A stretch of DNA of 64,000 nt, taken from the NCBI GenBank assembly GCA_947629645.1, contig CANREV010000010.1, positions 1 to 64,000 on the forward strand. The letters are read 5' to 3'. Below are positions 1-64,000 of this stretch, in pieces. Origin of the DNA: an uncultured Acetatifactor sp. (GTDB taxonomy: Bacteria > Bacillota > Clostridia > Lachnospirales > Lachnospiraceae). The notes beneath the pieces are model-generated. The model was not told the DNA's origin. It made no database searches and saw nothing but the letters and a program-made list of their open reading frames with translations. The number at the start of each line of letters is the position of its first letter. The first letter of the stretch is position 1. The translations under genes were made by a program, and so were the position numbers.

Positions 1-17
1 ATTCCTCAGTCTGTAAT

Positions 18-224
18 TCAGGCATCAGTCTGTCCCTCTTTTCGCTTTATATATTTCCCGCTTTTGATGCGAGCATCCGATGGCTTTTGCGCATTGTCGG
101 GAATGATCCATGTTGCACCGACCTTCTGCGCACCTTCGATCCTGCCGTTATTGCACAACGTAATGATGCGCCGTCTTGAAAGCCTCCAGCGTTCTGCTGC
201 CTCCAGGGCTGAAATGTATTTCAT
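18..224 (-). CDS. Small helix-turn-helix DNA-binding protein
   Basis: This is a 68-residue protein beginning MKYISALEAAERW. Residues 4-45 resemble the MerR/excisionase-type winged helix found in small phage or plasmid regulators, with a helix SALEAAERW, a recognition-like helix rich in Arg (LSRRRIITLC) and a wing ending GATWIIP. The start is set by an AAAGGAGCC ribosome binding site at 232-240, 7 nt upstream; longer in-frame extensions lack a good site. The basic tail (KSGKYIKRKEG) fits DNA binding. It diverges from the FecR gene at 416, so it could act on that promoter, but nothing in the sequence proves it. The gene it belongs with may lie to the left of the window. Confidence 0.75.
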   Translation of the reverse strand: MKYISALEAAERWRLSRRRIITLCNNGRIEGAQKVGATWIIPDNAQKPSDARIKSGKYIKRKEGQTDA

Positions 225-343
225 CTTGCATGGCTCCTTTCTGAACTTACCTCTTATTATATTCATAATTTGGAACAATATCAAGAGACTTGAAAGAAAA
301 ATTCCGAATCCACAAGACTGTTCCCCTCTCCCTGTCAGTCCTG

Positions 344-373
344 TTGACAAATATTGCCAACAGGGAGTATGAT
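344..373 (+). promoter_or_regulatory. Probable sigma-A promoter of the FecR-cyclase operon with an overlapping inverted repeat
   Basis: TTGACA (344-349) and TATGAT (368-373) are separated by 18 nt, close to the sigma-A consensus, about 45 nt before the FecR gene. The inverted repeat CTGTTG/CAACAG (341-346, 358-363) overlaps the -35 and spacer and could be an operator. The neighbouring divergent HTH protein is a candidate ligand, by position only. Confidence 0.6.
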
Positions 374-415
374 AAAAATGTTATCGGAGTATAGTGTTCG
401 GGGAGTATATCATAT

Positions 416-2485
416 ATGGAAGCGCGAGAAATGAAGGGAAAAGCAGTAAACAAAAAAGTATATTTTGCGGCGGCATTCATAGTGATTGCGGCGGCGGTTA
501 TTCTTGCCCTGGTATTGGGGAGACGCGCAGAGTCTTATCGTTCCATTAAAATCATAGAATTGGGCGGTACTGTTACCATCGACAGAGAGGGAGTAGGTAC
601 GCTGGAAGCCTCTTCCAATATGAATCTGCTCTCAGGGGATCTGGTCAGGACGCAGCCCGATGCCTATGTGGTGCTGCAGCTGGATTCAGATAAATATGTG
701 ATGCTGGCGGAGTCCGGCAGTATGACCGTAGTGGCGGAGGGAAATGAAGCAAACGGCAAGACTGCGATTCATCTGGAGGATGGCAGCGTGCTCAGTGAGA
801 TCCGGAATCCTCTGTCCGAAGGATCCGCTTATGATATTGTGACGCCAAATGCCACCATGTCTGTCCGGGGCACTGTGTTTGAAGTGCGCAGAAACAAAAA
901 AGATACCAACGGCACGATTGAAGTGCTGGTTTATGACGGAAAAGTGGCGGTAGGCTTAAAGGACGGGGAGCCTGCTTTGTATGAGGCAGGAGAGTATACG
1001 CAGTTTACAGATGAGGAGGATCCTCAGTATATTACGGAGAGAGCCACGATCACGGAAGATGTGCTGAATGAGCAGTTTATGGAGCGGTTGGAACAGATCA
1101 ATTCTCAGAGCAGAGAACTGGATCTGGGAGAGGCGCGGCTGGCTTCTGGCAGAACGCAGGAGAATGCTGACCAGGCATCCGTTCCCTCGCAGACCGGGAT
1201 AAATCCTTCCCCGACTGCTGCACCCGGCCCGGCTTCAACGGCTTTGCCATCTGCGACACCCTCATCGGCCTTAACGCCCAAACCATCTGCAGTGCCTGCA
1301 CATGCTTCCGCACAGACGCCGCAGCCTGAAGCAGATAATGCGAGGGTTCCCGAGGTTTCCCCGGAAGCGGACCCTGTCAGGGAAGAAGAATCGTCAGAGG
1401 AGTACGAGACGGAGAATAGCGATCAGGCTGATACAGAACAGGACAGTGAAGATCAGGGCGGCAGGGAAGATTCTCAGGGCGCGGTGCAGCCCGAGGACAA
1501 TGCCGGAGCGCAGGGGAGCACTGAAAATCCGGAAACCGCGGGTCAGCCTGAACCCGGCGTAAATAACGATTCTCAAGAAAACGCGGGAAATAACGGCAAT
1601 AGCGGTAATGCCGGAAACCAGGGAAATAACGGAAATCATGGCGATGCCGGAAACCAGGGGAATAATGGAAATCATGGTAATGTCGGGAACGAGGGAAATC
1701 AGGAGAATCACGGCAATGCTGGGAACCAAGGAAATAGCGGCAATGCCGGGAACCAGGGAGATAACGGCAATCACGGCAATGCCGGAAACCAGGGGAATCA
1801 CGGAAATCACGGAGACGGTCCGGATCAGGGAGATGATCAGGCGCTTAAGGATCTCTGGAAGAGTTATACCATGGAGGATTACAAAGCGGCCTGCGATACC
1901 AGTGTGATGGGACAGGAATGCACGATCGTTTATTATCTGCCCTATATCGTAAAAGCGCAGGAGCAGGAAGGCGGCATGGTATCTGTTCTGCGTAATGATG
2001 CTCCTGATCTGTATTTTACGGAAACCGCGGAGGTGGGAAGCGCATTGACGGCACCGGAACCTCCCGCCGGAATGGTAGATCATCAGTATGAACTTCCGTT
2101 AGAATTTGCTTACTGGTGTCTGGAAGACGGAACGCCCTGGCAGTTTGACGATGCGGATCCTTTCAGCGCGGACAAAGTGAAAGCGGATCTTTGTCTGTAC
2201 CCGGTATGGACGGATGAAGCAGGGACGCATTATTATCCTGTAATCTGCCGCTCCGAAGAAGTGTGGGGCTATTACTGCAACAGTGTGAGAGAAGCAAGCA
2301 GATTGGGCGAATTGACTTTCCATAATGATCCCGCTTTCGTTTTTGATGGTTGGGAAAAAATGGACTGGACGGAAGGCAGCGAATCCGGACAAAAGGTATT
2401 TTGGGATTTTGCGGCCGATACGGTAGAGAATGGACCGGTATCATTGAAAGCGTCCTGGAGAGATCAAAGGTCGCAGAGTCATTGA
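416..2485 (+). CDS. FecR-domain membrane protein with Asn/Gly-rich repeats
   Basis: A 689-residue single-pass membrane protein. A hydrophobic segment (about residues 15-36) anchors it. Residues 40-200 are a FecR domain (ELGGTVTIDREG, then GDLVRTQ, then TPNATMSVRGTVFEV), which in other systems transmits signals across the envelope. Residues 235-380 are a Pro/Ser/Glu linker. Residues 385-475 are a repetitive stretch of GNAGNQGNNGNHG-type units (about 1566-1830). The C-terminal part contains two stretches like Listeria-Bacteroides InlB B-repeats (FAYWCLEDG...LYPVW and FDGWEKMDW...LKASW). A GGGGAG site at 400-405 supports the start at 416; an alternative ATG at 431 also has GGAAG upstream. It lies 27 bp before the CHASE2 cyclase, a pairing that suggests FecR feeds a signal to the cyclase. 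Confidence 0.85.
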   Translation: MEAREMKGKAVNKKVYFAAAFIVIAAAVILALVLGRRAESYRSIKIIELGGTVTIDREGVGTLEASSNMNLLSGDLVRTQPDAYVVLQLDSDKYVMLAESGSMTVVAEGNEANGKTAIHLEDGSVLSEIRNPLSEGSAYDIVTPNATMSVRGTVFEVRRNKKDTNGTIEVLVYDGKVAVGLKDGEPALYEAGEYTQFTDEEDPQYITERATITEDVLNEQFMERLEQINSQSRELDLGEARLASGRTQENADQASVPSQTGINPSPTAAPGPASTALPSATPSSALTPKPSAVPAHASAQTPQPEADNARVPEVSPEADPVREEESSEEYETENSDQADTEQDSEDQGGREDSQGAVQPEDNAGAQGSTENPETAGQPEPGVNNDSQENAGNNGNSGNAGNQGNNGNHGDAGNQGNNGNHGNVGNEGNQENHGNAGNQGNSGNAGNQGDNGNHGNAGNQGNHGNHGDGPDQGDDQALKDLWKSYTMEDYKAACDTSVMGQECTIVYYLPYIVKAQEQEGGMVSVLRNDAPDLYFTETAEVGSALTAPEPPAGMVDHQYELPLEFAYWCLEDGTPWQFDDADPFSADKVKADLCLYPVWTDEAGTHYYPVICRSEEVWGYYCNSVREASRLGELTFHNDPAFVFDGWEKMDWTEGSESGQKVFWDFAADTVENGPVSLKASWRDQRSQSH
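1566..1830 (+). repeat. Degenerate Asn/Gly/His coding repeats within the FecR protein
   Basis: About 265 bp of imperfect 12-15 bp units of the kind GGAAATAACGGCAAT and GCCGGAAACCAG, translating to GN, NGN, AGNQ and NGNH runs. The units stay in frame, so length changes would alter the length of an extracellular linker without breaking the protein. Confidence 0.8.
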
Positions 2486-2512
2486 GATAAAATTATGAGG
2501 GAACATTGATCT

Positions 2513-4336
2513 ATGAAAGCAGCCGGAGGAAACCAACTGAAAAAGCCCTTGGCGGTCTGCGTGGCAGCGTTGCTTGCGGGGATCATCACCTTTTTGTCAC
2601 CTTTTACAAAGGTGCAGTACTGGGTCGCGGACAGTCTGTTTCTTCGGGAGCGGCCTGTAGATAACCGCATTAAGATCATCGGGATTGATGAGGATACCCT
2701 TCAGGAACTGGGGCCTTTTTCGGATTGGAGCAGACAACAGGCGGCGGATCTGCTCAACTTTTTTGATGAGGAGTATGCCCCTTCGGTGATTGCTTTTGAT
2801 ATCAATTATTTCGGAGAGAGGGATCCGGCGGGAGATCGGGCGCTGGTTGAGGCGGTATCCCGGTTTGACTGTGTAGTGATGGCTTCCTATCTGGTTTATG
2901 ATAAAAGACTGGAGTGGACCGAAAAAAATGAGCTGCAGATTAATACAGCGTATATATGTAAGATCGAAAAACCTTATGAGGCATTGCGGGCGGTAACGAG
3001 ACAGGGATTTACCAATGTGCTTCAGGATGAGGATAATTATGTGCGCCGCTCTCTGCTGAAAGGTTCCGCTGACGGGGAGACGGAGTATAATTTTGCGTTT
3101 GAGATTTATCGCGGTTATATGGAATCGCAAGGTTTGGAAGCATCGGAGCCGAAGCTGAGCGCAAACGGCAGTTATGGGTTTGATTATACGGCCCGGCCGG
3201 CGATGTATGAAATTTATTCCTATGCGGATCTGGTGGAGGGAAGGTGCGATCCAAAGGTATTTAAAGGAAGTGTTGTGCTGATCGGGGCCTACTCTGCGGC
3301 TATGATGGATCAGTATATGGTGCCGACTGCCAGAGGCACGGTTATGAACGGGGTGGAAGTGCAGGCTAACCACGTTAATGCCCTGCTGGACGGACGGACG
3401 TTTACAGAAATGCCGTTCTGGTGTAACATGCTGATCAATGTTGGGATGACGGCTTTTTGCATGATACTTCTTTTATATGGGAATTTTGGCATAGGGGTAG
3501 CGGGCTGCGCGGCAATGCTTGCCGGGGCTCCGGCCGCATCTTTGTTTTTGTACCATCGAGGCATTTACTGGAGATGCTTTTTACTGATATTAATAACGGT
3601 TGTTTTACTGGCAGCTAAGATTCTGACCGGCTACGCCGCGGAACGGATCAGAAAGCATCAGATCCTGAATGTTTTTCGGACTTATATGGCTCCACAGGTG
3701 GTGGATGAGCTGAGCAGACAGAATCGTTATCAGATCGAGCTGGGAGGCAAGAGCCGTGATATTGCGGTGCTGTTTGCAGACATCAGAGGTTTTACCGCGC
3801 TTTCTGAGGGCATGCTGCCGGAAGAGGTGGTGGACATTTTAAACCATTATCTGGAGAATGTGACGAACGCTATTTTTAATCATGGCGGTACGCTGGACAA
3901 ATTTATCGGCGATGCCGTCATGGCAGTCTACAATGCCCCATTGGATGTGGAAGATTACTGCCATAAGGCGGTGCAGACTGCTTTTGACATCATTGGGACG
4001 TTGGATGCGGTGAACAGGGAGTTAAAGGAAACCTATGGCAGGGAGATTACCTGCGGGATCGGCGTTCACTGTGGCAAAGCTGTTGTGGGAAATATCGGGT
4101 GTAAATATCGAATGGATTATACCGCTATAGGGGATACCGTGAACATTGCGGAAAGACTGGAGAGCATGGCAAAGGGCGGGGAAATTCTGATCAGCGGCGA
4201 AGTGTACGAACAGGTCAGGAACCGGTTTAGCGCATCGGCCATGGGAGAGCGGGCATTGAAAGGACGGCAGGACAAGGTAGCGGTATATCGGATGGAGGGG
4301 ATACATGGAACAGGGACAGACGGAAAAGATACTTGA
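2513..4336 (+). CDS. CHASE2-domain class III adenylate/guanylate cyclase
   Basis: A 607-residue integral membrane cyclase. After an N-terminal hydrophobic segment (about 12-28) comes an extracytoplasmic CHASE2 sensor (about 35-290), then three hydrophobic segments (about 300-375) and a cytoplasmic class III catalytic domain (about 400-595). The two metal-binding aspartates are visible as D423 (LFADIRGFT) and D467 (DKFIGDAVM). Lys463 in the same motif and YTAIGDTVNIAERLE fit an ATP-using enzyme, so cAMP is the likely product, although guanylate activity cannot be excluded. It lies 27 bp downstream of the FecR gene and overlaps the next gene by 32 bp, so the two are probably translationally coupled. 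Confidence 0.9.
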   Translation: MKAAGGNQLKKPLAVCVAALLAGIITFLSPFTKVQYWVADSLFLRERPVDNRIKIIGIDEDTLQELGPFSDWSRQQAADLLNFFDEEYAPSVIAFDINYFGERDPAGDRALVEAVSRFDCVVMASYLVYDKRLEWTEKNELQINTAYICKIEKPYEALRAVTRQGFTNVLQDEDNYVRRSLLKGSADGETEYNFAFEIYRGYMESQGLEASEPKLSANGSYGFDYTARPAMYEIYSYADLVEGRCDPKVFKGSVVLIGAYSAAMMDQYMVPTARGTVMNGVEVQANHVNALLDGRTFTEMPFWCNMLINVGMTAFCMILLLYGNFGIGVAGCAAMLAGAPAASLFLYHRGIYWRCFLLILITVVLLAAKILTGYAAERIRKHQILNVFRTYMAPQVVDELSRQNRYQIELGGKSRDIAVLFADIRGFTALSEGMLPEEVVDILNHYLENVTNAIFNHGGTLDKFIGDAVMAVYNAPLDVEDYCHKAVQTAFDIIGTLDAVNRELKETYGREITCGIGVHCGKAVVGNIGCKYRMDYTAIGDTVNIAERLESMAKGGEILISGEVYEQVRNRFSASAMGERALKGRQDKVAVYRMEGIHGTGTDGKDT

Positions 4337-5798
4337 AATAGGAATACAGCTCACATCGGAGCGGAATTATGATGTACTCTTGCCGAAGATTATAGATTGT
4401 GCCATGGAAGTTACGAATTGCGATGGCGGGACTTTGTATCTGTACGAGCAGGGGCAGCTGCAGTTTTGTGTGATGAAGACACAGTCGCTGGGTATCAACC
4501 GGAAAGTTCAGGACGCGAAAGAGGTTCCGCCTGTACCCATGAATGAAAAAAATGTTTGCGCTTATGCGGCTATCCACAGAAAAATGTTAAACATCGAGGA
4601 TGCTTACGACTGTCGGGAATTTGATTTCAGCGGGCCCAGAGAATATGACAAGCTGACGGGGTACAGAACACGTTCCATGCTGGTCTTTCCTCTGGTAAAC
4701 CATGAGGGCGATCTGATCGGGGTCGTGCAGCTGATCAATGCGAAAGACGGGCAGGGTCAGGTGGTGGCATTCAGGCAGGAATATGAAAAGGTGCTGCAGT
4801 CGCTGGGCTCACAGGCGGCCGTAGCCATTTCCAACATGCGGTTTGTGCAGGAAATCGAGCAGCTTATGATTTCGATCACTCAGGTGTTCACAGACGCCAT
4901 TGATACCCGTATCCCTTATAATTATTACCACTCCAGAAATGTTTATCTGTATGTGCAGCTTTTGATCGATTATATCAATGACCGGCATGAGAAAGGGCTT
5001 GAGGAGAAACACTTTGAACCTTCGGAAAAGTCGGAGCTGTTGATGGCGGCGCTGATGCATGATATCGGCAAACTGGTGATACCTAATGAAGTCATCGATA
5101 AGACAACGCGGCTGGGAAATAAGCTGCCTTTTGTGCTGGAACATTTTGACCATTTGTCCGCGCTGTACCATATTGATTACCTGGAGGGGAGGCTCTCCAA
5201 TGCGGAGTGGGTCAGAACCAAGAACGAGCTGTTAGATGCCAGAGTCAGGGTGGAGGAATTGAACCGCAAACCTGGACTTTCCGATGAAGATGTGGCATAT
5301 GTAAAAGAACTGGCACGAAAAAATTATACCAACAGTAACGGGTCGAAAATCCCGTATCTTAGTCTGGACGAGGCGGAATGTCTGGAAGTCAGGGCGGGCA
5401 ATCTCACCAGTGCGGAGCGCGACATCATACGTTCCCATGTGAAATATACGGAAAAGTATCTGAAAAAAATGAACTTTGGAAAGCGGTATCCCCACATTAT
5501 AGAGTGGGCGGGTGCACATCATGAGATGCTGGATGGAAGCGGTTATCCAAACGGATTGAAAGGGGAAGAGATTCCCTATGAAGCGAGGATTCTGACCATT
5601 GTGGATGTGTTTGAAGCGCTGACCAGTTCCGACAGGCCTTACAAGAAAGCGCTGGAAGAGGGGAAGGCGTTGGAAATCCTTGACAACATGGAAAAGGAAG
5701 GTAAGCTGGACGGTGATATCCTCAGGTTGTTTAAGGAGGCGCTTTCACAAAAGAAAGGGAAGCTTAATCTTTTCTATGATAAGGCGGAAACGGAGTAA
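4305..5798 (+). CDS. GAF and HD-GYP domain protein, probable cyclic di-GMP phosphodiesterase
   Basis: A 497-residue soluble protein with no membrane segment. Residues about 15-180 form a GAF domain (EVTNCDGGTLYLYE and SMLVFPLVNHEGDLIGVVQLIN). From about residue 190 comes an HD-GYP domain with the metal-binding pair H252-D253 (ALMHDIGKLVIP), a later HH at the EWAGAHHEMLDGSGYPNG motif and the GYP signature at 413-415. HD-GYP proteins hydrolyse cyclic di-GMP or related dinucleotides. There is an insertion of about 100 residues between the HD and GYP parts. The gene starts inside the cyclase gene (32-bp overlap), linking a cyclase and a phosphodiesterase in one transcript. Confidence 0.88.
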   Translation: MEQGQTEKILEIGIQLTSERNYDVLLPKIIDCAMEVTNCDGGTLYLYEQGQLQFCVMKTQSLGINRKVQDAKEVPPVPMNEKNVCAYAAIHRKMLNIEDAYDCREFDFSGPREYDKLTGYRTRSMLVFPLVNHEGDLIGVVQLINAKDGQGQVVAFRQEYEKVLQSLGSQAAVAISNMRFVQEIEQLMISITQVFTDAIDTRIPYNYYHSRNVYLYVQLLIDYINDRHEKGLEEKHFEPSEKSELLMAALMHDIGKLVIPNEVIDKTTRLGNKLPFVLEHFDHLSALYHIDYLEGRLSNAEWVRTKNELLDARVRVEELNRKPGLSDEDVAYVKELARKNYTNSNGSKIPYLSLDEAECLEVRAGNLTSAERDIIRSHVKYTEKYLKKMNFGKRYPHIIEWAGAHHEMLDGSGYPNGLKGEEIPYEARILTIVDVFEALTSSDRPYKKALEEGKALEILDNMEKEGKLDGDILRLFKEALSQKKGKLNLFYDKAETE

Positions 5799-6575
5799 AT
5801 GATGCTTGAAATAATTCCTGTTTGGGAACAGTTGGACTTATATGCGAAATTGGCCGAAAAATATGGTCTGGCATTTGAATATAACGACTTTTTTCAGCCG
5901 GATCTTTTGGATGATGAAGCATCGTGCAGAGAGAGAATCTTAGCATATCAAAGTCTGAATCGTCCCGGGAGAGTGGATACGTTGCACGGTGTTTTCTTTG
6001 ATATTCTCCCGTTTAGTTTCGACAGCGGGATCAGAAGGCAGAGTCTTTACAGAATGCGGCAGTCGCTGGAGATCGCGGATAAATTAGGCTGCAGGGGAGT
6101 GGTATTTCATACCAACTTTAATCCCGACCTGATGGCGGGGGAAAAATACAGGGAAAACTGGCTGGAACGCATGAGAGAGACTGTCTGCACGCTGCTTTCC
6201 GAATGCGACTGCGAGATTTTTCTGGAGAATATGTTTGACAGATCTGCCGTGGAACTGGAGGAACTGGCGGTATCTTTGCAGGGAGAAAACAGATTTGGCA
6301 TTTGTCTGGATGTAGCGCACATGAGACTGTCAACGGACCGTCCAAGAGAATGGTTTGAACGCTTATCACCTTATATCAGGCATTTTCATATAAATGATAC
6401 GCAATTAATGCATGACGAGCATCTGGCGCTGGGGCAGGGAAAGATCGATTGGAGAGAGATCGAGGCTCTCATCGGAGAGTTTGGGTTAAAAGAAAAAAGC
6501 AGACTTTTGGAGGTCAACGGCCTGGATAAAATCAATCTTTGTCTCGAATACTGTCAAAGGGAAGGAATCGGATGA
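5799..6575 (+). CDS. Sugar phosphate isomerase/epimerase-like TIM-barrel protein
   Basis: A 258-residue protein of the xylose isomerase-like TIM-barrel superfamily (AP endonuclease 2/IolE type). Visible signatures are GVVFHTNFNPDL, the metal-ligand strand EIFLENMFD, GICLDVAHMRLS and HFHINDTQL followed by HLALGQGKIDW, which together supply the Glu, Asp and His ligands of this fold. The ATG follows the stop of the HD-GYP gene directly (TAA then ATG), so translation is probably coupled. The substrate is not evident. Its place in a second-messenger operon is unusual for a sugar isomerase. Confidence 0.8.
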   Translation: MMLEIIPVWEQLDLYAKLAEKYGLAFEYNDFFQPDLLDDEASCRERILAYQSLNRPGRVDTLHGVFFDILPFSFDSGIRRQSLYRMRQSLEIADKLGCRGVVFHTNFNPDLMAGEKYRENWLERMRETVCTLLSECDCEIFLENMFDRSAVELEELAVSLQGENRFGICLDVAHMRLSTDRPREWFERLSPYIRHFHINDTQLMHDEHLALGQGKIDWREIEALIGEFGLKEKSRLLEVNGLDKINLCLEYCQREGIG

Positions 6576-8884
6576 TTCCGGCAAGAGGTAGCGGTATGGA
6601 TATTCAAAACATCTTAAATCAGGTGGATACTCTTTTTGAGGAAAATAAGGGAGAAGAGGCGGAGAAGCTGCTGCAGAAGTCTGTTGCGCAGGCGGTTGAA
6701 GAGCAGGATGACAATAGTATTCTGCAGCTTCTCAACGAATTGATCGGATACTATCGGGAGACCAGTCAGACAAAGAATTCCTTTCAGATGGCGGCCCAGG
6801 CTATTGCACAGGCTAAAAGGATGGGACTTGAGGGGACGGTGCCCTATGCCACTACATTGTTAAATGCGGCTAACGCTTACAGAGCGGGAGGCAGGCTTCA
6901 GGAGTCCCTGGAGGCTTACAGTGAGGTTCAGGAGATTTATGACAGGCAGCTTCCCAAGGATCATCTGTTTGTGGCGGGACTTCAGAATAATATAAGCCTG
7001 CTGTATCAGGAAAAAAAGGAGTACCGCAAAGCGAAGGAATGTCTGCTGAAGGCCCTTGCGATCGTGGAAGCGAAAGATGCATTTTATGAAGTGGGCGTTA
7101 CCTGCGCCAATCTGGCTTCCACCTGTGTGGAATTAGGCGAACTGGACGAGGCTTGGCGCTATGCTTCTGCCTCTATGGAAACCTTTCAAAAGCTTGGAGA
7201 GATGGACAGTCATTACGCTGCGGCGCTGGCGGCGATGGGAGCGTGTCATTATGAGAAGGCGGAGTATGAAAAGGCTGCGGACTGTTATCGCCACGCTATG
7301 GATCTGGTGGAAAAGGGCATTGGTCAAAACGCAGCATATTACCGCCTGAAAGAGCATTTTGAGGCCTGTGAAAAAGCAGCCGGAAAAGGGCTTGCCATTG
7401 CGAAGGAATATTATGAGACCTTCGGAGTGCCGCTGCTGACCGGGGAATTTTCTCAGTATCTGGATAAGATCGCCGCAGGATTAGCCGGCAGAGGGTCCGA
7501 TTGTTTCGGCTATGACGATGGCGCTTCCAGAGATCATGACTGGGGACCGGATTTCTGCCTGTGGATAACAGAAGATACCTACGCAGAGATCGGCGCCAGA
7601 CTGGAAGAAGCGTATGAAAGTCTGCCGCAGGCTTTCAAGGGTTATGAGCGCGGGCCGCGCGTCAATGGCAAAAACAGGCGGGGCGTGATCGTGATATCTG
7701 ATTTTTACGAGAGCCTGACAGGGGCAAAGACTTATGAGGAGATCGACTGGCGGCAGGCCAGTGACAGCTCTCTGGCAGCAGCCGTGAATGGAGAAGTATT
7801 CTGCGATAAGGAAGGGATCTTTACTGCTTTTCGGGAAAAATTAAAAGCGGGATACCCCGAGGAGATCCGGTATCTGAAGATTGCGGAGGCGGCTGCGGGA
7901 TTTTCCCAGACAGCCCAGTACAACTACCTCCGCATGAAGCGGCGGGGAGACGAACTGACGTCAGACATGATGGTGTGGGAAGGTATCCGCAACGCCATGA
8001 AGCTGCAGCACTATATTGAGAACCGTTTTCCGCCTCACGATAAATGGCTTCGCAGAAGTCTGGAAGAGACGGAGGCGGGGAGAGAGTTGTCTCTTTTACT
8101 GTCGCGGATAGGAAAAGGACCGGATGAGGACAGGGAGGAACTGATCGAGCGCGTGGGTCACTTTTTCGCTATGGAGATGTACGGCATGGATATCATCAGC
8201 GACATCGAGACTTATCTGGACGCCCACACAGAGGAATTGATTTATAAATCCTCCCTGGCTGGGAAATCTGACCTGCAGCTTGCGGAGGAGATCGCCAGGA
8301 TGGAGTTTGAAGCCTTTGACAAGGTACACAACGAGGGCGGGCGCGCCAGTTGCCAGAATGACTGGTTTACTTTTTCCATCATGCGAAAGAGCCAGTATAT
8401 GACGTGGAGCAGGGTCATGCTGCTGCAGTATTTATATGATTTTCACAGGGAATACAGCCGGGGGCATAATCTCATTGAGGAAAAATACGGTCGCATGATG
8501 GAGAGTACGGCGCCGGAAAGATATCGTGAGATCAAAGACCATTTTCCGGAATTGTCGGAGGAAAAACAAAATATCATTGAACAGATTTGCGGCATGCAGG
8601 TGGGATGGATGGAGGAGTTTGCCAGGGAATATCCCGCGTTAGCAGATAATGCCCGCAGTATCCATACCGCGCAAGACAATCCTTTTGACACGTCTTATGA
8701 GACGTATCTTCGGGGAGAGCTTGGCACTTACTCTGACAAAATGTTGGAATTATATGGAAGATATATTGTGAAGTATGCCAAGTCAGACAAAAATCCCGCC
8801 CATGATATCATGCTGAACAGTGTGCATATGTATGGATATAGCAGTCTGGAGGAAGCGGAGAAAAAGACCAGGGAATCGGTGTAA
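6572..8884 (+). CDS. TPR protein with DUF4037 and DUF4125 domains
   Basis: A protein of about 770 residues. The N-terminal 260 residues are tetratricopeptide-like helical repeats (SLEAYSEVQEIYDRQL, EYRKAKECLLKALAIVE, EYEKAADCYRHAMDLVE). Next is a DUF4037-type region (FSQYLDKIAAGLAGRGSDC then SRDHDWGPDFCLW), whose GS and DxD-like pattern resembles the nucleotidyltransferase fold. The C-terminal 200 residues match DUF4125 (EFDAFxxVxNEGGRASCQ-type, then FxIMRxSQ). The start at 6572 overlaps the previous stop as ATGA with GGAAGGAA upstream; a second candidate at 6596 (MDIQNILN) has AGAGG upstream. The family's function is unknown. The operon context suggests that a signalling or nucleotide-related role is possible. 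Confidence 0.82.
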   Translation: MIPARGSGMDIQNILNQVDTLFEENKGEEAEKLLQKSVAQAVEEQDDNSILQLLNELIGYYRETSQTKNSFQMAAQAIAQAKRMGLEGTVPYATTLLNAANAYRAGGRLQESLEAYSEVQEIYDRQLPKDHLFVAGLQNNISLLYQEKKEYRKAKECLLKALAIVEAKDAFYEVGVTCANLASTCVELGELDEAWRYASASMETFQKLGEMDSHYAAALAAMGACHYEKAEYEKAADCYRHAMDLVEKGIGQNAAYYRLKEHFEACEKAAGKGLAIAKEYYETFGVPLLTGEFSQYLDKIAAGLAGRGSDCFGYDDGASRDHDWGPDFCLWITEDTYAEIGARLEEAYESLPQAFKGYERGPRVNGKNRRGVIVISDFYESLTGAKTYEEIDWRQASDSSLAAAVNGEVFCDKEGIFTAFREKLKAGYPEEIRYLKIAEAAAGFSQTAQYNYLRMKRRGDELTSDMMVWEGIRNAMKLQHYIENRFPPHDKWLRRSLEETEAGRELSLLLSRIGKGPDEDREELIERVGHFFAMEMYGMDIISDIETYLDAHTEELIYKSSLAGKSDLQLAEEIARMEFEAFDKVHNEGGRASCQNDWFTFSIMRKSQYMTWSRVMLLQYLYDFHREYSRGHNLIEEKYGRMMESTAPERYREIKDHFPELSEEKQNIIEQICGMQVGWMEEFAREYPALADNARSIHTAQDNPFDTSYETYLRGELGTYSDKMLELYGRYIVKYAKSDKNPAHDIMLNSVHMYGYSSLEEAEKKTRESV

Positions 8885-8978
8885 GCCGGTTATTGTATTA
8901 TGGCGGAAGAGACAGAGCCGGATATTGGAATGATTTTTGCACATACTAACTGCATAAGCAGAAAGGAGTGTAAAAATT

Positions 8979-9239
8979 ATGGATATCAATAGTGGTAACG
9001 GCCTGGCGGCAGGTACGCTGGGGATGACGGATATCCCTTTGGGATTTGGATTTGCGCTGGCAAAGAATGAAGCGGCGATGAAAAGCTATGCATCGCTCTC
9101 CGAGACAGAGAGGGAACATTTGATACTGCGTTGTAAGGACGCCAGGAACAAAGAGGAGATGCAGAAAATTGTGGATTCTCTGGTGACCGATTCAGACGTC
9201 AGGGCCATCGTACAGGAAGAGCGGGAAAAACTCAGTTAA
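8979..9239 (+). CDS. Conserved small protein of unknown function
   Basis: An 86-residue protein preceded by an AGAAAGGAGTG site 9 nt from the ATG. The N-terminus is Gly-rich (MDINSGNGLAAGTLGMTDIPLGFGFALA) and the rest is a charged helical region (SETEREHLILRCKDARNKEEM, then IVQEEREKLS). There is no signal peptide and no recognisable catalytic motif. It lies 95 bp after the TPR-DUF4125 gene on the same strand and may be the operon's last gene. I do not recognise a function. Confidence 0.7.
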   Translation: MDINSGNGLAAGTLGMTDIPLGFGFALAKNEAAMKSYASLSETEREHLILRCKDARNKEEMQKIVDSLVTDSDVRAIVQEEREKLS

Positions 9240-9276
9240 ACCAAAAGCCCGGCGGGGATTTGATGTGGCGGAAGGC

Positions 9277-10011
9277 TTATTGCCATCCGCCATCCATTGT
9301 GATAATCTGCCCCGTCATATAGGTCGGCGCATTGGCCATCTGCAGGATTAATTCAGCCGCTTCCTCAGGTGTGCCCAGACGGTCTGCAGGAATTTCCTCA
9401 CGCAATGTTTCCAGGTCCTCGGGCGTCAGACATTGATTCATGGCAGTGTCTATGACGCCGCAGGCAATGGCGTTCACCTGAATGTTGCTGGGAGCCAGTT
9501 CCTTTGCCAGAGCCTTGGTGAAGCTGTTGACGCCGCCCTTGGATGCGGAGTAGGCCACTTCCATAGAAGCGCCAACGCTCCCCCAGACCGAGGAAACGTT
9601 GATGATTCGGCCGGCGTGCTTTTGGAGCATGAGAGGAACGGCATATTTACATGTGTAAAAGCAGGCATCCAGATTAACGGACATCACTCTGTGCCACTGC
9701 GCAGGAGTCATGTCCGTAAGCAGGCCGATATGGGCGATACCGGCGTTATTGATCAGAATATCCAGAGAAGCGATCCGGGAAAAAAGAGCTTTTACCTGGC
9801 TGTGATTTCCCATATCTACGCGGCAGGGCGTACAGGAGATATGATAGTCTGCGCAAAGCGTCTCTGCCAGAGATTCCAGCTCTTCTATGGAGTTTTGGCA
9901 GGTCAGATAAAGATCTGCGCCGTTTTGTGCAAAAAGTATGGCAGCGGCTCTTCCGATGCCTCTGGAAGCGCCTGTGATCAGGACAGTCTGACGGGCGAAA
10001 ATCGGGTTCAT
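9277..10011 (-). CDS. SDR-family oxidoreductase, FabG-like
   Basis: A 244-residue classical short-chain dehydrogenase/reductase. It carries the cofactor motif TGASRGIG near the N-terminus, DMGNHSQV, the NNAG motif, the catalytic Ser in INVSSVWG and YSASKGG (YxxxK). The C-terminus MTGQIITMDGGWQ is typical of 3-oxoacyl-ACP reductase-like proteins. The start at 10011 (MNPIFARQ) is chosen because GGAGG lies 7 nt upstream; an ATG 33 bp earlier lacks such a site. It is a stand-alone gene away from any fatty acid synthesis cluster, so the substrate is open. Confidence 0.88.
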   Translation of the reverse strand: MNPIFARQTVLITGASRGIGRAAAILFAQNGADLYLTCQNSIEELESLAETLCADYHISCTPCRVDMGNHSQVKALFSRIASLDILINNAGIAHIGLLTDMTPAQWHRVMSVNLDACFYTCKYAVPLMLQKHAGRIINVSSVWGSVGASMEVAYSASKGGVNSFTKALAKELAPSNIQVNAIACGVIDTAMNQCLTPEDLETLREEIPADRLGTPEEAAELILQMANAPTYMTGQIITMDGGWQ

Positions 10012-10187
10012 AACACGCCTCCTGTTGGAATTTTTTTGTAACATTCAGCCTTCGGCTGACCTGTTACTCTTTTTTTAGTATAGCATCCGCTGCCTTGCTT
10101 TTCCAGTCTGAAACTGTTACACTGTAAGCAAAGCGGTAAGATACGGAAACTTCTTGAGATACTTTATGGATGGGAGAAAATAAACAT

Positions 10188-11105
10188 ATGTATGATCTGA
10201 TCATAATCGGTTCCGGTCCTGCGGGTTTGTCCGCGGCAATCTATGGAAAGCGGGCGGGCTTTAAATTGCTGGTAGTGGAGAAGGCGCCCATGAGCGGAGG
10301 ACAGGTACTTAACACCTACGAGGTGGACAACTATCTGGGGCTGCCGGGCATGAACGGATTCGATATGGGAATGCAGTTTCGTGCCCATGCGGATAAGCTT
10401 GGCGTGGAGTTTCGGGAGGGCGAAGTCAGCTCCATAACGGACGAGGGTGATAAAAAGCTGGTCGTTGTGGAGGGAGAGGTTTTAGAAGCCAGGACAGTGA
10501 TCCTTGCCACAGGGGCCCGGCATGCGCATCTGAATGTCGCCGGAGAGGAAGAATTTACGGGTATGGGCGTGTCTTACTGTGCTACTTGCGACGGGGCTTT
10601 TTTTAAGGGGAAAAAAGTGGCTGTTGTAGGAGGCGGGGATGTGGCGCTTGAGGATGCAATTTATCTGGCGGCGCTCTGTGAAAAGGTGTACCTGATCCAC
10701 AGGAGAGATGATCTGCGGGGCGCGCAGATTTTACAGCAGGAGCTTAAGGCGCTGCCCAACGTGGAAATTATGTATAGTCATACGGTGACGCAGATACAGG
10801 GCAGGGATGCGGTAGAAAGCGTAAAGATCAAAAATCTGAAAACGGAGGAGGAATCTGATCTGGCTGTTGCCGGTGTGTTTGTGGCGGTGGGAATCCATCC
10901 TGATACGGAATTAGTGAAGGATCTGGTTGCCTGCGATGAGGGCGGTTATATTCTGGCCGGAGAAGACTGTACTACCACATTGTCAGGCCTGTACGCGGCC
11001 GGAGACATACGCCGAAAGCCTATCCGCCAGATCGTGACGGCGGTGGCGGACGGCGCCAATGCGGCGGTATCGGCAGCCGGATATATCAATAAAAATAATT
11101 TTTAA
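10188..11105 (+). CDS. trxB: Thioredoxin reductase (NADPH)
   Basis: A 305-residue low-molecular-weight flavoprotein disulfide reductase. It has an N-terminal FAD motif (IIIGSGPAGLSAAIYGKRAG), the redox-active CATC at residues 131-134, an NADPH motif (VAVVGGGDVALEDAIYLA) and the C-terminal FAD motif TLSGLYAAGDIRRKPIRQ. It transfers electrons from NADPH to thioredoxin in the cytoplasm. The start at 10188 (MYDLIIIG) fits the family; an ATG at 10170 would add six residues. No thioredoxin gene lies beside it. It ends in a strong terminator. Confidence 0.93.
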   Translation: MYDLIIIGSGPAGLSAAIYGKRAGFKLLVVEKAPMSGGQVLNTYEVDNYLGLPGMNGFDMGMQFRAHADKLGVEFREGEVSSITDEGDKKLVVVEGEVLEARTVILATGARHAHLNVAGEEEFTGMGVSYCATCDGAFFKGKKVAVVGGGDVALEDAIYLAALCEKVYLIHRRDDLRGAQILQQELKALPNVEIMYSHTVTQIQGRDAVESVKIKNLKTEEESDLAVAGVFVAVGIHPDTELVKDLVACDEGGYILAGEDCTTTLSGLYAAGDIRRKPIRQIVTAVADGANAAVSAAGYINKNNF

Positions 11106-11135
11106 TTTTTTTTAAAGAAATAAAAAGATTTTATC

Positions 11136-11175
11136 AAAAAAAGGAATCCGTTATTTTTCCGGATTCCTTTTTTTA
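11136..11175 (+). terminator. Intrinsic terminator after trxB
   Basis: A perfect AAAGGAATCCG / CGGATTCCTTT stem with a 9-nt loop followed by a run of T. It begins about 30 bp after the trxB stop. Confidence 0.9.
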
Positions 11176-11234
11176 ATCCTTAAAAAGCGCGAAAATGCGT
11201 TGGTTTTAAGAATTTTGACAATTATATATCAATG

Positions 11235-11263
11235 TTGACAAGAAGCAAAATAAGTGTTATATT
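11235..11263 (+). promoter_or_regulatory. Near-consensus sigma-A promoter for the NlpC/P60 gene
   Basis: TTGACA (11235-11240), a 17-nt spacer and TATATT (11258-11263), 65 nt before the start codon. A second TTGACA lies 20 nt upstream at 11215-11220 without an obvious -10. Confidence 0.8.
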
Positions 11264-11327
11264 TGTTAACAAGCGTAATAAATTTGTAACAAATCGGTTA
11301 TGGGTTTTAAATACAAAGGAGATTATA

Positions 11328-12509
11328 ATGACTTATAGAAAAACCAGAATGGCAGCCTGCGCATTGACAGCGGCTCTCGCACTTTCGGCAACGGATCTGA
11401 CCGCCCAGGCGGCGGAAAGCGCATCGGTGCTGCCCAGCGGCGGTGTGAATATCGCGTTGAGCAGGGGCAATAGTTTGGAGAATATTTCTACGGATACGGA
11501 TACCATGATACCTATAGAGGCGATCATTGAGTGGGCTGCGACAGAGGAGGCAGGCGGCGCCGCATCCGAGGAGGAACCTACCGAGGAGGATTTGTTCCGG
11601 AATCTGGTCATTGCGCAAGTGAATGATTATGTGAATGTGAGAAGCCTTCCCACAACTGAGAGCGAGATCGTTGGAAAGCTTTACAATAATTCCGTTGGTA
11701 CTTTTATCAGTGAAGAGAATGGCTGGTATCAGATTTCTTCCGGCAGTGTGACAGGGTATGTGAAAGCAGAGTATTGCGTTACCGGAGAGGACGCCATTGA
11801 GACTGCAAGAAGGGTAGGTACCAGAATAGCAACTGTCAATACTACTACGTTGAAGGTGCGTACAGAGCCCAGTCTGGAAGCCTCCGTGCTGGGACTGGTT
11901 CCTCTGGAGGATCAGCTGGTGGTTCTGGACGAGACGGATGGCTGGGTCCAGGTGGATGTGGAGGAAGGTATCGGCTGGGTCTCCACAGATTATGTTTCCC
12001 TTCATACGGAATTTGTGCAGGCGGAATCCAGGGAAGAGGAAGCTGCCCGCCTTGCAAAGGAAGAGGAAGAGCGCAGAAGGGCTCGTGAAGCTGCCGCAGC
12101 GAAAGCCGCAGGTTCTTCCGGCGGTTCCACATCTTCCCAGACCTATGCGGTCAGCGGGGACAGTTCCATGGGATCTTCCGTTGCGGAATATGCGCTGCAG
12201 TTTGTAGGGAATCCTTATGTATACGGCGGAACGAGCTTAACCAATGGAGCGGACTGTTCTGGTTTCGTTATGAGCGTATATGCGAACTTTGGCGTCAGCC
12301 TGCCTCATTCTTCTTCCGCGGACCGCAATCAGGGAGCGGCGGTAGACGGATTGAGCAATGCGCAGCCCGGAGATCTGATTTGCTATTCCGGACATGTGGC
12401 GCTTTATATCGGAAACGGACAGATTGTGCATGCATCTAATTCCAGAACCGGTATCATCGTTTCCAATGCGGACTACAGAAAGATTCTTGCGATCAGGAGA
12501 ATTTTCTAA
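11328..12509 (+). CDS. Secreted SH3b-NlpC/P60 cell-wall hydrolase
   Basis: A 393-residue exported peptidoglycan hydrolase. It has a signal peptide (MTYRKTRMAACALTAALALS, cleaved near AQA), two bacterial SH3 domains (about residues 95-160 and 165-230, with YVNVRSLPTTESEIVGKL and LKVRTEPSLEASVLGLV), a Lys/Glu/Arg/Ala-rich linker, and a C-terminal NlpC/P60 domain. The catalytic triad is visible as C310 (GADCSGFV), H356 (SGHVALYIG) and H368 (IVHAS). It probably cleaves D-Glu-diamino acid bonds in the stem peptide. The start is fixed by CAAAGGAGATTATA before the ATG; upstream in-frame codons lack a ribosome binding site and would bury the signal peptide. Confidence 0.92.
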   Translation: MTYRKTRMAACALTAALALSATDLTAQAAESASVLPSGGVNIALSRGNSLENISTDTDTMIPIEAIIEWAATEEAGGAASEEEPTEEDLFRNLVIAQVNDYVNVRSLPTTESEIVGKLYNNSVGTFISEENGWYQISSGSVTGYVKAEYCVTGEDAIETARRVGTRIATVNTTTLKVRTEPSLEASVLGLVPLEDQLVVLDETDGWVQVDVEEGIGWVSTDYVSLHTEFVQAESREEEAARLAKEEEERRRAREAAAAKAAGSSGGSTSSQTYAVSGDSSMGSSVAEYALQFVGNPYVYGGTSLTNGADCSGFVMSVYANFGVSLPHSSSADRNQGAAVDGLSNAQPGDLICYSGHVALYIGNGQIVHASNSRTGIIVSNADYRKILAIRRIF

Positions 12510-12526
12510 ATAACAAGTGATATGTG

Positions 12527-12555
12527 GAGCCACGCCTCAGGGCGTGGCTCTTTTT
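12527..12555 (+). terminator. Intrinsic terminator after the NlpC/P60 gene
   Basis: A 10-bp GC-rich stem GAGCCACGCC / GGCGTGGCTC with a TCAG loop followed by TTTTT. Confidence 0.93.
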
Positions 12556-12706
12556 GCCGGATGCGGGCATGCGTGAAAATTGTGCAACTTTTTAAGGTAT
12601 TGTGTGTCTGGTCTGTGGAGTACTGATTCCGGGAGTTATACAAAATATACAAAAGAATTGAAAAATGAAAAAAGAGGACTGCGTGATGACAATAGAAAAA
12701 ATAAAG

Positions 12707-12777
12707 TTATCCACATCTCAAAAGGCTATAATTAGGACAAAATCATTTTATGCACTAAGTTATGCACAATATCCACT
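12707..12777. promoter_or_regulatory. Cluster of DnaA-box-like 9-mers in the region upstream of hpf
   Basis: The 437-nt space between the NlpC/P60 gene and hpf has no gene. Within it are TTATCCACA (12707-12715, identical to the consensus DnaA box), TTATGCACT (12748-12756), TTATGCACA (12760-12768) and the weaker ATATCCACT (12769-12777), all on one strand and in AT-rich sequence. No dnaA or dnaN gene is nearby, so this is more likely a DnaA-titrating or regulatory cluster than the origin. Confidence 0.45.
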
Positions 12778-12927
12778 GACTTTTAACACACATGTTATCT
12801 TAAAACAAGATTAAAATAGGAACACATGTTTTGTGTATTTTCCATAAAATTTTCATTTTGGCCGAAAAAACCTTTTTTCGGGTTGACATGCCAAAAGTCA
12901 AAAACATGTAAAAAATAAGCGAAATTG

Positions 12928-12957
12928 TTGCAAAAACCGCCCAAAATGTGGTACAAT
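12928..12957 (+). promoter_or_regulatory. Probable promoter of hpf
   Basis: TTGCAA (12928-12933) and TACAAT (12952-12957) with an 18-nt spacer, ending 35 nt before the hpf start codon. Confidence 0.55.
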
Positions 12958-12992
12958 TCATATACAATAAAAAACCGAAAGGGATGATTGGC

Positions 12993-13520
12993 ATGAAATT
13001 TGTAATCGTAGGCAGAAACATTGATGTTACACCCGGTTTGAGAAGCGCAGTAGAGGAAAAGATCGGTAAGCTTGAGAAATATTTCAATCCCGATACGGAA
13101 GTACATGTAACGCTGAGTGTGGAAAAGGAACGGCAGAAGATCGAAGTGACGATTCCTGTAAAGGGCAATATTATCCGTTCAGAGCAGGTCAGCAATGATA
13201 TGTATGTCTCGATAGATCTGGTGGAGGAGATCATTGAGAGACAGTTAAAGAAATATAAAAACAAGATTGTGGACAAGCATCAGGGCAACGGTTCTTTCAG
13301 CAAGATGTATGTGGAAAATGATTACATGGACGAGGAGGAAATCAAGATCGTCAGGACCAAACGGTTTGACATCAAACCCATGTACCCTGAGGATGCCTGT
13401 ATTCAGATGGAGCTGTTAGGCCATAATTTCTTTGTATTTATCAATGCGGAAACGGATCAGGTGAATGTAGTATACAAGAGAAAAGGAGATACTTACGGTC
13501 TTATTGAACCTGAAAACTGA
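12993..13520 (+). CDS. hpf: Ribosome hibernation promoting factor, long form
   Basis: A 175-residue long-type HPF. Residues 1-100 are the ribosome-binding S30AE domain (MKFVIVGRNIDVTPGLR, then HVTLSVEKERQKIEVTI), joined by a charged linker to the C-terminal dimerisation domain (RTKRFDIKPMYPEDACIQME, then NVVYKRKGDTYGLIEP). Long HPF joins two 70S ribosomes into inactive 100S particles in stationary phase or stress. The start MKFVIVG is supported by GAAAGGG 9 nt upstream and by the family's usual N-terminus. It is a single gene with its own promoter and terminator. Confidence 0.95.
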   Translation: MKFVIVGRNIDVTPGLRSAVEEKIGKLEKYFNPDTEVHVTLSVEKERQKIEVTIPVKGNIIRSEQVSNDMYVSIDLVEEIIERQLKKYKNKIVDKHQGNGSFSKMYVENDYMDEEEIKIVRTKRFDIKPMYPEDACIQMELLGHNFFVFINAETDQVNVVYKRKGDTYGLIEPEN

Positions 13521-13566
13521 ATCAATAAAGGCAGGGGATGCTGTAAAAAACAGATCCGGCCTTTTG

Positions 13567-13596
13567 GAAGCGCTCAGTGATGAGCGCTTCTTTTTT
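13567..13596 (+). terminator. Intrinsic terminator after hpf
   Basis: A perfect 10-bp stem GAAGCGCTCA / TGAGCGCTTC with a GTGA tetraloop followed by T6. Confidence 0.95.
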
Positions 13597-13642
13597 ATGA
13601 CCCGGACACATATATTTTTTTAACAAACTATCCGGAGCGATT

Positions 13643-14782
13643 ATGGATAAAGGAACACGGGAAAACTATCTGCATGTTATAAAAACAGGTATTCTGGCGG
13701 AGTGTCTGCTCGCGTTGGCCATGGCTGCCATACTGGCGGTGCGGGCGGAAAGCAAAGAGCAGGAGAGCGCAAGCAGGGATGTATTGACCGTAGAGGATGA
13801 TTATATTAAATGGGTGGATTTTACCATATCTTATGAAGCTTTATGCAAGGCTTATCAATGGGATGTGGATACCCATGGGTCAGAGCATGAGATCTGTTGG
13901 GTGGATCTGCTTGCATATACTGCGGCGCGTACGGGCGGTAACTTTGGAAAAGATGATTTGAAGGTTATGGATAAGGCCGCAAAGGCTCTTTCCGAAGGAG
14001 AGGAAAGCATAGAGAGCCTTACAAAAGATCTGAAATATTATTCATATTACAAGGAAGCTTACGATGCGGCGATCGGCGGACTGGTGGGAGAATATCGGGA
14101 AGAATGTGTGGATGAGGCGGGAAATGTAAGCTATGCGGACCGATACGGGCTAAAAGGCTGCTTTCCGCTGGCAAGGGGGTTTGACTATACCCATTATGAT
14201 GATTTCGGCGCGGGACGCAGCTATGGATATCAGCGTAAACATCTGGGACACGACATGATGGGGCTCATCGGGACGCCGGTGACTGCCGTGGAGTCGGGCG
14301 TAGTGGAAGCGCTGGGATGGAATCAGTACGGCGGATGGCGGATCGGCATCCGCAGCTTCGACAGAAAACGGTATTACTATTACGCCCATCTGCGCCAGAA
14401 TTATCCATATGCGGAGGGACTTCAGGAAGGCAGCGTAGTGACCGCCGGAGATGTCATCGGATATATGGGTCATACGGGATACAGCGCCAAAGAGAATGTC
14501 AATAATATAGAAGTAACGCATCTGCACTGGGGATTACAGTTGATCTTTGACGAATCGCAAAAAGAGGGTAATAATGAAATCTGGATCGATCTCTACGCGC
14601 TGACACGTTTTCTGGCAAAGCATACCCAGCCTGCGGTCAAGGTGGAGGGCACGAAAGAATGGGTGAGGACGAATAAGATCATCGATCCGGCGGTGGAAGA
14701 ATACATAAACGCTCACATGGGAGAGGAACAGAACAACGAATCACAGCGGGAAGCTCAGTCCGGGCCGCAGCCGGAAACCTGA
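13643..14782 (+). CDS. Membrane-anchored M23 (LytM) family metallopeptidase
   Basis: A 379-residue protein with an uncleaved N-terminal signal anchor (about 13-32) and a C-terminal LytM zinc peptidase domain (about 190-310). Zinc ligands are H200 and D204 (HLGHD) and H295 of the HLH motif (H293, H295). A helical region (35-160) precedes the catalytic domain. The family cleaves peptide cross-bridges in peptidoglycan or acts as an activator in sporulation and division. The C-terminal tail is Glu/Gln/Asn-rich. It converges on rarA with only 6 bp between the stops. Confidence 0.87.
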   Translation: MDKGTRENYLHVIKTGILAECLLALAMAAILAVRAESKEQESASRDVLTVEDDYIKWVDFTISYEALCKAYQWDVDTHGSEHEICWVDLLAYTAARTGGNFGKDDLKVMDKAAKALSEGEESIESLTKDLKYYSYYKEAYDAAIGGLVGEYREECVDEAGNVSYADRYGLKGCFPLARGFDYTHYDDFGAGRSYGYQRKHLGHDMMGLIGTPVTAVESGVVEALGWNQYGGWRIGIRSFDRKRYYYYAHLRQNYPYAEGLQEGSVVTAGDVIGYMGHTGYSAKENVNNIEVTHLHWGLQLIFDESQKEGNNEIWIDLYALTRFLAKHTQPAVKVEGTKEWVRTNKIIDPAVEEYINAHMGEEQNNESQREAQSGPQPET

Positions 14783-14788
14783 TCGCGG

Positions 14789-16135
14789 TCAGGAATGATC
14801 CGTCAGGTGGCGCAGCGCTCTGCTGCGTTTTAGTTTCTCGCTCAGAGATTTCTCTTCCCCTTCCTGTGTGGGAAGATAATAACGCCTGTTTTTTAAATTT
14901 TCGGGAAGGCAGACCATGTCCGCAATCTTTTCTTCCGTGTCATGTGCGTATATATAACCTTTGCCGTATTCCAGGTCGCTCATGAGACGGGTGGGAGCGT
15001 TGCGGATCACGAAAGGCACCGGCTCCGATAATTGAGTGAGAGCGTCTGCCTTTGCGGTTTCGTAGGCCCGGTATACGGAGTTGGAGCGCGGCGCCAGCGA
15101 CAGATAGATCACAGCCTGCGTCAGATTCAGATTGCACTCCGGCATACCGTTGAAATGACATGCCTGATATGCGGCAACGGCGATCTGCAGCGCCTGATTG
15201 TCAGCCAGACCGATATCCTCGCTGGCAAAGCGTATCAGCCTTCGTGCGATGAACAATGGATCCTCGCCTGCTTCCAGCATCCGCGCCAGCCAGTAAACCG
15301 CCGCATCGGGATCGGAATTGCGCATGGATTTGTGGAGGGCGGAGATCAGGTTATAATGTTCCTCTCCTTTCTTATCATACAGAAGAGTCTTTTTGCCCAG
15401 ACATTGTTCCAATGTGTCTTTTGTGACTGTGACAGCTCCTTCTGATGAGATTTCTCCGTTTAATACCGCCATTTCCAATGTGTTTAATGCCGTGCGGGCA
15501 TCGCCGTTTGCAAAGGAAGCGATCACGGAAAGAAGCTCCCGGTCCATATGGATTTCCATAGAGCCGAAGCCGCGCTTGTCGGTCAGAGTGCGGGACAGCA
15601 TAGCTGTCAGATCTTTTTGCGTAAGTTCTTTCAGCACGAACACTTTGCAGCGGGACAGCAAAGCGGCGTTGATCTCAAAAGAAGGATTTTCCGTGGTGGC
15701 GCCGATCAGGGTGATGCTTCCTTTTTCCACATAGGGCAGAAATGCGTCCTGCTGCGCTTTGTTAAAACGATGGATCTCGTCCACAAAGCACAGCGTCCGG
15801 ATCCCGTAAGCCTGATCCTCTTTTGCCTGTTTCATGATGTCCTTGATATCTTTGATGCCGCTGGTGACGGCGCTGAAAGTTAAAAAACGGGATCTGGTGC
15901 GGTTGGCTATGATACGGGCCAGAGTGGTCTTTCCCACTCCGGGAGGCCCCCAGAAGATCATGGAAGGGATCTGGTCCTGCTCCAGCATCCTTCTCAGCAG
16001 CTTTCCCTCGCCTAAGAGATGTTCCTGACCGATGTAATCCTCCAGAGTCTGCGGCCGCATACGGTCGGCCAGAGGCGCGGCGGCAGAGGAGAGGGAATGT
16101 CCGGTATTTGTGTCAAAAAGTGATAACTGCTCCAT
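14789..16135 (-). CDS. rarA: Replication-associated recombination protein A (AAA+ ATPase)
   Basis: A 448-residue clamp-loader-like AAA+ ATPase of the RarA/MgsA/WRNIP1 family. Signatures are Walker A GPPGVGKTT, Walker B CFVDEIHRFN, sensor 1 GATTENPSFEIN with the arginine finger in ALLSRC, and the C-terminal tetramerisation domain (LIRFASEDIGLADNQAL and YLPENLKNRRYYLP-like). It acts at stalled replication forks. The start MEQLSLFD has AAAGGAG upstream; an in-frame extension of 26 residues lacks family similarity. Confidence 0.95.
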   Translation of the reverse strand: MEQLSLFDTNTGHSLSSAAAPLADRMRPQTLEDYIGQEHLLGEGKLLRRMLEQDQIPSMIFWGPPGVGKTTLARIIANRTRSRFLTFSAVTSGIKDIKDIMKQAKEDQAYGIRTLCFVDEIHRFNKAQQDAFLPYVEKGSITLIGATTENPSFEINAALLSRCKVFVLKELTQKDLTAMLSRTLTDKRGFGSMEIHMDRELLSVIASFANGDARTALNTLEMAVLNGEISSEGAVTVTKDTLEQCLGKKTLLYDKKGEEHYNLISALHKSMRNSDPDAAVYWLARMLEAGEDPLFIARRLIRFASEDIGLADNQALQIAVAAYQACHFNGMPECNLNLTQAVIYLSLAPRSNSVYRAYETAKADALTQLSEPVPFVIRNAPTRLMSDLEYGKGYIYAHDTEEKIADMVCLPENLKNRRYYLPTQEGEEKSLSEKLKRSRALRHLTDHS

Positions 16136-16272
16136 GTACGCTCCTTTCTGAAACTGCGTCTGACCCGCGCCGCAGCAAAGCCGCATCGGCGCTTTACGCC
16201 ATAAAAATAGCATGTATCAGGATACTTGTCAAATGGAACCGGAGATGGCGGTAATAAAATTTAAGAAATCCA

Positions 16273-16301
16273 TTGCAAATATCCAACGACTATGTTAAAC
16301 T
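16273..16301 (+). promoter_or_regulatory. Candidate promoter of the butyryl-CoA operon
   Basis: TTGCAA (16273-16278), a 17-nt spacer and TAAACT (16296-16301), about 115 nt before thlA. The long untranslated leader could hold regulation, but I see no recognisable riboswitch in it. Confidence 0.5.
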
Positions 16302-16416
16302 TACAACAGTGTGTATGATAAAAAAATAACAATCGAAACATCACACTGTTTCTTACAAGTCTTTTTGAACATGTTGTGTTTACGTTTCAGAACAACGCAG
16401 ACAAGGAGGATTCATA

Positions 16417-17601
16417 ATGTCAGGAAAAGTAGTATTAGCCGGAGCATGTCGTACCGCCATCGGTACCATGGGAGGCACATTGAGCACCACTCCCGCTGCA
16501 GAGCTTGGGGCCATCGTTATTAAAGAAGCTTTGAACAGGGCAGGCGTAAAGCCTGAAGATGTAGATCAGGTTTATATGGGATGCGTGATTCAGGCGGGTC
16601 AGGGCCAGAATGTGGCTCGTCAGGCATCCATCAAAGCAGGACTTCCCATCGAGGTGCCTGCGGTTACCATGAATGTGGTGTGCGGTTCCGGTCTGAATTG
16701 TGTCAATCAGGCGGCCCAGATGATTATGGCGGGAGATGCCGATGTGGTGGTTGCGGGCGGTATGGAGAATATGTCCATGGCTCCCTATGCGATTCCCCAG
16801 GCGCGTTTCGGTTATCGCATGAACAACGGCACACTGGTGGACACTATGATCAAGGATGCCCTCTGGGATGCATTCAACGACTATCATATGATCACTACGG
16901 CAGACAATATCTGCCGCGAGTGGGGACTGACCCGCGAGGAGCTGGACGAGTTCGCGCTAAAGAGCCAGCAGAAGGCTGAGGCAGCCCAGAAGTCCGGCGC
17001 TTTTGACGCGGAGATTGTTCCCGTGACGGTAAAGAAAAAGAAAGAAACCATTGAGTTTAAGGTGGATGAAGGCCCCCGCGCCGGTTCTACCATGGAGGGA
17101 CTTAAGAAGCTGCGCCCTATTAATCCCGATGGATTTGTGACCGCAGGCAACGCTTCCGGCATCAATGACGGCGCCGCCGCCATTGTTGTCATGAGTGAAG
17201 AAAAAGCAAAGGAACTGGGTGTAAAGCCTATGGCTACCTTTGTGGCGGGAGCTTTGGCGGGAGTTCGCCCCGAGGTTATGGGGATCGGTCCTGTAGCCGC
17301 TACGAAAAAAGTAATGGCAAAGACCGGAATGAAGATTGAAGATTTTGATATCATCGAGGCAAATGAAGCCTTCGCGGCACAGTCCGTTGCTGTGGGCAAA
17401 GAGCTGGGAATCGATGTGGATAGGCAGTTAAATCCCAATGGCGGAGCCATTGCGCTGGGTCATCCCGTTGGCGCTTCCGGCTGCCGTATCCTCGTTACGC
17501 TGCTGTATGAGATGCAGGCGAGAGGGGCGAAAACGGGTCTTGCCACGCTGTGTATCGGCGGCGGCATGGGCTGTTCCACAATCGTGAAAATGGAAGACTG
17601 A
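16417..17601 (+). CDS. thlA: Acetyl-CoA C-acetyltransferase (thiolase)
   Basis: A 394-residue biosynthetic-type thiolase that condenses two acetyl-CoA to acetoacetyl-CoA, the first step of butyryl-CoA synthesis. The nucleophilic cysteine is C89 in [11 protein letters not shown]. The C-terminal GHPVGASG histidine motif and CIGGGMG cysteine motif complete the active site. The start is supported by AAGGAGG 8 nt upstream. It is first in a six-gene operon with crt, hbd, bcd, etfB and etfA. Confidence 0.96.
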
Positions 17602-17614
17602 CGGTTACATGCAG

Positions 17615-17652
17615 AGAGAATACCAAAACCATTGCTGGCGCTGGTGTTCTCT
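17615..17652 (+). other. Intercistronic hairpin between thlA and crt
   Basis: An 11-bp stem AGAGAATACCA / TGGTGTTCTCT with a 16-nt loop. There is no T tract, so it is more likely an RNA processing or stability element than a terminator. Confidence 0.55.
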
Positions 17653-17692
17653 TTGTTGCGAGAGGATATCATTGAATTGATAGGAGGTTCTT

Positions 17693-18517
17693 ATGGAATT
17701 TATCTTGTACGAGCAGAAAGGAAATATTGCGACTATTACCATCAACAGGGAGAAAGCGCTGAACGCCTTAAACTCTCAAGTGCTGGATGAACTGAATGCA
17801 GCGCTGGACGAGGTGGATACCGATGCGGTGCGCTGTCTGATCCTCACCGGCGCGGGACAGAAATCTTTCGTAGCCGGCGCGGATATCGGAGAGATGAGCA
17901 CTCTGACCAAAGCGGAAGGGGAGGCCTTTGGAAAGAAGGGCAACGATGTGTTCCGCAGACTGGAGACATTTCCTGTTCCTGTGATCGCTGCCGTAAACGG
18001 TTTCGCGCTGGGCGGCGGCTGCGAGATCGCCATGAGCTGCGACATCCGCCTTTGCTCTGACAACGCGGTGTTCGGACAGCCGGAAACGGGGCTTGGCATC
18101 ACCCCCGGTTTTGGAGGCACCCAGAGGCTGGCGCGTCTGGTAGGCGCGGGTATGGCGAAACAGATGATCTATACCGCCAGAAATATCAAAGCGGCGGAAG
18201 CGTACAGGATCGGGCTGGTAAACGAAGTTTACTCCGCAGAGACAGATGAGGCCGGAAATGTGGTAAAGACGGCGCAGGAGGTGCTGATGGCGGCGGCGGA
18301 GAAGATGGCGGCGGCCATTGCAAAGAATGCGCCCATTGCTGTCCGCAATTGTAAAAAAGCCATCAACGAAGGTTTAGATGCAGATATGGATGAAGCCATC
18401 GTGATCGAAGAGAAGCTCTTCGGCGACTGTTTCGAGACGGAGGATCAAAAGTACGGCATGGCTTTCTTCCTTGACAAGAACAAGGAGAAAGTAAAAGAAG
18501 AATTTAAGAATCGTTAA
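17693..18517 (+). CDS. crt: Short-chain enoyl-CoA hydratase (crotonase)
   Basis: A 274-residue crotonase-fold enzyme that interconverts 3-hydroxybutyryl-CoA and crotonyl-CoA. The oxyanion-hole segment AGADIGEM, the GGGCEIAMSCDIR motif and the catalytic Glu in FGQPETGLGITPGFGGTQRL are present. It is about 12 residues longer than the usual 260, because of an insertion at about residue 184 (SAETDEAGNVVKTAQEV). A TAGGAGG site sits just before the start. It is second in the operon, 91 bp after thlA. Confidence 0.94.
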   Translation: MEFILYEQKGNIATITINREKALNALNSQVLDELNAALDEVDTDAVRCLILTGAGQKSFVAGADIGEMSTLTKAEGEAFGKKGNDVFRRLETFPVPVIAAVNGFALGGGCEIAMSCDIRLCSDNAVFGQPETGLGITPGFGGTQRLARLVGAGMAKQMIYTARNIKAAEAYRIGLVNEVYSAETDEAGNVVKTAQEVLMAAAEKMAAAIAKNAPIAVRNCKKAINEGLDADMDEAIVIEEKLFGDCFETEDQKYGMAFFLDKNKEKVKEEFKNR

Positions 18518-18533
18518 TGAAGGAGGAAAATCG

Positions 18534-19373
18534 ATGAAAGTAGGTATTATCGGCGCGGGCACCATGGGTGCCGGAATCGCGCAGGCATTTGCAATGACGG
18601 AAGGGTATGATGTGTGCCTTTGCGATATTAAACAGGAGTTTGCTGACGGCGGAAAAGCCAAGATCTTAAAAAATCTGAATTTCCTGGTTGGCAAGGAAAA
18701 AATCACCCAGGAGAAGGCGGACGCCGTTGCGGCAAAGATCGTTACCGGCCTGAAGGATATCTGTACGGATTGTGATCTGGTCATTGAAGTATGTCCTGAA
18801 AACATGGCTATCAAGAAACAGACCTTTGCGGAACTGCAGCAGATCGTAAAGAAGGATTGTATTTTTGCAACGAATACTTCCTCTCTCTCCATCACGGAGA
18901 TGGGAAACGGTCTGGATCGTCCTCTGATCGGTATGCATTTCTTTAATCCTGCGGACAGGATGAAACTGGTGGAAGTGATCGCGGGCGCTAACACCCCCGC
19001 GGATCTGGTGGAAAAGATCAAGAGCATTGCGACCGAGATCGGCAAGACTCCTGTTGAGGTGAATGAGGCCGCCGGATTTGTGGTAAACAGGATCCTGATT
19101 CCCATGATCAACGAAGCGATCAATGTTTACGCCGCAGGCGTTGCTTCCATAGCGGATATCGATGTAGCAATGCAGCTTGGCGCGAACCATCCTATGGGAC
19201 CGCTTGCGCTGGGCGATTATATCGGGCTTGACATTGTGCTGGCTATCATGGAAGTGATCTATGCGGAGACCGGAGATTCCAAGTATGCTCCCGCTCCTCT
19301 TTTAAGAAAGATGGTACGCGCAGGAAAGCTGGGCAAAAAGACCGGTGAAGGCTTCTATAACTATAACAAATAA
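18534..19373 (+). CDS. hbd: 3-hydroxybutyryl-CoA dehydrogenase
   Basis: A 279-residue NAD(P)-dependent enzyme reducing acetoacetyl-CoA to 3-hydroxybutyryl-CoA. The Rossmann motif GAGTMGAGIAQAF is at the N-terminus. The catalytic segment is GMHFFNPADRMKLVEVI, and the C-terminal helical domain carries VNRILIPMINEAI and GANHPMGPLALGD. It starts 16 bp after crt behind AAGGAGG. Confidence 0.96.
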   Translation: MKVGIIGAGTMGAGIAQAFAMTEGYDVCLCDIKQEFADGGKAKILKNLNFLVGKEKITQEKADAVAAKIVTGLKDICTDCDLVIEVCPENMAIKKQTFAELQQIVKKDCIFATNTSSLSITEMGNGLDRPLIGMHFFNPADRMKLVEVIAGANTPADLVEKIKSIATEIGKTPVEVNEAAGFVVNRILIPMINEAINVYAAGVASIADIDVAMQLGANHPMGPLALGDYIGLDIVLAIMEVIYAETGDSKYAPAPLLRKMVRAGKLGKKTGEGFYNYNK

Positions 19374-19394
19374 GCAAAGTAAATGATGTGAGCA

Positions 19395-19425
19395 GGGACA
19401 GACCCGAATCATGCGGGTTTGTCCC
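19395..19425 (+). other. Intercistronic hairpin between hbd and bcd
   Basis: A 12-bp stem GGGACAGACCCG / CGGGTTTGTCCC (one G-T pair) with a 7-nt loop and no following T run. It is probably a stabilising or processing structure that separates the first three genes from bcd-etfBA. Confidence 0.6.
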
Positions 19426-19455
19426 GAATTGCAGGAAAGTGGAGGATGAAATATC

Positions 19456-20622
19456 ATGGATTTTACATTATCCAAAGAACATGAGATGGCGAGACAGCTG
19501 TTCAGGGATTTTGCCGAGAACGAAGTAAAACCGCTCGCTCAGGAAGTTGACGAGGAGGAGCGTTTTCCCAGAGAAACCGTGGAGAAAATGGCAAAGTACG
19601 GTTTTATGGGTATCCCCGTTCCCAGAGAGTATGGCGGACAGGGCTGTGATATCCTGACCTATGTTATGTGTGTGGAGGAGCTTTCCAAGGTGTGCGGCAC
19701 CACAGGCGTTATCGTTTCCGCCCACACCTCCCTGTGCATTGACCCCATCCTGACTTACGGTACGGAAGAACAGAAGCAGAAGTATCTCCCCGACCTGGCA
19801 AGCGGCAGAAAGGTCGGCGCTTTCGGCCTGACTGAGCCCGGCGCCGGAACCGATGCGCAGGGACAGCAGACGAAAGCCGTTCTGGACGGGGACGAGTGGA
19901 TCTTAAACGGTTCCAAGTGCTTTATTACCAACGGGAAAGAGGCTGACGTTTACATTGTGATTGCCGTTACCGGCACCATTGAAAAGAACGGCAGAAAAAT
20001 GAAGGAAATCTCTTCCTTTATCGTGGAGAAGGGCACCCCCGGGTTTACCTTCGGTACCAAGGAGAAAAAGATGGGTATCCGCGGTTCTTCCACTTACGAG
20101 CTGATCTTTACAGACTGCCGCATCCCTAAGGAGAATATTCTGGGTAAACAGGGGCAGGGCTTTAAGATCGCTATGCACACCCTGGACGGCGGTCGTATCG
20201 GTATCGCAGCCCAGGCTTTGGGTATTGCCGAGGGCGCTCTGGAGAGAACCATCGCTTACACCAAGGAAAGAAAGCAGTTCGGAAAATCTATCAGCGGATT
20301 CCAGAATACACAATTCCAGCTGGCGGATATGGCTACCAAGGTGGAGGCAGCGAAGATGATGGTTTACAAGGCTGCTCTGAAAAAGGACGAATACAGGTCC
20401 AATCCCAAGATTTCTTATTCCGTGGAGGCCGCTATGGCGAAACTGTACGCGGCTGAGGTAGCTATGGAAGTCACCACTAAGGCTGTCCAGCTGCACGGCG
20501 GTTACGGCTATATCAGAGAGTATGATGTGGAGCGCATGATGCGCGATGCGAAGATCACGGAGATCTACGAGGGAACCAGCGAGGTGCAGAGAATGGTGAT
20601 CTCGGGCGCGCTTTTAAAGTAG
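19456..20622 (+). CDS. bcd: Butyryl-CoA dehydrogenase (acyl-CoA dehydrogenase)
   Basis: A 388-residue FAD acyl-CoA dehydrogenase. It has the signature FGLTEPGAGTDAQGQQT and the C-terminal ARMMRDAKITEIYEGTSEVQR-like segment, which includes the catalytic glutamate of the IYEGTSE motif. With the EtfAB pair encoded next it should reduce crotonyl-CoA to butyryl-CoA. In clostridia this complex bifurcates electrons from NADH to crotonyl-CoA and ferredoxin. Bifurcation is inferred from the gene order, not shown by the sequence. Confidence 0.95.
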   Translation: MDFTLSKEHEMARQLFRDFAENEVKPLAQEVDEEERFPRETVEKMAKYGFMGIPVPREYGGQGCDILTYVMCVEELSKVCGTTGVIVSAHTSLCIDPILTYGTEEQKQKYLPDLASGRKVGAFGLTEPGAGTDAQGQQTKAVLDGDEWILNGSKCFITNGKEADVYIVIAVTGTIEKNGRKMKEISSFIVEKGTPGFTFGTKEKKMGIRGSSTYELIFTDCRIPKENILGKQGQGFKIAMHTLDGGRIGIAAQALGIAEGALERTIAYTKERKQFGKSISGFQNTQFQLADMATKVEAAKMMVYKAALKKDEYRSNPKISYSVEAAMAKLYAAEVAMEVTTKAVQLHGGYGYIREYDVERMMRDAKITEIYEGTSEVQRMVISGALLK

Positions 20623-20689
20623 GGAAGCCGTCAGAAAAACTGTTTTGGAAAACGCATATGGAAAATAATAAATAGAAGGAGAAAAGACA

Positions 20690-21475
20690 ATGAAGATCGT
20701 TGTTTGTATCAAACAGGTGCCCGATACAAAGGGCGGCGTTAAATTTAATCCGGACGGAACGCTTGACAGAGGCGCGATGCTTGCGATCATGAACCCTGAT
20801 GACAAAGCTGGTCTGGAAGCTGCATTGAGATTGAAAGATCAGTTTGGAGCGGAGGTCACCGTGTTGACCATGGGTCTTCCCAAAGCTGCCGATGTGCTGC
20901 GCGAAGCCATTGCCATGGGCGCCGACAAGGGTATCCTTGTGACGGACAGAGTGCTGGGCGGCGCGGATACCTGGGCTACTTCCACCACCATCGCCGGTGC
21001 GTTGAGAAATCTCGACTATGATCTGATCATCACCGGCCGTCAGGCTATCGATGGCGATACCGCACAGGTAGGCCCCCAGATCGCGGAGCATCTGGGTATT
21101 CCCGTGATCTCCTACGCGCAGAATATTAAGATCGAGGGAGATAAAGTCATTGTGCAGAGACAGTATGACGACAGATATCATGTGCTGGAAGCAAAAATGC
21201 CTTGTCTGATCACCGCGCTTTCCGAGCTCAATGAGCCCCGCTATATGACGCCGGGAGGAATCTTTGACGCGTGTGCGGCAGAGATCACCACATGGGGAAG
21301 AGCCGATCTGAAGGATGTGGACGACAGTAATCTGGGCCTGAGCGGTTCTCCTACCAAGATCGCGAAAGCTTCCGACAAGGTCCGCAAGGGCGCGGGCGAG
21401 AAGGTGGTTCCTGATTCCGCAGAGGACGCGGTTGCCTACATTGTCGGTAAATTCAAAGAGAAGCACATCATATAG
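20690..21475 (+). CDS. etfB: Electron transfer flavoprotein, beta subunit
   Basis: A 261-residue EtfB, with N-terminus MKIVVCIKQVPDT, the NPDDKAGLEAALRLK region and the signature DLIITGRQAIDGDTAQVGPQ. It binds a nucleotide or flavin at the interface with EtfA and passes electrons to the Bcd flavin. It lies 67 bp after bcd behind AGAAGGAG. Confidence 0.95.
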   Translation: MKIVVCIKQVPDTKGGVKFNPDGTLDRGAMLAIMNPDDKAGLEAALRLKDQFGAEVTVLTMGLPKAADVLREAIAMGADKGILVTDRVLGGADTWATSTTIAGALRNLDYDLIITGRQAIDGDTAQVGPQIAEHLGIPVISYAQNIKIEGDKVIVQRQYDDRYHVLEAKMPCLITALSELNEPRYMTPGGIFDACAAEITTWGRADLKDVDDSNLGLSGSPTKIAKASDKVRKGAGEKVVPDSAEDAVAYIVGKFKEKHII

Positions 21476-21528
21476 CGGAGAAAGTTTCGTTGTATACAGC
21501 AAATGGTAAAATAATTGGAGGTTTGACC

Positions 21529-22593
21529 ATGAATAAGGATAGAGAGATGAATCTCGAAGAATATAAAGGCGTATTTGTATTTGCCCAGCAGGTAGACAAT
21601 GAGATCAGCGGAATTGCTTATGAATTGTTGGGTAAGGGTAAAGAACTGGCCGCAAAGCTGGAGACGGAAGTTACGGCGGTCCTGATCGGATATCAGGTGA
21701 AGGGGCTGGCCGACAAACTGGCGGAGTACGGCGCGGACAGAGTCATTGTTGTGGATGATCCGGAACTGGAAGTTTACAGAACGGAGCCTTACGCTCATGC
21801 GCTGGCTTCCGTGATCAACAAGTATAAGCCTGACATTATGCTGGTGGGCGCGACCGCGATCGGCAGAGACTTAGGCCCTACCGTTTCCGCAAGGGTTGCA
21901 ACCGGTCTGACGGCAGACTGTACGGTGCTGGAGATCGGTGATTTCCCTCTGGAGGCAAGACCGGGCGTGGAGCAGAAGCATAATCAGCTGCTGATGACCC
22001 GTCCCGCGTTCGGCGGCAATACCATCGCGACCATTGCGTGTCCCGACAACCGGCCCCAGATGGCAACGGTACGTCCCGGCGTTATGCAGAAGATCCAGCC
22101 CATTGCAGGCGCGAAGGCAGTAGTGGAGGAGTACAATCCCGGATTTACTCCCAATGATAAATATGTGACCATCAAAGAGGTGGTAAAGGCTGTCAGCGAT
22201 ACCGTGGATATCATGGACGCGAAGGTTCTGGTTTCCGGCGGACGCGGCCTGGGAAGCGCGGAAAACTTCAAAATTCTGGAGGATCTGGCGGAGGTTATGG
22301 GCGGTACCGTGTCCTGTTCCCGCGCCGTTGTGGATTCCGGCTGGAAGCCCAAGGATCTTCAGGTGGGACAGACCGGCAAGACGGTTCGTCCACAGATCTA
22401 TTTTGCGATCGGTATCTCCGGCGCTATTCAGCACGTTGCCGGTATGGAAGAGTCGGATCTGATCGTTGCCATCAACAAGGATGAAAGCGCTCCCATCTTT
22501 GACGTTGCGGACTACGGCATCGTGGGTGATCTGAATAAGATCGTTCCCGCCCTGACTGCAGCGCTGAAAGCGGAGAAAGCCGCGAAGAACTAA
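21529..22593 (+). CDS. etfA: Electron transfer flavoprotein, alpha subunit
   Basis: A 354-residue EtfA. The C-terminal FAD domain carries VLVSGGRGLGSAENF, VDSGWKPKDLQVGQTG and GISGAIQHVAGM followed by INKDESAPIFDVADYGIVGD. There is no ferredoxin extension at the N-terminus. The start at 21529 (MNKDREMNLEEY) follows TTGGAGGTTTGACC; an upstream in-frame start at 21490 lacks a site. It is the last gene of the operon, and its stop codon lies in the terminator stem. No butyryl-CoA:acetate CoA-transferase or butyrate kinase gene is nearby, so the last butyrate step must be encoded elsewhere. Confidence 0.95.
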   Translation: MNKDREMNLEEYKGVFVFAQQVDNEISGIAYELLGKGKELAAKLETEVTAVLIGYQVKGLADKLAEYGADRVIVVDDPELEVYRTEPYAHALASVINKYKPDIMLVGATAIGRDLGPTVSARVATGLTADCTVLEIGDFPLEARPGVEQKHNQLLMTRPAFGGNTIATIACPDNRPQMATVRPGVMQKIQPIAGAKAVVEEYNPGFTPNDKYVTIKEVVKAVSDTVDIMDAKVLVSGGRGLGSAENFKILEDLAEVMGGTVSCSRAVVDSGWKPKDLQVGQTGKTVRPQIYFAIGISGAIQHVAGMEESDLIVAINKDESAPIFDVADYGIVGDLNKIVPALTAALKAEKAAKN

Positions 22594-22622
22594 AGGAAAA
22601 GACAGGCCTGTGTTTTCCTTTT
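22592..22622 (+). terminator. Terminator of the butyryl-CoA operon
   Basis: AAAGGAAAA / TTTTCCTTT with an inner ACAGG/CCTGT pairing and a final T run. The stem starts inside the etfA stop codon. Confidence 0.85.
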
Positions 22623-22711
22623 GCGCGCCGAAATGACAGGAGGTTTTTGGAAAGCGGTACTAAGACAGACTATTCTGAGAATAAGATGTAAAAAACAGAA
22701 TAAAGTGAGAT

Positions 22712-23191
22712 ATGGTTATGGGAAGCGGAAATGTGAACTGGAGGACTTTGGCGATCAGCCTGGCCATCAGCCTTGGCACCGGCATTGTGAGTTCCTTTTT
22801 GTCAGGAGCGGGCATGGAACAATACAAAGCGCTGTATCAGCCGCCTCTTGCGCCGCCGGGATGGGTGTTTCCTGTGGTGTGGACGATCCTCTATATTTTG
22901 ATGGGGGTGGCCGCGTGGCTTGTCTATGAGACCGGAAAAAAAGAGAGCAGGCAGGCTTTGGCGCTGTATGGGATCCAACTGGTGTTAAACGGGGGATGGT
23001 CCATTCTCTTTTTCGGGCTGCAGGCCTATTTTCTGGCGTTTGCATGGTTGTTGCTCTTGTGGCTTTTTATTTACCTGACCATAAAACAATTCCTGCAAGT
23101 CAACCGTCTTGCAGGAATTTTGATGTTACCGTATTTGATCTGGGTCACTTTTGCCGGATATCTTAATCTGGCTATTGCGCTGAATACATAA
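22712..23191 (+). CDS. TspO/MBR family membrane protein
   Basis: A 159-residue, five-helix membrane protein of the TspO/translocator protein family. The signature region PPLAPPGWVFPVVWTILY is at about residues 45-63, followed by alternating helices ending in a WVTFAGYLNLAIALN-type C-terminus. Family members bind porphyrins and other tetrapyrroles and are linked to stress responses; the ligand here is unknown. The start is weakly supported (AGTGAGAT upstream), and an ATG two codons later is equally possible. A perfect 12-bp inverted repeat lies inside the gene at 23088-23119. Confidence 0.88.
   Translation: MVMGSGNVNWRTLAISLAISLGTGIVSSFLSGAGMEQYKALYQPPLAPPGWVFPVVWTILYILMGVAAWLVYETGKKESRQALALYGIQLVLNGGWSILFFGLQAYFLAFAWLLLLWLFIYLTIKQFLQVNRLAGILMLPYLIWVTFAGYLNLAIALNT
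23088..23119 (+). repeat. Perfect 12-bp inverted repeat inside the tspO-like gene
   Basis: AATTCCTGCAAG / CTTGCAGGAATT with an 8-nt loop, followed by TTTG. It would form a terminator-like hairpin inside the coding sequence. Confidence 0.7.
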
Positions 23192-23195
23192 CAGC

Positions 23196-24431
23196 TTACT
23201 TTTTGTCCAGATCAAGGCGCAGATGTCTGGGAAGACCGTCCACCATGACAGGCGACAATTCCGCCTGGATCAGCGGACGGATGTAATGGATCAGTTCATC
23301 GCTGACAAATGTGTTGTCGTTGATGATCCACTCCAAAGGCACTTTCTTTTCCACATTTGCAATTTTATGCACATCCTGGGTACTGGTGGTGCAGATATAG
23401 GGGTCATCGGATACACGGTCCAAAACGACCACTTTTCCGGTATCTCCGTCAAAAGCCGCTTTGACGGCAGCACCACCTACCTGAAATGCTTCCGTGATAT
23501 CCACGCGGGAAGTCATATGGGAAGCGCACCTCTGCAGAGTGCTCAACTCGATGGCACGGGATTTCACGCCCAGCTCATTGCCGATCTTGTCGGCCAGAAA
23601 CTTTGCAGAACCCTGAAGCTGCTTATGGCCAAACGCATCTACAAACTCTACATGCTCCGTCAATTCAAATACATATCTGCCGTCCGCCAGCTTGATGCCT
23701 TCGGAGACGGCGATCACGATAGATTTTCCATTTTTGCAAAGATCTTTTACCTTGGTCATGAACTTGTCAATGTCGAAAGGCACTTCGGGCAGATAAATCA
23801 GATCCACGCCCTCGCAGTCCTCCCCCTTGGACAGCGCTGTAGCGGCGGTGAGCCAGCCCGCGTTCCTTCCCATGATCTCAAGAATCGTGATGGTGGGATA
23901 GTCATACACCAGCCCATCGCGGATAATCTCTTTGGTAGCGGCGGCGATATATTTGGCAGCGCTTCCGTAACCGGGAGTGTGGTCGGTGCAGGCAAGGTCA
24001 TTGTCGATGGTTTTGGGAACGCCCATAAATTTAATGTCACTGCTGATCAGGATAGCGTAGTCGGACAGCTTTTTGATCGTATCCATGGAATCGTTGCCGC
24101 CGATGTAGAAGAAAGCTTCGATCTCCAGTTCTTTCAGTATCTCAAATATCTTATCGTACACTTCCTTTCCGTCCTTGATCTCCGGCAGTTTGTAACGGCA
24201 GGAGCCCAGGAAGGAAGAAGGAGTTCTCTTAAGGAGATCGATATCCAGATCTGACTTGATGTGTTCTGACAGATCCACATACTGTCTGTCCAGAAGTCCC
24301 TTGATACCGTGAATCATGCCATAAACCTTTTTCGCCCCGCGGTCCTTCGCAGTCTTAAACACCCCCACAAGACTGGAATTGATGACCGAGGTGGGCCCGC
24401 CTGATTGTCCAACAATAACATTTCCGTGCAT
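23196..24431 (-). CDS. pfp: Pyrophosphate-dependent 6-phosphofructokinase
   Basis: A 411-residue group II phosphofructokinase. The nucleotide loop reads IVGQSGGPTSVIN. The second motif is FFYIGGNDSMDT, where ATP enzymes have GGDGS, and the catalytic segment is GVPKTIDNDL. The Asp after GGN and the Lys of PKTIDND are the residues that mark PPi-dependent enzymes. It should catalyse the reversible PPi + fructose 6-phosphate reaction of glycolysis. The start MHGNVIVGQSGG has GAGG upstream at 24439-24443. It converges on the tspO-like gene with 4 bp between the stops. Confidence 0.93.
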   Translation of the reverse strand: MHGNVIVGQSGGPTSVINSSLVGVFKTAKDRGAKKVYGMIHGIKGLLDRQYVDLSEHIKSDLDIDLLKRTPSSFLGSCRYKLPEIKDGKEVYDKIFEILKELEIEAFFYIGGNDSMDTIKKLSDYAILISSDIKFMGVPKTIDNDLACTDHTPGYGSAAKYIAAATKEIIRDGLVYDYPTITILEIMGRNAGWLTAATALSKGEDCEGVDLIYLPEVPFDIDKFMTKVKDLCKNGKSIVIAVSEGIKLADGRYVFELTEHVEFVDAFGHKQLQGSAKFLADKIGNELGVKSRAIELSTLQRCASHMTSRVDITEAFQVGGAAVKAAFDGDTGKVVVLDRVSDDPYICTTSTQDVHKIANVEKKVPLEWIINDNTFVSDELIHYIRPLIQAELSPVMVDGLPRHLRLDLDKK

Positions 24432-24591
24432 AGAATAACCTCCTCAATATTTAATTTAGTACTTTTATCATATCACACAGGGGTGATTTTCTCAATCATG
24501 AAAAGCTATGTTTTTCTGCGCAGTCATTTACGGAAAGGCAGTAACAGGGCAATGGCTTCCTTCACGCGTTTTGCGCGCATCGGCGTAACGG

Positions 24592-24740
24592 TTCGGCGAA
24601 GGCAAAAGGCGTAACAATTCAGCGAAGACAAAAGGCGTAAGGGTTCAGCAAAGACAAAAGGCGTAATGGTTCGGCGAAGGTAAAAGGCGTAATGGTTCAA
24701 CGAAGGTAAAAGGCGTAATGGTTCAGCGAAGGCAAAAAGG
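24592..24740. repeat. Intergenic minisatellite, 26-bp unit, about 5.7 copies
   Basis: Head-to-tail copies of a unit like TTCAGCGAAGGCAAAAGGCG plus TAATGG begin at 24592, 24618, 24644, 24670, 24696 and 24722 with 80-95% identity. The 26-bp period is not a multiple of three and no reading frame uses it. It fills most of the 408-bp gap between the divergent pfp and ybaK genes, which otherwise shows no gene. Confidence 0.9.
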
Positions 24741-24839
24741 CAGAGCGAGAGAACGGAAAAACATGGTCTTAGGGTGATTTTTGTGATAAAATGTAAAAGA
24801 ATATTTTTCCTGACAGTTTAAAAATGAGGTGACGCGGAT

Positions 24840-25328
24840 ATGGCAAAGCAGAAAGATGTAAAAACCAATGCCATGAGGATCCTTGAGTCCATGAAGATCC
24901 CCTTTGAGCATTATACCTATGAGTGCGATGAATTTATAGACGGCCTGCAGATAGCGGACAAACTTTCACTGCCTTACGAAAAAGTGTATAAAACGCTGGT
25001 GACGGTGGGGAGCAGCAAAAATTATTATGTGTTTGTGATTCCGATTGCTAAAGAGCTTGATCTGAAAGCGGCGGCAAGGAGCGTGGGGGAGAAAAGCGTT
25101 GAGATGATACCTGTCAAAGAGATCAACAACGTGACGGGGTATATCAGAGGCGGCTGTACCGCGGTCGGTATGAAGAAGCAGTATGTTACAAGGATAGACA
25201 ATTCTGCTCTGGCACAGGAAAAAATTTTTGTCAGCGGAGGCAGGATCGGTTCCCAGCTGGAGCTTTTGCCCACAGATCTGGCGCGGGCGTCCAAGGCGGA
25301 ATTTGCCGATCTTGTGAGACATGAATGA
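24840..25328 (+). CDS. ybaK: Cys-tRNA(Pro) deacylase, YbaK/EbsC family
   Basis: A 162-residue free-standing editing domain that hydrolyses Cys-tRNA(Pro) mischarged by prolyl-tRNA synthetase. Family features are the N-terminal TNAMRILESMKIPFEHYTYE, VYKTLVTVGSSKNYYVFVIP with the catalytic Lys region, GYIRGGCTAVGMKK and the closing VSGGRIGSQLELLPTDL. GAGGTGACGCGGAT precedes the ATG. It lies 36 bp upstream of mtnA, with which it may be co-transcribed. Confidence 0.93.
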   Translation: MAKQKDVKTNAMRILESMKIPFEHYTYECDEFIDGLQIADKLSLPYEKVYKTLVTVGSSKNYYVFVIPIAKELDLKAAARSVGEKSVEMIPVKEINNVTGYIRGGCTAVGMKKQYVTRIDNSALAQEKIFVSGGRIGSQLELLPTDLARASKAEFADLVRHE

Positions 25329-25364
25329 CAGGAGGGTAAAATTAAAGGATTGGAAGAGAAAAGT

Positions 25365-26480
25365 ATGCAGAAAAACATTATGGAATACGATACCGTGGCG
25401 TTGGACGAGGCCGATAATGCGGTCGTTATTATCGACCAGACGAAGCTTCCCAACAAGATAGAATTGGTCGCTTTGAAGACGGCGCAGGAAATATGGGACG
25501 CCGTTTATCTGCTGAAAGTGCGCGGGGCGCCGGCGATTGGCGTGGCGGCAGCCATGGGACTCTATATTTTGTGCAGGCAGATCGATACGGAAGATTTCGG
25601 CGACTTTTATCGGCGATTATGTGAATATAAAGAGTATCTGGATTCTTCCAGACCCACGGCGGTCAACCTTTCCTGGGCTTTAAAGCGGATGGCGAAGGCA
25701 GCTTTAAAGGCGGGAAAAGAAGAGAGAAAATCAATCGCCCAGGTGAAGGAAATCCTGCATCAGGAGGCTTTAAAGATTCGTGATGAAGACGTTGAAGTCT
25801 GCCGCAAAATAGGGGAGAACGGACTAAGCCTGGTAAAGCCGGGGGACGGTATCCTGACTCATTGTAATGCAGGAAAGCTTGCAGCGATACAATACGGAAC
25901 CGCCACCGCGCCTATCTATCTGGGGCAGGAAAGAGGGTACCATTTTCATGTTTTCGCGGATGAGACCAGACCGCTGCTTCAGGGAGCCAGACTGACTGCT
26001 TTTGAACTGAACGCTTCAGGTGTAGATGTGACGCTGATCTGCGATAATATGTCCGCCAGCGTGATGGCCAAGGGATTGGTGCAGGCGGTGTTCGTAGGCT
26101 GTGACCGTGTGGCGGCAAACGGGGATACGGCGAACAAAATAGGCACCTCCGTGGTGGCCGCGGTGGCAAAGTATTACGGCGTGCCGATGTATGTCTGTGC
26201 CCCCACCTCCACCATCGATATGGAGACCCTTACGGGCGGGCAGATAAAGATTGAGGAACGTCCTGCCCGTGAAGTGACGAAGATGTGGTACAGGGAACCC
26301 ATGGCTCCGGCAGGCATCAGGGTATATAATCCGGCTTTTGATGTGACAGATCATGAATTGATCTCCGGCATCGTGACGGAATACGGCATCGCAGCGGCGC
26401 CCTATACGGAGAGCCTGAGAGAGATTATGTTAAAGAAGGCCGGAAATGCAAAAGCGGAACGGACTTCTGAAAACCAATGA
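25365..26480 (+). CDS. mtnA: S-methyl-5-thioribose-1-phosphate isomerase
   Basis: A 371-residue MtnA/eIF2B-family isomerase that converts methylthioribose 1-phosphate to methylthioribulose 1-phosphate. Visible motifs are LKVRGAPAIGVAAAMG, the catalytic Cys in ILTHCNAGKLA, ETRPLLQGARLTAFEL and the catalytic Asp in VGCDRVAANGDTANKIGT. The ATG at 25365 has GGAAGAG upstream; a TTG at 25350 is an alternative. No other methionine salvage gene is adjacent. The last seven residues and the stop lie in the first copy of a 40-bp tandem repeat. Confidence 0.92.
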   Translation: MQKNIMEYDTVALDEADNAVVIIDQTKLPNKIELVALKTAQEIWDAVYLLKVRGAPAIGVAAAMGLYILCRQIDTEDFGDFYRRLCEYKEYLDSSRPTAVNLSWALKRMAKAALKAGKEERKSIAQVKEILHQEALKIRDEDVEVCRKIGENGLSLVKPGDGILTHCNAGKLAAIQYGTATAPIYLGQERGYHFHVFADETRPLLQGARLTAFELNASGVDVTLICDNMSASVMAKGLVQAVFVGCDRVAANGDTANKIGTSVVAAVAKYYGVPMYVCAPTSTIDMETLTGGQIKIEERPAREVTKMWYREPMAPAGIRVYNPAFDVTDHELISGIVTEYGIAAAPYTESLREIMLKKAGNAKAERTSENQ

Positions 26481-26576
26481 GATATGGTCTGGAAAGGAAC
26501 GGACCTCTGAAAAGCAATGAGAGATGGTCTGGAAAGGAGCGGACCTCTGAAAACCAATGAGGTATGGTTTGGCAGC
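26457..26576. repeat. 40-bp tandem repeat, three copies, overlapping the end of mtnA
   Basis: Copies at 26457-26496, 26497-26536 and 26537-26576 share GGACcTCTGAAAAcCAATGA and ATGGTcTGG segments with about 90% identity. Copy 1 encodes the last residues of MtnA (ERTSENQ) and its TGA; the other copies are untranslated. Confidence 0.9.
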
Positions 26577-26610
26577 GGCGGGAGATGAGGCATAGGAAAG
26601 GCGGCAGGAT

Positions 26611-27501
26611 ATGATATATACAGGATACTTATTTGTGCACTTTATCGGGGAACAGAAGGACGGGGAGCAGATTTATTTTTCTCTGAGCCGTGACGGACTG
26701 CACTGGCGGGATTTAAACGGCGGGAGACCCGTTTTAAAAAGTGAGATCGGGGAGAGAGGGGCCAGAGATCCTTTTTTGCTCCGCACACCCGGACAGTTTT
26801 ATCTGATTGCTACGGATCTGAGAATTGAGGCGGGCAAAGGCTGGGAAACGGCGCAATACAGGGGAAGCAGAGATATTCTGGTCTGGCGTTCCCGGGATCT
26901 GGTCCATTGGGAGGGTCCCAAGGCCCGTACCATAGGCGTGGAGGGCGCGGGCTGCGTCTGGGCTCCGGAGGCTGTCTGCGATGTTGATAAGAGAGAGGTG
27001 CTGGTGTTCTGGGCCTCCATGGTGGATGGTAAACAGAAGATATACGCTTCCTATACGGAAGATTTTGAAAAGTTTTCTGAGCCTTTCATTTTTCTGGAAA
27101 AGGAAAACCATGTCATTGACAGTACCATACTTGCTACGGAAAGGGGATATTACCGGTATACGAAGGATGAGACGGTGAAAAGCATCTGTATTGATTTTAG
27201 TCCCACATTGCGTCCCGAGGATTTCAGGGAAGTGAGATCCGATGTGCTGGATAAGCTGTATGGCGTAGAAGGACCGGAAATATTTCAGTTTAATGACAGG
27301 AAAGAGTGGTGCCTTATCGTAGACCGCTTCGCGGAAGGGAAAGGATACCTGCCTCTGGTGACAAATGATCTTGCCGGAGGAGACTTCAGAATACTGAATG
27401 ACAATGAATTTGACATGGGCGTCACAAAAAAACGACATGGCGGAATTATACCGATTACAGAGCAAGAATATGGAAATCTGGCGGATCAATACGGATTTTG
27501 A
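26611..27501 (+). CDS. Glycoside hydrolase family 43-like protein, cytoplasmic
   Basis: A 296-residue five-bladed beta-propeller protein resembling GH43/DUF1861-type glycosidases. Typical segments are IYFSLSRDGLHWRDL, GARDPFLLRTPGQFYLIATDL, SRDLVHWEGP and AGCVWAPEAVCDVDKREVLVFWAS. The Asp of RDPF and the Glu of WAPEA match the positions of the family's catalytic or pKa-modulating acids. There is no signal peptide, so it would act on imported arabino- or xylo-oligosaccharides or related glycans. The substrate cannot be read from the sequence. It overlaps no transporter genes and stands alone. Confidence 0.8.
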   Translation: MIYTGYLFVHFIGEQKDGEQIYFSLSRDGLHWRDLNGGRPVLKSEIGERGARDPFLLRTPGQFYLIATDLRIEAGKGWETAQYRGSRDILVWRSRDLVHWEGPKARTIGVEGAGCVWAPEAVCDVDKREVLVFWASMVDGKQKIYASYTEDFEKFSEPFIFLEKENHVIDSTILATERGYYRYTKDETVKSICIDFSPTLRPEDFREVRSDVLDKLYGVEGPEIFQFNDRKEWCLIVDRFAEGKGYLPLVTNDLAGGDFRILNDNEFDMGVTKKRHGGIIPITEQEYGNLADQYGF

Positions 27502-27553
27502 TGAAAAAAACGGTATCAGTGTCATTTATAATATTATAATGGAGGAACAGGTT

Positions 27554-28234
27554 TTGAAAAGAAATGTCAGCCTTTTGGAGATCTCGGATGGGAGATTATA
27601 CGGCAGCAACGATATGGTAAAGGCGGATTGTCATGGATGCAAAGGGTGTTCCGACTGCTGCAGGGGTATGGGTAACTCCGTTATCCTGGATCCTTTCGAC
27701 CTCTATCGGCTGGAAAAAGGCCTGGGGAAAGGTTTGAACGATTTGCTGGAGGAGGGGATGGCACAGCTGAATGTGGTGGACGGCTGCATTCTGCCCAATT
27801 TGAGGATGACCGGAAAGGAGGAAGCGTGCGTCTTTCTGGACGGGCAGGGGCGCTGCAGTATTCATGAATATCGGCCCGGAGTCTGCCGATTGTTTCCTCT
27901 GGGAAGATATTATACGGACGGAGATTTCAAATATCTGCTCCAGATCTATGAGTGTTCCTCCAAAGATCGGTCAAAAGTGAAAGTGAGCAAATGGATCGAT
28001 ACGCCTCAGCCTGGGAAAAATCATGATTTTATATGCCGCTGGCACGACCTGTTGAATGAAGTGGAAGCTTTGGTGGGAAACTGTGAACAGGAGGCACTGG
28101 CAAAGCAGGCCAATCTGGCTCTGCTGCAATCTTTTTATCTGACAGGCTATGATGGTAACAGGGATTTTTATGAACAGTTTGAGATAAAATATGTCAAGTT
28201 TAAAGAAACGTTACTGCAAATATATGCAGGCTGA
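27554..28234 (+). CDS. YkgJ-family cysteine-cluster protein
   Basis: A 226-residue protein with the zinc/iron-chelating CxxCxxCC cluster (DCHGCKGCSDCC) and further cysteines (EEACVFLDGQGRCSIHEYRPGVCRLFP) characteristic of the YkgJ/UPF0153 family. The preferred start is TTG at 27554, because GGAGG lies 8 nt upstream; ATG codons further upstream have no site, and one would overlap the GH43-like gene. The function is unknown, and the ligands suggest a metal-binding role. It has no membrane segment. Confidence 0.82.
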   Translation: MKRNVSLLEISDGRLYGSNDMVKADCHGCKGCSDCCRGMGNSVILDPFDLYRLEKGLGKGLNDLLEEGMAQLNVVDGCILPNLRMTGKEEACVFLDGQGRCSIHEYRPGVCRLFPLGRYYTDGDFKYLLQIYECSSKDRSKVKVSKWIDTPQPGKNHDFICRWHDLLNEVEALVGNCEQEALAKQANLALLQSFYLTGYDGNRDFYEQFEIKYVKFKETLLQIYAG

Positions 28235-28320
28235 ATCATGTTGAAAAAAGTTGACTGAATTAGTCTATGATGATTACGTCAGTGTCATATCAAATAAAAT
28301 ACGCTTAAAAAGGGGACTTT

Positions 28321-29838
28321 ATGGATACACAGGAATTTGAATCGGAGTGGCTGGAACAAAAGGAAACCAGGATAAGGGAAAATAAGACGAAGGTAGTCAA
28401 AGTTATAAAAGATCAAACATTATTTGCACCGGAGCGGGATGTTGATGAGGCGGATCATGGGAACGCGGACGTTTGTGAGGCGGATCATGGGAACGCGGAC
28501 GTTTGTGAGGCGGATCATAGGAACGCGGACGTTTGTGAGGCTCGGGAATCGGCACAATGGGAATCGGAGCAGCGGGAGGCTGAGCGGCAGCAGAGACGGA
28601 GACAGAGAATAGAAGAAATGCGGCGTGAAAAGTACAGGCGAGAGATGATGTACCGATATGGTGTGCCGGCTGTGGTCGCAGTCTCTGCCATGCTGTTGAT
28701 CTTTGGGATTGCTATGGCGGTGCGCTCTGCCTCAAAAGAGAAAGAGTCGGTTTCCTTGGCCAATATTGTGAAATCTGTTTCGGTATCGCCAGAGCGGCTG
28801 GCTTCTTTGAGTGGTTTTGCTAAAACTCAGGCGAAAACGATACCGTATGTAGAAAATGCGGAAGAGAGTTCTTCGGCAGGGCAGGAGCCATCTTCCCTGG
28901 AGGATTTTGGAGAACAGATTCCCGTCACGGCAGATTTTGGAGAGACAATGCAATCCTGGCAGGCGGCGGACGTATCCAGGATCGGAGCGGAAGTACTGGA
29001 TCGGTCGCGGCCGGTATTTGCGGCGTTTCCTACGGAGCATACCATGGGATTCGGGGATGATATGAACAGTGATTACGGTATTATGATCGATGTGGGAAGC
29101 GGGGAAGTATTGGCCCATAAAGGCGGATGGGAGCGGATCAATCCCGCTTCCATGACAAAGATTCTGACACTTCTGGTAGCGGCGGAGCACATAAAGGATC
29201 CGGACGATACTTTCGTCATGACCATAGAGATCACGGATTACAGTTTCAGCCATGATTGCAGTAACGTTGGTTTTTCGGTGGGAGAGGAAATCCCGCTGAG
29301 AGATCTGTTTTATGGTACGGCGCTGCAATCGGGCGCGGACGCTGCCCTGGGGCTGGCTTACTATGTGGCCGGTTCGCAGGAGGCCTTCGTGGAACTGATG
29401 AATCAAAAACTGGAAGAGTTGGGAATATCTGAAACCACTCATTTTACGAATTGTGTGGGTTTATATGATGAGAATCACTATAGTACGCCATATGATATGG
29501 CGGTGATCTTAAAGGAAGCCTCGGACAATGCGTTCTGCCGTGAAGTCCTTTCACAGCATCATTTTGTTACCTCCGCCACAGAGGAGCATCCGGACGGAAT
29601 CGATATTTCCAACTGGTTTTTGCGCAGGATAGAGGATAGGGATACACACGGGGAAGTGCTGTGCGCCAAGACAGGATATGTGGTACAATCGAAAAACTGC
29701 GCCGCAAGCCTTGCCTTGGACAGCAACGGAAGGGAATATATCTGTGTGACCGCGGGCGCCAGCAGCGTCTGGACCTGCATTAAAGATCATGTGACACTAT
29801 ATCAGAAGTATCTCCCGGAAACATCGAATATAAATTAA
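28321..29838 (+). CDS. Membrane-anchored D-alanyl-D-alanine carboxypeptidase (DacA-like serine peptidase)
   Basis: A 505-residue S11-type penicillin-binding protein. It has an unusual charged cytoplasmic N-terminus of about 110 residues, a transmembrane segment (about 114-134), a linker and an extracellular catalytic domain (from about residue 250). Catalytic motifs are S277-x-x-K280 (ASMTKI), S337 in QSGADAA where many homologues have SxN, and K450-T-G. It trims the terminal D-Ala of peptidoglycan stem peptides. Residues 42-72 are three tandem copies of EADHGNADVC. An AAAAGGGG site lies upstream of the ATG. Confidence 0.88.
   Translation: MDTQEFESEWLEQKETRIRENKTKVVKVIKDQTLFAPERDVDEADHGNADVCEADHGNADVCEADHRNADVCEARESAQWESEQREAERQQRRRQRIEEMRREKYRREMMYRYGVPAVVAVSAMLLIFGIAMAVRSASKEKESVSLANIVKSVSVSPERLASLSGFAKTQAKTIPYVENAEESSSAGQEPSSLEDFGEQIPVTADFGETMQSWQAADVSRIGAEVLDRSRPVFAAFPTEHTMGFGDDMNSDYGIMIDVGSGEVLAHKGGWERINPASMTKILTLLVAAEHIKDPDDTFVMTIEITDYSFSHDCSNVGFSVGEEIPLRDLFYGTALQSGADAALGLAYYVAGSQEAFVELMNQKLEELGISETTHFTNCVGLYDENHYSTPYDMAVILKEASDNAFCREVLSQHHFVTSATEEHPDGIDISNWFLRRIEDRDTHGEVLCAKTGYVVQSKNCAASLALDSNGREYICVTAGASSVWTCIKDHVTLYQKYLPETSNIN
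28445..28537 (+). repeat. 30-bp in-frame tandem repeat, three copies, in the DacA-like gene
   Basis: Three nearly identical 30-bp units (GAGGCGGATCATGGGAACGC then GGACGTTTGT) encode EADHGNADVC three times in the cytoplasmic tail. The near identity at DNA level suggests recent expansion. Confidence 0.92.
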
Positions 29839-29936
29839 ATAAATTTCATTTTTCATGCAACCAAATTTCTTTTTTGGCGAGATATAGGATGACGGCGCCT
29901 GAGAGACTGACAGAGGAGGTGAAAGGAGGTCATCCT

Positions 29937-30503
29937 ATGAAAGACGATATGATAGTAGAGCTATATTGGCAGCGGGATGAGACTGCCATCCGTGAAACGG
30001 AAGCCAAGTACGGGCATTATCTGAAAAGGATCGCTTATAATATCCTTTCTGACTGGGAGGATGCCAGAGAGAGTGTCAACGATACTTATTTAGGCGCATG
30101 GAATGCCATCCCGCCGCAGAGACCGGCTATGCTTTTAACTTATTTGTCCAAAATCGCAAGAAGATGCGCCATCGACAGATATCGGAAAAGGACACGGCAA
30201 AAGCGCAGGTCATCGGAGTACGCAATCTCTTTATCCGAACTGGAGGAGAGCCTTTCTGTGGGAAACACTACGGAGCAGGAGATCGATCTGAATCTGCTGG
30301 CACAGGCTATTGACAGCTATCTTAAGACGCTCCCGCCGGAAGCCAGAAGGCTCTTTATCTGCAGATATTATTTTGCGGATCCTATCCGTGAGGCGGCTTC
30401 TTATTGTGGTATGAGCCAGTCGAAAGCGAAAAGTATGCTTTACCGTACAAGGACAGGTCTGAAAACATATTTGGAACAGGAGGGATTTTTGGATGAGAAG
30501 TGA
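29937..30503 (+). CDS. ECF-type RNA polymerase sigma factor
   Basis: A 188-residue sigma-70 family protein. Region 2 includes LKRIAYNILSDWEDARESVNDTYLGAW and the DNA-melting segment LARRCAIDRYRKR-like. Region 4 includes PPEARRLFICRYYF and the HTH PIREAASYCGMSQSKAKSMLYRTR. The start MKDDMIVELY is set by AAAGGAGGTCATCCT. The next gene overlaps its end by 11 bp and encodes a single-pass membrane protein, the usual arrangement of an ECF sigma factor with its anti-sigma factor. Confidence 0.9.
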   Translation: MKDDMIVELYWQRDETAIRETEAKYGHYLKRIAYNILSDWEDARESVNDTYLGAWNAIPPQRPAMLLTYLSKIARRCAIDRYRKRTRQKRRSSEYAISLSELEESLSVGNTTEQEIDLNLLAQAIDSYLKTLPPEARRLFICRYYFADPIREAASYCGMSQSKAKSMLYRTRTGLKTYLEQEGFLDEK

Positions 30504-31089
30504 TTTTTGCATGAGAGATGATTGCCTGAGCGGCGAAACAGTCAGCAACGCGTTAAATCTTTTGGACGACAGACTGATTTCAGATGTTTTAGAGATCCGG
30601 CTGAGGAAAAGGAGAAAAGCCTTTGCTGTTCCCATAGCTGCCGCCGCGGCCGTAGTATTGTTGATAGGAGGCGCCGCTACGGCAGCCGTACAGAACGGTT
30701 ATTTTCAGAATGTAAAAAGATGGGACGGAGCAGTGGTCGGAACGCAGTATCAACAGGCCGGCGGGGAGATTCAGGTGAGCGCCGATGTCGCCGGAGATGA
30801 ATTGACGCTTCATGCTGTCTTTTTAAAGCCGGATGATTTTCCTTATCGTGCAATTGACGAATTTGGATTGGGATCATATCAGATCGCTGATATATCCGGT
30901 AAAACAATAATAGAGAGCGATGAGGCGTTCTTTACGGAGATTATCGCAGGGCAGGCGGAATGGGCGATACCGCTGGAGAAGCTGGATAAAGGAACTTATA
31001 AACTGATCATCACGTCCTTTCAGGGAGCTGCAAAGGCTGACCAGCCTTTAGAGATCAGCGGATATTGGGAATGTGAATTTGTGTATTGA
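30493..31089 (+). CDS. Single-pass membrane protein, probable anti-sigma factor
   Basis: A 198-residue protein with a 40-residue cytoplasmic N-terminus (ETVSNALNLLDDRLISDVLE), a transmembrane helix (about 43-67, AFAVPIAAAAAVVLLIGG) and an extracytoplasmic domain of about 130 residues. It overlaps the preceding sigma gene by 11 bp and has its own AGGAGGG site inside that gene. The topology and coupling argue for a sigma-factor regulator resembling DUF4179-type anti-sigma proteins. No zinc-binding HxxxCxxC motif is present. Confidence 0.7.
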   Translation: MRSDFCMRDDCLSGETVSNALNLLDDRLISDVLEIRLRKRRKAFAVPIAAAAAVVLLIGGAATAAVQNGYFQNVKRWDGAVVGTQYQQAGGEIQVSADVAGDELTLHAVFLKPDDFPYRAIDEFGLGSYQIADISGKTIIESDEAFFTEIIAGQAEWAIPLEKLDKGTYKLIITSFQGAAKADQPLEISGYWECEFVY

Positions 31090-31207
31090 TGTTTGATCTG
31101 TCAGAAGTTTTGGGATCCGGAATCTGAAAGTATGGCGCAAATATGGCGCAGGAGGTGCGGGGTTCGTGGATTTCACGGAATGAGAATGGGTAAAGACCCT
31201 AAAATCA

Positions 31208-31243
31208 GAGCTGCTGCAAAAGGTGAACCCTTTGCGGCAGCTT
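31208..31243 (+). terminator. Candidate terminator after the sigma/anti-sigma pair
   Basis: AGCTGCTGCAAA / TTTGCGGCAGCT stem followed by TTTG. It has one G-T pair and a short T run, so it is weaker than the hairpin that follows. Confidence 0.6.
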
Positions 31244-31248
31244 TGATT

Positions 31249-31287
31249 AACAACGGGCGGCTCGCGTAAGCGTGCCGCCCGTTGTTT
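31249..31287. terminator. Strong hairpin between converging genes, probable bidirectional terminator
   Basis: AACAACGGGCGGC(T)CGC / GCG(T)GCCGCCCGTTGTT with a GTAA loop and an AT-rich flank on each side. It lies between the anti-sigma gene and the oppositely oriented chemoreceptor gene. Confidence 0.8.
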
Positions 31288-31303
31288 ATTACAACTATGC
31301 TGT

Positions 31304-33091
31304 TTAAACGGTAAATTTGTTTACGTCCTTCGCCAGCTCGCCGACTTTATCTTCCAGATCCGTGATCAGTTTTCTGGAATCTTCCACGGCGCCGGAAAGC
31401 GTCAGGGACATAGCCGAGGTTTCTTCCGTTACGGCTGCGTTGTCCTGCGCCAGATTGCTCAGGCGGGTCAGCGCATCGGTGACGTGGATCCGCTGCTGTT
31501 CCATATCGTTGGTCATCGTATCGATAGACTGTACGGAAGATACGAAGTTGTTCAGTTCATCATGCAGTTTTGTGAAGATATTCTGCGTTTCGGACAGGGA
31601 GGATACCTGGGTGTCCACAGAATCGTTGATCTTGCGCATGGTCTCCACGGATCTGTTAGAGTTCTTGGAAAGGTTATCCAATATCCGCATGATCTCGTCC
31701 ACGGATGTGGATACCTGCTGCGCCAGCTTACCGATCTCATCCGCCACAACGGCAAAACCCCGTCCGGCTTCGCCCGCCCTTGCGGCCTCTATGCTTGCAT
31801 TGAGCGCCAGCAGACTGGTCTGCTCGGAAATCTCGGTGATCAGATTGGCAGCCATGGCGATCTGCTTTACGGAGTCATTGGTCATTTCCGTCTGCTCGTG
31901 CATGATGGTGATATCATTTCTGGTTTCGTCATTGATAGTGATCAGGCGGTTTAAAGTACTCATGGAGTTTTCGCTCAGAGTTTTCATGTTCTTCGCGTTA
32001 TCGTTCAATGCGGTGACTTCCGTACCGGTGGAGTGGATCTTATCCGCAATGACGCCTACCTCATCGGAAGCATCGGTGGTGGACTGAGCCTGGTCTGTTA
32101 CATTGTTGGCAATGGAATCCACCGCGGTGGCAACCTCCTCGATGGAAGTGCCCATGTGGGTAAAGTTCTGGTCAAAGGCGGACAGCGCCGCGTGAATGCT
32201 CTGGGTCAGATTCGAGATAGAGTTCAAAAGGGAACGCGTATTGTCCTGCGCCACTTTTAAAGCACTGGCGGTCTGGCCGATCTCGTTGCTCTGTTTGATG
32301 GAGATCTCGCTGGTCAGGTTGCCGCTTGCAAGATTTCCTGCAAATTGCGTAATGGCCTTTAACGGCTGAACCAGATGCCTGCCAAAGAAGAACGCGATCG
32401 CCAGGGCAATAGCAATGGTGATTACGAACACAACGGAGATGGTTGCGTTTGCGGCTACATATTGATGGCTCCAGTATGCCTGTTCCTCCGCCATCTCGCT
32501 CTGGATGTCGTCTATGTAGTTTCCGGTGGAAACCACCCAGCCCCAGGGCTCAAAGATCTGGGAGTAGGCAAGCTTGGGAGCTACTGTCACACCGTCTGAT
32601 TTTGTGAAGTAAAATTCATTATATCCGCCTTTTTCAGGACTTTCGCAGGATTTCATGATGGACTGGATGATCATGACACCGTTTTTGTCCTCCAGATCAT
32701 ATCGGTTTTTGCCTTCATCTTCCGGCAGAACCGGGTGCATGATCAGGATGTAATCGGTATCATCGATCCAGAAGTATCCGCTGTTGTCATCGCGGTAACG
32801 CATGGCACGGATTGTTTCCGCCGCATCAGTCTTGGCCTGTTCCTCTGTCTTTTCACCGTTTTGGAACATGTCGTATTCGCTCTGGAGCACGGCGATGGTA
32901 CTCTGCACTTCGGATTTGATTTCCAGACGATAGCCCGCCAGCGTTGCTTCCTCATAAGAAGCGTAGGCATCCTTGGACATATTCTTGATCGAGACGATCC
33001 CGGAATACCCTATGGTACAGGCGGTCAGAAATACAATGACTGCGCATAGAAGCATGATAGAACTGATCAGACTTTTTTTTCTCTGTTTCAT
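31304..33091 (-). CDS. Methyl-accepting chemotaxis protein with single Cache sensor
   Basis: A 595-residue chemoreceptor. TM1 is at about residues 10-32, followed by a periplasm-equivalent single Cache (sCache_2) sensor with [20 protein letters not shown] and [21 protein letters not shown] segments. TM2 is at about 215-238. The HAMP domain ([20 protein letters not shown]) and cytoplasmic signalling domain follow. The hairpin tip is [21 protein letters not shown], matching the CheA/CheW-contacting consensus apart from small changes. The ligand is not known; sCache_2 receptors often bind short organic acids. No che genes are nearby, so it is an orphan receptor gene. Confidence 0.93.
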
Positions 33092-33356
33092 AGTTTCCTC
33101 CTGTCACATTACATCTGTAAAGATGAAAATTTATGATATCCCATATATGATCTCTGTACCGTCTATGATAATCCTGCATAAGGCTCCGTTTTGCAAGGGT
33201 TTTATAAAGCCTTGTCCGGCACGCCGATGCAGGCGCATATTTCATAATGTTATACAGGTATATTTCTATGGAAACATCGTTATAATCAGTGTAAAACTTT
33301 TGAGGACAAAAGGCAAGAAAAGAATGAAAAATCTGTCGCGTGCATGAGAAAAATTG

Positions 33357-33462
33357 TTCCGATTTATACAATTTATAAATCCGCATCCATTGTAAGATCA
33401 TAAATAGGAAAAGACAAAGGCGTCTGAGATGGTGGGAACCGTTTCGGATGCTTTTCTTTTTT
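33357..33462 (+). promoter_or_regulatory. Conserved promoter plus leader terminator (copy A) upstream of the oxidase operon
   Basis: In the 418-bp gap before 33510, TTCCGATTTATACAATTTAT (33357-33376) contains a TACAAT -10-like box with no good -35. After 58 nt comes CAAAGGCGTCT (33415-33425), which opens a long hairpin closing at GGATGCTTTT and followed by TTTTCTTTTTT. A near-identical arrangement lies upstream of the PII gene (37786-37888). It looks like an attenuated leader shared by two operons. The rest of the gap holds no gene. Confidence 0.6.
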
Positions 33463-33509
33463 ATAAGGAGAAAACAGCCAAATTACATTTAGGAAAGGAA
33501 TGATGAATC

Positions 33510-33836
33510 ATGGGATCGAGGATCGCGGAACACCCGATACTGGGAATACCTGAAAAGGGAAAACTTGTTAAGTTTATGTATAATGATACGGAAGTGCAGG
33601 GTTATGAGGGGGAACCGATTGCGGCGGCATTGAAAGCTGCGGGAGTGATGGTGCACCGCTATACCAGGAAGGAGCACAAGCCGAGAGGCATTTTCTGCGC
33701 CATCGGCAGATGTACGGACTGCGTCATGGTAGTGGACGGGACGCCCAACGTGAGAACCTGCATCACACCTCTCAAAGAGGGAATGCGGGTACAGACGCAG
33801 TACGGTGTAAGCGAAAAACCGTTTGATAAGCAGTGA
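33510..33836 (+). CDS. (2Fe-2S)-binding small subunit of an amino-acid/opine-type oxidase
   Basis: A 108-residue 2Fe-2S ferredoxin-like protein of the HcnA/OoxX-SoxA N-terminal type. The cluster ligands lie in IFCAIGRCTDCVMVVDG and the later RTCITPL. GKLVKFMYNDTEVQGYEGEP gives the beta-grasp start. Such subunits pair with FAD proteins in proline, hydroxyproline, opine and glycine (HCN-forming) dehydrogenases. It is first of four genes with small gaps (15, 12 and 0 bp). AAAGGAATG is upstream of the start. Confidence 0.85.
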   Translation: MGSRIAEHPILGIPEKGKLVKFMYNDTEVQGYEGEPIAAALKAAGVMVHRYTRKEHKPRGIFCAIGRCTDCVMVVDGTPNVRTCITPLKEGMRVQTQYGVSEKPFDKQ

Positions 33837-33851
33837 GAGGAGCGCGCAGAG

Positions 33852-35429
33852 ATGAAAAGATATGATTTGATAATCGTGGGAGCCGGCCCTTCCGGTCTTT
33901 CGGCGGCCATAGAGGCGGCAAAGAGAGGATTACATGTTGTTGTATTCGATGAAAACGAAAAGCCCGGAGGCCAGCTTTTTAAGCAGATACATAAGTTTTT
34001 CGGCTCTAAGGAACATAAGGCAAAGATCAGAGGCTTTGTGATCGGACAGCAGCTTTTGGACGAAGCGGCCGCGTCCGGTGTGGAAGTGGTGCTGAACGCT
34101 ACAGTGATCGGCCTTTATCAGGATAAGGAGATCGTGGTGAAGATCGGGGACGGTGTGAAGCATTTGAAAGGAGATGCCATTATCATCGCCACCGGAGCAT
34201 CTGAGAATATGGTGACTTTTGAAGGCTGGACGCTCCCCGGAGTGATCGGCGCAGGCGCCGCCCAGACCATGATGAATCTTCACGGGGTAAAACCGGGACA
34301 AAAGATTCTGATGCTGGGGTCGGGAAACGTAGGTCTGGTGGTAAGTTTTCAGCTGCTGCAGTGCGGCTGTGAGGTGGTGGCGCTTGTGGATGCCGCGCCG
34401 AAGGTGGGCGGATACGGCGTCCATGCCGCAAAGGTTGCAAGGACCGGCGTCCCGTTTTATCTTTCCCACACCATTGTCAGGGCGGAAGGGAAAGAGTGCG
34501 TGACGGGAGTGACCATCGCGCAGATCGATGAACATTTTCAGTTTATTCCTGGGACGGAAAAGCATTTTGACGTGGATACCATCTGTCTTGCCGTGGGACT
34601 CTCCCCTATGTCGCAGCTGCTTAAGATGGCGGGCTGTCAGATGGTGGATGATCCTAAGCGGGGCGGACAGGTGCCTGTCTGCGATGAGTACGGAAGGACC
34701 TCTCTGGCCGGCGTTTTTGTGGCGGGCGATGTGTCCGGCATTGAGGAAGCCAGCTCCGCCATGATCGAGGGGCGTATGGCCGGGGTCGCCGCCGCGGAGT
34801 ATCTGGGTTATATGGAAAAAGAAGAGCTGGATCAGGAATTGGAAACTCTTGACAAGGCTTTAGACGGGCTTCGTCAGGGAATGTTCGCTCCGAAGAACCG
34901 TGGAAAGGACATTGAAGTCACAGAGGAGGGGATCCCTGTTTCCCACAACCTGTTAAAGCATGGGTTTGTGGCGGATGATGAGATCGGGAGGTATCCCGGT
35001 GTGACCCACAAGCCGGGGGTCCATCCGGTGATAGAGTGCACCCAGAATATTCCCTGCAATCCCTGTCAGGATGCCTGTCCCAAAGGCTGTATCAGCATTG
35101 GCGCCAACATAACATCCCTTCCGGTCGCGGTAAAGGACGCGCAGTGTATCAACTGCGGGATGTGTGTGGCTTCCTGTTCCGGCCAGGCCATTTTCCTGAT
35201 AGACGAGGACTGCGGTGACGGTACGGCGACTATCACGCTGCCTTATGAGTTCCTGCCGCTGCCCCAGGTCGGCACGAAAGGGATCGGACTTGGCAGGGAT
35301 GGGCAGAAAGTCTGCGATGCTCAGGTAGTCAGCGTAAAGACCGGCAAAGCCTTTGACAAGACCAGCCTTCTGACCATGCGCGTGCCCAGGGAATATGCCA
35401 TGAAAGCCAGATTTTTCAAAGCGATCTAA
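33852..35429 (+). CDS. FAD/NAD-binding oxidase alpha subunit with ferredoxin domain
   Basis: A 525-residue HcnB/OoxA-like protein. FAD motif at the start: YDLIIVGAGPSGLSAAIEAA, followed by EKPGGQLFKQIHKFFG. A second nucleotide motif is MLGSGNVGLVVSFQLLQCG and the third FAD segment is LAGVFVAGDVSGIEEASSA. From about residue 395 a ferredoxin module supplies cysteines in CNPCQDACPKGC and CINCGMCVASC, enough for two 4Fe-4S clusters. Electrons are likely passed from the DAO-type subunit to these centres. The aerobic homologues lack this clostridial ferredoxin tail. Confidence 0.87.
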   Translation: MKRYDLIIVGAGPSGLSAAIEAAKRGLHVVVFDENEKPGGQLFKQIHKFFGSKEHKAKIRGFVIGQQLLDEAAASGVEVVLNATVIGLYQDKEIVVKIGDGVKHLKGDAIIIATGASENMVTFEGWTLPGVIGAGAAQTMMNLHGVKPGQKILMLGSGNVGLVVSFQLLQCGCEVVALVDAAPKVGGYGVHAAKVARTGVPFYLSHTIVRAEGKECVTGVTIAQIDEHFQFIPGTEKHFDVDTICLAVGLSPMSQLLKMAGCQMVDDPKRGGQVPVCDEYGRTSLAGVFVAGDVSGIEEASSAMIEGRMAGVAAAEYLGYMEKEELDQELETLDKALDGLRQGMFAPKNRGKDIEVTEEGIPVSHNLLKHGFVADDEIGRYPGVTHKPGVHPVIECTQNIPCNPCQDACPKGCISIGANITSLPVAVKDAQCINCGMCVASCSGQAIFLIDEDCGDGTATITLPYEFLPLPQVGTKGIGLGRDGQKVCDAQVVSVKTGKAFDKTSLLTMRVPREYAMKARFFKAI

Positions 35430-35441
35430 GGAGGAAATGAG

Positions 35442-35771
35442 ATGAATTCTGTAAACGACAGATCAAGAGATATCGGAGAATTTGTTCCGGCGCCGGATGA
35501 CGATATGATCATCTGCAGATGTGAAGAGATCACCAAGGGAGAGATCCGCAGGGCGGTCCACGATGGAATGTGGACCATGACGGAGATCAGAAGATATCTG
35601 AGAACGGGCATGGGTCTCTGTCAGGGACAGACCTGCGCAAAACTGGTAAAAGGCATTGTCGCCAGGGAGCTTAAGATCTCTCCCGCGGAGCTTGAACCTG
35701 CCACATCCCGTGTCCCCATGCGCCCGATCGAGATGAAGGTGTTTGCAAACGAAGCAAAGGAGGACGAATAG
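35442..35771 (+). CDS. BFD-like (2Fe-2S)-binding subunit
   Basis: A 109-residue protein with a bacterioferritin-associated-ferredoxin-like fold. Its four ligands are in IICRCEEITKGEI (CxC) and TGMGLCQGQTCAKLV (CxxxxC). In related opine and proline oxidases this segment is fused to the alpha subunit or is a separate small subunit, as here. It is 12 bp after the FAD subunit and runs directly into the next gene. Confidence 0.86.
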   Translation: MNSVNDRSRDIGEFVPAPDDDMIICRCEEITKGEIRRAVHDGMWTMTEIRRYLRTGMGLCQGQTCAKLVKGIVARELKISPAELEPATSRVPMRPIEMKVFANEAKEDE

Positions 35772-36899
35772 ATGAGCAATTGTGCAGAGGTAGTGGTGGT
35801 CGGCGGAGGCATCATAGGATGTTCCACGGCGTATTATCTGGCGAAGAGAGGCGTGAGCGTGATCGTCCTTGAGGGAAGCGACCATATCGGAAACGGCGGT
35901 TCTTCCAGAAACGGCGGCGGTGTCCGCCAGTCCGGCAGGGATCCCAGAGAACTGCCGTTAGTCATGTATGGCATCAAATACCATTGGCCGACTTTGTCTG
36001 AGGAGCTGGAGGTGGATTGCGAGTATCATCAGGACGGCAATCTGCGTCTGGGAAAGACCGAGGCCCATAGAAAAATCCTGGAAGGACTTACCGAGAGAGC
36101 GGTCAGGGTAGGACTGGATGTGCGGATGATCGATGGGGACGAGGTCAGAAGGATCAATCCTTATCTGTCCGGGGAAGTGATCTGCGCAAGCTGGTGCCCC
36201 ACGGACGGACATGCCAATCCGCTTACTACCACGCTGGGATATTATAAGGTGGCAAGAAAACTTGGAGTCCGTTTCATTTCCGGTGAAAAAGTGGTAGAAT
36301 TGAAAAAGATCAAGGGAAAACTTCGCCGTGTGATTACGGAGAATCATGTCTATGAAGGAGAGACGGTAGTGCTGGCCGCCGGGTATGCCAGCCGCAAAAT
36401 CGCCGCAACGGTGGGCATTGATATTCCCATGCAGCCGGCCATGCTTGAGGCGCTGGTGACGGAAGCCCAGCCTCATATGTTCGACCAGATGCTTGGCACG
36501 GCGGAGGCCGATTTCTACGGACATCAGACCAAACACGGATCCTTCGTGTTCGGCGGCTCTTCCGGTCTGGAAGGATTTACCAAGGACAATGGTATGCAAA
36601 GCTGCTACAGCAAGACGGCGCCCTGTATCTGCCGCGGCATTATCAGGTATTTTCCGGTGCTTGCGGAGGCTAAGATCGTCAGGACCTGGGCCGGCTGGAT
36701 GGATAAGGCGGCGGACGGTGTTCCGGTGCTGGGCAAGGTGGGAGAGGTGCCGGGACTGGTGCTTGCCTGCGGATTTACCGGTCATGGTTTCGGAATCTCT
36801 CCGGCGGTAGGCAGTCAGTTGGCGGAACTGATCGTGGACGGCGCGACCACCGTGGATCTGTCCCAGCTTCGCTACGACCGGTTCAGGGCAAAGATCTAA
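35772..36899 (+). CDS. DAO-family FAD-dependent oxidoreductase (catalytic beta subunit)
   Basis: A 375-residue protein of the glycine/D-amino acid oxidase family, similar to HcnC, OoxB and the sarcosine oxidase beta chain. It has the FAD motif VVVVGGGIIGCSTAYYLAKRG and GSSRNGGGVRQSGRDPRE near the flavin site. The C-terminal FAD contact is RTWAGWMDKAADGVPVLG and CGFTGHGFGISPAVG. This subunit should oxidise the C-N bond of the amino acid substrate. The ATG directly follows the previous TAG. The substrate is not evident; the OCD-family enzyme and permease downstream suggest an ornithine-, proline- or opine-like compound. Confidence 0.87.
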   Translation: MSNCAEVVVVGGGIIGCSTAYYLAKRGVSVIVLEGSDHIGNGGSSRNGGGVRQSGRDPRELPLVMYGIKYHWPTLSEELEVDCEYHQDGNLRLGKTEAHRKILEGLTERAVRVGLDVRMIDGDEVRRINPYLSGEVICASWCPTDGHANPLTTTLGYYKVARKLGVRFISGEKVVELKKIKGKLRRVITENHVYEGETVVLAAGYASRKIAATVGIDIPMQPAMLEALVTEAQPHMFDQMLGTAEADFYGHQTKHGSFVFGGSSGLEGFTKDNGMQSCYSKTAPCICRGIIRYFPVLAEAKIVRTWAGWMDKAADGVPVLGKVGEVPGLVLACGFTGHGFGISPAVGSQLAELIVDGATTVDLSQLRYDRFRAKI

Positions 36900-36923
36900 A
36901 AGGCGCGATGAAAGGGTCTTTTC

Positions 36924-37763
36924 ATGATTTTACAGAATGATAAGCTGCGTCCCACACAACCGTTTTTTGTGCTGCAGGCGGAGGATTTTAAACAGGAAGT
37001 GTATTTGAGACAGGGAATATCCCATTTTTACTCGTTTCGGATAAAAGAGCCGGGAATGATCCGCGTAGTGCCCGATGGGTGTATCGATATTTCCTTTGAA
37101 TATGACAATACATCCCTGAAAGGGTATGTGTGCGGCACGGTCCTGTCTCTGCAGGAATATCCGTGGGAGGCAGGGAAAGAAGTGTTTGCGGTGCGCTTTA
37201 TGCCGGGGATGCAGCCCGCTATGATCACCAGAAATATGCGGGAACTGGTGGGGAAAAAGATACCGCTGGAATCGGCGGTAACGGACAGCGGACTTTTGGA
37301 GCTCTTGGAGAATGAGACCGACTTTTATCAGAGGATACGGGTGTTTTTGGAAGCGTTTACCATGGCGGAGAACCGGAAGGAAAAGCCCTATGGAAAAAAA
37401 GAACTGGTCATAGCGGTAAAGCAGCTTGCCTACGCATCAGACGGGAAGATCAAAATCGCTAAACTGCAGGAGCAGACCGGGTATTCCGTGCGATATATCA
37501 ATCGGGTCTTTCTCGAAGAGATGGGTTTTTCGCCGAAGGTATTCTGTAAGATCATCCAGTTTCAGAAAGCCTTGGAACTGTTAAACTACGGCGAGCCGGA
37601 AAAGATGACGGACGCGGCGGTTTCTTTGGGATATTACGACCAGCCTCAGTTTATCCGCGATTTTAAGCGTTACGCAGGGATCACGCCCAATCAGTATCTC
37701 AAACTGATCGAAAGCGGGAAGTATAGGGAGAGGATCGACAACACGGGATTTTTTGCGCGTTAA
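36924..37763 (+). CDS. AraC-family transcriptional regulator
   Basis: A 279-residue regulator. The N-terminal ligand-binding part (DUF6597/AraC_binding-like, with RVVPDGCIDISFEY and AVRFMPGMQP) precedes a C-terminal double HTH (about 160-265). The second helix-turn-helix ends AAVSLGYYDQPQFIRDFKRYAGITPNQYLKL, a strong AraC signature. It is 24 bp after the DAO subunit and probably senses the substrate of the surrounding pathway. The two conserved leaders (33357 and 37786) are candidate targets. Confidence 0.88.
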   Translation: MILQNDKLRPTQPFFVLQAEDFKQEVYLRQGISHFYSFRIKEPGMIRVVPDGCIDISFEYDNTSLKGYVCGTVLSLQEYPWEAGKEVFAVRFMPGMQPAMITRNMRELVGKKIPLESAVTDSGLLELLENETDFYQRIRVFLEAFTMAENRKEKPYGKKELVIAVKQLAYASDGKIKIAKLQEQTGYSVRYINRVFLEEMGFSPKVFCKIIQFQKALELLNYGEPEKMTDAAVSLGYYDQPQFIRDFKRYAGITPNQYLKLIESGKYRERIDNTGFFAR

Positions 37764-37785
37764 GATGAAAAAAGTCTGGAAAGGG

Positions 37786-37888
37786 TTCCGATTTCTACAA
37801 TTTATTTCTAAAAACTAAGAATAAAATAATGGTATCAATAGGCAAAGGCGTCTTTAAGAACAGTTACGTTCTTAACGGCGCTTTTTTC
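37786..37888 (+). promoter_or_regulatory. Conserved promoter plus leader terminator (copy B) upstream of the PII gene
   Basis: TTCCGATTTCTACAATTTAT (37786-37805) matches copy A at 33357 in 19 of 20 positions. CAAAGGCGTCT follows 57 nt later (37843-37853). That element begins a hairpin with a TTAAGAAC / GTTCTTAA core, closing with GGCGC and TTTTTT. The spacing matches copy A (58 nt). It ends about 130 nt before the PII start, so the operon is probably attenuated here. Confidence 0.62.
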
Positions 37889-38016
37889 TTTCCGCGGGCA
37901 ATGGGCCGGGCGATGCGCCCGCGGGAGCGTTGATCGACATACTAAGAAAAAGCTGGGTCATGCTCCGCTGCCTGCGGCGGGGAATTTGACTTACAATGCA
38001 GACGGGAGGAATGGAC

Positions 38017-38364
38017 ATGGAGTTTTCAAAAATTGAAATCATCACATCTTTGAGCAAACTTACAGGGTTAAAGTCAGCCCTGAGTAAAATGGGGATCAGC
38101 GGAATGACGGTTACACAGGTCATCGGATGCGGCGTACAGAAAGGCACTTACGAGTATGAAGTGGAAGAAAATTCGGAAATGGAACTGCTTCCTAAGCAGT
38201 TGATTATGATTGTTGTGGACAGCAAAAAGGTAGACGAAGTGATTGAAATGATCAAAAAAGAACTCTACACAGGCCATATCGGCGATGGAAAGATCTTTGT
38301 GACGCCTGTGACCAGGATCGTCAGAGTGAGAACCGGAGAGGAAGATGAAGAAGCACTGATATAA
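38017..38364 (+). CDS. P-II family nitrogen regulator-like protein
   Basis: A 115-residue PII-fold protein. The start EFSKIEIITSLSKLTGLKSAL is the first beta-alpha unit, KGTYEYEVEENSEMELLPK corresponds to the T-loop region and HIGDGKIFVTPVTRIVRVRTGE to the B-loop, including the GDGKIFV signature that binds ATP/ADP. The T-loop differs from GlnB/GlnK, so the partner is probably not AmtB. It lies just before an APC permease, a position that suggests the PII protein gates that transporter. The start at 38017 is supported by GGGAGGA 6 nt upstream. Confidence 0.85.
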   Translation: MEFSKIEIITSLSKLTGLKSALSKMGISGMTVTQVIGCGVQKGTYEYEVEENSEMELLPKQLIMIVVDSKKVDEVIEMIKKELYTGHIGDGKIFVTPVTRIVRVRTGEEDEEALI

Positions 38365-38400
38365 TTAATGTAGGAAAACGCTTTGGAACGGAGGAAAAAT

Positions 38401-39804
38401 ATGGAAGATAAAAAACTTGGCCTGCCCAGTGTGGTGGCCACGGGAATGGGACTGATCGTAGCCACAAGCTGTCTCATGCCATTGGGGCAGGGCGCCGGTT
38501 CTCTGGGAATTTCCTTTATCATAGCCATGGTCATCGCGTGTCTGGTCAATATTCTGACCGCGCTGTCCATGTCGGAACTGAATGCGCTGATGCCTAATCT
38601 GACAGGCGGGCTTGCTCAGTATACCTTGGCGAGCATGGGGCCTTTTGCGGCGATAGTGTCTATGGTGGGCGGCTATCTGGTTTGTAATGTGGTCAATGGA
38701 AGCGTGGAATGCGCCATGTTTGGCAACTCCATCAATTTCGCGTTACATACCCAAATTCCATCCAGCGTCTACTGCATTATTCTGCTGGTGATTCTGATAA
38801 TTGCCAATTTAAACGGCATCGATGTATTCGCAAAAATACAGGATTTTGTAGCTTACGGACTGATCCTGTCGCTGATTATCATGGGATTATTGGGAACGTT
38901 CAAACTGGGGACAGGGGAAGTGGTTTCGCAGCCCTTTGTGGTTTCTTACGAGCCTGCGGATATCTTTTCATTTGTGGGACTGGCCTTTTTCCTGTTTCTG
39001 GGGTGTGAATTTATCATTCCTATTGCGAAAGATGTGAAAAATCCCAGAAGAAACGTGCCCCTTGGCATGGTATTGAGCATCGTGGTGATTCTTGTCATGC
39101 AGATCATTGTGGTGCTGGGAATGCACAATTATACGGAATGGTCCGAACTGGCAGGCGCAAATTCTCCCCATATTTTCTTTGGAACATCGCTTTTGGGCAG
39201 GGCGGGGAGCGCATGGATGATCATTGTATCCATTTTCGCAGTAGTGAGTACCGTCAATTCCGTGATCAGTTCCCTGTCCTATATCTGCGCGGGAATGGCA
39301 AAGATCAATATGCTGCCCGGAGTATTTCAGAAGCGGAATAAAAAGGGAGCGCCTTATGTAGGGATTCTGCTGATCGGCGGCGCCATGATCTTAATCAACG
39401 CAACGGGGCTTTCCACATCGGATCAGCTTTCCTTTATGATATTGATCGGCTGTGTGTTCTGGATGGTGGCATATATTATCTCCAATCTCAATGTGCTGAT
39501 CCTGAGAAAGCGGCTGGCGAAAGCGCCCCGTACTTTTAAAGTTCCTTTCGGGCCGGTGCTTCCCATCCTTGGGGCATTGGGCAATCTCTTTATGATCTGG
39601 AACATCGACGGGGATCCTGCGACAAGGCTTTTGATCTATGAGATCTGCGGAGCGATATTTATCGTTCTGGGTATCTATGCGGCTGTCTGGTGCAAAAAGA
39701 TCATGAAAAGGAAACTGTTTGAACCGGTGCCCGTGAAGGAAGTGATGGCTATGGAAAGCGATCTGTATCTGGCCGCGAGAAGACAAAGAAGCAAAAGCGG
39801 CTGA
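38401..39804 (+). CDS. APC-superfamily amino acid permease
   Basis: A 467-residue membrane protein with about 12 transmembrane helices. The N-terminal helix motif VVATGMGLIVATSCLMPLGQ is typical of amino acid-polyamine-organocation carriers, and the conserved FFLFLGCEFIIPIAKDVKNP and VFWMVAYIISNLNVLILRKR segments are present. It is 36 bp after the PII gene and upstream of the OCD-family gene, so it probably imports the amino acid used by the oxidase complex. CGGAGGAAAAAT precedes the ATG at 38401. The substrate is unknown. Confidence 0.88.
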   Translation: MEDKKLGLPSVVATGMGLIVATSCLMPLGQGAGSLGISFIIAMVIACLVNILTALSMSELNALMPNLTGGLAQYTLASMGPFAAIVSMVGGYLVCNVVNGSVECAMFGNSINFALHTQIPSSVYCIILLVILIIANLNGIDVFAKIQDFVAYGLILSLIIMGLLGTFKLGTGEVVSQPFVVSYEPADIFSFVGLAFFLFLGCEFIIPIAKDVKNPRRNVPLGMVLSIVVILVMQIIVVLGMHNYTEWSELAGANSPHIFFGTSLLGRAGSAWMIIVSIFAVVSTVNSVISSLSYICAGMAKINMLPGVFQKRNKKGAPYVGILLIGGAMILINATGLSTSDQLSFMILIGCVFWMVAYIISNLNVLILRKRLAKAPRTFKVPFGPVLPILGALGNLFMIWNIDGDPATRLLIYEICGAIFIVLGIYAAVWCKKIMKRKLFEPVPVKEVMAMESDLYLAARRQRSKSG

Positions 39805-39850
39805 TGGGATACGCTTCGGAATGGGGATGAATCAAACAAAAGGATTAAAC

Positions 39851-40031
39851 AAAGTAATCTGAACCAAAGGGATAAAACCAAAGAGATCAGAAGCAAAGTA
39901 ATCTGAACCAAAGGGATAAAACCAAAGAGATCAGAAGCAAAGTGATCTGAACCAAAGGGATTAATCAAAGGGATTAATCAAAGGGATTAATCAAAGAAAT
40001 CAATCAAAAGAATCGACCAACGGAATCAAAT
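39851..40031. repeat. Nested intergenic tandem repeats (44-bp and 13-bp units)
   Basis: Two identical 44-bp units (39851-39894 and 39895-39938, beginning AAAGTAATCTGAACC) are followed by a partial third. From 39954 come 13-bp units AAAGGGATTAATC, perfect at 39954, 39967 and 39980 and degenerate to about 40031. All variants share an AAAG-GAT-A-C pattern, so the 44-bp unit itself looks built from the 13-bp motif. It fills the gap between the permease and the OCD-family gene. Confidence 0.9.
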
Positions 40032-40064
40032 AGATAGAAAAAATCAGAAAGGCAGGAAGAGACA

Positions 40065-41198
40065 ATGGATTATCCGAAAATTGATATTTTATATCTGAGC
40101 GAGGACGATATGATCGCCGCGGGCGTAAAGGACATGGCAGGATGTGTGGAGGCCATGGAGGAGATGTTTAAACTCTTAAAAATGGGAGATTACCGAATGG
40201 GCGGCGCAAACGGAAACTCTCACGGATGTATGGTGATGTTTCCGGAATCATCGCCTTTCCCCGAAATGCCTCTGGACGGACCGGACAGGAGATTTATGGC
40301 GATGCCCGCATATCTGGGCGGAAAATTTGATATGGCGGGAATGAAATGGTACGGTTCCAACGTGGAAAACAAGAAGAAGGGCCTTCCCAGATCCATTCTG
40401 ATGCTGATCTTAAACGATAAGGACACAGGAGCGCCGTTAGCGTTCATGTCGGCCAATATTTTATCGGCTTACCGGACCGGCGCGGTGCCCGGCGTGGGAA
40501 TCAAACATTTTGCCAGAGAGGATGCGGATACTGTGGGCGTCATCGGACCGGGCGTGATGAACAAGACTGCGCTGGCGGCGGCTATGGTGGTGCGACCTTC
40601 CATCAGGACGGTCAAAGTCAAAGGGCGCGGACAGAGCTCTCTGCAGAACTTTATAGAATATGTGAAAGGGGAATATCCCCAGGTGGATGTATATGCCGTT
40701 GACAGTATCGAGGAGGCGGTCAGGGATGCCGATATTGTGCTGGCTTCCACCTCAACGCCTACGGGGGATCCTGCGCTTTATCCTTACATAGCGGAAGAAT
40801 GGATCAAGCCGGGAGCGGTCATCGAGTCCACGGCGGCGCTCCGGTTTGACGATGACTTTATCATAAACCGGGCGAGGATCGTCACGGATAACATTATGCT
40901 GTATGAAGCTTGGGAAGAGGAAATGAAACCCAACGCATACAATACGGTTCCCATTCCCGCAGTCCACGTGGAAGATTTGATCGCCGAAGGCAAAATGACC
41001 TCGGAGCGGATAGACGACTTAGGGGATGTACTGTTAGGAAAAATCCCTGTCCACCGGAAGAAGGATGAGATCGTTGTCTACTCGGTAGGCGGCATGCCTG
41101 TTGAGGACGTGGCGTGGGGCACAATGGTGTACCGCAATGCCATGGAGAAGGGAATCGGCGTCAGACTGAATCTTTGGGAAACACCGAAAATGATTTAG
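40065..41198 (+). CDS. Ornithine cyclodeaminase/mu-crystallin family enzyme
   Basis: A 377-residue OCD-family protein. Substrate-side residues lie in GGKFDMAGMKWYGSNVENK and SANILSAYRTGAVPGVGIKHFA. The NAD-binding motif is VGVIGPGVMNKTALAAA, with the second Gly region altered from GxGxxG to GPGVMN. Relatives interconvert ornithine and proline, or reduce imines and ketimines. Ocd and opine oxidase genes occur together in Agrobacterium opine catabolism, which this cluster resembles. As I recall, some database records of this subfamily carry a tyramine oxidase subunit label; I cannot confirm that here. Confidence 0.82.
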   Translation: MDYPKIDILYLSEDDMIAAGVKDMAGCVEAMEEMFKLLKMGDYRMGGANGNSHGCMVMFPESSPFPEMPLDGPDRRFMAMPAYLGGKFDMAGMKWYGSNVENKKKGLPRSILMLILNDKDTGAPLAFMSANILSAYRTGAVPGVGIKHFAREDADTVGVIGPGVMNKTALAAAMVVRPSIRTVKVKGRGQSSLQNFIEYVKGEYPQVDVYAVDSIEEAVRDADIVLASTSTPTGDPALYPYIAEEWIKPGAVIESTAALRFDDDFIINRARIVTDNIMLYEAWEEEMKPNAYNTVPIPAVHVEDLIAEGKMTSERIDDLGDVLLGKIPVHRKKDEIVVYSVGGMPVEDVAWGTMVYRNAMEKGIGVRLNLWETPKMI

Positions 41199-41203
41199 AA
41201 AAA

Positions 41204-41224
41204 TTGTCAGGCTGACAAGCCTGC
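41204..41224. repeat. Palindrome and left copy of a 16-bp direct repeat flanking the GNAT pair
   Basis: TTGTCAG-G-CTGACAA (41204-41218) is a perfect palindrome just after the OCD stop. AGGCTGACAAGCCTGC (41209-41224) recurs with one change at 42391-42406 beyond the toxin-antitoxin-like pair. The rest of 41199-41510 carries no gene I can support apart from the hairpin at 41447. Confidence 0.6.
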
Positions 41225-41446
41225 ACCAAAGACATCGCTTCGGGAAAACCGGAACTGTTCAAGACGCAGGCAGCCGGGACGCAGAAACTGGCGGAAATAA
41301 AAGAAAAACGGAAAGAGGCGGACATATAAATTTCCAAAATTTTTTATTGCAAAAGCGATGTAAACATCATAAAATATAGTTAAGAAAACGTGAGTAAGCA
41401 AAGTGTCAAAAGGTATGGAAGTTTTTGCTTTCAGAATAACTATGTA

Positions 41447-41476
41447 AAAGATCGTTATGCTGGCATAACGATCTTT
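41447..41476 (+). promoter_or_regulatory. Perfect 13-bp inverted repeat upstream of the GNAT pair
   Basis: AAAGATCGTTATG / CATAACGATCTTT with a CTGG loop, 35 nt before the GTG start of the antitoxin-like gene. Without a T tract it could be a terminator remnant of the upstream operon or an autoregulatory operator. Confidence 0.6.
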
Positions 41477-41510
41477 GAAATGAACCATACTGATAAAGGA
41501 GGTGTTTCTT

Positions 41511-41699
41511 GTGGCAACTTCAAGCATCACGAAAAATTTTGTCATTTCCGGTAAGGAACAGGTAGAGATGTTCGTCAATGCGATTGAGGAATCTGCCAGG
41601 AACCGTCCTGTCCGCACTCCTGTTGCCGCAAGGCAGATAAAAGGAGAAGATGAGCTGAGAAGATTCATGAAAGAATGGGAGAAGGCGAATGGAGATTAG
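41511..41699 (+). CDS. Small antitoxin-like partner of a GNAT protein
   Basis: A 62-residue protein (MATSSITKNFVISGKEQVEM) starting at GTG 41511 behind AAGGAGG. Its beta-alpha start (ITKNFVISGKEQVEMFVNAIEESA) and flexible basic tail (RPVRTPVAARQIKGEDELRR) fit a small antitoxin. It overlaps the following acetyltransferase gene by 11 bp, which is typical of toxin-antitoxin pairs. I do not recognise the classic ribbon-helix-helix sequence, so the assignment rests on size and arrangement. Confidence 0.6.
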   Translation: MATSSITKNFVISGKEQVEMFVNAIEESARNRPVRTPVAARQIKGEDELRRFMKEWEKANGD

Positions 41700-42303
41700 C
41701 GATAAGTTCTTTTATATCAACATTCGTGATTACCTGGTATTAGGAAATGATAATGAAGCCGGAGAGCCAATGCTTAACAGAGTGCTTTCCGGTTTTTCCT
41801 GCCCCAAGAACCCGGATGTGGAGAGGTTTTTGAAAAAAAGCGCCGTAGAATTTGCAAAAAAGGACCAATCGGTAACGTATCTTGTCTTTTCAGTGGAGAG
41901 CAAGGAACTGTTGGGATATTTTGCCCTTGCGATAAAGCCATTGACGGTCAGGGGAGAAACGGTAAGCAATACTACGAAAAGAAAGCTGTTGCGAATCAGT
42001 GAGCTGGATGAGAAGTCTGATACATATACTATGTCTGCATATCTTATTGCACAGCTTGGGAAAAATTATGCGGGTGGCAGAAATAAAAAGATTACTGGAA
42101 AAGAGCTTGTCGAGCTGGCATGGACTGTGATTGAGGATGCCCAATATATGCTTGGCGGTATGGTGACATTCTTGGAAGCGGAAAACGAGGAAAAACTGTT
42201 ATCATTTTACCGTAATAACCGCTTTTCACAGTTTGACACCAGACAAACCACATCAGGCAAAGATGAACCGCATGAGCTTGTGCAGTTATTGAGATTGCTT
42301 TAA
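41689..42303 (+). CDS. GNAT-fold acetyltransferase-like protein, possible toxin
   Basis: A 204-residue protein with GNAT-like features: a beta-strand YLVFSVESKELLGYFALAIKPL, an acetyl-CoA-binding-region-like QLGKNYAGGRNKKITGKELV and a C-terminal GGMVTFLEAENEEKLLSFYRNNRFSQF typical of GNAT motif B. Proteins of this kind near a small overlapping gene include TacT/AtaT aminoacyl-tRNA acetylating toxins, but it could also be an ordinary acetyltransferase. The 11-bp overlap with the upstream small gene favours a paired function. Confidence 0.68.
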   Translation: MEISDKFFYINIRDYLVLGNDNEAGEPMLNRVLSGFSCPKNPDVERFLKKSAVEFAKKDQSVTYLVFSVESKELLGYFALAIKPLTVRGETVSNTTKRKLLRISELDEKSDTYTMSAYLIAQLGKNYAGGRNKKITGKELVELAWTVIEDAQYMLGGMVTFLEAENEEKLLSFYRNNRFSQFDTRQTTSGKDEPHELVQLLRLL

Positions 42304-42390
42304 GTAAAATGTCATAGTAACTAAAGGTGCACGGAGAGTAAGCATTATTTACAATCTATGCGCTTTTTTTATTTACGCGAGCAATGAGCC

Positions 42391-42412
42391 AGGCTGACAA
42401 GCTTGCTTGTCA
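42391..42412. repeat. Palindrome and right copy of the 16-bp direct repeat
   Basis: AGGCTGACAAGCTTGC (42391-42406) matches 41209-41224 in 15 of 16 positions. TGACAAGC-TT-GCTTGTCA (42395-42412) is a perfect palindrome. The two copies bracket the GNAT pair at a distance of 1.18 kb. Confidence 0.6.
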
Positions 42413-42550
42413 ATTGGGCGAATGTTGCGATAACGAGTGGGACTCGCAAAGCGTGTTTTCTCTCGTTTGTATTTCATGCAGAAAAACTTGTCTTTCGTGA
42501 AAAGGATAACTGTAATATAAAAGTTAAATTCGATATAAAGATAGAATTAT

Positions 42551-42590
42551 TTTGTTTGTATTTACCTGTCAATTATTTCTCTTGTTTGTG
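42551..42590 (+). promoter_or_regulatory. Candidate direct-repeat operator upstream of the LytTR regulator
   Basis: The 357-bp gap 42304-42660 has no gene. TTTGTTTGTA (42551-42560) and CTTGTTTGTG (42581-42590) are direct repeats 30 bp apart, about 75 nt before the response regulator. LytTR proteins bind direct repeats, usually 21 bp apart, so this is only suggestive. Confidence 0.3.
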
Positions 42591-42660
42591 TGTAGTAGAT
42601 AATAAGAGAAAATCATGGTAAAATTTTAATGACTTTGGTTATGCAAAGGGGTGAGTTTTG

Positions 42661-43404
42661 ATGATTGAAATTGCGATATGTGATGATGAATTAGCCGATT
42701 TGAAAATGATATCACAAATAGTCGGTGAGATTTGCCTGAATGAAGTGATTGACTATAAGCTGACAACGTTTTCTTCTGGGAAAGAAATGCTGGAACAGAC
42801 ATATAGTATAGATATTGGGATATTAGATATTTCGATGCGTGAATTAAATGGGATTGATTTGGGAAGGGAATTGAAAAAGCGATTTCCGGAAGTGAAGTTG
42901 ATCTATGTCACAAGCTATGAACAATATTGCAAGCAGGTCATTAACACAGTTCATGCGTTTTCTTTTCTGACAAAGCCCGTGAAATATGAAAATGTAAGGA
43001 AACAGATGATTGAACTGCTGGATAATATGGAGGACGATGTTTCAGGCAGAAAGCGGGAATTTTATAATGTAACTACATGTGATATGAAGGAAGTAGAAGT
43101 TCTTAAACTAGACTTGAAAGACATTTTGTATTTTGAGTACATCAAAACTGAAAGACAGATAAGAATTATATGCAATAATAATTGCTACAAATTTTCCTAT
43201 GTGATGGAGAAACTGACAGAGGAATTAAAGGACTTTGGTTTTGAAGTAAATTGCAGGGGAATGCTAGTCAATATGCGCCATATCAGGAAAGTAAAAGGAT
43301 ATGTTTTATATATGGATAATGGTCAGGAACTTGCGTTATCACAAAAAAGAAAGGCTGATTTTGTTAAAAAAATCAATGTATTTATGAACAATAAATTTAA
43401 TTGA
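42661..43404 (+). CDS. LytTR-family response regulator, AgrA-like
   Basis: A 248-residue response regulator. The receiver domain (1-125) has the acidic pair in AICDDELADL, the phosphoacceptor Asp in IGILDISMRELNG and the conserved Lys in SFLTKPVKYE. The C-terminal LytTR DNA-binding domain carries ILYFEYIKTERQIRIICNN and VNCRGMLVNMRHIRKVKGYVLYMDNGQELALSQKRK. The start ATG 42661 follows AAAGGGGTGAG. The gene and its neighbours are clearly more AT-rich than the flanks, which suggests acquisition. It runs into the histidine kinase gene with a 12-bp gap. Confidence 0.93.
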   Translation: MIEIAICDDELADLKMISQIVGEICLNEVIDYKLTTFSSGKEMLEQTYSIDIGILDISMRELNGIDLGRELKKRFPEVKLIYVTSYEQYCKQVINTVHAFSFLTKPVKYENVRKQMIELLDNMEDDVSGRKREFYNVTTCDMKEVEVLKLDLKDILYFEYIKTERQIRIICNNNCYKFSYVMEKLTEELKDFGFEVNCRGMLVNMRHIRKVKGYVLYMDNGQELALSQKRKADFVKKINVFMNNKFN

Positions 43405-43415
43405 GGCAAAGGAAG

Positions 43416-44708
43416 ATGAATGATTTATTATTAGTGGTATGTAATTGTTTATCCTGTTTTATTGTTACTGCAATTTTATTTCAGTTTATGAATGACAGAT
43501 ACAACAAGACATATCAAAACAAAGGCATTTATTATTTGATAGAGATAATTACAATTATAGTAATTTCTATTGTAAATCTCTATGATTTATGGAATTTAAA
43601 TTTAGTTGTGTGGGTCGTTGCTATCATTATTATCTCGAAATTCTTTTATTATGATGATTCTGATAATTCATTAAAGCGGATAATTGAATGTGAAGTTCTT
43701 ATTTTTTACATAGCAGTATGTGAGTCTTTAGGCGTTGTCTTTGTGGATTGGATGTTGAAATGGATTCAGATTGATATAAAAATAAGCACCATGCGTAGTT
43801 GTATGGAAATAACTTTTTCTAAAGTGATCGTTATATTTATGTATTATATGGTTTTTACCCGGCTAATGAGTAAGAAGAAAACTGCTTTTACCAAGGTACA
43901 ATGGGCGATTAACTTTATAATACTAATATATAGCCTGATAAATATGCTTGTAATTGCGGAAGGAGCATTACAGGGACAGGCAAATTTTATTTTGACGGTT
44001 AATATGGGGTGTATTGTTCTGGCTGACTTATATTTGCTGTATTTCGTGAAAGTCACAAATGAGAAGAACACTTTGGAAGGAGAAATCAAAATATTAGAAA
44101 AGCAGGCGGATATGCAATATAAGTATTATTTAGCTCAGGAACAGAAATATAATGTAACAGTGAATATATTACATGATGTGGACAAGCATGTGAAAAGTAT
44201 TGAAGCACTGCATGCAAGTGGAGAGAGTGGTGATGCAACAGAGTATATGAAAGAGATAAAAAACATGCTGGAACCGCTTATTCCTATTAAGTATACTGGA
44301 AATCCTATTCTTGATATTCTGCTTACTGATAAAGTTACTATCAGTAAAGAAAAGAGGATAACATTCAGTGTCAAAATTGATAATATCAAATTAGATTTTC
44401 TTGAAGCGATTGATGTAACCACAATTTTTGGAAATCTGATCGATAATGCAATCGAAGCAGCAGAAAAGGTGACAGGGGATAGATATATCAGGATTAATAT
44501 ATCTCCCTATAAAGAGATGGTTTTTATTAGGATAGAAAATACTTCACTACCGTTGAAGTGGAAAAATGGACTGCCTGTTTCTGAAAAAGGAAAGAACCAT
44601 GGTATAGGTCTGTTGAATGTCAAACGGAGTGTAGAAAAATATGATGGTGATATGACATTTGATCAGCAGGATAACGTAGTCACTGTTGACTTACTGTTAA
44701 ATTCATAG
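43416..44708 (+). CDS. AgrC/GHKL-type sensor histidine kinase
   Basis: A 430-residue membrane kinase. Six or seven hydrophobic helices occupy about residues 5-215. The cytoplasmic part has the phosphoacceptor His in NILHDVDKHVKSIE, an N-box NLIDNAIEAAEK and a G-box GKNHGIGLLNVKRSVEKY, matching the HPK10/GHKL kinases that sense peptides in quorum-sensing systems. No AgrB-like processing enzyme or obvious precursor peptide gene is present nearby, so the signal is unknown. The start at 43416 has GAGGCAAAGGAAG upstream. Confidence 0.9.
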   Translation: MNDLLLVVCNCLSCFIVTAILFQFMNDRYNKTYQNKGIYYLIEIITIIVISIVNLYDLWNLNLVVWVVAIIIISKFFYYDDSDNSLKRIIECEVLIFYIAVCESLGVVFVDWMLKWIQIDIKISTMRSCMEITFSKVIVIFMYYMVFTRLMSKKKTAFTKVQWAINFIILIYSLINMLVIAEGALQGQANFILTVNMGCIVLADLYLLYFVKVTNEKNTLEGEIKILEKQADMQYKYYLAQEQKYNVTVNILHDVDKHVKSIEALHASGESGDATEYMKEIKNMLEPLIPIKYTGNPILDILLTDKVTISKEKRITFSVKIDNIKLDFLEAIDVTTIFGNLIDNAIEAAEKVTGDRYIRINISPYKEMVFIRIENTSLPLKWKNGLPVSEKGKNHGIGLLNVKRSVEKYDGDMTFDQQDNVVTVDLLLNS

Positions 44709-44799
44709 ATAAAAGCAGTTTGAGGGGGGGGAGAAAGATTCATTCTTAAATTAAATTTATAGTTTGATATAGAAGCATCATCGTGTTTTGTATACAATC

Positions 44800-44837
44800 A
44801 AACCTCTCCTATGAATGGTCATCTTGGAGAGGTTTTT
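44800..44837 (+). terminator. Terminator after the two-component system
   Basis: AAACCTCTCC / GGAGAGGTTT stem with a 16-nt loop followed by a T run, separating the two-component genes from the next gene. Confidence 0.8.
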
Positions 44838-44975
44838 AATTGTGTACTTCGTGCACAAAAATCCATACCTCGTGATAGAAAGATAAAATTTAGATCTGCT
44901 TAGTCGATGAAACTAATGCAACGTTAAACAATTTATGGAAGTGTTTCTATGAAAACTAAACAAGGAGGTTGGTTT

Positions 44976-46214
44976 ATGAATGTATCAAATGTAGGTACAA
45001 AAGGAAGTGGAGACGTTCAACATGAAGCTTATCAACCAGTGCAGGAAAAAGCTAATTCAGCATCTGCACCAGAAACAAAAGAGGCGGGGGTGATTGTGGA
45101 GATATCTACAATGCCGGAAACGGCACAGAAGATGGCAGAAGCTATTCAACAACTTGCCAGTGGACATAACAGGCAGTATTTTGATGCACAGCGCATGGAA
45201 TCTGAAAACTATGTGCCTGCAACAACCACTGAAAACTCTGTAAGAAAAGTAAATGCAGTCAGTTCAACAGACACAATAGAAGCAAATAACAGGAATAGTA
45301 CTGTGACACATTCGTTTGTTACAGGGAAGTTCGATGAACAAAAAGCTTTATTTATAGAATTGGCAAAAAAGGGCAATTTAGCAGCTTCTTTAGAAACGAC
45401 AGAAAACCTGAATATGATGGCAGACAACATTCTTTCCTACTTTAATATGGAAGGATATGACCATAATGATGTTGAGTCTCTTGCCAGTCAGCTTGCTGAT
45501 GCTGCTGTCGAATATGGAAAACAGTTGGAAAATGGCAATGAAGAATTGGGAAGTTTAAAAACCAAATTGATCATAGGCGATACATCGCTAGATGCCGGGC
45601 AATTATTTGAGGTGCAAAGTGTATTGCAAAAATTGTATGAACAAGGGTATGTGACAACAGATATGAACGAAAGTGGAAATTATTCTGCGAAAACCATAAA
45701 AGAGGAATCGCTCGCTTATTCATGGGAACCGGGAACCTATGCCCAGCTTGGATTAAAAACAGCTCAATTATCTTATGCCTGCAATAAACTTGGAATGAGC
45801 GAAGAAGCAAAGAAAATGGTAACAGATACTTATGGAGAACGGGTGGAAAATACTATTAGTAAAGTGAATGACCAAAATAATTCTGTGCAAGAAGTGCTGG
45901 CTCAAACTCGGAAAAAGTTGTATCAGATGATTAAAGAGAAAAGTCCGGATGCATACGAACGGTATATGTCACAAGCTAAAAGCCGTAAACAGAGTAATCT
46001 TGTAGAAATAAGCCAGGAAACAAATACTGAGATTTATCAAATGTTTGCAAATTTGGATGTGAGCAGTATAGATAACTTTAAGATGAGCTTTGAAAAGGTA
46101 CTCTCTGATTTTCGTAAGTATTTTGGAAGTGATCCAACGGGCATTTATAGTGGAACAACGAGGGAAAATATACAGGTAGATGAGTTGGTAAATCGAATGT
46201 ATAAATTTTTATAA
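44976..46214 (+). CDS. Unknown protein associated with the AgrAC-like system
   Basis: A 412-residue hydrophilic protein starting MNVSNVGTKGSGDVQHEAYQ, with AAGGAGG upstream. It has no signal peptide, membrane segment or catalytic motif that I recognise. The N-terminal 80 residues are low-complexity and disordered (Gln/Glu/Ala/Ser), and the rest is predicted helical (NMMADNILSYFNMEGYDHND, then TYGERVENTISKVNDQNNS). The N-terminal pattern (M-x-I/V-S-N-x-G...YQPV) resembles other unassigned Lachnospiraceae proteins, from memory only. It shares the AT-rich composition of the neighbouring regulators and is likely part of their output. Confidence 0.75.
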   Translation: MNVSNVGTKGSGDVQHEAYQPVQEKANSASAPETKEAGVIVEISTMPETAQKMAEAIQQLASGHNRQYFDAQRMESENYVPATTTENSVRKVNAVSSTDTIEANNRNSTVTHSFVTGKFDEQKALFIELAKKGNLAASLETTENLNMMADNILSYFNMEGYDHNDVESLASQLADAAVEYGKQLENGNEELGSLKTKLIIGDTSLDAGQLFEVQSVLQKLYEQGYVTTDMNESGNYSAKTIKEESLAYSWEPGTYAQLGLKTAQLSYACNKLGMSEEAKKMVTDTYGERVENTISKVNDQNNSVQEVLAQTRKKLYQMIKEKSPDAYERYMSQAKSRKQSNLVEISQETNTEIYQMFANLDVSSIDNFKMSFEKVLSDFRKYFGSDPTGIYSGTTRENIQVDELVNRMYKFL

Positions 46215-46230
46215 TGCGAGGGGAACAGAC

Positions 46231-46755
46231 ATGCAAATAAATGGAAATGTTTTTATGGGTGTATATAATGAAAGGCGGGCGTTACAAAGTGCCGATTTCA
46301 GAATGGTAAGTGAGCATAAAGCGGATTCTGTTTCTGAAAAAGCAGCGAAGGCTATGCAGGAAATAAAACAACAAAGAAGCAGAACGGATAGAATGTTGCT
46401 GCCCGAAGATGCAAGAGCCTTTTTATGCAGTGAAGAAGGCTATAATAAAATGAAAAAAGATGTGGAAGATTTATATGCTAAGAACGCTATGCAGCAGAAG
46501 GAACTAATGAAGAATGATAAAAGCGATTCCTTCTGGGGCAATACGGGCAATCAGTGGATGGTTTTGAGCGAAAAATTATACAATAGTGGTTTTTACACGG
46601 ATATGTCAGATGAAGAGGTCGAGCAGGCGGAAACTACCCTTGCAAAAATCACAGCGGGAATGGATCATCTGAGCAGGACACTTTATCAGACAGGGATTGA
46701 ATTTAGTGATTACTATGGTCACGGTTCAAATTTTTTATGGATTCTAATGAAGTGA
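46231..46755 (+). CDS. Unknown protein, probable N-terminal half of a frame-broken gene
   Basis: A 174-residue hydrophilic helical protein starting MQINGNVFMGVYNERRALQS, with GCGAGGGG upstream. It ends LWILMK shortly after a T6 tract at 46730-46737. The next frame continues immediately with a similar charged helical composition, and one extra T would fuse the two into one protein of about 345 residues. It could be a real frameshift mutation, a slippage site or two overlapping genes. Its style resembles the 412-residue protein upstream. Function unknown. Confidence 0.65.
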   Translation: MQINGNVFMGVYNERRALQSADFRMVSEHKADSVSEKAAKAMQEIKQQRSRTDRMLLPEDARAFLCSEEGYNKMKKDVEDLYAKNAMQQKELMKNDKSDSFWGNTGNQWMVLSEKLYNSGFYTDMSDEEVEQAETTLAKITAGMDHLSRTLYQTGIEFSDYYGHGSNFLWILMK

Positions 46756-47261
46756 ATCTGGAATTAGAGTCCGCTACTGCCGCTTTAAAATATTTTAGCG
46801 AGAAATACATAGATAAAGAAAGGCAGGGTGAGTTCAATGAAATGATTGATCAATTTTATAAGCATAATACAACAATTATCAATGGGTATCAATCTCCGGC
46901 AGAGAGTTTCAATAAAGCAGTTAATGCCATATATAATGGACAATATGTGAATTCGCAGGTCAATAGCCCGTATAATCAGGTAATGAAAAACAGTAATTCG
47001 GGTATCGGTGCCAGTATTTACCTCGGCGGGGTATCGCATAGCGCTACGGAAAAGGCAGAGTACACCGAAGAAATAGCGCAGCTATTTGAACAATTAAGGA
47101 CAAATGCTGATGCTGTGGATTCTATCTGGAAGCAGATTGAAGATGCCTTTGCAGGATATGCGACAAAAGACAGTGATGACGCCCAAATTCAAAATTATGT
47201 TTTGGAACAATCAAAGCATACTTTTAATCGAATCAAGGGATATTGGGCAGAATTGCTGTAG
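46737..47261 (+). CDS. Unknown protein, probable C-terminal half of a frame-broken gene
   Basis: A 174-residue open frame starting at ATG 46737 (MDSNEVNLELESATAALKYF), overlapping the previous gene by 19 bp in another frame. There is no ribosome binding site before this ATG (only TTTTTT), which favours its being a continuation of the preceding gene. The sequence is helical and charged (EYTEEIAQLFEQLRTNADAV, KHTFNRIKGYWAELL). No function is recognised. Confidence 0.6.
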   Translation: MDSNEVNLELESATAALKYFSEKYIDKERQGEFNEMIDQFYKHNTTIINGYQSPAESFNKAVNAIYNGQYVNSQVNSPYNQVMKNSNSGIGASIYLGGVSHSATEKAEYTEEIAQLFEQLRTNADAVDSIWKQIEDAFAGYATKDSDDAQIQNYVLEQSKHTFNRIKGYWAELL

Positions 47262-47324
47262 TATATATTCATAACTTTTGCTCTTTTGATGCAAAGGCAT
47301 AAATAGTGTCTGCTCATGTAGTAC

Positions 47325-47451
47325 TAATCCTGGGGTTTATTAAAGCCATATTTACCCATTTACAGTCAAAACGGATAAGGCAAAACAGGCAGATCCCAAT
47401 CACTCCATAAGCCGCCATATAGGACGCCGCACGGGTCTCTGTCTGGAAAAC
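47325..47451 (-). pseudogene. Remnant of a LIC_10190-like membrane protein gene
   Basis: This 127-bp stretch is about 90% identical to 47949-48076, inside the intact membrane protein gene. In the matching minus frame it encodes VFQTETRAASYMAAYGVIGI and FDCKWVNMALI, with only a few changes. The remaining gene is missing, so it is a fragment of a duplicated or paralogous copy. Confidence 0.8.
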
Positions 47452-47483
47452 TTTTTGTAAAATGGGTTGATAAATGTGTTTTC

Positions 47484-47522
47484 TTTCGGCTATAATAATA
47501 TCGAATATTAAATCAGCCGAAA
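47484..47522 (+). promoter_or_regulatory. Inverted repeat before the truncated ATPase gene
   Basis: TTTCGGCT (47484-47491) and AGCCGAAA (47515-47522) form a perfect 8-bp inverted repeat around an AT-rich centre containing TATAAT. It could be a promoter with an operator, ending 14 nt before the GTG start. Confidence 0.45.
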
Positions 47523-47535
47523 GGGGCGCTGTATC

Positions 47536-47757
47536 GTGTATATCAATAGACACGCTGAAAAAACCGTGCAGGAGCTTGCGCAAATGTTTGGGGCTGTGCT
47601 GGTTGCCGGACCCAGACAGGTCGGCAAAACCACCATGTTGGCGCAATTGACAGGCGGGATGAACTGCGCTACATTGGACGATCCCATACTCCGGGCAAGC
47701 ACGGGGGAGGAAAGCGGGACCTTTTTTAGGGATAATTTGTCACGGGGCCGTATGTAG
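47536..47757 (+). pseudogene. Truncated DUF4143-type ATPase (N-terminal fragment)
   Basis: Starting at GTG 47536 with AAAGGGG upstream, this 73-residue frame encodes MYINRHAEKTVQELAQMFGA followed by the Walker A motif AGPRQVGKTT and MNCATLDDPILRAST. That is the beginning of an AAA ATPase of the DUF4143 family, normally about 400 residues. Similarity stops at FFRDN (about 47735), where sequence belonging to the end of the neighbouring membrane protein gene begins. The fragment is therefore a remnant at a rearrangement junction. Confidence 0.82.
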
Positions 47758-49435
47758 TAAATTCAACATTTCTGTACTCTTCCTTCACCCTGAAACCTTC
47801 TGACAGGTCCTTTCCTCTAAGTTCTATCGAAGTTAAATGATATTCCGTCAGGCTGCTTGGAAAGCAATGATACCCGATCGTGTCACCCTCTGCAGGAACA
47901 TATACGGTCAGACCTTCCCACGTGACCTCCCTGTACGGCATGTAATAATAATCCTGTGGTTTTATCAAAGCCATATTTACCCATTTACAGTCAAAACGGA
48001 TAAGGCAAAACAGGAAGATCCCAATCACTCCATAAGCCGCAATATAGGACGCCACTCGGGTCTTTGTTTGGAAAACATCACATAGTCTCAGGCAGATGGC
48101 CGGAAGCAGCAGCAGGTATGCTCCCCCGTAACGTGTCAGAGGGGCTGAGAAAAACCACAGAAGCAGCTGTATTGCGCTTGTTGCCGCCAAAACACATATA
48201 ATCCAATCGATCCTTCTTTTTTTCCATTGGAAGAACAGGCGAACGATCAGACCAATAATGCAGATTATATTGACGCCAAACAGAAACTTATACCATACGT
48301 TAAGCGTCAGGTACCAGACCGGAAACCACTGCTTAAAGCCTGCATTGTAAAGTTCTATGCTTTTCATTCCTCTTCCCCATGCCATAATTTCCATTTTATC
48401 AAAATCTACAAGGGAAGCCGGCATCTTCCAATCGACATCAAATAAATCAATGGCGGAATAAGGATAAAGCAGATATCCTGAGATAATTACATTTCTGACT
48501 AAAAATGGAAGAATCACAACGATACCTGAAGTCAAAAGTTTAAAAATTTCCCGAAAACGTTTCTCTTTCAAAAGCATCACCGCCGGATATACCGCAAGTA
48601 ATATCATACCGCCGGAAGATAACTTTATTGTCACAGCCCATACCACAAAGACACACAATTCCCCATACTTCATGATCTCAGGCTCTTTTTTTTCTCGTAA
48701 TTCCGCCCATTTGGCCGCAATATACAACACAAGGCCCTGGGTCATAACATCTGACCCAGGCGCTGATAAAGACCTCAGGACCTCATCTCCCATAAAATAA
48801 ATCATTAAAGCCAGCTTTAAGAAGTCGGATATCTTAAGTGTTTCCTTCTTCCAAACAGATAAAGTGCTCATGGAATAGACAATGAAAATAGCAGCCACCA
48901 GACAATTCAAAGAGTGTAAAGACCGATTCAGAGTAAAACGCCAACTGAATAATGCCTGTAGACAGAAAAAAGCGCTGTTATATGCAAATCGATTATGCAA
49001 ATTTCCCAGCCCTTTTACAACGCCGTATTCTTCTACCCAGCGAATCGCCTGAGCATGGTACAAATAGGTGTCATACAAAGAAGTACTTCCTGAACTTACC
49101 CAAAGAAGTATCCCTCCAACTAATACAGCAATAATGCAATATCTGCAAAAGTGACTGCTGCGGACACAGCCAACCACATAACCTGCCATAGGCTTACGTA
49201 ACATTATCATAACCGCGATCACTGCGATGCCTAATAAAACATTGGCACCCCCCCCAACCCTTTTAAAACAGCTGAACACCTGGGCATACACAGTGGCCAC
49301 GCATAATCCCCGCAAGAGTACCATGTCCAGGCTGCCATAAATATGTTTCTTACCATATAAAATCCCTGTTGCGCCCAATCCCAAAACAAAGCAGGTTCCT
49401 ATTACCCACATCCAGTTTATCATATTCACAAGCAT
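47726..49435 (-). CDS. LIC_10190-like polytopic membrane protein
   Basis: A 569-residue membrane protein with about 12 hydrophobic helices and a hydrophilic C-terminal domain (about 500-569). The loop segment YDTYLYHAQAIRWVEEYGVV and GNLHNRFAYNSAFFCLQALF is characteristic of LIC_10190-type proteins, which resemble GT-C (ArnT/PMT-like) glycosyltransferases and are found in surface-polysaccharide loci. The Asp after the first helix (SLYDTY) is in the position of a GT-C catalytic residue. The start at 49435 follows GAGGGTAAAAGT. An 8-base G tract in the coding strand (VGGGAN, 49248-49255) is a possible slippage site. The gene end borders a rearrangement. Confidence 0.8.
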   Translation of the reverse strand: MLVNMINWMWVIGTCFVLGLGATGILYGKKHIYGSLDMVLLRGLCVATVYAQVFSCFKRVGGGANVLLGIAVIAVMIMLRKPMAGYVVGCVRSSHFCRYCIIAVLVGGILLWVSSGSTSLYDTYLYHAQAIRWVEEYGVVKGLGNLHNRFAYNSAFFCLQALFSWRFTLNRSLHSLNCLVAAIFIVYSMSTLSVWKKETLKISDFLKLALMIYFMGDEVLRSLSAPGSDVMTQGLVLYIAAKWAELREKKEPEIMKYGELCVFVVWAVTIKLSSGGMILLAVYPAVMLLKEKRFREIFKLLTSGIVVILPFLVRNVIISGYLLYPYSAIDLFDVDWKMPASLVDFDKMEIMAWGRGMKSIELYNAGFKQWFPVWYLTLNVWYKFLFGVNIICIIGLIVRLFFQWKKRRIDWIICVLAATSAIQLLLWFFSAPLTRYGGAYLLLLPAICLRLCDVFQTKTRVASYIAAYGVIGIFLFCLIRFDCKWVNMALIKPQDYYYMPYREVTWEGLTVYVPAEGDTIGYHCFPSSLTEYHLTSIELRGKDLSEGFRVKEEYRNVEFTTYGPVTNYP

Positions 49436-49663
49436 ACTTTTACCCTCATTTCGGTTCCTGTCATGTCTCCCCATTTTCATTTCCTATTGATAACGGGCAG
49501 ACAATCTCTATTCCCATAGTATATCGGAAGTTTATAAGAATTGTAAAGGAAAATCTGGGTTCATGTCTGTATACACGCGGAATGCTGCAGCATTTGCAGC
49601 TGTGAAAAAATTTGTCAATGAACACTTGACAGTAACCCTGGAAACATCTATTTGTAGTTATGA

Positions 49664-49692
49664 TTGATTTTTTGAATACAGTAGGGTACAAT
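49664..49692 (+). promoter_or_regulatory. Probable promoter of the Phd/YefM-type antitoxin gene
   Basis: TTGATT (49664-49669), a 17-nt spacer and TACAAT (49687-49692), about 50 nt before the ATG. The rest of the 304-bp gap 49436-49739 shows no gene. Confidence 0.55.
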
Positions 49693-49739
49693 AAAAAATG
49701 ATATTATTAAGATAAAATTTTGATAAGGAGTGAAAACAT

Positions 49740-49952
49740 ATGTTGCAGATCAGACCTGTTTCCGATTTAAGAAATAAGTTCCCGGACATTGAGAAAATTG
49801 TCAATGCGGGTGAACCTGTATATTTGACGAAAAACGGATATGGCGCAATGGTAGTACTTAGTCTGGAAGAATATTCGAGACTGACAGACAGGGTAGAAGG
49901 AGCATTGGATAAGGCGGACAGGCTTGCGGCAGAGGATGCGGTGCGCAAATAG
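49740..49952 (+). CDS. Phd/YefM-family antitoxin, apparently orphan
   Basis: A 70-residue protein starting MLQIRPVSDLRNKFPDIEKI, with the family pattern LTKNGYGAMVVLSLEEYSRL. AAGGAG precedes the ATG. Phd/YefM antitoxins bind DNA through the N-terminus and neutralise a RelE/Doc-type toxin with the C-terminal tail. No toxin gene follows: the next frame, 16 bp downstream, is a lipoprotein. It may act in trans, be a remnant, or regulate the lipoprotein. Confidence 0.85.
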   Translation: MLQIRPVSDLRNKFPDIEKIVNAGEPVYLTKNGYGAMVVLSLEEYSRLTDRVEGALDKADRLAAEDAVRK

Positions 49953-49968
49953 TGTGGGGGAAATAAAA

Positions 49969-52251
49969 ATGTTGAAAAAATTGCTTGTATGGCTGCTGGA
50001 AGTTTCGCTTATCTTCGGAATGGCATCATGCGCGCCAATACAAGCGGGAAATCCTGTAAGTGAAAATCCCGCAGAGCAGAATCTTACGCAGTCGGAAAGA
50101 GAGGAAAGCTCTGCATTCGGCGCGCAGTATACCTATTCTGGTAAGATCGTTAATTTGACGGAAGACAGCATCCCGGGGATTCCTGCGGGCAGCGATGTGG
50201 TGGTCCATGATATGGCGGGATGTGGGGAAAAGGTGCATGTCCTGCTGGAAGTAAGGGAATGGGGCGAGGAGCCGGAGGACAACACGCAGAAAGCTGAATA
50301 CACAAGCTATTATCAGGTATTTTCCTGTATGGCGGACGGGAGTGGAATGACGGTATCGGAAAAGATACAGCTGCCGGAGAGCAACGGGTATGTGAATGAC
50401 CTCATTGTATCTGAAGATGGCTGTGTGGCCGCGTTGTTTTATTCCGATGCGGGGGAAAATGTAAGGCTGTTGTTCTGGGACGCATTCCGGAATGTTCATT
50501 GGGAAAAACAGGCTGCGGCGGGAGGATATCTGTTTTTCCGGAAAGATGGCTTAGTCCTGCTTACTACAAAGGGGGAAGCGCGGGAGATACTTTATTATGA
50601 TTTCCAGGGGGAACTGACAGACAGGGTGGAAGCGGACGGGGAAATTTTTGACGGATTCCAGAGCTGTTACTTTATGCCGGACGACAGGTTCCTTATGATC
50701 GGGTCAGATCAGGAAGGGATGCCCTATGCGGAATGGTACGATCCAAAAACAGGCGGGCAGGAGAGACAGATGCTGCCGGATATCTGCAGCCGGTATCAGA
50801 CTTTTCAGGGAACCACGGCAGATCTCCTGCTGTGTGACTTGTCGGGAATCTATCAGTCAGAGCCGGACGGGGAAGGGCTTACGGAGTTGTTTTCCTATGT
50901 GGACGCGGATCTGGACATTGGCGGATTCCAGATGGTATATCAGATAGACGAAAGACGTCTGGCGGGGACCTTTTCTGAAGACGGCGTACAAAAACTGGGG
51001 ATGTTTGAGCGCGTCCGGGTGCCGGAAGAATCGCAAAAGCAGATCGTGGTACTGGGTATCACAGGTGAGCTGGGCACGGGGTTAAGGAGGCAGATCCTGA
51101 CTTTTAATCGGGGAAATAGCCGGTATCGGATTCGCATAAAACAGTATATTTCCTATGACGAAGAATTAAACGCCATAGCGCAGTTAAATACGGATATCCT
51201 GTCAGGGAATATGCCCGATATTCTCCTGGTTGATGATAAGATGCCCCTGCAGAGCTATCTTAGGAAAGGTCTGCTGGCAGACGTGGGCAGGCTGATAGAG
51301 GAGGACGCAGAACTCGATAGCACGCAGTTTATGGAAAATGTGCTGGACGCTTATCGGGTGGACGGAACCCTGTACTATGTGATTCCCGCTTTTTGTGTGG
51401 ATACCCTTGTGGCGAAGCGGTCAAAAGTGGAAGACAAAAGAGGCTGGAATCAGGATGAATTTTTGGCGGTGCTGTCAGGACTTCCCCGGGAAACGGAAGT
51501 GCTGTCCGAAACCTCCAGGTACGATTATCTGTGGGATTACATGAGAGTGTGCGGCAGGGAGTATGTTGACATAGATACGGGAACATGTGATTTCCGAGGA
51601 GAAGACTTTGTATCCGCGCTGCAGTTTGCCAGGACCCTTCCGGAAACTGTGGAAGAGTCTGATGTTGATGTTAACCATTTTGATTTGCGGTATCTGGAGG
51701 ACAGGGCGCTGCTTCAGCCGGTCACCATCCGGAAACTGTCGGATCCGGCCGTCTGGATTTATGGCTCCATGGGGGAGGAAATCTCCTATGTGGGATATCC
51801 TGCAGAAAACCGGGAGGGTTCCTGCATCCGTGCCTGTGAGGTGAGTTTTGTGTTGTCCCAAAAGAGCGGCAGTCTGGACGGAGCCTGGGAATTTGCAAGA
51901 ACTTTCCTGACAGAGGATTTCCAGAGGGACAGGCTGTATGAAGTATTGGATGAGGGCGGCCTGCCGGTCCGAAAGGATATTTTTAAAGAGAGGATGCAGC
52001 GGGCGATGGCGCAGGATGGATACTGTTTTATCAATGATGAATTTATCCCGATCCCGCCCATGACGCAGGAGCAGGTGGACAGAACGGTTGATTTTATAGA
52101 AAATCTGCACAATCCGGCGTTTGAGGATGAGGTAATTATGAATATCATCTGTGAAGAGGCGGAAAGCTTTTTTCAGGGACAGAAGACCGCGGAAGATGTG
52201 GCAGGAGTGATCCAAAACAGAGTGCAGCTTTACCTGGACGAAGGGATGTAA
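49969..52251 (+). CDS. Lipoprotein with N-terminal propeller-like region and extracellular solute-binding domain
   Basis: A 760-residue lipoprotein. The signal peptide ends in the lipobox GMASC with C21 as the lipidation site. Residues about 45-360 contain repeated beta-rich segments (FSCMADGSGMTVSEKIQLPE, YFMPDDRFLMIGSDQEGMP) suggestive of a beta-propeller. From about residue 365 a family 1 solute-binding protein follows (VVLGITGELGTGLRRQILTF, ILSGNMPDILLVDDKMPLQS). It is about twice the usual length. No ABC permease genes are adjacent, so it may be a sensor or orphan binding protein rather than a transporter component. The start MLKKLLVWLL has GGGGGAAATAAAA upstream. Confidence 0.82.
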   Translation: MLKKLLVWLLEVSLIFGMASCAPIQAGNPVSENPAEQNLTQSEREESSAFGAQYTYSGKIVNLTEDSIPGIPAGSDVVVHDMAGCGEKVHVLLEVREWGEEPEDNTQKAEYTSYYQVFSCMADGSGMTVSEKIQLPESNGYVNDLIVSEDGCVAALFYSDAGENVRLLFWDAFRNVHWEKQAAAGGYLFFRKDGLVLLTTKGEAREILYYDFQGELTDRVEADGEIFDGFQSCYFMPDDRFLMIGSDQEGMPYAEWYDPKTGGQERQMLPDICSRYQTFQGTTADLLLCDLSGIYQSEPDGEGLTELFSYVDADLDIGGFQMVYQIDERRLAGTFSEDGVQKLGMFERVRVPEESQKQIVVLGITGELGTGLRRQILTFNRGNSRYRIRIKQYISYDEELNAIAQLNTDILSGNMPDILLVDDKMPLQSYLRKGLLADVGRLIEEDAELDSTQFMENVLDAYRVDGTLYYVIPAFCVDTLVAKRSKVEDKRGWNQDEFLAVLSGLPRETEVLSETSRYDYLWDYMRVCGREYVDIDTGTCDFRGEDFVSALQFARTLPETVEESDVDVNHFDLRYLEDRALLQPVTIRKLSDPAVWIYGSMGEEISYVGYPAENREGSCIRACEVSFVLSQKSGSLDGAWEFARTFLTEDFQRDRLYEVLDEGGLPVRKDIFKERMQRAMAQDGYCFINDEFIPIPPMTQEQVDRTVDFIENLHNPAFEDEVIMNIICEEAESFFQGQKTAEDVAGVIQNRVQLYLDEGM

Positions 52252-52267
52252 ATGTCTTCCCGGTTCT

Positions 52268-52447
52268 ATGTCCAATGGAATACTGCCTGTGATGCCACAG
52301 GTGATGAAACGTCTGTCGGCGGGCAGGAAGACGATTCGCCGTGATATAGATGATCTTACCGATGCGGGGCTGGTTGGACTAAAATATGCAAGAAATTTTA
52401 TTGATGGAATTGCTCGATTTGTGTATAATTTTATGGAAAAGAGATAG
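52268..52447 (+). pseudogene. HTH regulator fragment
   Basis: A 59-codon frame reads RLSAGRKTIRRDIDDLTDAG followed by LVGLKY, which resembles the N-terminal HTH of DeoR/WYL (YafY-type) regulators, where a helix is followed by RxTIxRDIxxLxxAGxxI. Only the HTH part remains; the ligand-binding and WYL domains are absent and the tail (GIARFVYNFMEKR) does not continue them. It sits in the 344-bp gap before the restriction genes and may be the remnant of their regulator. Just downstream, 52505-52594 holds the unidentified peptide frame AIYDIEMSKMDSDIRIMER. Confidence 0.4.
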
Positions 52448-52595
52448 TTGTATTTTCATACGATAATGAAAGGTTCTTCAAGAAGAGATTGGTGATATTT
52501 CTGTCACCGCAATGAATTAAGAAGTGAATCTGAAGCAATTTATGATATTGAGATGTCAAAGATGGATAGCGATATTAGAATAATGGAGAGATGAC

Positions 52596-54290
52596 ATGTT
52601 AAATAATCTGCATGATATAGCGATTTTGGCTCGAAAAAAATATAGGGAAGAATTTAAATCAACGGATGTTATTTTGCCGGAGGTTTTTAAAGAAGCTTTT
52701 GGCACATATCTGAGGAATAATTCTATGGATGTGAGCTATTCGATCTACACGGCTACCGTGACATCATCCCAAAATAAAATTATGTATATTCCTAATCAAT
52801 GGTTTGTTGCCGCGTCCTATATGGTTCCTTATATCAGTGAAATCATAAAATACAAAAACGCTGCAGAGGAAATTGTTGACGGCATTTTGGCAAACGGTAA
52901 AAATAAAAAAGAGTATTTTACCTATATGAAAAATGGCGCTTCGGACGCTGCAATAAAAGAGCTGCGCAAAAGTGCAAAACAATATTTTAGGAGACAACAG
53001 TCAGAGCATATTGATGGGGATGTTGAAAATATTGTGGATTTTATAACGGATTATGAATGGTGGTTTGGCAGTAAAACAGTAGACAGAGGGGATTATTACT
53101 TTTCCCCTGTCTTGTATCTTTTGGGATTGGTAAATGCCTCGCAGGGGTATGTGGCGGAAATTGCTTATTTGCTAACAACTGTGCCTGAACTGACAGTAAC
53201 GGCGAATGATTTGGCTGAAGGTGGCAAACGGATTTCAAATAGTATTGACACGGGAATATCTGCAAATATGTGCGCCCATTCTGTCAGGGCGACAGGCGGA
53301 ATGAATGAAATCGTATATGGTGCACCGGGTACAGGTAAAAGCAGGTATCTGGAAGATAAATATGGAAAGGCGCCACTTACAAGAAGGGTGGTTTTTCATC
53401 CGGAGTATTCTTATTATGATTTTGTCGGGGTGTATAAACCTGTTCCTGTGTATAAAAAATCAGATGAACATTTCGCAACTGTGAGCGGGCGGGAAACAGG
53501 AAGAGGAGAGCCCTATATTGATTACTGTTTTGTACCGGGTCCGTTTATGAAAGTATTAACGGAGGCGTGGCTTGATCCCCAAAATATGCATACTCTTTTA
53601 ATTGAAGAAATAAACAGGGCGGATGTGGCAGCAGTATTTGGGGAGGTTTTTCAACTGCTTGACCGCGATGTAAATGGTGAGAGTGAATACGCATTTGAAC
53701 CATCTGAAGATATAAAAGATTTTTTATGTTCTATTGACGGAATGGAAAAATATATCAGCAGCGGGATAAAAATACCCTCTAATATGAACATTGTTGCAAC
53801 CATGAATAGTGCGGATCAAGGGGTGAAACCGATGGATACCGCGTTTAAAAGAAGATGGAACTTCAAATACATAAAAACAGATATAAAAGGGACTATTTGT
53901 GAAAATGCGGTACTTGTTTATGCTGGGAGACAGGTATATTGGGGTAGATTGATTGAGCTGATTAATAGGAAACTAAGTAACGGTCTGCTTCAGATTGACG
54001 AAGATAAACTGATCGGCCCATTCTTTATCAAACCGGAGGAAATAGGAAAGAAACGGGCAATTGATAAGTTGCTTTTGTACTTATGGGATGATGTACTGCG
54101 TCATTCCAGGGACAGTTTCTTTAACAGTGAAGTAAAGAATTTTGCAGATTTATCAGAAGGTTTTGAAAAGAGTGATGTATTGGATATTTTTCAGGATCCG
54201 GCAGCTTTAAATAAATTGTTTGTTAATGTGGAGTCTGTGATTGACGGTGAAGATGTTGTAGAAGAAACGGAAACAGGAAATGAGGAATAG
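52596..54290 (+). CDS. McrB-like AAA+ NTPase subunit of a restriction system
   Basis: A 564-residue protein. The N-terminal 230 residues are a specificity-type region without strong motifs. The AAA+ core starts with Walker A GAPGTGKS (residues 242-249), continues with the Walker B LLIEEINRADVAAVFGE (acidic pair E337-E338) and the sensor segment MNIVATMNSADQGVKPMDTA followed by FKRRW. This arrangement is diagnostic of McrB/LlaJI.R1-type proteins that translocate DNA and drive a partner nuclease. GGAGAGATGAC precedes the ATG. It is followed after 3 bp by its nuclease partner. Confidence 0.9.
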   Translation: MLNNLHDIAILARKKYREEFKSTDVILPEVFKEAFGTYLRNNSMDVSYSIYTATVTSSQNKIMYIPNQWFVAASYMVPYISEIIKYKNAAEEIVDGILANGKNKKEYFTYMKNGASDAAIKELRKSAKQYFRRQQSEHIDGDVENIVDFITDYEWWFGSKTVDRGDYYFSPVLYLLGLVNASQGYVAEIAYLLTTVPELTVTANDLAEGGKRISNSIDTGISANMCAHSVRATGGMNEIVYGAPGTGKSRYLEDKYGKAPLTRRVVFHPEYSYYDFVGVYKPVPVYKKSDEHFATVSGRETGRGEPYIDYCFVPGPFMKVLTEAWLDPQNMHTLLIEEINRADVAAVFGEVFQLLDRDVNGESEYAFEPSEDIKDFLCSIDGMEKYISSGIKIPSNMNIVATMNSADQGVKPMDTAFKRRWNFKYIKTDIKGTICENAVLVYAGRQVYWGRLIELINRKLSNGLLQIDEDKLIGPFFIKPEEIGKKRAIDKLLLYLWDDVLRHSRDSFFNSEVKNFADLSEGFEKSDVLDIFQDPAALNKLFVNVESVIDGEDVVEETETGNEE

Positions 54291-54293
54291 GTT

Positions 54294-55574
54294 ATGTTTA
54301 CGGATCCGATTTGTCTTAATGACTCTATGTGTTATAACTTAAACAGGTATCCGCAGATATCAGATTTTCTGAAATACTATCCTGACATTTGCAGAGTTTA
54401 CGAAAGTTCCTTTCAATTTAGGTTTACAGGTGTTTTAATTATTAATGATATTCCTGTTATTTTGTTCCCTAAAAATTATGATATACCGGAAAGTGCGATG
54501 GAAAAATTTAAGCATGCCGGGATTTTTGTGAAGGTCTTGTTACGGTATCGTGACGAGCCGTATCATGCTGAGTCAGAAAATCAATTGCTGTATGGTTGCG
54601 GAAGCGATAATGCGAGGATAGCGGTGGCATTTCAAATTTTAGAGGATTATTTAGCCAATGGCATTTTGGAAAGAGAACAGATCTCGCTTTCTCATACAAA
54701 AAGCGGGAGAACTGACTGGGGCGCAACAATTCATACAACCATTCCGATGGTGAATCATCGACAGATACTATATGATGATACGATGATTCGTATCAGGAAA
54801 AAGGATGAGGAAAATCTGATCAGAAAAATCCATCAATATGTTGTGCATGAAGTAATCAGCATGTGGGGGTGGATGTATGATGTGAGTATGCCGGCTAATC
54901 TGTCAGATGCTGCATGTTTGCCTTGCCGGGAGAGGGATGCCATTGTTGCTTTATGTAATGAGTTAAAGCAAACATACATTCAGCGGGAGATAAGACTGAT
55001 AAAAAATATGATTTTATATCTGACCGCAAAATCCGGTTTGGAAAACAGAATGAATCAGGAAATTTTGGGAACACAATATTTTAGCTTTGTATGGGAGGCT
55101 GTATGTGGATATCTGTTTCATAATAAATATTTAATGATCAGGGAGATTATCCCACAACCGGAGTGGGAGGGGATTGATGGGAAAATATCCCAGCGGCCGG
55201 ATATTTTATCTGTTGAGGCGGAAACATTATATATCTTGGACGCAAAATATTACGATTACAATATTAATCTTCCCGGATGGCATGATGTGGTGAAACAGAT
55301 GTTTTACAGACATACAATCGTTCACAATTTAAATAGTAAAATTGGGAAAAAATTACTTCCGAATGTATGTGCGGTTAAAAATGTGTTTCTTTTTCCGGGT
55401 GAAGAATCTGAACGACTGAAATATCTGGGATGTGTTAAGGTGAAAGAGGATCCTGAGCTTGGAGAGGTTAAAGCCTATGCCATCAATCAGTGGGATGCCA
55501 TGAAGACATATGCATATAGAAATAATGACGGATACAGGGACGAGTTATTTGAAATTTTAAAACGGACCTGTTAA
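54294..55574 (+). CDS. LlaJI/McrC-type restriction endonuclease subunit
   Basis: A 426-residue protein. The C-terminal half carries a PD-(D/E)xK nuclease core: D303 in RPDILSVEAETLYIL and D316-A-K318 in DAKYYDYN, followed by the LPGWHDVVKQMFYRHT helix. The N-terminal half resembles the LlaJI/McrC coupling region. It starts 3 bp after the McrB-like gene, so the two form one unit. LlaJI in Lactococcus needs two methyltransferases, and none is visible here, so the pair may act as a modification-dependent (type IV-like) system, or the modification genes may lie elsewhere. Confidence 0.86.
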   Translation: MFTDPICLNDSMCYNLNRYPQISDFLKYYPDICRVYESSFQFRFTGVLIINDIPVILFPKNYDIPESAMEKFKHAGIFVKVLLRYRDEPYHAESENQLLYGCGSDNARIAVAFQILEDYLANGILEREQISLSHTKSGRTDWGATIHTTIPMVNHRQILYDDTMIRIRKKDEENLIRKIHQYVVHEVISMWGWMYDVSMPANLSDAACLPCRERDAIVALCNELKQTYIQREIRLIKNMILYLTAKSGLENRMNQEILGTQYFSFVWEAVCGYLFHNKYLMIREIIPQPEWEGIDGKISQRPDILSVEAETLYILDAKYYDYNINLPGWHDVVKQMFYRHTIVHNLNSKIGKKLLPNVCAVKNVFLFPGEESERLKYLGCVKVKEDPELGEVKAYAINQWDAMKTYAYRNNDGYRDELFEILKRTC

Positions 55575-55675
55575 GTTTTCATTTTTTTCAGTTCCTCGTC
55601 CGCCTTCCCGTCCATCGTCCTGTGAGAATCGGCAATACAGGGCGGTAATCTCTTTTTGCTGTTGACAGGGTAATG
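55570..55675 (-). pseudogene. N-terminal remnant of a large serine recombinase
   Basis: On the minus strand one frame reads QQQKEITALYCRFSQDDGRE, the typical start of TndX/Tn-type large serine recombinases (ITALYxRLSxDDxxEG). After 25 residues it runs into the end of the restriction gene without the rest of the protein. Only this fragment survives, marking the former end of a mobile element. The remaining part of 55575-56070 has no gene I can support; a plus-strand frame with EKPLIMSGQSAALFKSV-like sequence is unassigned. Confidence 0.55.
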
Positions 55676-56064
55676 CACTGCAAGGTAATTGCAGATGGGT
55701 ATGCTGTGGGAGCGGCTCCGCAGAGCGAATGTAAGGCTGCTCGCAGTCAATGAGGGCGTGGACACAGGTTCGGGATTCGATGATGATTTTGCATCAAAAC
55801 TACCTGAAGCGACCGCAGTATAAGAAATTGATGAAAAAGCCTCTCATTATGTCTGGACAAAGTGCGGCGCTTTTTAAGTCTGTCGGCGGATTTTTCTGGA
55901 TTTGGGCAAAAAAACAGAGCGTTCGATGTCACTCGAATGATCAGTAAAAGACGGCTTTTCGGGGCGGCTTTGGAGCATTTTTGGCTCTGTGCGCCCCTTG
56001 CAAAAGGTGAGCAAGGAAACGATACCTCTTTCCGTAATTTTCTCAAATACACGTTTTAGGGCGT

Positions 56065-56101
56065 AAAAAAGCGCCTATTCTCAAAGATTGAAAATAGGCG
56101 C
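56065..56101 (-). terminator. Terminator of the sigma-factor fusion gene
   Basis: Read on the minus strand, GCGCCTATT / AATAGGCGC is followed by a run of T (TTTTTT) 35 bp after the stop of the sigma-fusion gene. Confidence 0.8.
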
Positions 56102-56135
56102 ATGGTGATTTTATAAAAGAATGAGAGCGGTATCT

Positions 56136-57407
56136 TTAGAGAATATAATCGGTGATGCAATCGTACCAATGCACATAGGTCGTGCCGTTTACGGTAAGTC
56201 TGTCGTTTTCCGGCAGCTGTTCGCTCCACGGTGCTTTATAGCGGTCGATCGCCCAATCGTCACGATTGAATCTGCGCCACAGAATCGTCCTTCCGTTCTT
56301 ATCCAGAAACTGTTCGGACACTACGCCGCAATTATAGGTTTCAACATCCATCACACAGACAGTATCATAGCTTTTGCCGCCAATCGTGACGGTGTATCTT
56401 CCGACAATATCCAAAAGAAAATCTTTTTCGGCGGCTGTAACTACGCTGCCGACTCTTTTAATATCCCCCTTGGACGCCAGATTTGTTTCATTGCCGCAGT
56501 TATCTTCGCCAAAACCCCAGTTCGGCAGAAATTCGTCACCATCGAGGAAAGTAATATAATTCCGGATATCTCCATCGTTCCGGACTGTTGCAAGATAACG
56601 GCAATGCGTGTCGGTGAGCTGTGCGACAAAAGTGCGTTCGATCACGTTGTTTTTATCCGAACAGGACGCTTCACGGGCAGTCAGCTCTACGCCTTCGATG
56701 CCGTGAACCTTTGCTTTTCCGGTAACCTGCATATCGTATATATGGCTGCACTTTCGGGATGGTATATCATACATGCCCCATGACAGCTTTTCCCCAGGCT
56801 TCGGCACCAGAAACCATCCCATAAGCTCTTCCCATTTTACAGCAAAGGGCGCATCTGTCCTTGCTTCAATCTTATATTCGGGTATCAATTCAGGCAACTT
56901 TTTCATATTGATTTCTCCTTTCGATACTTCAGTGCGATACGGATACTTATTTTTGAAGTTTCGCTTTGCTGTGTGCAGTCTGCTTTTTACCGTTCCCACA
57001 GGGATGTTCAGCCGTTTTGCGATTTCCGATTGGGGCATCTCTTTCCAGAAGGAAAGATAAAGGATCTGCTTATCCTTATCTTCGAGTAAATCCAGCGTTT
57101 CCCTTACAACGTTGACCACGGAAACACCGTATCTGCTGTCTGACAGCTCACTGCCTGACAACTCATCAATCGGGATTTCATACTGATTTGCTTTTTTTCG
57201 GAAATAATCATTGCATTTGTTTCTTGCAATGCTGATGATCCATGCTTTAAACGAACTTTTTTCCTTCAACTGGGGAAACTTCCGATATGCTGTAAGAAAT
57301 ACTTCCTGCAGCACATCGTCCGCATCTTCCTTTGAAGGCATTCGAAATCTCACAAAGCGTTCCACGGATACGTGTTCTGTTCCCAGCAATTTTTCAAACT
57401 CATCCAT
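56136..57407 (-). CDS. ECF sigma factor fused to a C-terminal domain of unknown function
   Basis: A 423-residue protein. Residues 1-165 are a complete sigma-70 factor: region 2 with EDADDVLQEVFLTAYRKF and SFKAWIISIARNKCNDYFRK, and region 4 with QSEIAKRLNIPVGTVKSRLH. Residues 168-423 are a separate domain (PEYKIEARTDAPFAVKWEEL, WGMYDIPSRKCSHIYDMQVT) of unknown function. Met168 is preceded by an in-frame ribosome binding site (AAAGGAGAAAT, about 56911-56919), so the second part may also be made alone. The start MDEFEKLLGTEH follows AAAGGAGGTGGTGAT. No anti-sigma gene is adjacent. Confidence 0.85.
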   Translation of the reverse strand: MDEFEKLLGTEHVSVERFVRFRMPSKEDADDVLQEVFLTAYRKFPQLKEKSSFKAWIISIARNKCNDYFRKKANQYEIPIDELSGSELSDSRYGVSVVNVVRETLDLLEDKDKQILYLSFWKEMPQSEIAKRLNIPVGTVKSRLHTAKRNFKNKYPYRTEVSKGEINMKKLPELIPEYKIEARTDAPFAVKWEELMGWFLVPKPGEKLSWGMYDIPSRKCSHIYDMQVTGKAKVHGIEGVELTAREASCSDKNNVIERTFVAQLTDTHCRYLATVRNDGDIRNYITFLDGDEFLPNWGFGEDNCGNETNLASKGDIKRVGSVVTAAEKDFLLDIVGRYTVTIGGKSYDTVCVMDVETYNCGVVSEQFLDKNGRTILWRRFNRDDWAIDRYKAPWSEQLPENDRLTVNGTTYVHWYDCITDYIL

Positions 57408-57589
57408 ATCACCACCTCCTTTTTGCCTATGCATGATGAAAACCGGTTTTCACTTATATAGACGGGAATCGGTGTCAAAAGGTTCATTTTTGAAGGTTAT
57501 TTCATAAAAATGCTGCCCGTGTAACGCAGGCGGCGCAAACCAATGAGTTTTTTCCGATATCCTGTGCGGAGTTTTATCGGGCCTGTTTT

Positions 57590-57650
57590 ATTGCTGCGTA
57601 CAGGGCGGCAATTTGTCTGTTCATCGTGTAATCCTCCAAAATAACTCCGG
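57590..57650 (-). other. Possible recombinase start fragment
   Basis: On the minus strand a GGAGG site precedes the 16-codon frame MNRQIAALYAAIKQAR, like the first residues of serine recombinases (MNRxIAALYxRxS). It stops after 16 codons. Together with the remnant at 55570 it suggests recombinase debris. Low certainty. Confidence 0.25.
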
Positions 57651-57728
57651 CTGGGACAGGATCACGGAGATGAAGTCCTATGAGTGGGATGCGGGCAGAT
57701 TGATAGTTGTTTTCAGAGGTGGAGAAAA

Positions 57729-57768
57729 GGATCTGCATTTCATGTTGTATGAAGTGCAGATCTTTTTT
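57729..57768 (+). terminator. Terminator-like hairpin in the remnant region
   Basis: GATCTGCATTTCAT / ATGAAGTGCAGATC with a 5-nt loop and T6 after it. The upstream gene it once served is no longer recognisable. Confidence 0.7.
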
Positions 57769-57779
57769 CTTTGCGTTCC

Positions 57780-57837
57780 ATGACACCATGCTGCCGGAGA
57801 TCAACGGATATGAATTACTGGAGTATATAAAGCCCCT
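57780..57837 (+). pseudogene. Response regulator receiver fragment
   Basis: The frame encodes HDTMLPEINGYELLEYIKPL, which matches the phosphoacceptor region of OmpR-type receivers (xxDIMLPxxNGYELLExI). Nothing before or after fits a receiver domain. It is joined directly to a RhuM-like fragment. Confidence 0.6.
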
Positions 57838-58021
57838 TGAAAAATCAGAAATAAGATACAGGATGGTAAAATCAAGGCGGGGCGTTGAGTTCAGGCGTTA
57901 GGCTGATTCTGTATTGAAAGAATACATAATCAAGGGATATTCTGTGAATTATAACCGCATGAATCAGCTAAATGAGGTAATACGGATCATGAAAAGTAAT
58001 GCGTTCGGGAAGCATCTGTAA
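57838..58021 (+). pseudogene. RhuM-family protein fragment with a nonsense codon
   Basis: The frame continues SEIRYRMVKSRRGVEFRR, then TAG (57899-57901), then ADSVLKEYIIKGYSVNYNRM. In RhuM-type virulence proteins this is a continuous stretch with Trp (TGG) at the stop position (RxWAxxVLKEYxIKGYxxN). A single G-to-A change explains the stop. The fragment ends at 58019-58021. It has no start of its own and is fused to the receiver fragment. Confidence 0.65.
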
Positions 58022-58063
58022 ATGTAAAATAGAGAGAAAAATCTATTGTTACAGGAGGCAGTT

Positions 58064-58900
58064 ATGGAAAATGTGATCACACAGGAAGCTTTGCAGAGGT
58101 TTGCCGCTTATCTGCGGCGGGAGGAGAAAAGTACGGGGACGGTAGAAAAATATCTTCGGGACACGGCGGGATTTGCCGCCCACATGGACGGCGCGCCCGT
58201 CACAAAGGAGTCCGCAGCCGCCTGGCGGGACGAGCTTCTCGCTCGGGGCTATGCGCCAGTAACCGTCAACTCCATGGTGGCGGCAGTGAACGCCCTGCTG
58301 CGGTTTCTGGGCTGGGAGGACTGTCGGGTGAAGTCTCTGCGGCTCCAGAGGCGGGCGTTTCGGGATCCGTCTCGGGAGCTGAGCAGAGAAGAGTATGAGC
58401 GTCTGGTGGCGGCCGCCCAGGGCAATCCTCGGCTGGCGCTGCTTTTGGAGGCTATCTGTGGTACGGGCATCCGTGTCTCGGAGGTAAAGTATCTCACCGT
58501 GGAGGCGGCGAAAGCGGGCCGCGCGGATATCTTTCTGAAAGGGAAGGTGCGGACGATCCTGATTCCCGGAAAGCTCTGCCGGAAGCTTCTGCAGTACGCC
58601 CGAAAACAAAAGACCGCCTCCGGAGAGATCTTTCTCACCGGAAGCGGAAAAAGTCTGAACAGGCGGCAGATCTGGGCGGAGATGAAAGCCCTCTGCGGGA
58701 AAGCGGGGGTGGAGGCGAGCAAGGTGTTTCCACACAATCTGCGGCACCTGTTCGCTCGGACGTTCTACGAAGTCACTCGGGATATCGTGCGGCTGTCCGA
58801 TGTGCTGGGGCACTCGTCCGTTGAGACGACCCGAATCTACCTGGTCTCCACTGGGGCGGAGCACGCCCGAATCATGGAGCGGCTGGGGCTGGTTTCGTAG
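58064..58900 (+). CDS. Tyrosine recombinase, candidate DNA invertase
   Basis: A 278-residue phage-integrase-family protein of the XerC/D size class. A SAM-like N-terminal core-binding domain (about 1-90, FAAYLRREEKSTGTVEKYLR) precedes the catalytic domain. The active site is complete: R137 (GTGIRVSEVKYL), H224-x-x-R227 (PHNLRHLF), H250 (VLGHSSVETT) and Y259 (RIYLVS). The start follows AGGAGGCAGTT. Its stop is 3 bp before a 26-bp inverted repeat that bounds a promoter-bearing segment. The gene is GC-rich compared with the remnants upstream, as is the protein gene downstream. It could also be a Xer-like or element integrase, but the context favours inversion of the adjacent segment. Confidence 0.9.
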   Translation: MENVITQEALQRFAAYLRREEKSTGTVEKYLRDTAGFAAHMDGAPVTKESAAAWRDELLARGYAPVTVNSMVAAVNALLRFLGWEDCRVKSLRLQRRAFRDPSRELSREEYERLVAAAQGNPRLALLLEAICGTGIRVSEVKYLTVEAAKAGRADIFLKGKVRTILIPGKLCRKLLQYARKQKTASGEIFLTGSGKSLNRRQIWAEMKALCGKAGVEASKVFPHNLRHLFARTFYEVTRDIVRLSDVLGHSSVETTRIYLVSTGAEHARIMERLGLVS

Positions 58901-58903
58901 TGT

Positions 58904-58929
58904 ATCACAAAACAATTATTTTGTCCAAA
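58904..58929 (-). repeat. Left 26-bp inverted repeat of the putative invertible segment
   Basis: A perfect reverse complement of 59340-59365. The core ACAAAATAATTGTTTTG on the minus strand is itself a near-palindrome, as expected for a tyrosine-recombinase crossover site with two binding arms. It begins 3 bp after the recombinase stop codon. Confidence 0.92.
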
Positions 58930-59159
58930 GCGTCCGTGCGCTTCCCGGACAAGCCGCCGCAGGCACGCTTCCGCTATATAACGCCCGCAGCGGTACATAA
59001 CGCGCCATAGTACGGCGCATAAGTACCTGAGGCGCTAAAATGCCCTGCGCGCGGTCTTTTCTGGATCGTGCACAGGGCTGCACAAAAAAGTTTAAAACGC
59101 CTAGCTTCGGAAGGAGGGAAGGAAACTTCGGGAACGGCAAATGGCTATAAAAGGATACA

Positions 59160-59202
59160 ACGACCAGAGCCGCAAAGAATAGTCGTCTGCGGCTCTGGTC
59201 GT
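59160..59202. terminator. Strong 15-bp hairpin inside the invertible segment
   Basis: ACGACCAGAGCCGCA / TGCGGCTCTGGTCGT with a 13-nt loop. The following T run is broken (CCTGCCCTTTTCC), so it may be a terminator insulating the recombinase side from the promoter side, or a structural element. Confidence 0.6.
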
Positions 59203-59267
59203 CCTGCCCTTTTCCTGTCTTTTCCTATTTTATTCGACTTTTTATGCCATTTCCAAAGATACCCCTA

Positions 59268-59296
59268 TTGAATTTTGAAAACGCATGTAGTAAAAT
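59268..59296 (+). promoter_or_regulatory. Candidate sigma-A promoter inside the invertible segment
   Basis: TTGAAT (59268-59273), a 17-nt spacer and TAAAAT (59291-59296), directed toward the secreted protein gene at 59524. The expected start of transcription (about 59303) is inside the segment, so inversion would disconnect it. This window would represent the ON orientation. Confidence 0.6.
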
Positions 59297-59339
59297 CCAT
59301 TTTATAAGAAGGTCTCCCAAAGCAGGAAGCCTAGGCTCT

Positions 59340-59365
59340 TTTGGACAAAATAATTGTTTTGTGAT
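59340..59365 (+). repeat. Right 26-bp inverted repeat of the putative invertible segment
   Basis: It is the perfect inverse of 58904-58929 and contains the core ACAAAATAATTGTTTTG followed by TGAT. It lies 158 bp before the start codon of the downstream secreted protein gene. Confidence 0.92.
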
Positions 59366-59389
59366 CAAAGTCCCGGCACGGTGGTCACA

Positions 59390-59410
59390 ACAAAATAATT
59401 GTTTTGGGAT
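59390..59410 (+). repeat. Third copy of the recombination-site core
   Basis: ACAAAATAATTGTTTTGGGA plus T matches the right repeat (59345-59365) in 20 of 21 positions and has the same orientation, starting 45 bp further on. The surrounding sequence is not shared, so only the core is repeated. Confidence 0.85.
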
Positions 59411-59523
59411 AAACGTCTGGCGCACCTTGCGGCAGGTCGTCAGGCGCACCGCTTAGTAACGGAGCGAGGCGCTCCGGCATTTGATAGATTAGGATGGCTG
59501 CATATTCAAAGGAGGCTTTTGGT

Positions 59524-62500
59524 ATGAGATGCAGAATAAGACAATGGTTTGCAGGATTTCTGTCGGTGGTCATGCTCATTTCCATGCTGCCTGTGACCGC
59601 GTATGCGGAGGGAGGCGGCTCGCCGGAAAAAACTGCAATAGAGCAGATACAGGAGCTGATCGATGCTCTGCCCAATGCGGAGGAGATCACAGCGGACAGC
59701 CGGACAGCGGTACGGGAACAGATAGATGCCATAGAGGCGGCCCTGTCGGAACTGGACGGGGAAGAGACGGCAAAACTGGATGCTGCCCGCTATGAGGCGG
59801 CGCTGTCCGCGCTCTCTACCCTGGACAGCGCTGCAGGAGCCGAAACAGAAAATAATGGGGCGGACACCAACAACCGGAAGGGTACGACTCCGGTTTCGGA
59901 AAGCAATGAAACAGGATCGGACACCGTGACGGGCGGAGATCTGCACACGGGGACGGTTGCGAAACGAGTGCAGTCTATGATAGATGCCTTGCCGGATGCG
60001 GAAACCGTCACCGCCGACAATCGGGCCGATGTGGAGGCACAGCTTACGGCCATCGATGAGGCGAAGCTGGCCCTGTCCCAGGAGGAACTGGACGCCCTGG
60101 ACATCACCCGCTATAACAATGTCGTTTTGGCCTTACTTGCGTTGGAAGGGCTTTCCGGGGTCAATCAGATTGCTTTGTCGGCAACGGATCACAACATGGC
60201 AAACGGCAGCCTGACCATCAGCGCAGACGGCAGTTACACCGTCACCGGCACTACCACCTCCAATACGATCCTTGTGAAGAACAACGCACAGGTCACGATC
60301 ACCCTGAATAACGTGAGCGTGACCAGCAGTGGCTGCGCCTTTGACATCCAGAGCGGTAATGTGACGTTGATTCTGGCGGATGGGACGACCAACTCCTTCA
60401 CCAGCAACAACTATTATGCCGGTATCCATGTGGCGGAAGGCGCGTCCCTCACCATCGATGGCACAGGCACGTTAAACGCGGTCTCGAAACAAGTGACCGG
60501 TGTGTCAGCGCCCTTTGACAAGACTCTTGGCGCGGGCATCGGCGGCAACGGCGGTACCGATGTGATAAGCACCGAGGACAACGCGGGCAGCATCCTCATC
60601 AAGGGCGGCACGGTCAACGCCAAATGCGAGGGCGATGGCGCGGGTATCGGCGGCGGCTGGACCTGGGAGGAACATAAAGCACACGGGAGTTTTCAGTCTA
60701 TCACCATCACTGGCGGTAAAGTGACGGCAGAGAGCGGCGGTAACGGCGCGGGCATCGGCTGTGGCTGCTGGGCCGCTGAAATGGGGACGATCAACATAAA
60801 CGGCGGAGAGGTTCACGCCAAGAGCGCGTCACCGAACGGGGTATCCTATGCCATCGGGTACGCGCATAAAGACAAGGAGTTTGAAAGCAACATATCCGTT
60901 GAGGGCGGCGTGATCTTTACGGAGGGCCCCAATGGGCGCGGGATTGGCGCGGAGTCGCTGACGAAGAAGAACTGCCTGATTGTTTCCGAATCCAGCAGCG
61001 TTGAAATTAATGGGAACCCCACGATCACAGGGGACGTCACCCTTCCGGATGGCAAGACCCTGACGATCCCCTCCGGCAGCACCCTCACGGTAGCGGAAGG
61101 AGCGATGCTGACTGTGGCAAAAGGGGCAAACCTCACGGTAGCGGCAGGAGCAACGCTGACCGTGGAAACAAATGCGGAGCTGACCGTAGCGGAAGGGGCA
61201 ACGCTGACGAACAACAACAAGATTGTAAACCATGGGAAGATCGTTCAGGATGGAACCATCAACGGAAGCGGGACGATGGAAGGAAATCCGGCCGCCGTTT
61301 ACAAGCTGAGCGTCACCGCTCCTGTTTTGGCCAGCGCGACAGAGGGCTACAGCCAGCCCGAGGCCCAGCCCATAACCATCCAAAATACAGGCACCATGGA
61401 GGCTGCGATTTCTAAGGTAACGGTCAGCGGCAGCGAATTTACGATAAGCGAAGACGGGGGATCCGATCATACGGTCGCGGTTGGCGGGACAAACACAAAC
61501 TGGAAAATTCAACCCAGAACCGGACTTATGACAGGGATTCACACTGCCACCGTCACTGTCACCTACGATGGCGGCAAGACGGCAACGGCACAGGTATCTT
61601 TTGTCGTGAAGTATGCTGAGGATGTTCTGTTGGATGTTTCCAAAAGGTCTCTGCGCTTTGATTCTGACGGCCGGTATACCGTCACGGGAACCACGAGCGC
61701 AAATACCATCACCGTGACCGGAGGCAATGTGGAGCTTGTGCTGGACAGCGTAAGCATTACCAGCGGCGCCTGCGCCTTTGACATCCAGGGCGGCAAAGTG
61801 ACGCTGATCCTGGCGGACGGGACCACCAATTCCTTCACCAGCGGCGGAGGTAACGCGGGTATCCAAGTTGCCGAAAACGCATACCTCACGATCAAGGGAA
61901 ACGGCGCGCTGAACGCCACCGCGAAGAAGCCCAGCAATACTTCCAGCGGTGCGGGCATTGGCGGGCATTCGGCGAAAACGGCGGGACATATCACTATCGA
62001 GAGCGGGACTATCACAGCCAAAAGCGAAAGTAGCTGTGACGGTGCGGGTATCGGCGGCGGTCATACCAGTGAGAAAGGCCAAGGCGGAGGATTTCAGTCT
62101 ATCACCATCACTGGCGGTAAAGTGACAGCTGAGAGTGGCGGTAACGGCGCGGGCATCGGTGGTGGGTGCTGGTGCAAGAATATGGGGACTATCACCATCA
62201 GCGGCGGGGAGATCCATGCAAAAACAAACGGGACAAATAACTCTGTCACCACTGGAAATAAGTCATTCGCCATTGGTTATGGGTACGGATCCAGTAAAGG
62301 GGGCACAATTACCATCACTGGCGGCTTGATTTTTGCGGAGAGCAAATACGGTCGTTATATTGGCGCAGCAAGCGCACCAACGCCAACAAACTGCGTGGTC
62401 TTCAAAAACGATAGCGGCGTTGACTTTAACGGAAACCCCACGATCACAGGTAATGTTACGCTCAGCAAGAACCTGACGATCCCCTCCGGCCACACCCTCA

Positions 62501-64000
62501 CGGTAGCGGACGGAGCAACGCTGACTGTGGCAAAGGGAACAACGCTCACGGTATCGGAAGGTGCGCAGCTGACCGTGAAAGAAAATGGAACGCTGATTGT
62601 GGAAGGGACGCTGACCAACAACAACACTATTCAGAATGACGGCACGATCAATCAGCTTGGGACAATCGATGGATCAGGAACGATAAACGGAAAACAGCCC
62701 GGAAAGTACGGGCTGAGCGTTGCTGTTTCTAATTTTGCCAGCGCGTCAGAGGGCTACAGCGTGTCCGAGGTCCAGCCCATAACCATCCGGAATACGGGCA
62801 CTATGGAGGTCACGATTTCCGATGTAACGGTTAGCGGCCATGACTTTACGATAAGCAAAGACGAAGGATCCGATAATACGGTCGCGGTTGGCGGGACAAA
62901 CACGAGCTGGAAAATTCAACCCCAACCCGGGCTTGCCGCAGGAAATCACACCGCTACGGTCACGGTTACCTACAACGGAGGCAAACCGGCGACGACACAG
63001 GTATCCTTTGCCGTGACGTACGCCCCCGGCGATACGCTGGATGTTTCCAAACGATCTCTGCTCTTTGATTCGGACTGCCAGCATACTATCATAGGAACCA
63101 CGACCGCGAATACCATCACGGTGACCAAAGGCAACGTGGAGCTTGTGCTGGACAGCGTAAGCGTCACCAGCGGCAAGTGTGCCTTTGACATCAAGGGCGG
63201 CAATGTGACGCTGATCCTGAAGGACGGAACCACCAATTCCTTTATCAGCGGCGGCCATTATGCCGGCATCCATGTGGCGGAGGGCGCGACCCTCACGATC
63301 AAGGGGAACGGTACGTTGAACGCCACCGCGAAGAAGCCCGGCGATACTATCAGCGGCGCGGGCATCGGCGGAAATTACGATGACAACGCCGGCAGTATCA
63401 CGATTGAGAGCGGTACGGTCGTTGCCAAAAGCGAGGGCGATGGCGCGGGCATCGGCGGCGGTCATGCCAACGACAATGCCGACCATAAATACGGACAATT
63501 CAAGTCCATTACGATTAACGGCGGTAAGGTGACGGCGGAGAGCGGCGGCAACGGAGCCGGTATCGGCTGCGGCTGCTGGGCAAAGGCCATGGGGCCTATC
63601 AATATAAACGGCGGCGAGATCCATGCCAAGACCGCATCGACAAAAGCCTACGATATCGGCTACGGGTATAAAAACGATGGCGATGAGTTTGATAGTACCA
63701 TCACCATAAAAGGCGGTGTGATCTTTACTGAGGGCACCAGGAATCGCGGGATTGGCGCGAAGTCGTCGACGAAGGAAGACTGCCTGATCGTCCCTTACTC
63801 CGGCAATGTTGAGTGCTGCGGGGATCCTACGATCACAGGCGATATTACGATCCCCTCCGGCAAGACCCTGACCGTTCCCGCCGAGCAGACCCTCACGGTA
63901 GCGGAAGGGGCGACCCTCACGATAGTGGAGGGAGCAACGCTGACGGTAGAAAACGAAGGGACGATTGTAAACAATGGCAGAATCATCATTTACGGGACGA
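59524..64000 (+). CDS. Very large secreted repeat protein, beta-helix adhesin-like (partial, runs off the window)
   Basis: An open frame of at least 1492 codons. The signal peptide is MRCRIRQWFAGFLSVVMLIS ending TAYA. Two helical repeats follow (IDALPNAEEITADSRTAVRE, about residues 25-95, and IDALPDAETVTADNRADVEA, about 150-215). Then come three modules of about 470 residues. Each has a Cthe_2159-like carbohydrate-binding beta-helix (LILADGTTNSFTS, GAGIGG, TITGGKVTAESGGNGAGIG), a solenoid of LTVAEGATLTV repeats, and an Ig-like spacer (EGYSQPEAQPITIQNTGTME to VTVTYDGGKTATAQVSF). It is probably cell-wall bound through a C-terminus outside the window. AAAGGAGG precedes the ATG. Expression is probably controlled by the upstream invertible segment. 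Confidence 0.88.
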   Translation, partial: MRCRIRQWFAGFLSVVMLISMLPVTAYAEGGGSPEKTAIEQIQELIDALPNAEEITADSRTAVREQIDAIEAALSELDGEETAKLDAARYEAALSALSTLDSAAGAETENNGADTNNRKGTTPVSESNETGSDTVTGGDLHTGTVAKRVQSMIDALPDAETVTADNRADVEAQLTAIDEAKLALSQEELDALDITRYNNVVLALLALEGLSGVNQIALSATDHNMANGSLTISADGSYTVTGTTTSNTILVKNNAQVTITLNNVSVTSSGCAFDIQSGNVTLILADGTTNSFTSNNYYAGIHVAEGASLTIDGTGTLNAVSKQVTGVSAPFDKTLGAGIGGNGGTDVISTEDNAGSILIKGGTVNAKCEGDGAGIGGGWTWEEHKAHGSFQSITITGGKVTAESGGNGAGIGCGCWAAEMGTININGGEVHAKSASPNGVSYAIGYAHKDKEFESNISVEGGVIFTEGPNGRGIGAESLTKKNCLIVSESSSVEINGNPTITGDVTLPDGKTLTIPSGSTLTVAEGAMLTVAKGANLTVAAGATLTVETNAELTVAEGATLTNNNKIVNHGKIVQDGTINGSGTMEGNPAAVYKLSVTAPVLASATEGYSQPEAQPITIQNTGTMEAAISKVTVSGSEFTISEDGGSDHTVAVGGTNTNWKIQPRTGLMTGIHTATVTVTYDGGKTATAQVSFVVKYAEDVLLDVSKRSLRFDSDGRYTVTGTTSANTITVTGGNVELVLDSVSITSGACAFDIQGGKVTLILADGTTNSFTSGGGNAGIQVAENAYLTIKGNGALNATAKKPSNTSSGAGIGGHSAKTAGHITIESGTITAKSESSCDGAGIGGGHTSEKGQGGGFQSITITGGKVTAESGGNGAGIGGGCWCKNMGTITISGGEIHAKTNGTNNSVTTGNKSFAIGYGYGSSKGGTITITGGLIFAESKYGRYIGAASAPTPTNCVVFKNDSGVDFNGNPTITGNVTLSKNLTIPSGHTLTVADGATLTVAKGTTLTVSEGAQLTVKENGTLIVEGTLTNNNTIQNDGTINQLGTIDGSGTINGKQPGKYGLSVAVSNFASASEGYSVSEVQPITIRNTGTMEVTISDVTVSGHDFTISKDEGSDNTVAVGGTNTSWKIQPQPGLAAGNHTATVTVTYNGGKPATTQVSFAVTYAPGDTLDVSKRSLLFDSDCQHTIIGTTTANTITVTKGNVELVLDSVSVTSGKCAFDIKGGNVTLILKDGTTNSFISGGHYAGIHVAEGATLTIKGNGTLNATAKKPGDTISGAGIGGNYDDNAGSITIESGTVVAKSEGDGAGIGGGHANDNADHKYGQFKSITINGGKVTAESGGNGAGIGCGCWAKAMGPININGGEIHAKTASTKAYDIGYGYKNDGDEFDSTITIKGGVIFTEGTRNRGIGAKSSTKEDCLIVPYSGNVECCGDPTITGDITIPSGKTLTVPAEQTLTVAEGATLTIVEGATLTVENEGTIVNNGRIIIYGT
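60190..64000 (+). repeat. Three tandem 1.4-kb modules in the secreted protein
   Basis: The landmark YTVTGTTTSNTI is encoded at 60235, its counterpart at 61675 and the third at 63082, giving periods of 1440 and 1407 bp. The third module is cut by the window end. Long runs such as the segment encoding GGKVTAESGGNGAGIG are nearly identical at DNA level. Confidence 0.85.

What the first reader, a model, noticed from the sequence alone, without database searches (positions are those of the whole stretch)
58904..59523. Candidate phase-variable invertible promoter next to a tyrosine recombinase
A complete tyrosine recombinase (58064-58900) is followed within 3 bp by a perfect 26-bp inverted repeat (58904-58929 / 59340-59365) enclosing 410 bp. 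Inside is a promoter-like TTGAAT-17-TAAAAT reading right, and just beyond the right repeat is a giant secreted repeat protein. Invertase, inverted repeats, mobile promoter and surface gene together form the classic architecture of an ON/OFF surface switch, as known for C. difficile cwpV with RecV and for Bacteroides capsule promoters. I do not recognise this particular locus.
Basis: partly seen in the sequence, partly recalled or inferred. Interest (0 to 1): 0.88.

Follow-up and report, generated by a model that had tools for sequence, protein, structure and literature searches.

The report
Flip-switch promoter for giant surface protein
A gut bacterium carries a 410-bp piece of DNA that is turned the other way round in two related genomes; it holds a predicted promoter and lies between a DNA-flipping enzyme gene and a giant secreted-protein gene, so it likely works as an on/off switch for that protein.

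Summary
No other site copy was found in the genome.

The key test came out positive: two related genomes carry the same locus with the segment inverted between colinear flanks (about 92% and 89% identical). A second locus group (L020 against six relatives) shows the same. The window is in the predicted ON orientation.

The locus belongs to a large cassette family of gut Clostridia. 74 of 98 testable loci reach the repeat threshold. Of these 74, 60 promoters face away from the target, 9 towards it, 5 are unclear. Left and right site cores mostly match within a cassette and vary between cassettes. One genome holds 38 recombinase matches.

It works like E. coli fimS/fimE, not C. difficile cwpV, whose promoter lies outside the flipped DNA. 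A published Clostridia group (inverton group 139 with invertase group 35) is probably the same kind. Flipping by this recombinase and its effect on transcription are inferred.

The parts
58064..58900 (+). Tyrosine recombinase (278 aa), presumed cognate invertase
   Evidence: Pfam PF00589 and PF02899 above cut-off; only close member in the own genome, next match 31% identical at E 3.9e-10
58904..58929 (.). Left inverted repeat (IRL), site core ACAAAACAATTATTTTGT
58930..59339 (.). Invertible segment, 410 bp, here with the predicted promoter towards the giant gene (ON)
   Evidence: inverted in G397:C20 and L011 relative to both flanks
58935..59068 (.). Stretch related to a dispersed repeat of relative G397; may explain why this segment is longer than the family median
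   Evidence: 10 other places in G397 at 82-87% and 2 in G398; no other copy in the own genome at E 0.001
59149..59213 (.). Strong hairpin between A-rich and T-rich flanks; inferred two-way terminator/insulator
   Evidence: MFE -39.6 kcal/mol for 59140-59240, z -6.1, 0 of 200 shuffles; the simple terminator scan finds only 5-pair sites here
59268..59296 (+). Predicted sigma-A promoter TTGAAT-17-TAAAAT, reading towards the giant gene
   Evidence: promoter at this distance from the site is conserved across the family
59340..59365 (.). Right inverted repeat (R1)
59390..59407 (.). Third site copy (R2), same orientation as R1, 45 bp further right; the match with IRL extends to 59414
   Evidence: kept in G397:C20 with the same core change as the other two sites
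59303..59523 (+). Predicted 5' leader of the ON transcript, with R1, R2 and a conserved 112-nt stretch next to the gene
   Evidence: MFE -79.5, z -3.68; 59412-59523 is 96% identical in G397:C20 and G398; start site inferred
59524..64000 (+). Giant secreted repeat protein, 3,192 aa, continuing to base 69102 of the contig; beta-helix and bacterial Ig-like domains, C-terminal hydrophobic stretch
   Evidence: AGGAGG at 59510-59515

Best explanation
This is a self-contained promoter-inversion switch: the tyrosine recombinase encoded 3 bp from the left repeat likely flips the 410-bp segment, which is inverted in two related genomes, and so would turn a 3,192-residue secreted surface protein on or off. 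Shown: the layout, the inverted repeats, both orientations in related genomes, and the same layout in dozens of relatives. Inferred: (a) this recombinase is the one that acts; (b) the promoter inside works as predicted, towards the giant gene in the window's orientation (ON) and leftwards into the 3' end of the recombinase gene when inverted (OFF); (c) the hairpin inside the segment insulates the two sides; (d) the third site lets the segment flip with either of two right ends, giving two leader lengths.
For: Inversion: G397:C20 matches window 58905-59365 on the minus strand while the recombinase side (94.7% over 301 bp) and the gene side (92.9% over 1,180 bp) match on the plus strand; the junctions fall at IRL and R1; inner segment 91.8% over 415 bp. 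L011 likewise, 88.6% over 464 bp. Independent second case: L020 against L014, L022, L023, L024, L025 and L028, 80-86% over 58-210 bp. All 8 opposite-strand pairs of 496 similar segment pairs join a cassette called ON from its promoter to one called OFF. Family: repeat score 17 or more of 22 in 74 of 98 testable loci against 4 of 294 shuffles. A promoter 30-62 nt inside the site scores 10 or more in 78% of 74 segments against 1.6% of 370 shuffles. Target side: by one measure on both sides (strand of the longest open frame in 1,500 nt), the target side is rightward in 72 of 91 testable cassettes (27 of 118 too short), while the side upstream of the recombinase shows no preference (31 right, 36 left, 1 none, 13 too short, of 81). 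An ORF of at least 150 aa starts rightward within 1.2 kb in 111 of 114 (no shuffled control) and is signal-peptide-like by a simple rule in 77 of these 111. Sites: left-right mismatch is 0-6% at the 12 central positions although the four central bases vary freely between cassettes (66-74% mismatch expected if independent), as strand exchange requires. All three sites of G397:C20 share the change CAATTA to CAAATA. Dedicated pair: three sites in the own genome, all at this locus. Site and recombinase distances correlate (Mantel r 0.24 to 0.48, 0 of 500 permutations), though shared ancestry alone could give this.
Against: No reads, PCR or RNA were available, so inversion within one population is not shown. 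The two inverted relatives are different species representatives, not the same strain. 24 of 98 loci did not reach the repeat threshold; some have degraded sites, and at least two of the 74 hits look off-register (L025, L099). Promoter calls: when the whole segment is scanned without a distance limit, the window is unclear (13.1 rightward against 11.3 leftward) and the 74 segments give 52 left, 6 right, 16 unclear; the clear ON call (11.6 against 0.8) needs the 30-62 nt limit. Equal-scoring minus-strand promoter-like sites exist in the window. 14 same-strand segment pairs join an ON call to an OFF call (12 involve L173, 1 L039, 1 L192), so some calls are wrong; L173 in particular is not to be trusted. 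The TGn motif, absent in the window, is present in 53 of 96 OFF and 8 of 14 ON cassettes. Left-right core identity is partly helped by having selected sites as the best repeat. Other tyrosine recombinases exist in the genome. L011 differs from a clean IRL-R1 flip in the bases next to its sites and lacks R1, which implies extra events there.
Confidence: 0.9

Rival explanations
1. A cwpV-type attenuation switch: the promoter lies outside the segment, and the flipped DNA makes or breaks a terminator in the leader RNA.
For: There is a strong hairpin in the segment; 77 of 114 family segments have a local hairpin of -20 kcal/mol or better against 25 of 114 shuffled; cwpV is a Clostridia surface gene with a short inverted segment (PMC2784873, passages).
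Against: A promoter at a fixed distance inside the site is conserved across the family. The hairpin has A-rich and T-rich flanks, so it would read much the same after flipping. The recombinase is adjacent here; recV is not near cwpV.
Confidence: 0.05
2. A locked relic: the segment flipped in the past but no longer inverts in this strain.
For: 24 of 98 relatives have weak or missing repeats, so decay probably happens in the family.
Against: The window's repeat is a perfect 26 bp, the recombinase ORF is intact, and the three cores have changed in concert in the relative.
Confidence: 0.05
3. The recombinase is an ordinary element integrase (phage or ICE) and the repeats are unrelated to it.
For: Its Pfam domains are those of integrases.
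Against: The recombinase-repeat-promoter-gene order recurs in dozens of genomes; site and recombinase distances correlate; no relative was confirmed in the viral contig collection.
Confidence: 0.03
4. The inverted (leftward) orientation is the functional one, and the switch mainly controls the recombinase or an upstream gene.
For: 96 of 118 cassettes have the leftward orientation, and its promoter points into the recombinase gene.
Against: The side upstream of the recombinase has no preferred gene strand, while the target side is rightward in 72 of 91.
Confidence: 0.04

Closest known systems
E. coli fimS with FimB/FimE (type 1 fimbriae)
   Same: Promoter inside a short inverted segment; tyrosine recombinase gene immediately beside the segment; surface structure downstream. 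Layout and orientation control of fimE as described in passages of PMC2784873 and PMC5386303.
   Different: One recombinase, not two; a third site; the recombinase does not reach the cut-off of the NCBIfam tyrosine-type DNA invertase models (28.5 against 222 bits, 25.7 against 221) and scores best with XerA/XerD-like models, also below their cut-offs. That those two models cover the fim recombinases is recalled.
Inverton group 139 with invertase group 35 (gut Clostridia; PMC11892184, sections 7-8 and passages)
   Same: 32 of 33 invertons from Clostridia, nearly all with a nearby tyrosine-type recombinase; published examples in Intestinimonas butyriciproducens (227 bp between repeats by its coordinates) and Clostridium sp. 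D5; orientation shifts seen in reads. I. butyriciproducens An565 holds two cassettes of the present family.
   Different: The group's sequences were not compared (supplements not available here), so identity of the families is likely but not proven. The window's segment is longer (410 bp) and has three sites.
C. difficile cwpV and flagellar switches with RecV (PMC2784873, PMC5386303, passages)
   Same: Tyrosine recombinase, 21-bp imperfect inverted repeats, surface structures, Clostridia.
   Different: No promoter in the flipped DNA; recV is not near cwpV and also acts on the flagellar switch. Here the predicted promoter is inside and the recombinase is adjacent.
Bacteroides capsule promoter switches with Mpi
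   Same: Invertible promoters for surface products.
   Different: One master enzyme acts on at least 13 switches (as described in a passage of PMC5386303) and is a serine recombinase (recalled); here a tyrosine recombinase with sites at one locus only.

Membership tests
Promoter inverton with adjacent tyrosine recombinase (fimS-like kind) | Inverted repeats bound a short segment | tested here: met
   26-bp perfect repeat, 410 bp between
Promoter inverton with adjacent tyrosine recombinase (fimS-like kind) | Segment found in both orientations | tested here: met
   Inverted in G397:C20 and L011; not shown within one strain
Promoter inverton with adjacent tyrosine recombinase (fimS-like kind) | Promoter inside the segment pointing at the target in one orientation | tested here: met
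   By consensus only: 59268-59296, conserved position in the family; unclear without the distance limit; activity not tested
Promoter inverton with adjacent tyrosine recombinase (fimS-like kind) | The adjacent recombinase catalyses the inversion | not testable with these tools
   Needs a two-plasmid assay or deletion
Inverton group 139 / invertase group 35 | Same repeat group and same recombinase cluster by sequence | tested here: inconclusive
cwpV-type RecV switch | Promoter outside the inverted segment | tested here: not met
   Predicted promoter lies inside
cwpV-type RecV switch | Recombinase acts from a distant locus | tested here: not met
   A recombinase gene is 3 bp from the left repeat; that it is the acting one is inferred
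RecV protein family | Recombinase orthologous to RecV | not tested
   RecV sequence was not fetched
Bacteroides Mpi-type master invertase | One enzyme with many sites across the genome | tested here: not met
   Three sites, all at this locus, with up to 2 mismatches
Tyrosine-type DNA invertase models of NCBIfam (PRK09870, PRK09871) | Curated model cut-off reached | tested here: not met
   25.7 of 221 and 28.5 of 222 bits

The most novel reading that the evidence does not exclude
These cassettes are self-latching, insulated switches. In OFF, the flipped promoter sits a median 77 nt from the recombinase stop codon and fires antisense into its own recombinase, so OFF holds itself and ON is short-lived; this would explain why 96 of 118 cassettes are assembled OFF. 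After duplication, the left and right cores change together, so each copy flips only itself. This let one genome build up 38 recombinase copies with nearly all switches OFF, a large silent repertoire of surface proteins. The third site in the window adds a second leader length to the ON state.
Probability: 0.3. Interest if true: 0.8.

Novelty: new member of a known kind. Interest (0 to 1): 0.58.

Why it matters
It adds a well-supported candidate phase switch for a giant surface protein in a gut Clostridia lineage, and shows that the cassette (recombinase, site, promoter, site, surface gene) is common: 101 of 397 sampled genomes of the own family, the own genome included, hold the recombinase at E 1e-30 or better. 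Because cassettes carry their own enzyme and often their own site core, the family is a natural set of recombinase-site pairs for asking what sets site choice and whether duplicated switches become independent. The OFF bias and the genome with 38 recombinase matches make testable how a bacterium keeps most of a surface repertoire silent.

Tried and rejected
cwpV-type attenuation, element integrase, locked relic and a leftward target were weighed and set aside for the reasons under rivals. tRNA genes: none found in the window. Rfam, 57400-60000 only: three matches, microRNA families, all below gathering score. Viral contigs: 9 pattern matches, none confirmed as a relative. Terminator consensus scan: 2 found against a shuffle mean of 0.8, neither spanning the long hairpin, so the terminator role of the hairpin is inference. 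Contig ends as a sign of mixed orientation: of 80 loci, 7 end within 100 bp downstream of the recombinase match and 0 within 100 bp upstream, but at 1,000 bp it is 13 against 11, so I give it little weight. Residues covarying with site position -6 were listed but are confounded by ancestry and not used. The conserved leader (59412-59523) was looked for in five genomes: only the same locus in three of them plus a paralogue in G397; its own fold is weak (z -1.86).

Rows dropped before counts: of 111 loci, 2 had no stop codon and 11 too little downstream sequence (98 tested). The 29 loci taken are its best-scoring ones, not all its matches. From then on, L111 (same place as L147) was removed, and 45 of the 58 regions fetched had a repeat score of 16 or more and were added, giving 118; of the other 13, 2 had no stop, 2 were too short and 9 scored lower. 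One search used 112 of 118; one search used 99 distinct even-axis left sites; could test 114; one search used 107. The regions are all 38 matches of G149, all 6 of G253, 6 of 7 of G046 and 8 of 13 of G029; G361 (6 matches) was not fetched.

Full report
Observation. The recombinase ORF (58064-58900) is intact and has the integrase domains. The inverted repeat 58904-58929 / 59340-59365 is perfect over 26 nt with 410 nt between the arms. TTGAAT-17-TAAAAT lies at 59268-59296; promoter-like sites of equal score also lie on the minus strand at 59256-59227 and 58927-58899. The downstream gene runs from 59524 to 69102 on the contig and encodes 3,192 aa with a signal-peptide-like start, beta-helix and Ig-like domains, and a C-terminal hydrophobic stretch with a basic tail. 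A third copy of the site lies at 59390-59407, in the orientation of the right arm. With up to two mismatches, the site occurs only at these three places in the 3.15-Mb assembly, and the recombinase has no close paralogue there.

Both orientations exist. A scan of one genome per species gave 207 related stretches, of which the best 80 were kept. In L011 (titled uncultured Acetatifactor sp.) the flanks match the window on the plus strand and the segment on the minus strand (88.6% over 464 bp). In G397, the genome of L029 (also titled Acetatifactor), contig C20 shows the cleanest case: recombinase end 94.7%, segment on the minus strand 91.8%, third site kept, gene 92.9%, junctions at IRL and R1. 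The window's predicted promoter therefore faces the gene (ON) and theirs faces the recombinase (OFF). An all-against-all comparison of 118 segments gave 496 similar pairs, 447 of them inside genome G149. Eight were on opposite strands: two with the window and six with L020. In all eight, one partner had been called ON and the other OFF from the promoter. Against this, 14 ON/OFF pairs lie on the same strand: 12 involve L173, a G149 cassette with oddly related sites and no good promoter, one L039 (43 bp) and one L192. So promoter calls are good but not faultless.

The family. I examined the 80 loci, the 29 best further loci from a search of 397 genomes of the own family, the window and G397:C20. 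Of these 111, 98 could be tested; 74 had a repeat of at least 17 of 22 near the recombinase stop, against 4 of 294 shuffled controls. The median distance between the 22-mers was 230 bp; the window's is 418. Part of the excess may be a stretch (58935-59068) that is a dispersed repeat in G397 (10 other places) and occurs twice more in G398, but not elsewhere in the own genome. Scanned without a distance limit, the 74 segments give 52 promoters facing the recombinase, 6 the target and 16 unclear, the window among the unclear. Limited to 30-62 nt inside the site, where the family has its promoter, the best score is 10 or more in 78% against 1.6% of shuffles, and the calls are 60, 9 and 5, the window ON. 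With 45 cassettes from four multi-copy genomes (G149, G046, G253, G029) added, and one duplicate removed, the tally of 118 is 96, 14 and 8. Target genes: by the longest open frame in 1,500 nt, the target side is rightward in 72 of 91, while the side upstream of the recombinase shows no preference (31 right, 36 left).

How the sites behave. Aligned on their symmetry axis, sites read roughly ACA[AGT]AAT-NNNN-ATT[ACT]TGT. The four central bases vary freely between cassettes, yet left and right agree in 97-98% of 99 distinct cassettes at each of these positions. This is what tyrosine recombinases need for strand exchange (recalled), though the way sites were picked helps agreement to some degree. 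In G397:C20 all three sites carry the same core change relative to the window, which suggests that the third site takes part in exchange. 14 of 118 cassettes have more than two sites when up to 3 mismatches are allowed; right-hand pairs 44-50 bp apart occur in the window, G397:C20, L065 and L096.

A genome full of these switches. G149 (5.7 Mb) has 38 recombinase matches at E 1e-30 or better; one is only 29% identical, one is partial and one has an internal stop. Without a repeat filter 34 are called OFF, 3 ON, 1 unclear; with the filter 30, 1 and 1. At least 20 of the 38 have a signal-peptidase-like motif within 2.5 kb (the motif was set by eye; the one such protein tested, in L154, is Peptidase_S26), and many are followed by a large protein with a membrane-anchor-like start. 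Among 31 axis-aligned cassettes there are 21 different 8-nt cores; 27 of 31 have identical left and right cores, while 12 of 465 between-cassette pairs share a core. Of 11 recombinase pairs at 85% identity or more, one shares its core. L153 and L173 have cores in direct rather than inverted relation and may be broken. This pattern fits switches that become independent after duplication, but drift cannot be excluded.

Mechanism. Most likely the recombinase flips the segment between IRL and R1 (or R2). ON would send transcripts from about 59303 through a structured leader (59303-59523; MFE -79.5, z -3.68) into the giant gene. OFF would send them leftwards: in 91 OFF cassettes with a promoter score of 8 or more, the -10 box lies 47-109 nt (median 77) from the recombinase stop, facing it. 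A hairpin of -20 kcal/mol or better lies in 77 of 114 segments against 25 of 114 shuffled (best of three shuffles each). Orientation control of the adjacent recombinase is known for fimE, by a different route: a Rho-dependent terminator in OFF (described in passages of PMC2784873 and PMC5386303). Here I infer antisense interference; it is untested.

Comparison with the known. The layout is that of fimS/fimE. It is not that of cwpV, whose 195-bp segment lacks the promoter and whose recombinase lies elsewhere, nor of the C. difficile flagellar switch, which has no promoter in the flipped DNA. Inversion in Clostridia was surveyed earlier (PMC5903667, passages). The closest published set is inverton group 139 with invertase group 35 (PMC11892184; sections 7-8 and passages), with reads showing orientation shifts in I. 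butyriciproducens and Clostridium sp. D5. I. butyriciproducens An565 has two cassettes of the present family, both with the promoter towards the target and 270 and 253 bp between exact repeats; the published 227-bp inverton is from another strain. A 2019 survey of gut invertible promoters (Jiang et al.) is recalled and was not seen. My searches for print on such cassettes in Oscillospiraceae, Lachnospiraceae or other Clostridia listed no paper whose title or abstract start describes the three-site form or a genome with dozens of copies; the library holds only openly licensed papers, and most listed papers were not opened.

Limits. No reads or expression data were available; the acting enzyme, the promoter and the OFF-state antisense effect are inferred; counts come from assemblies, which tend to keep the majority orientation.

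Noticed in passing
L147-L184 (genome G149, own family): One 5.7-Mb genome holds 38 recombinase matches of this family, 30 of 32 repeat-bearing ones with the promoter in OFF; at least 20 have a signal-peptidase-like motif downstream; 21 different 8-nt site cores among 31 cassettes.
   Followed up: partly
L090:13707-17832 (contig C10 70706-74831, right of the window): Likely Wadjet remnant: one ORF matches a JetA N-terminus and then about the last 70% of JetC, followed by JetD; JetB was not specifically looked for.
   Followed up: partly
window 52596-55574: McrB-like AAA protein followed by a LlaJI-type restriction protein; restriction enzyme models match both.
   Followed up: partly
window 58935-59068; G397 (10 other places), G398 (2 others): A stretch of about 130 bp inside the invertible segment is a dispersed repeat in relatives but single-copy in the own genome.
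   Followed up: partly
L145 (G397:C91), reverse strand near its end: A second copy of the giant gene's start with a site and part of the segment, but the promoter part replaced by other sequence near the contig end; its site core differs from that of the C20 cassette in the same genome.
   Followed up: partly
window 59340-59410: Because each site is nearly palindromic, R1 and R2 can pair in the ON leader RNA as a long hairpin (MFE -21.9, z -3.18); in the whole-leader fold the ribosome-binding region pairs with bases just left of R1.
   Followed up: partly
window 56136-57434, minus strand: A protein with ECF sigma factor domains followed by a long C-terminal region without a Pfam match.
   Followed up: no
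L153 and L173: Two G149 cassettes whose site cores are in direct, not inverted, relation and which have a third site about 800 bp from the recombinase stop.
   Followed up: no
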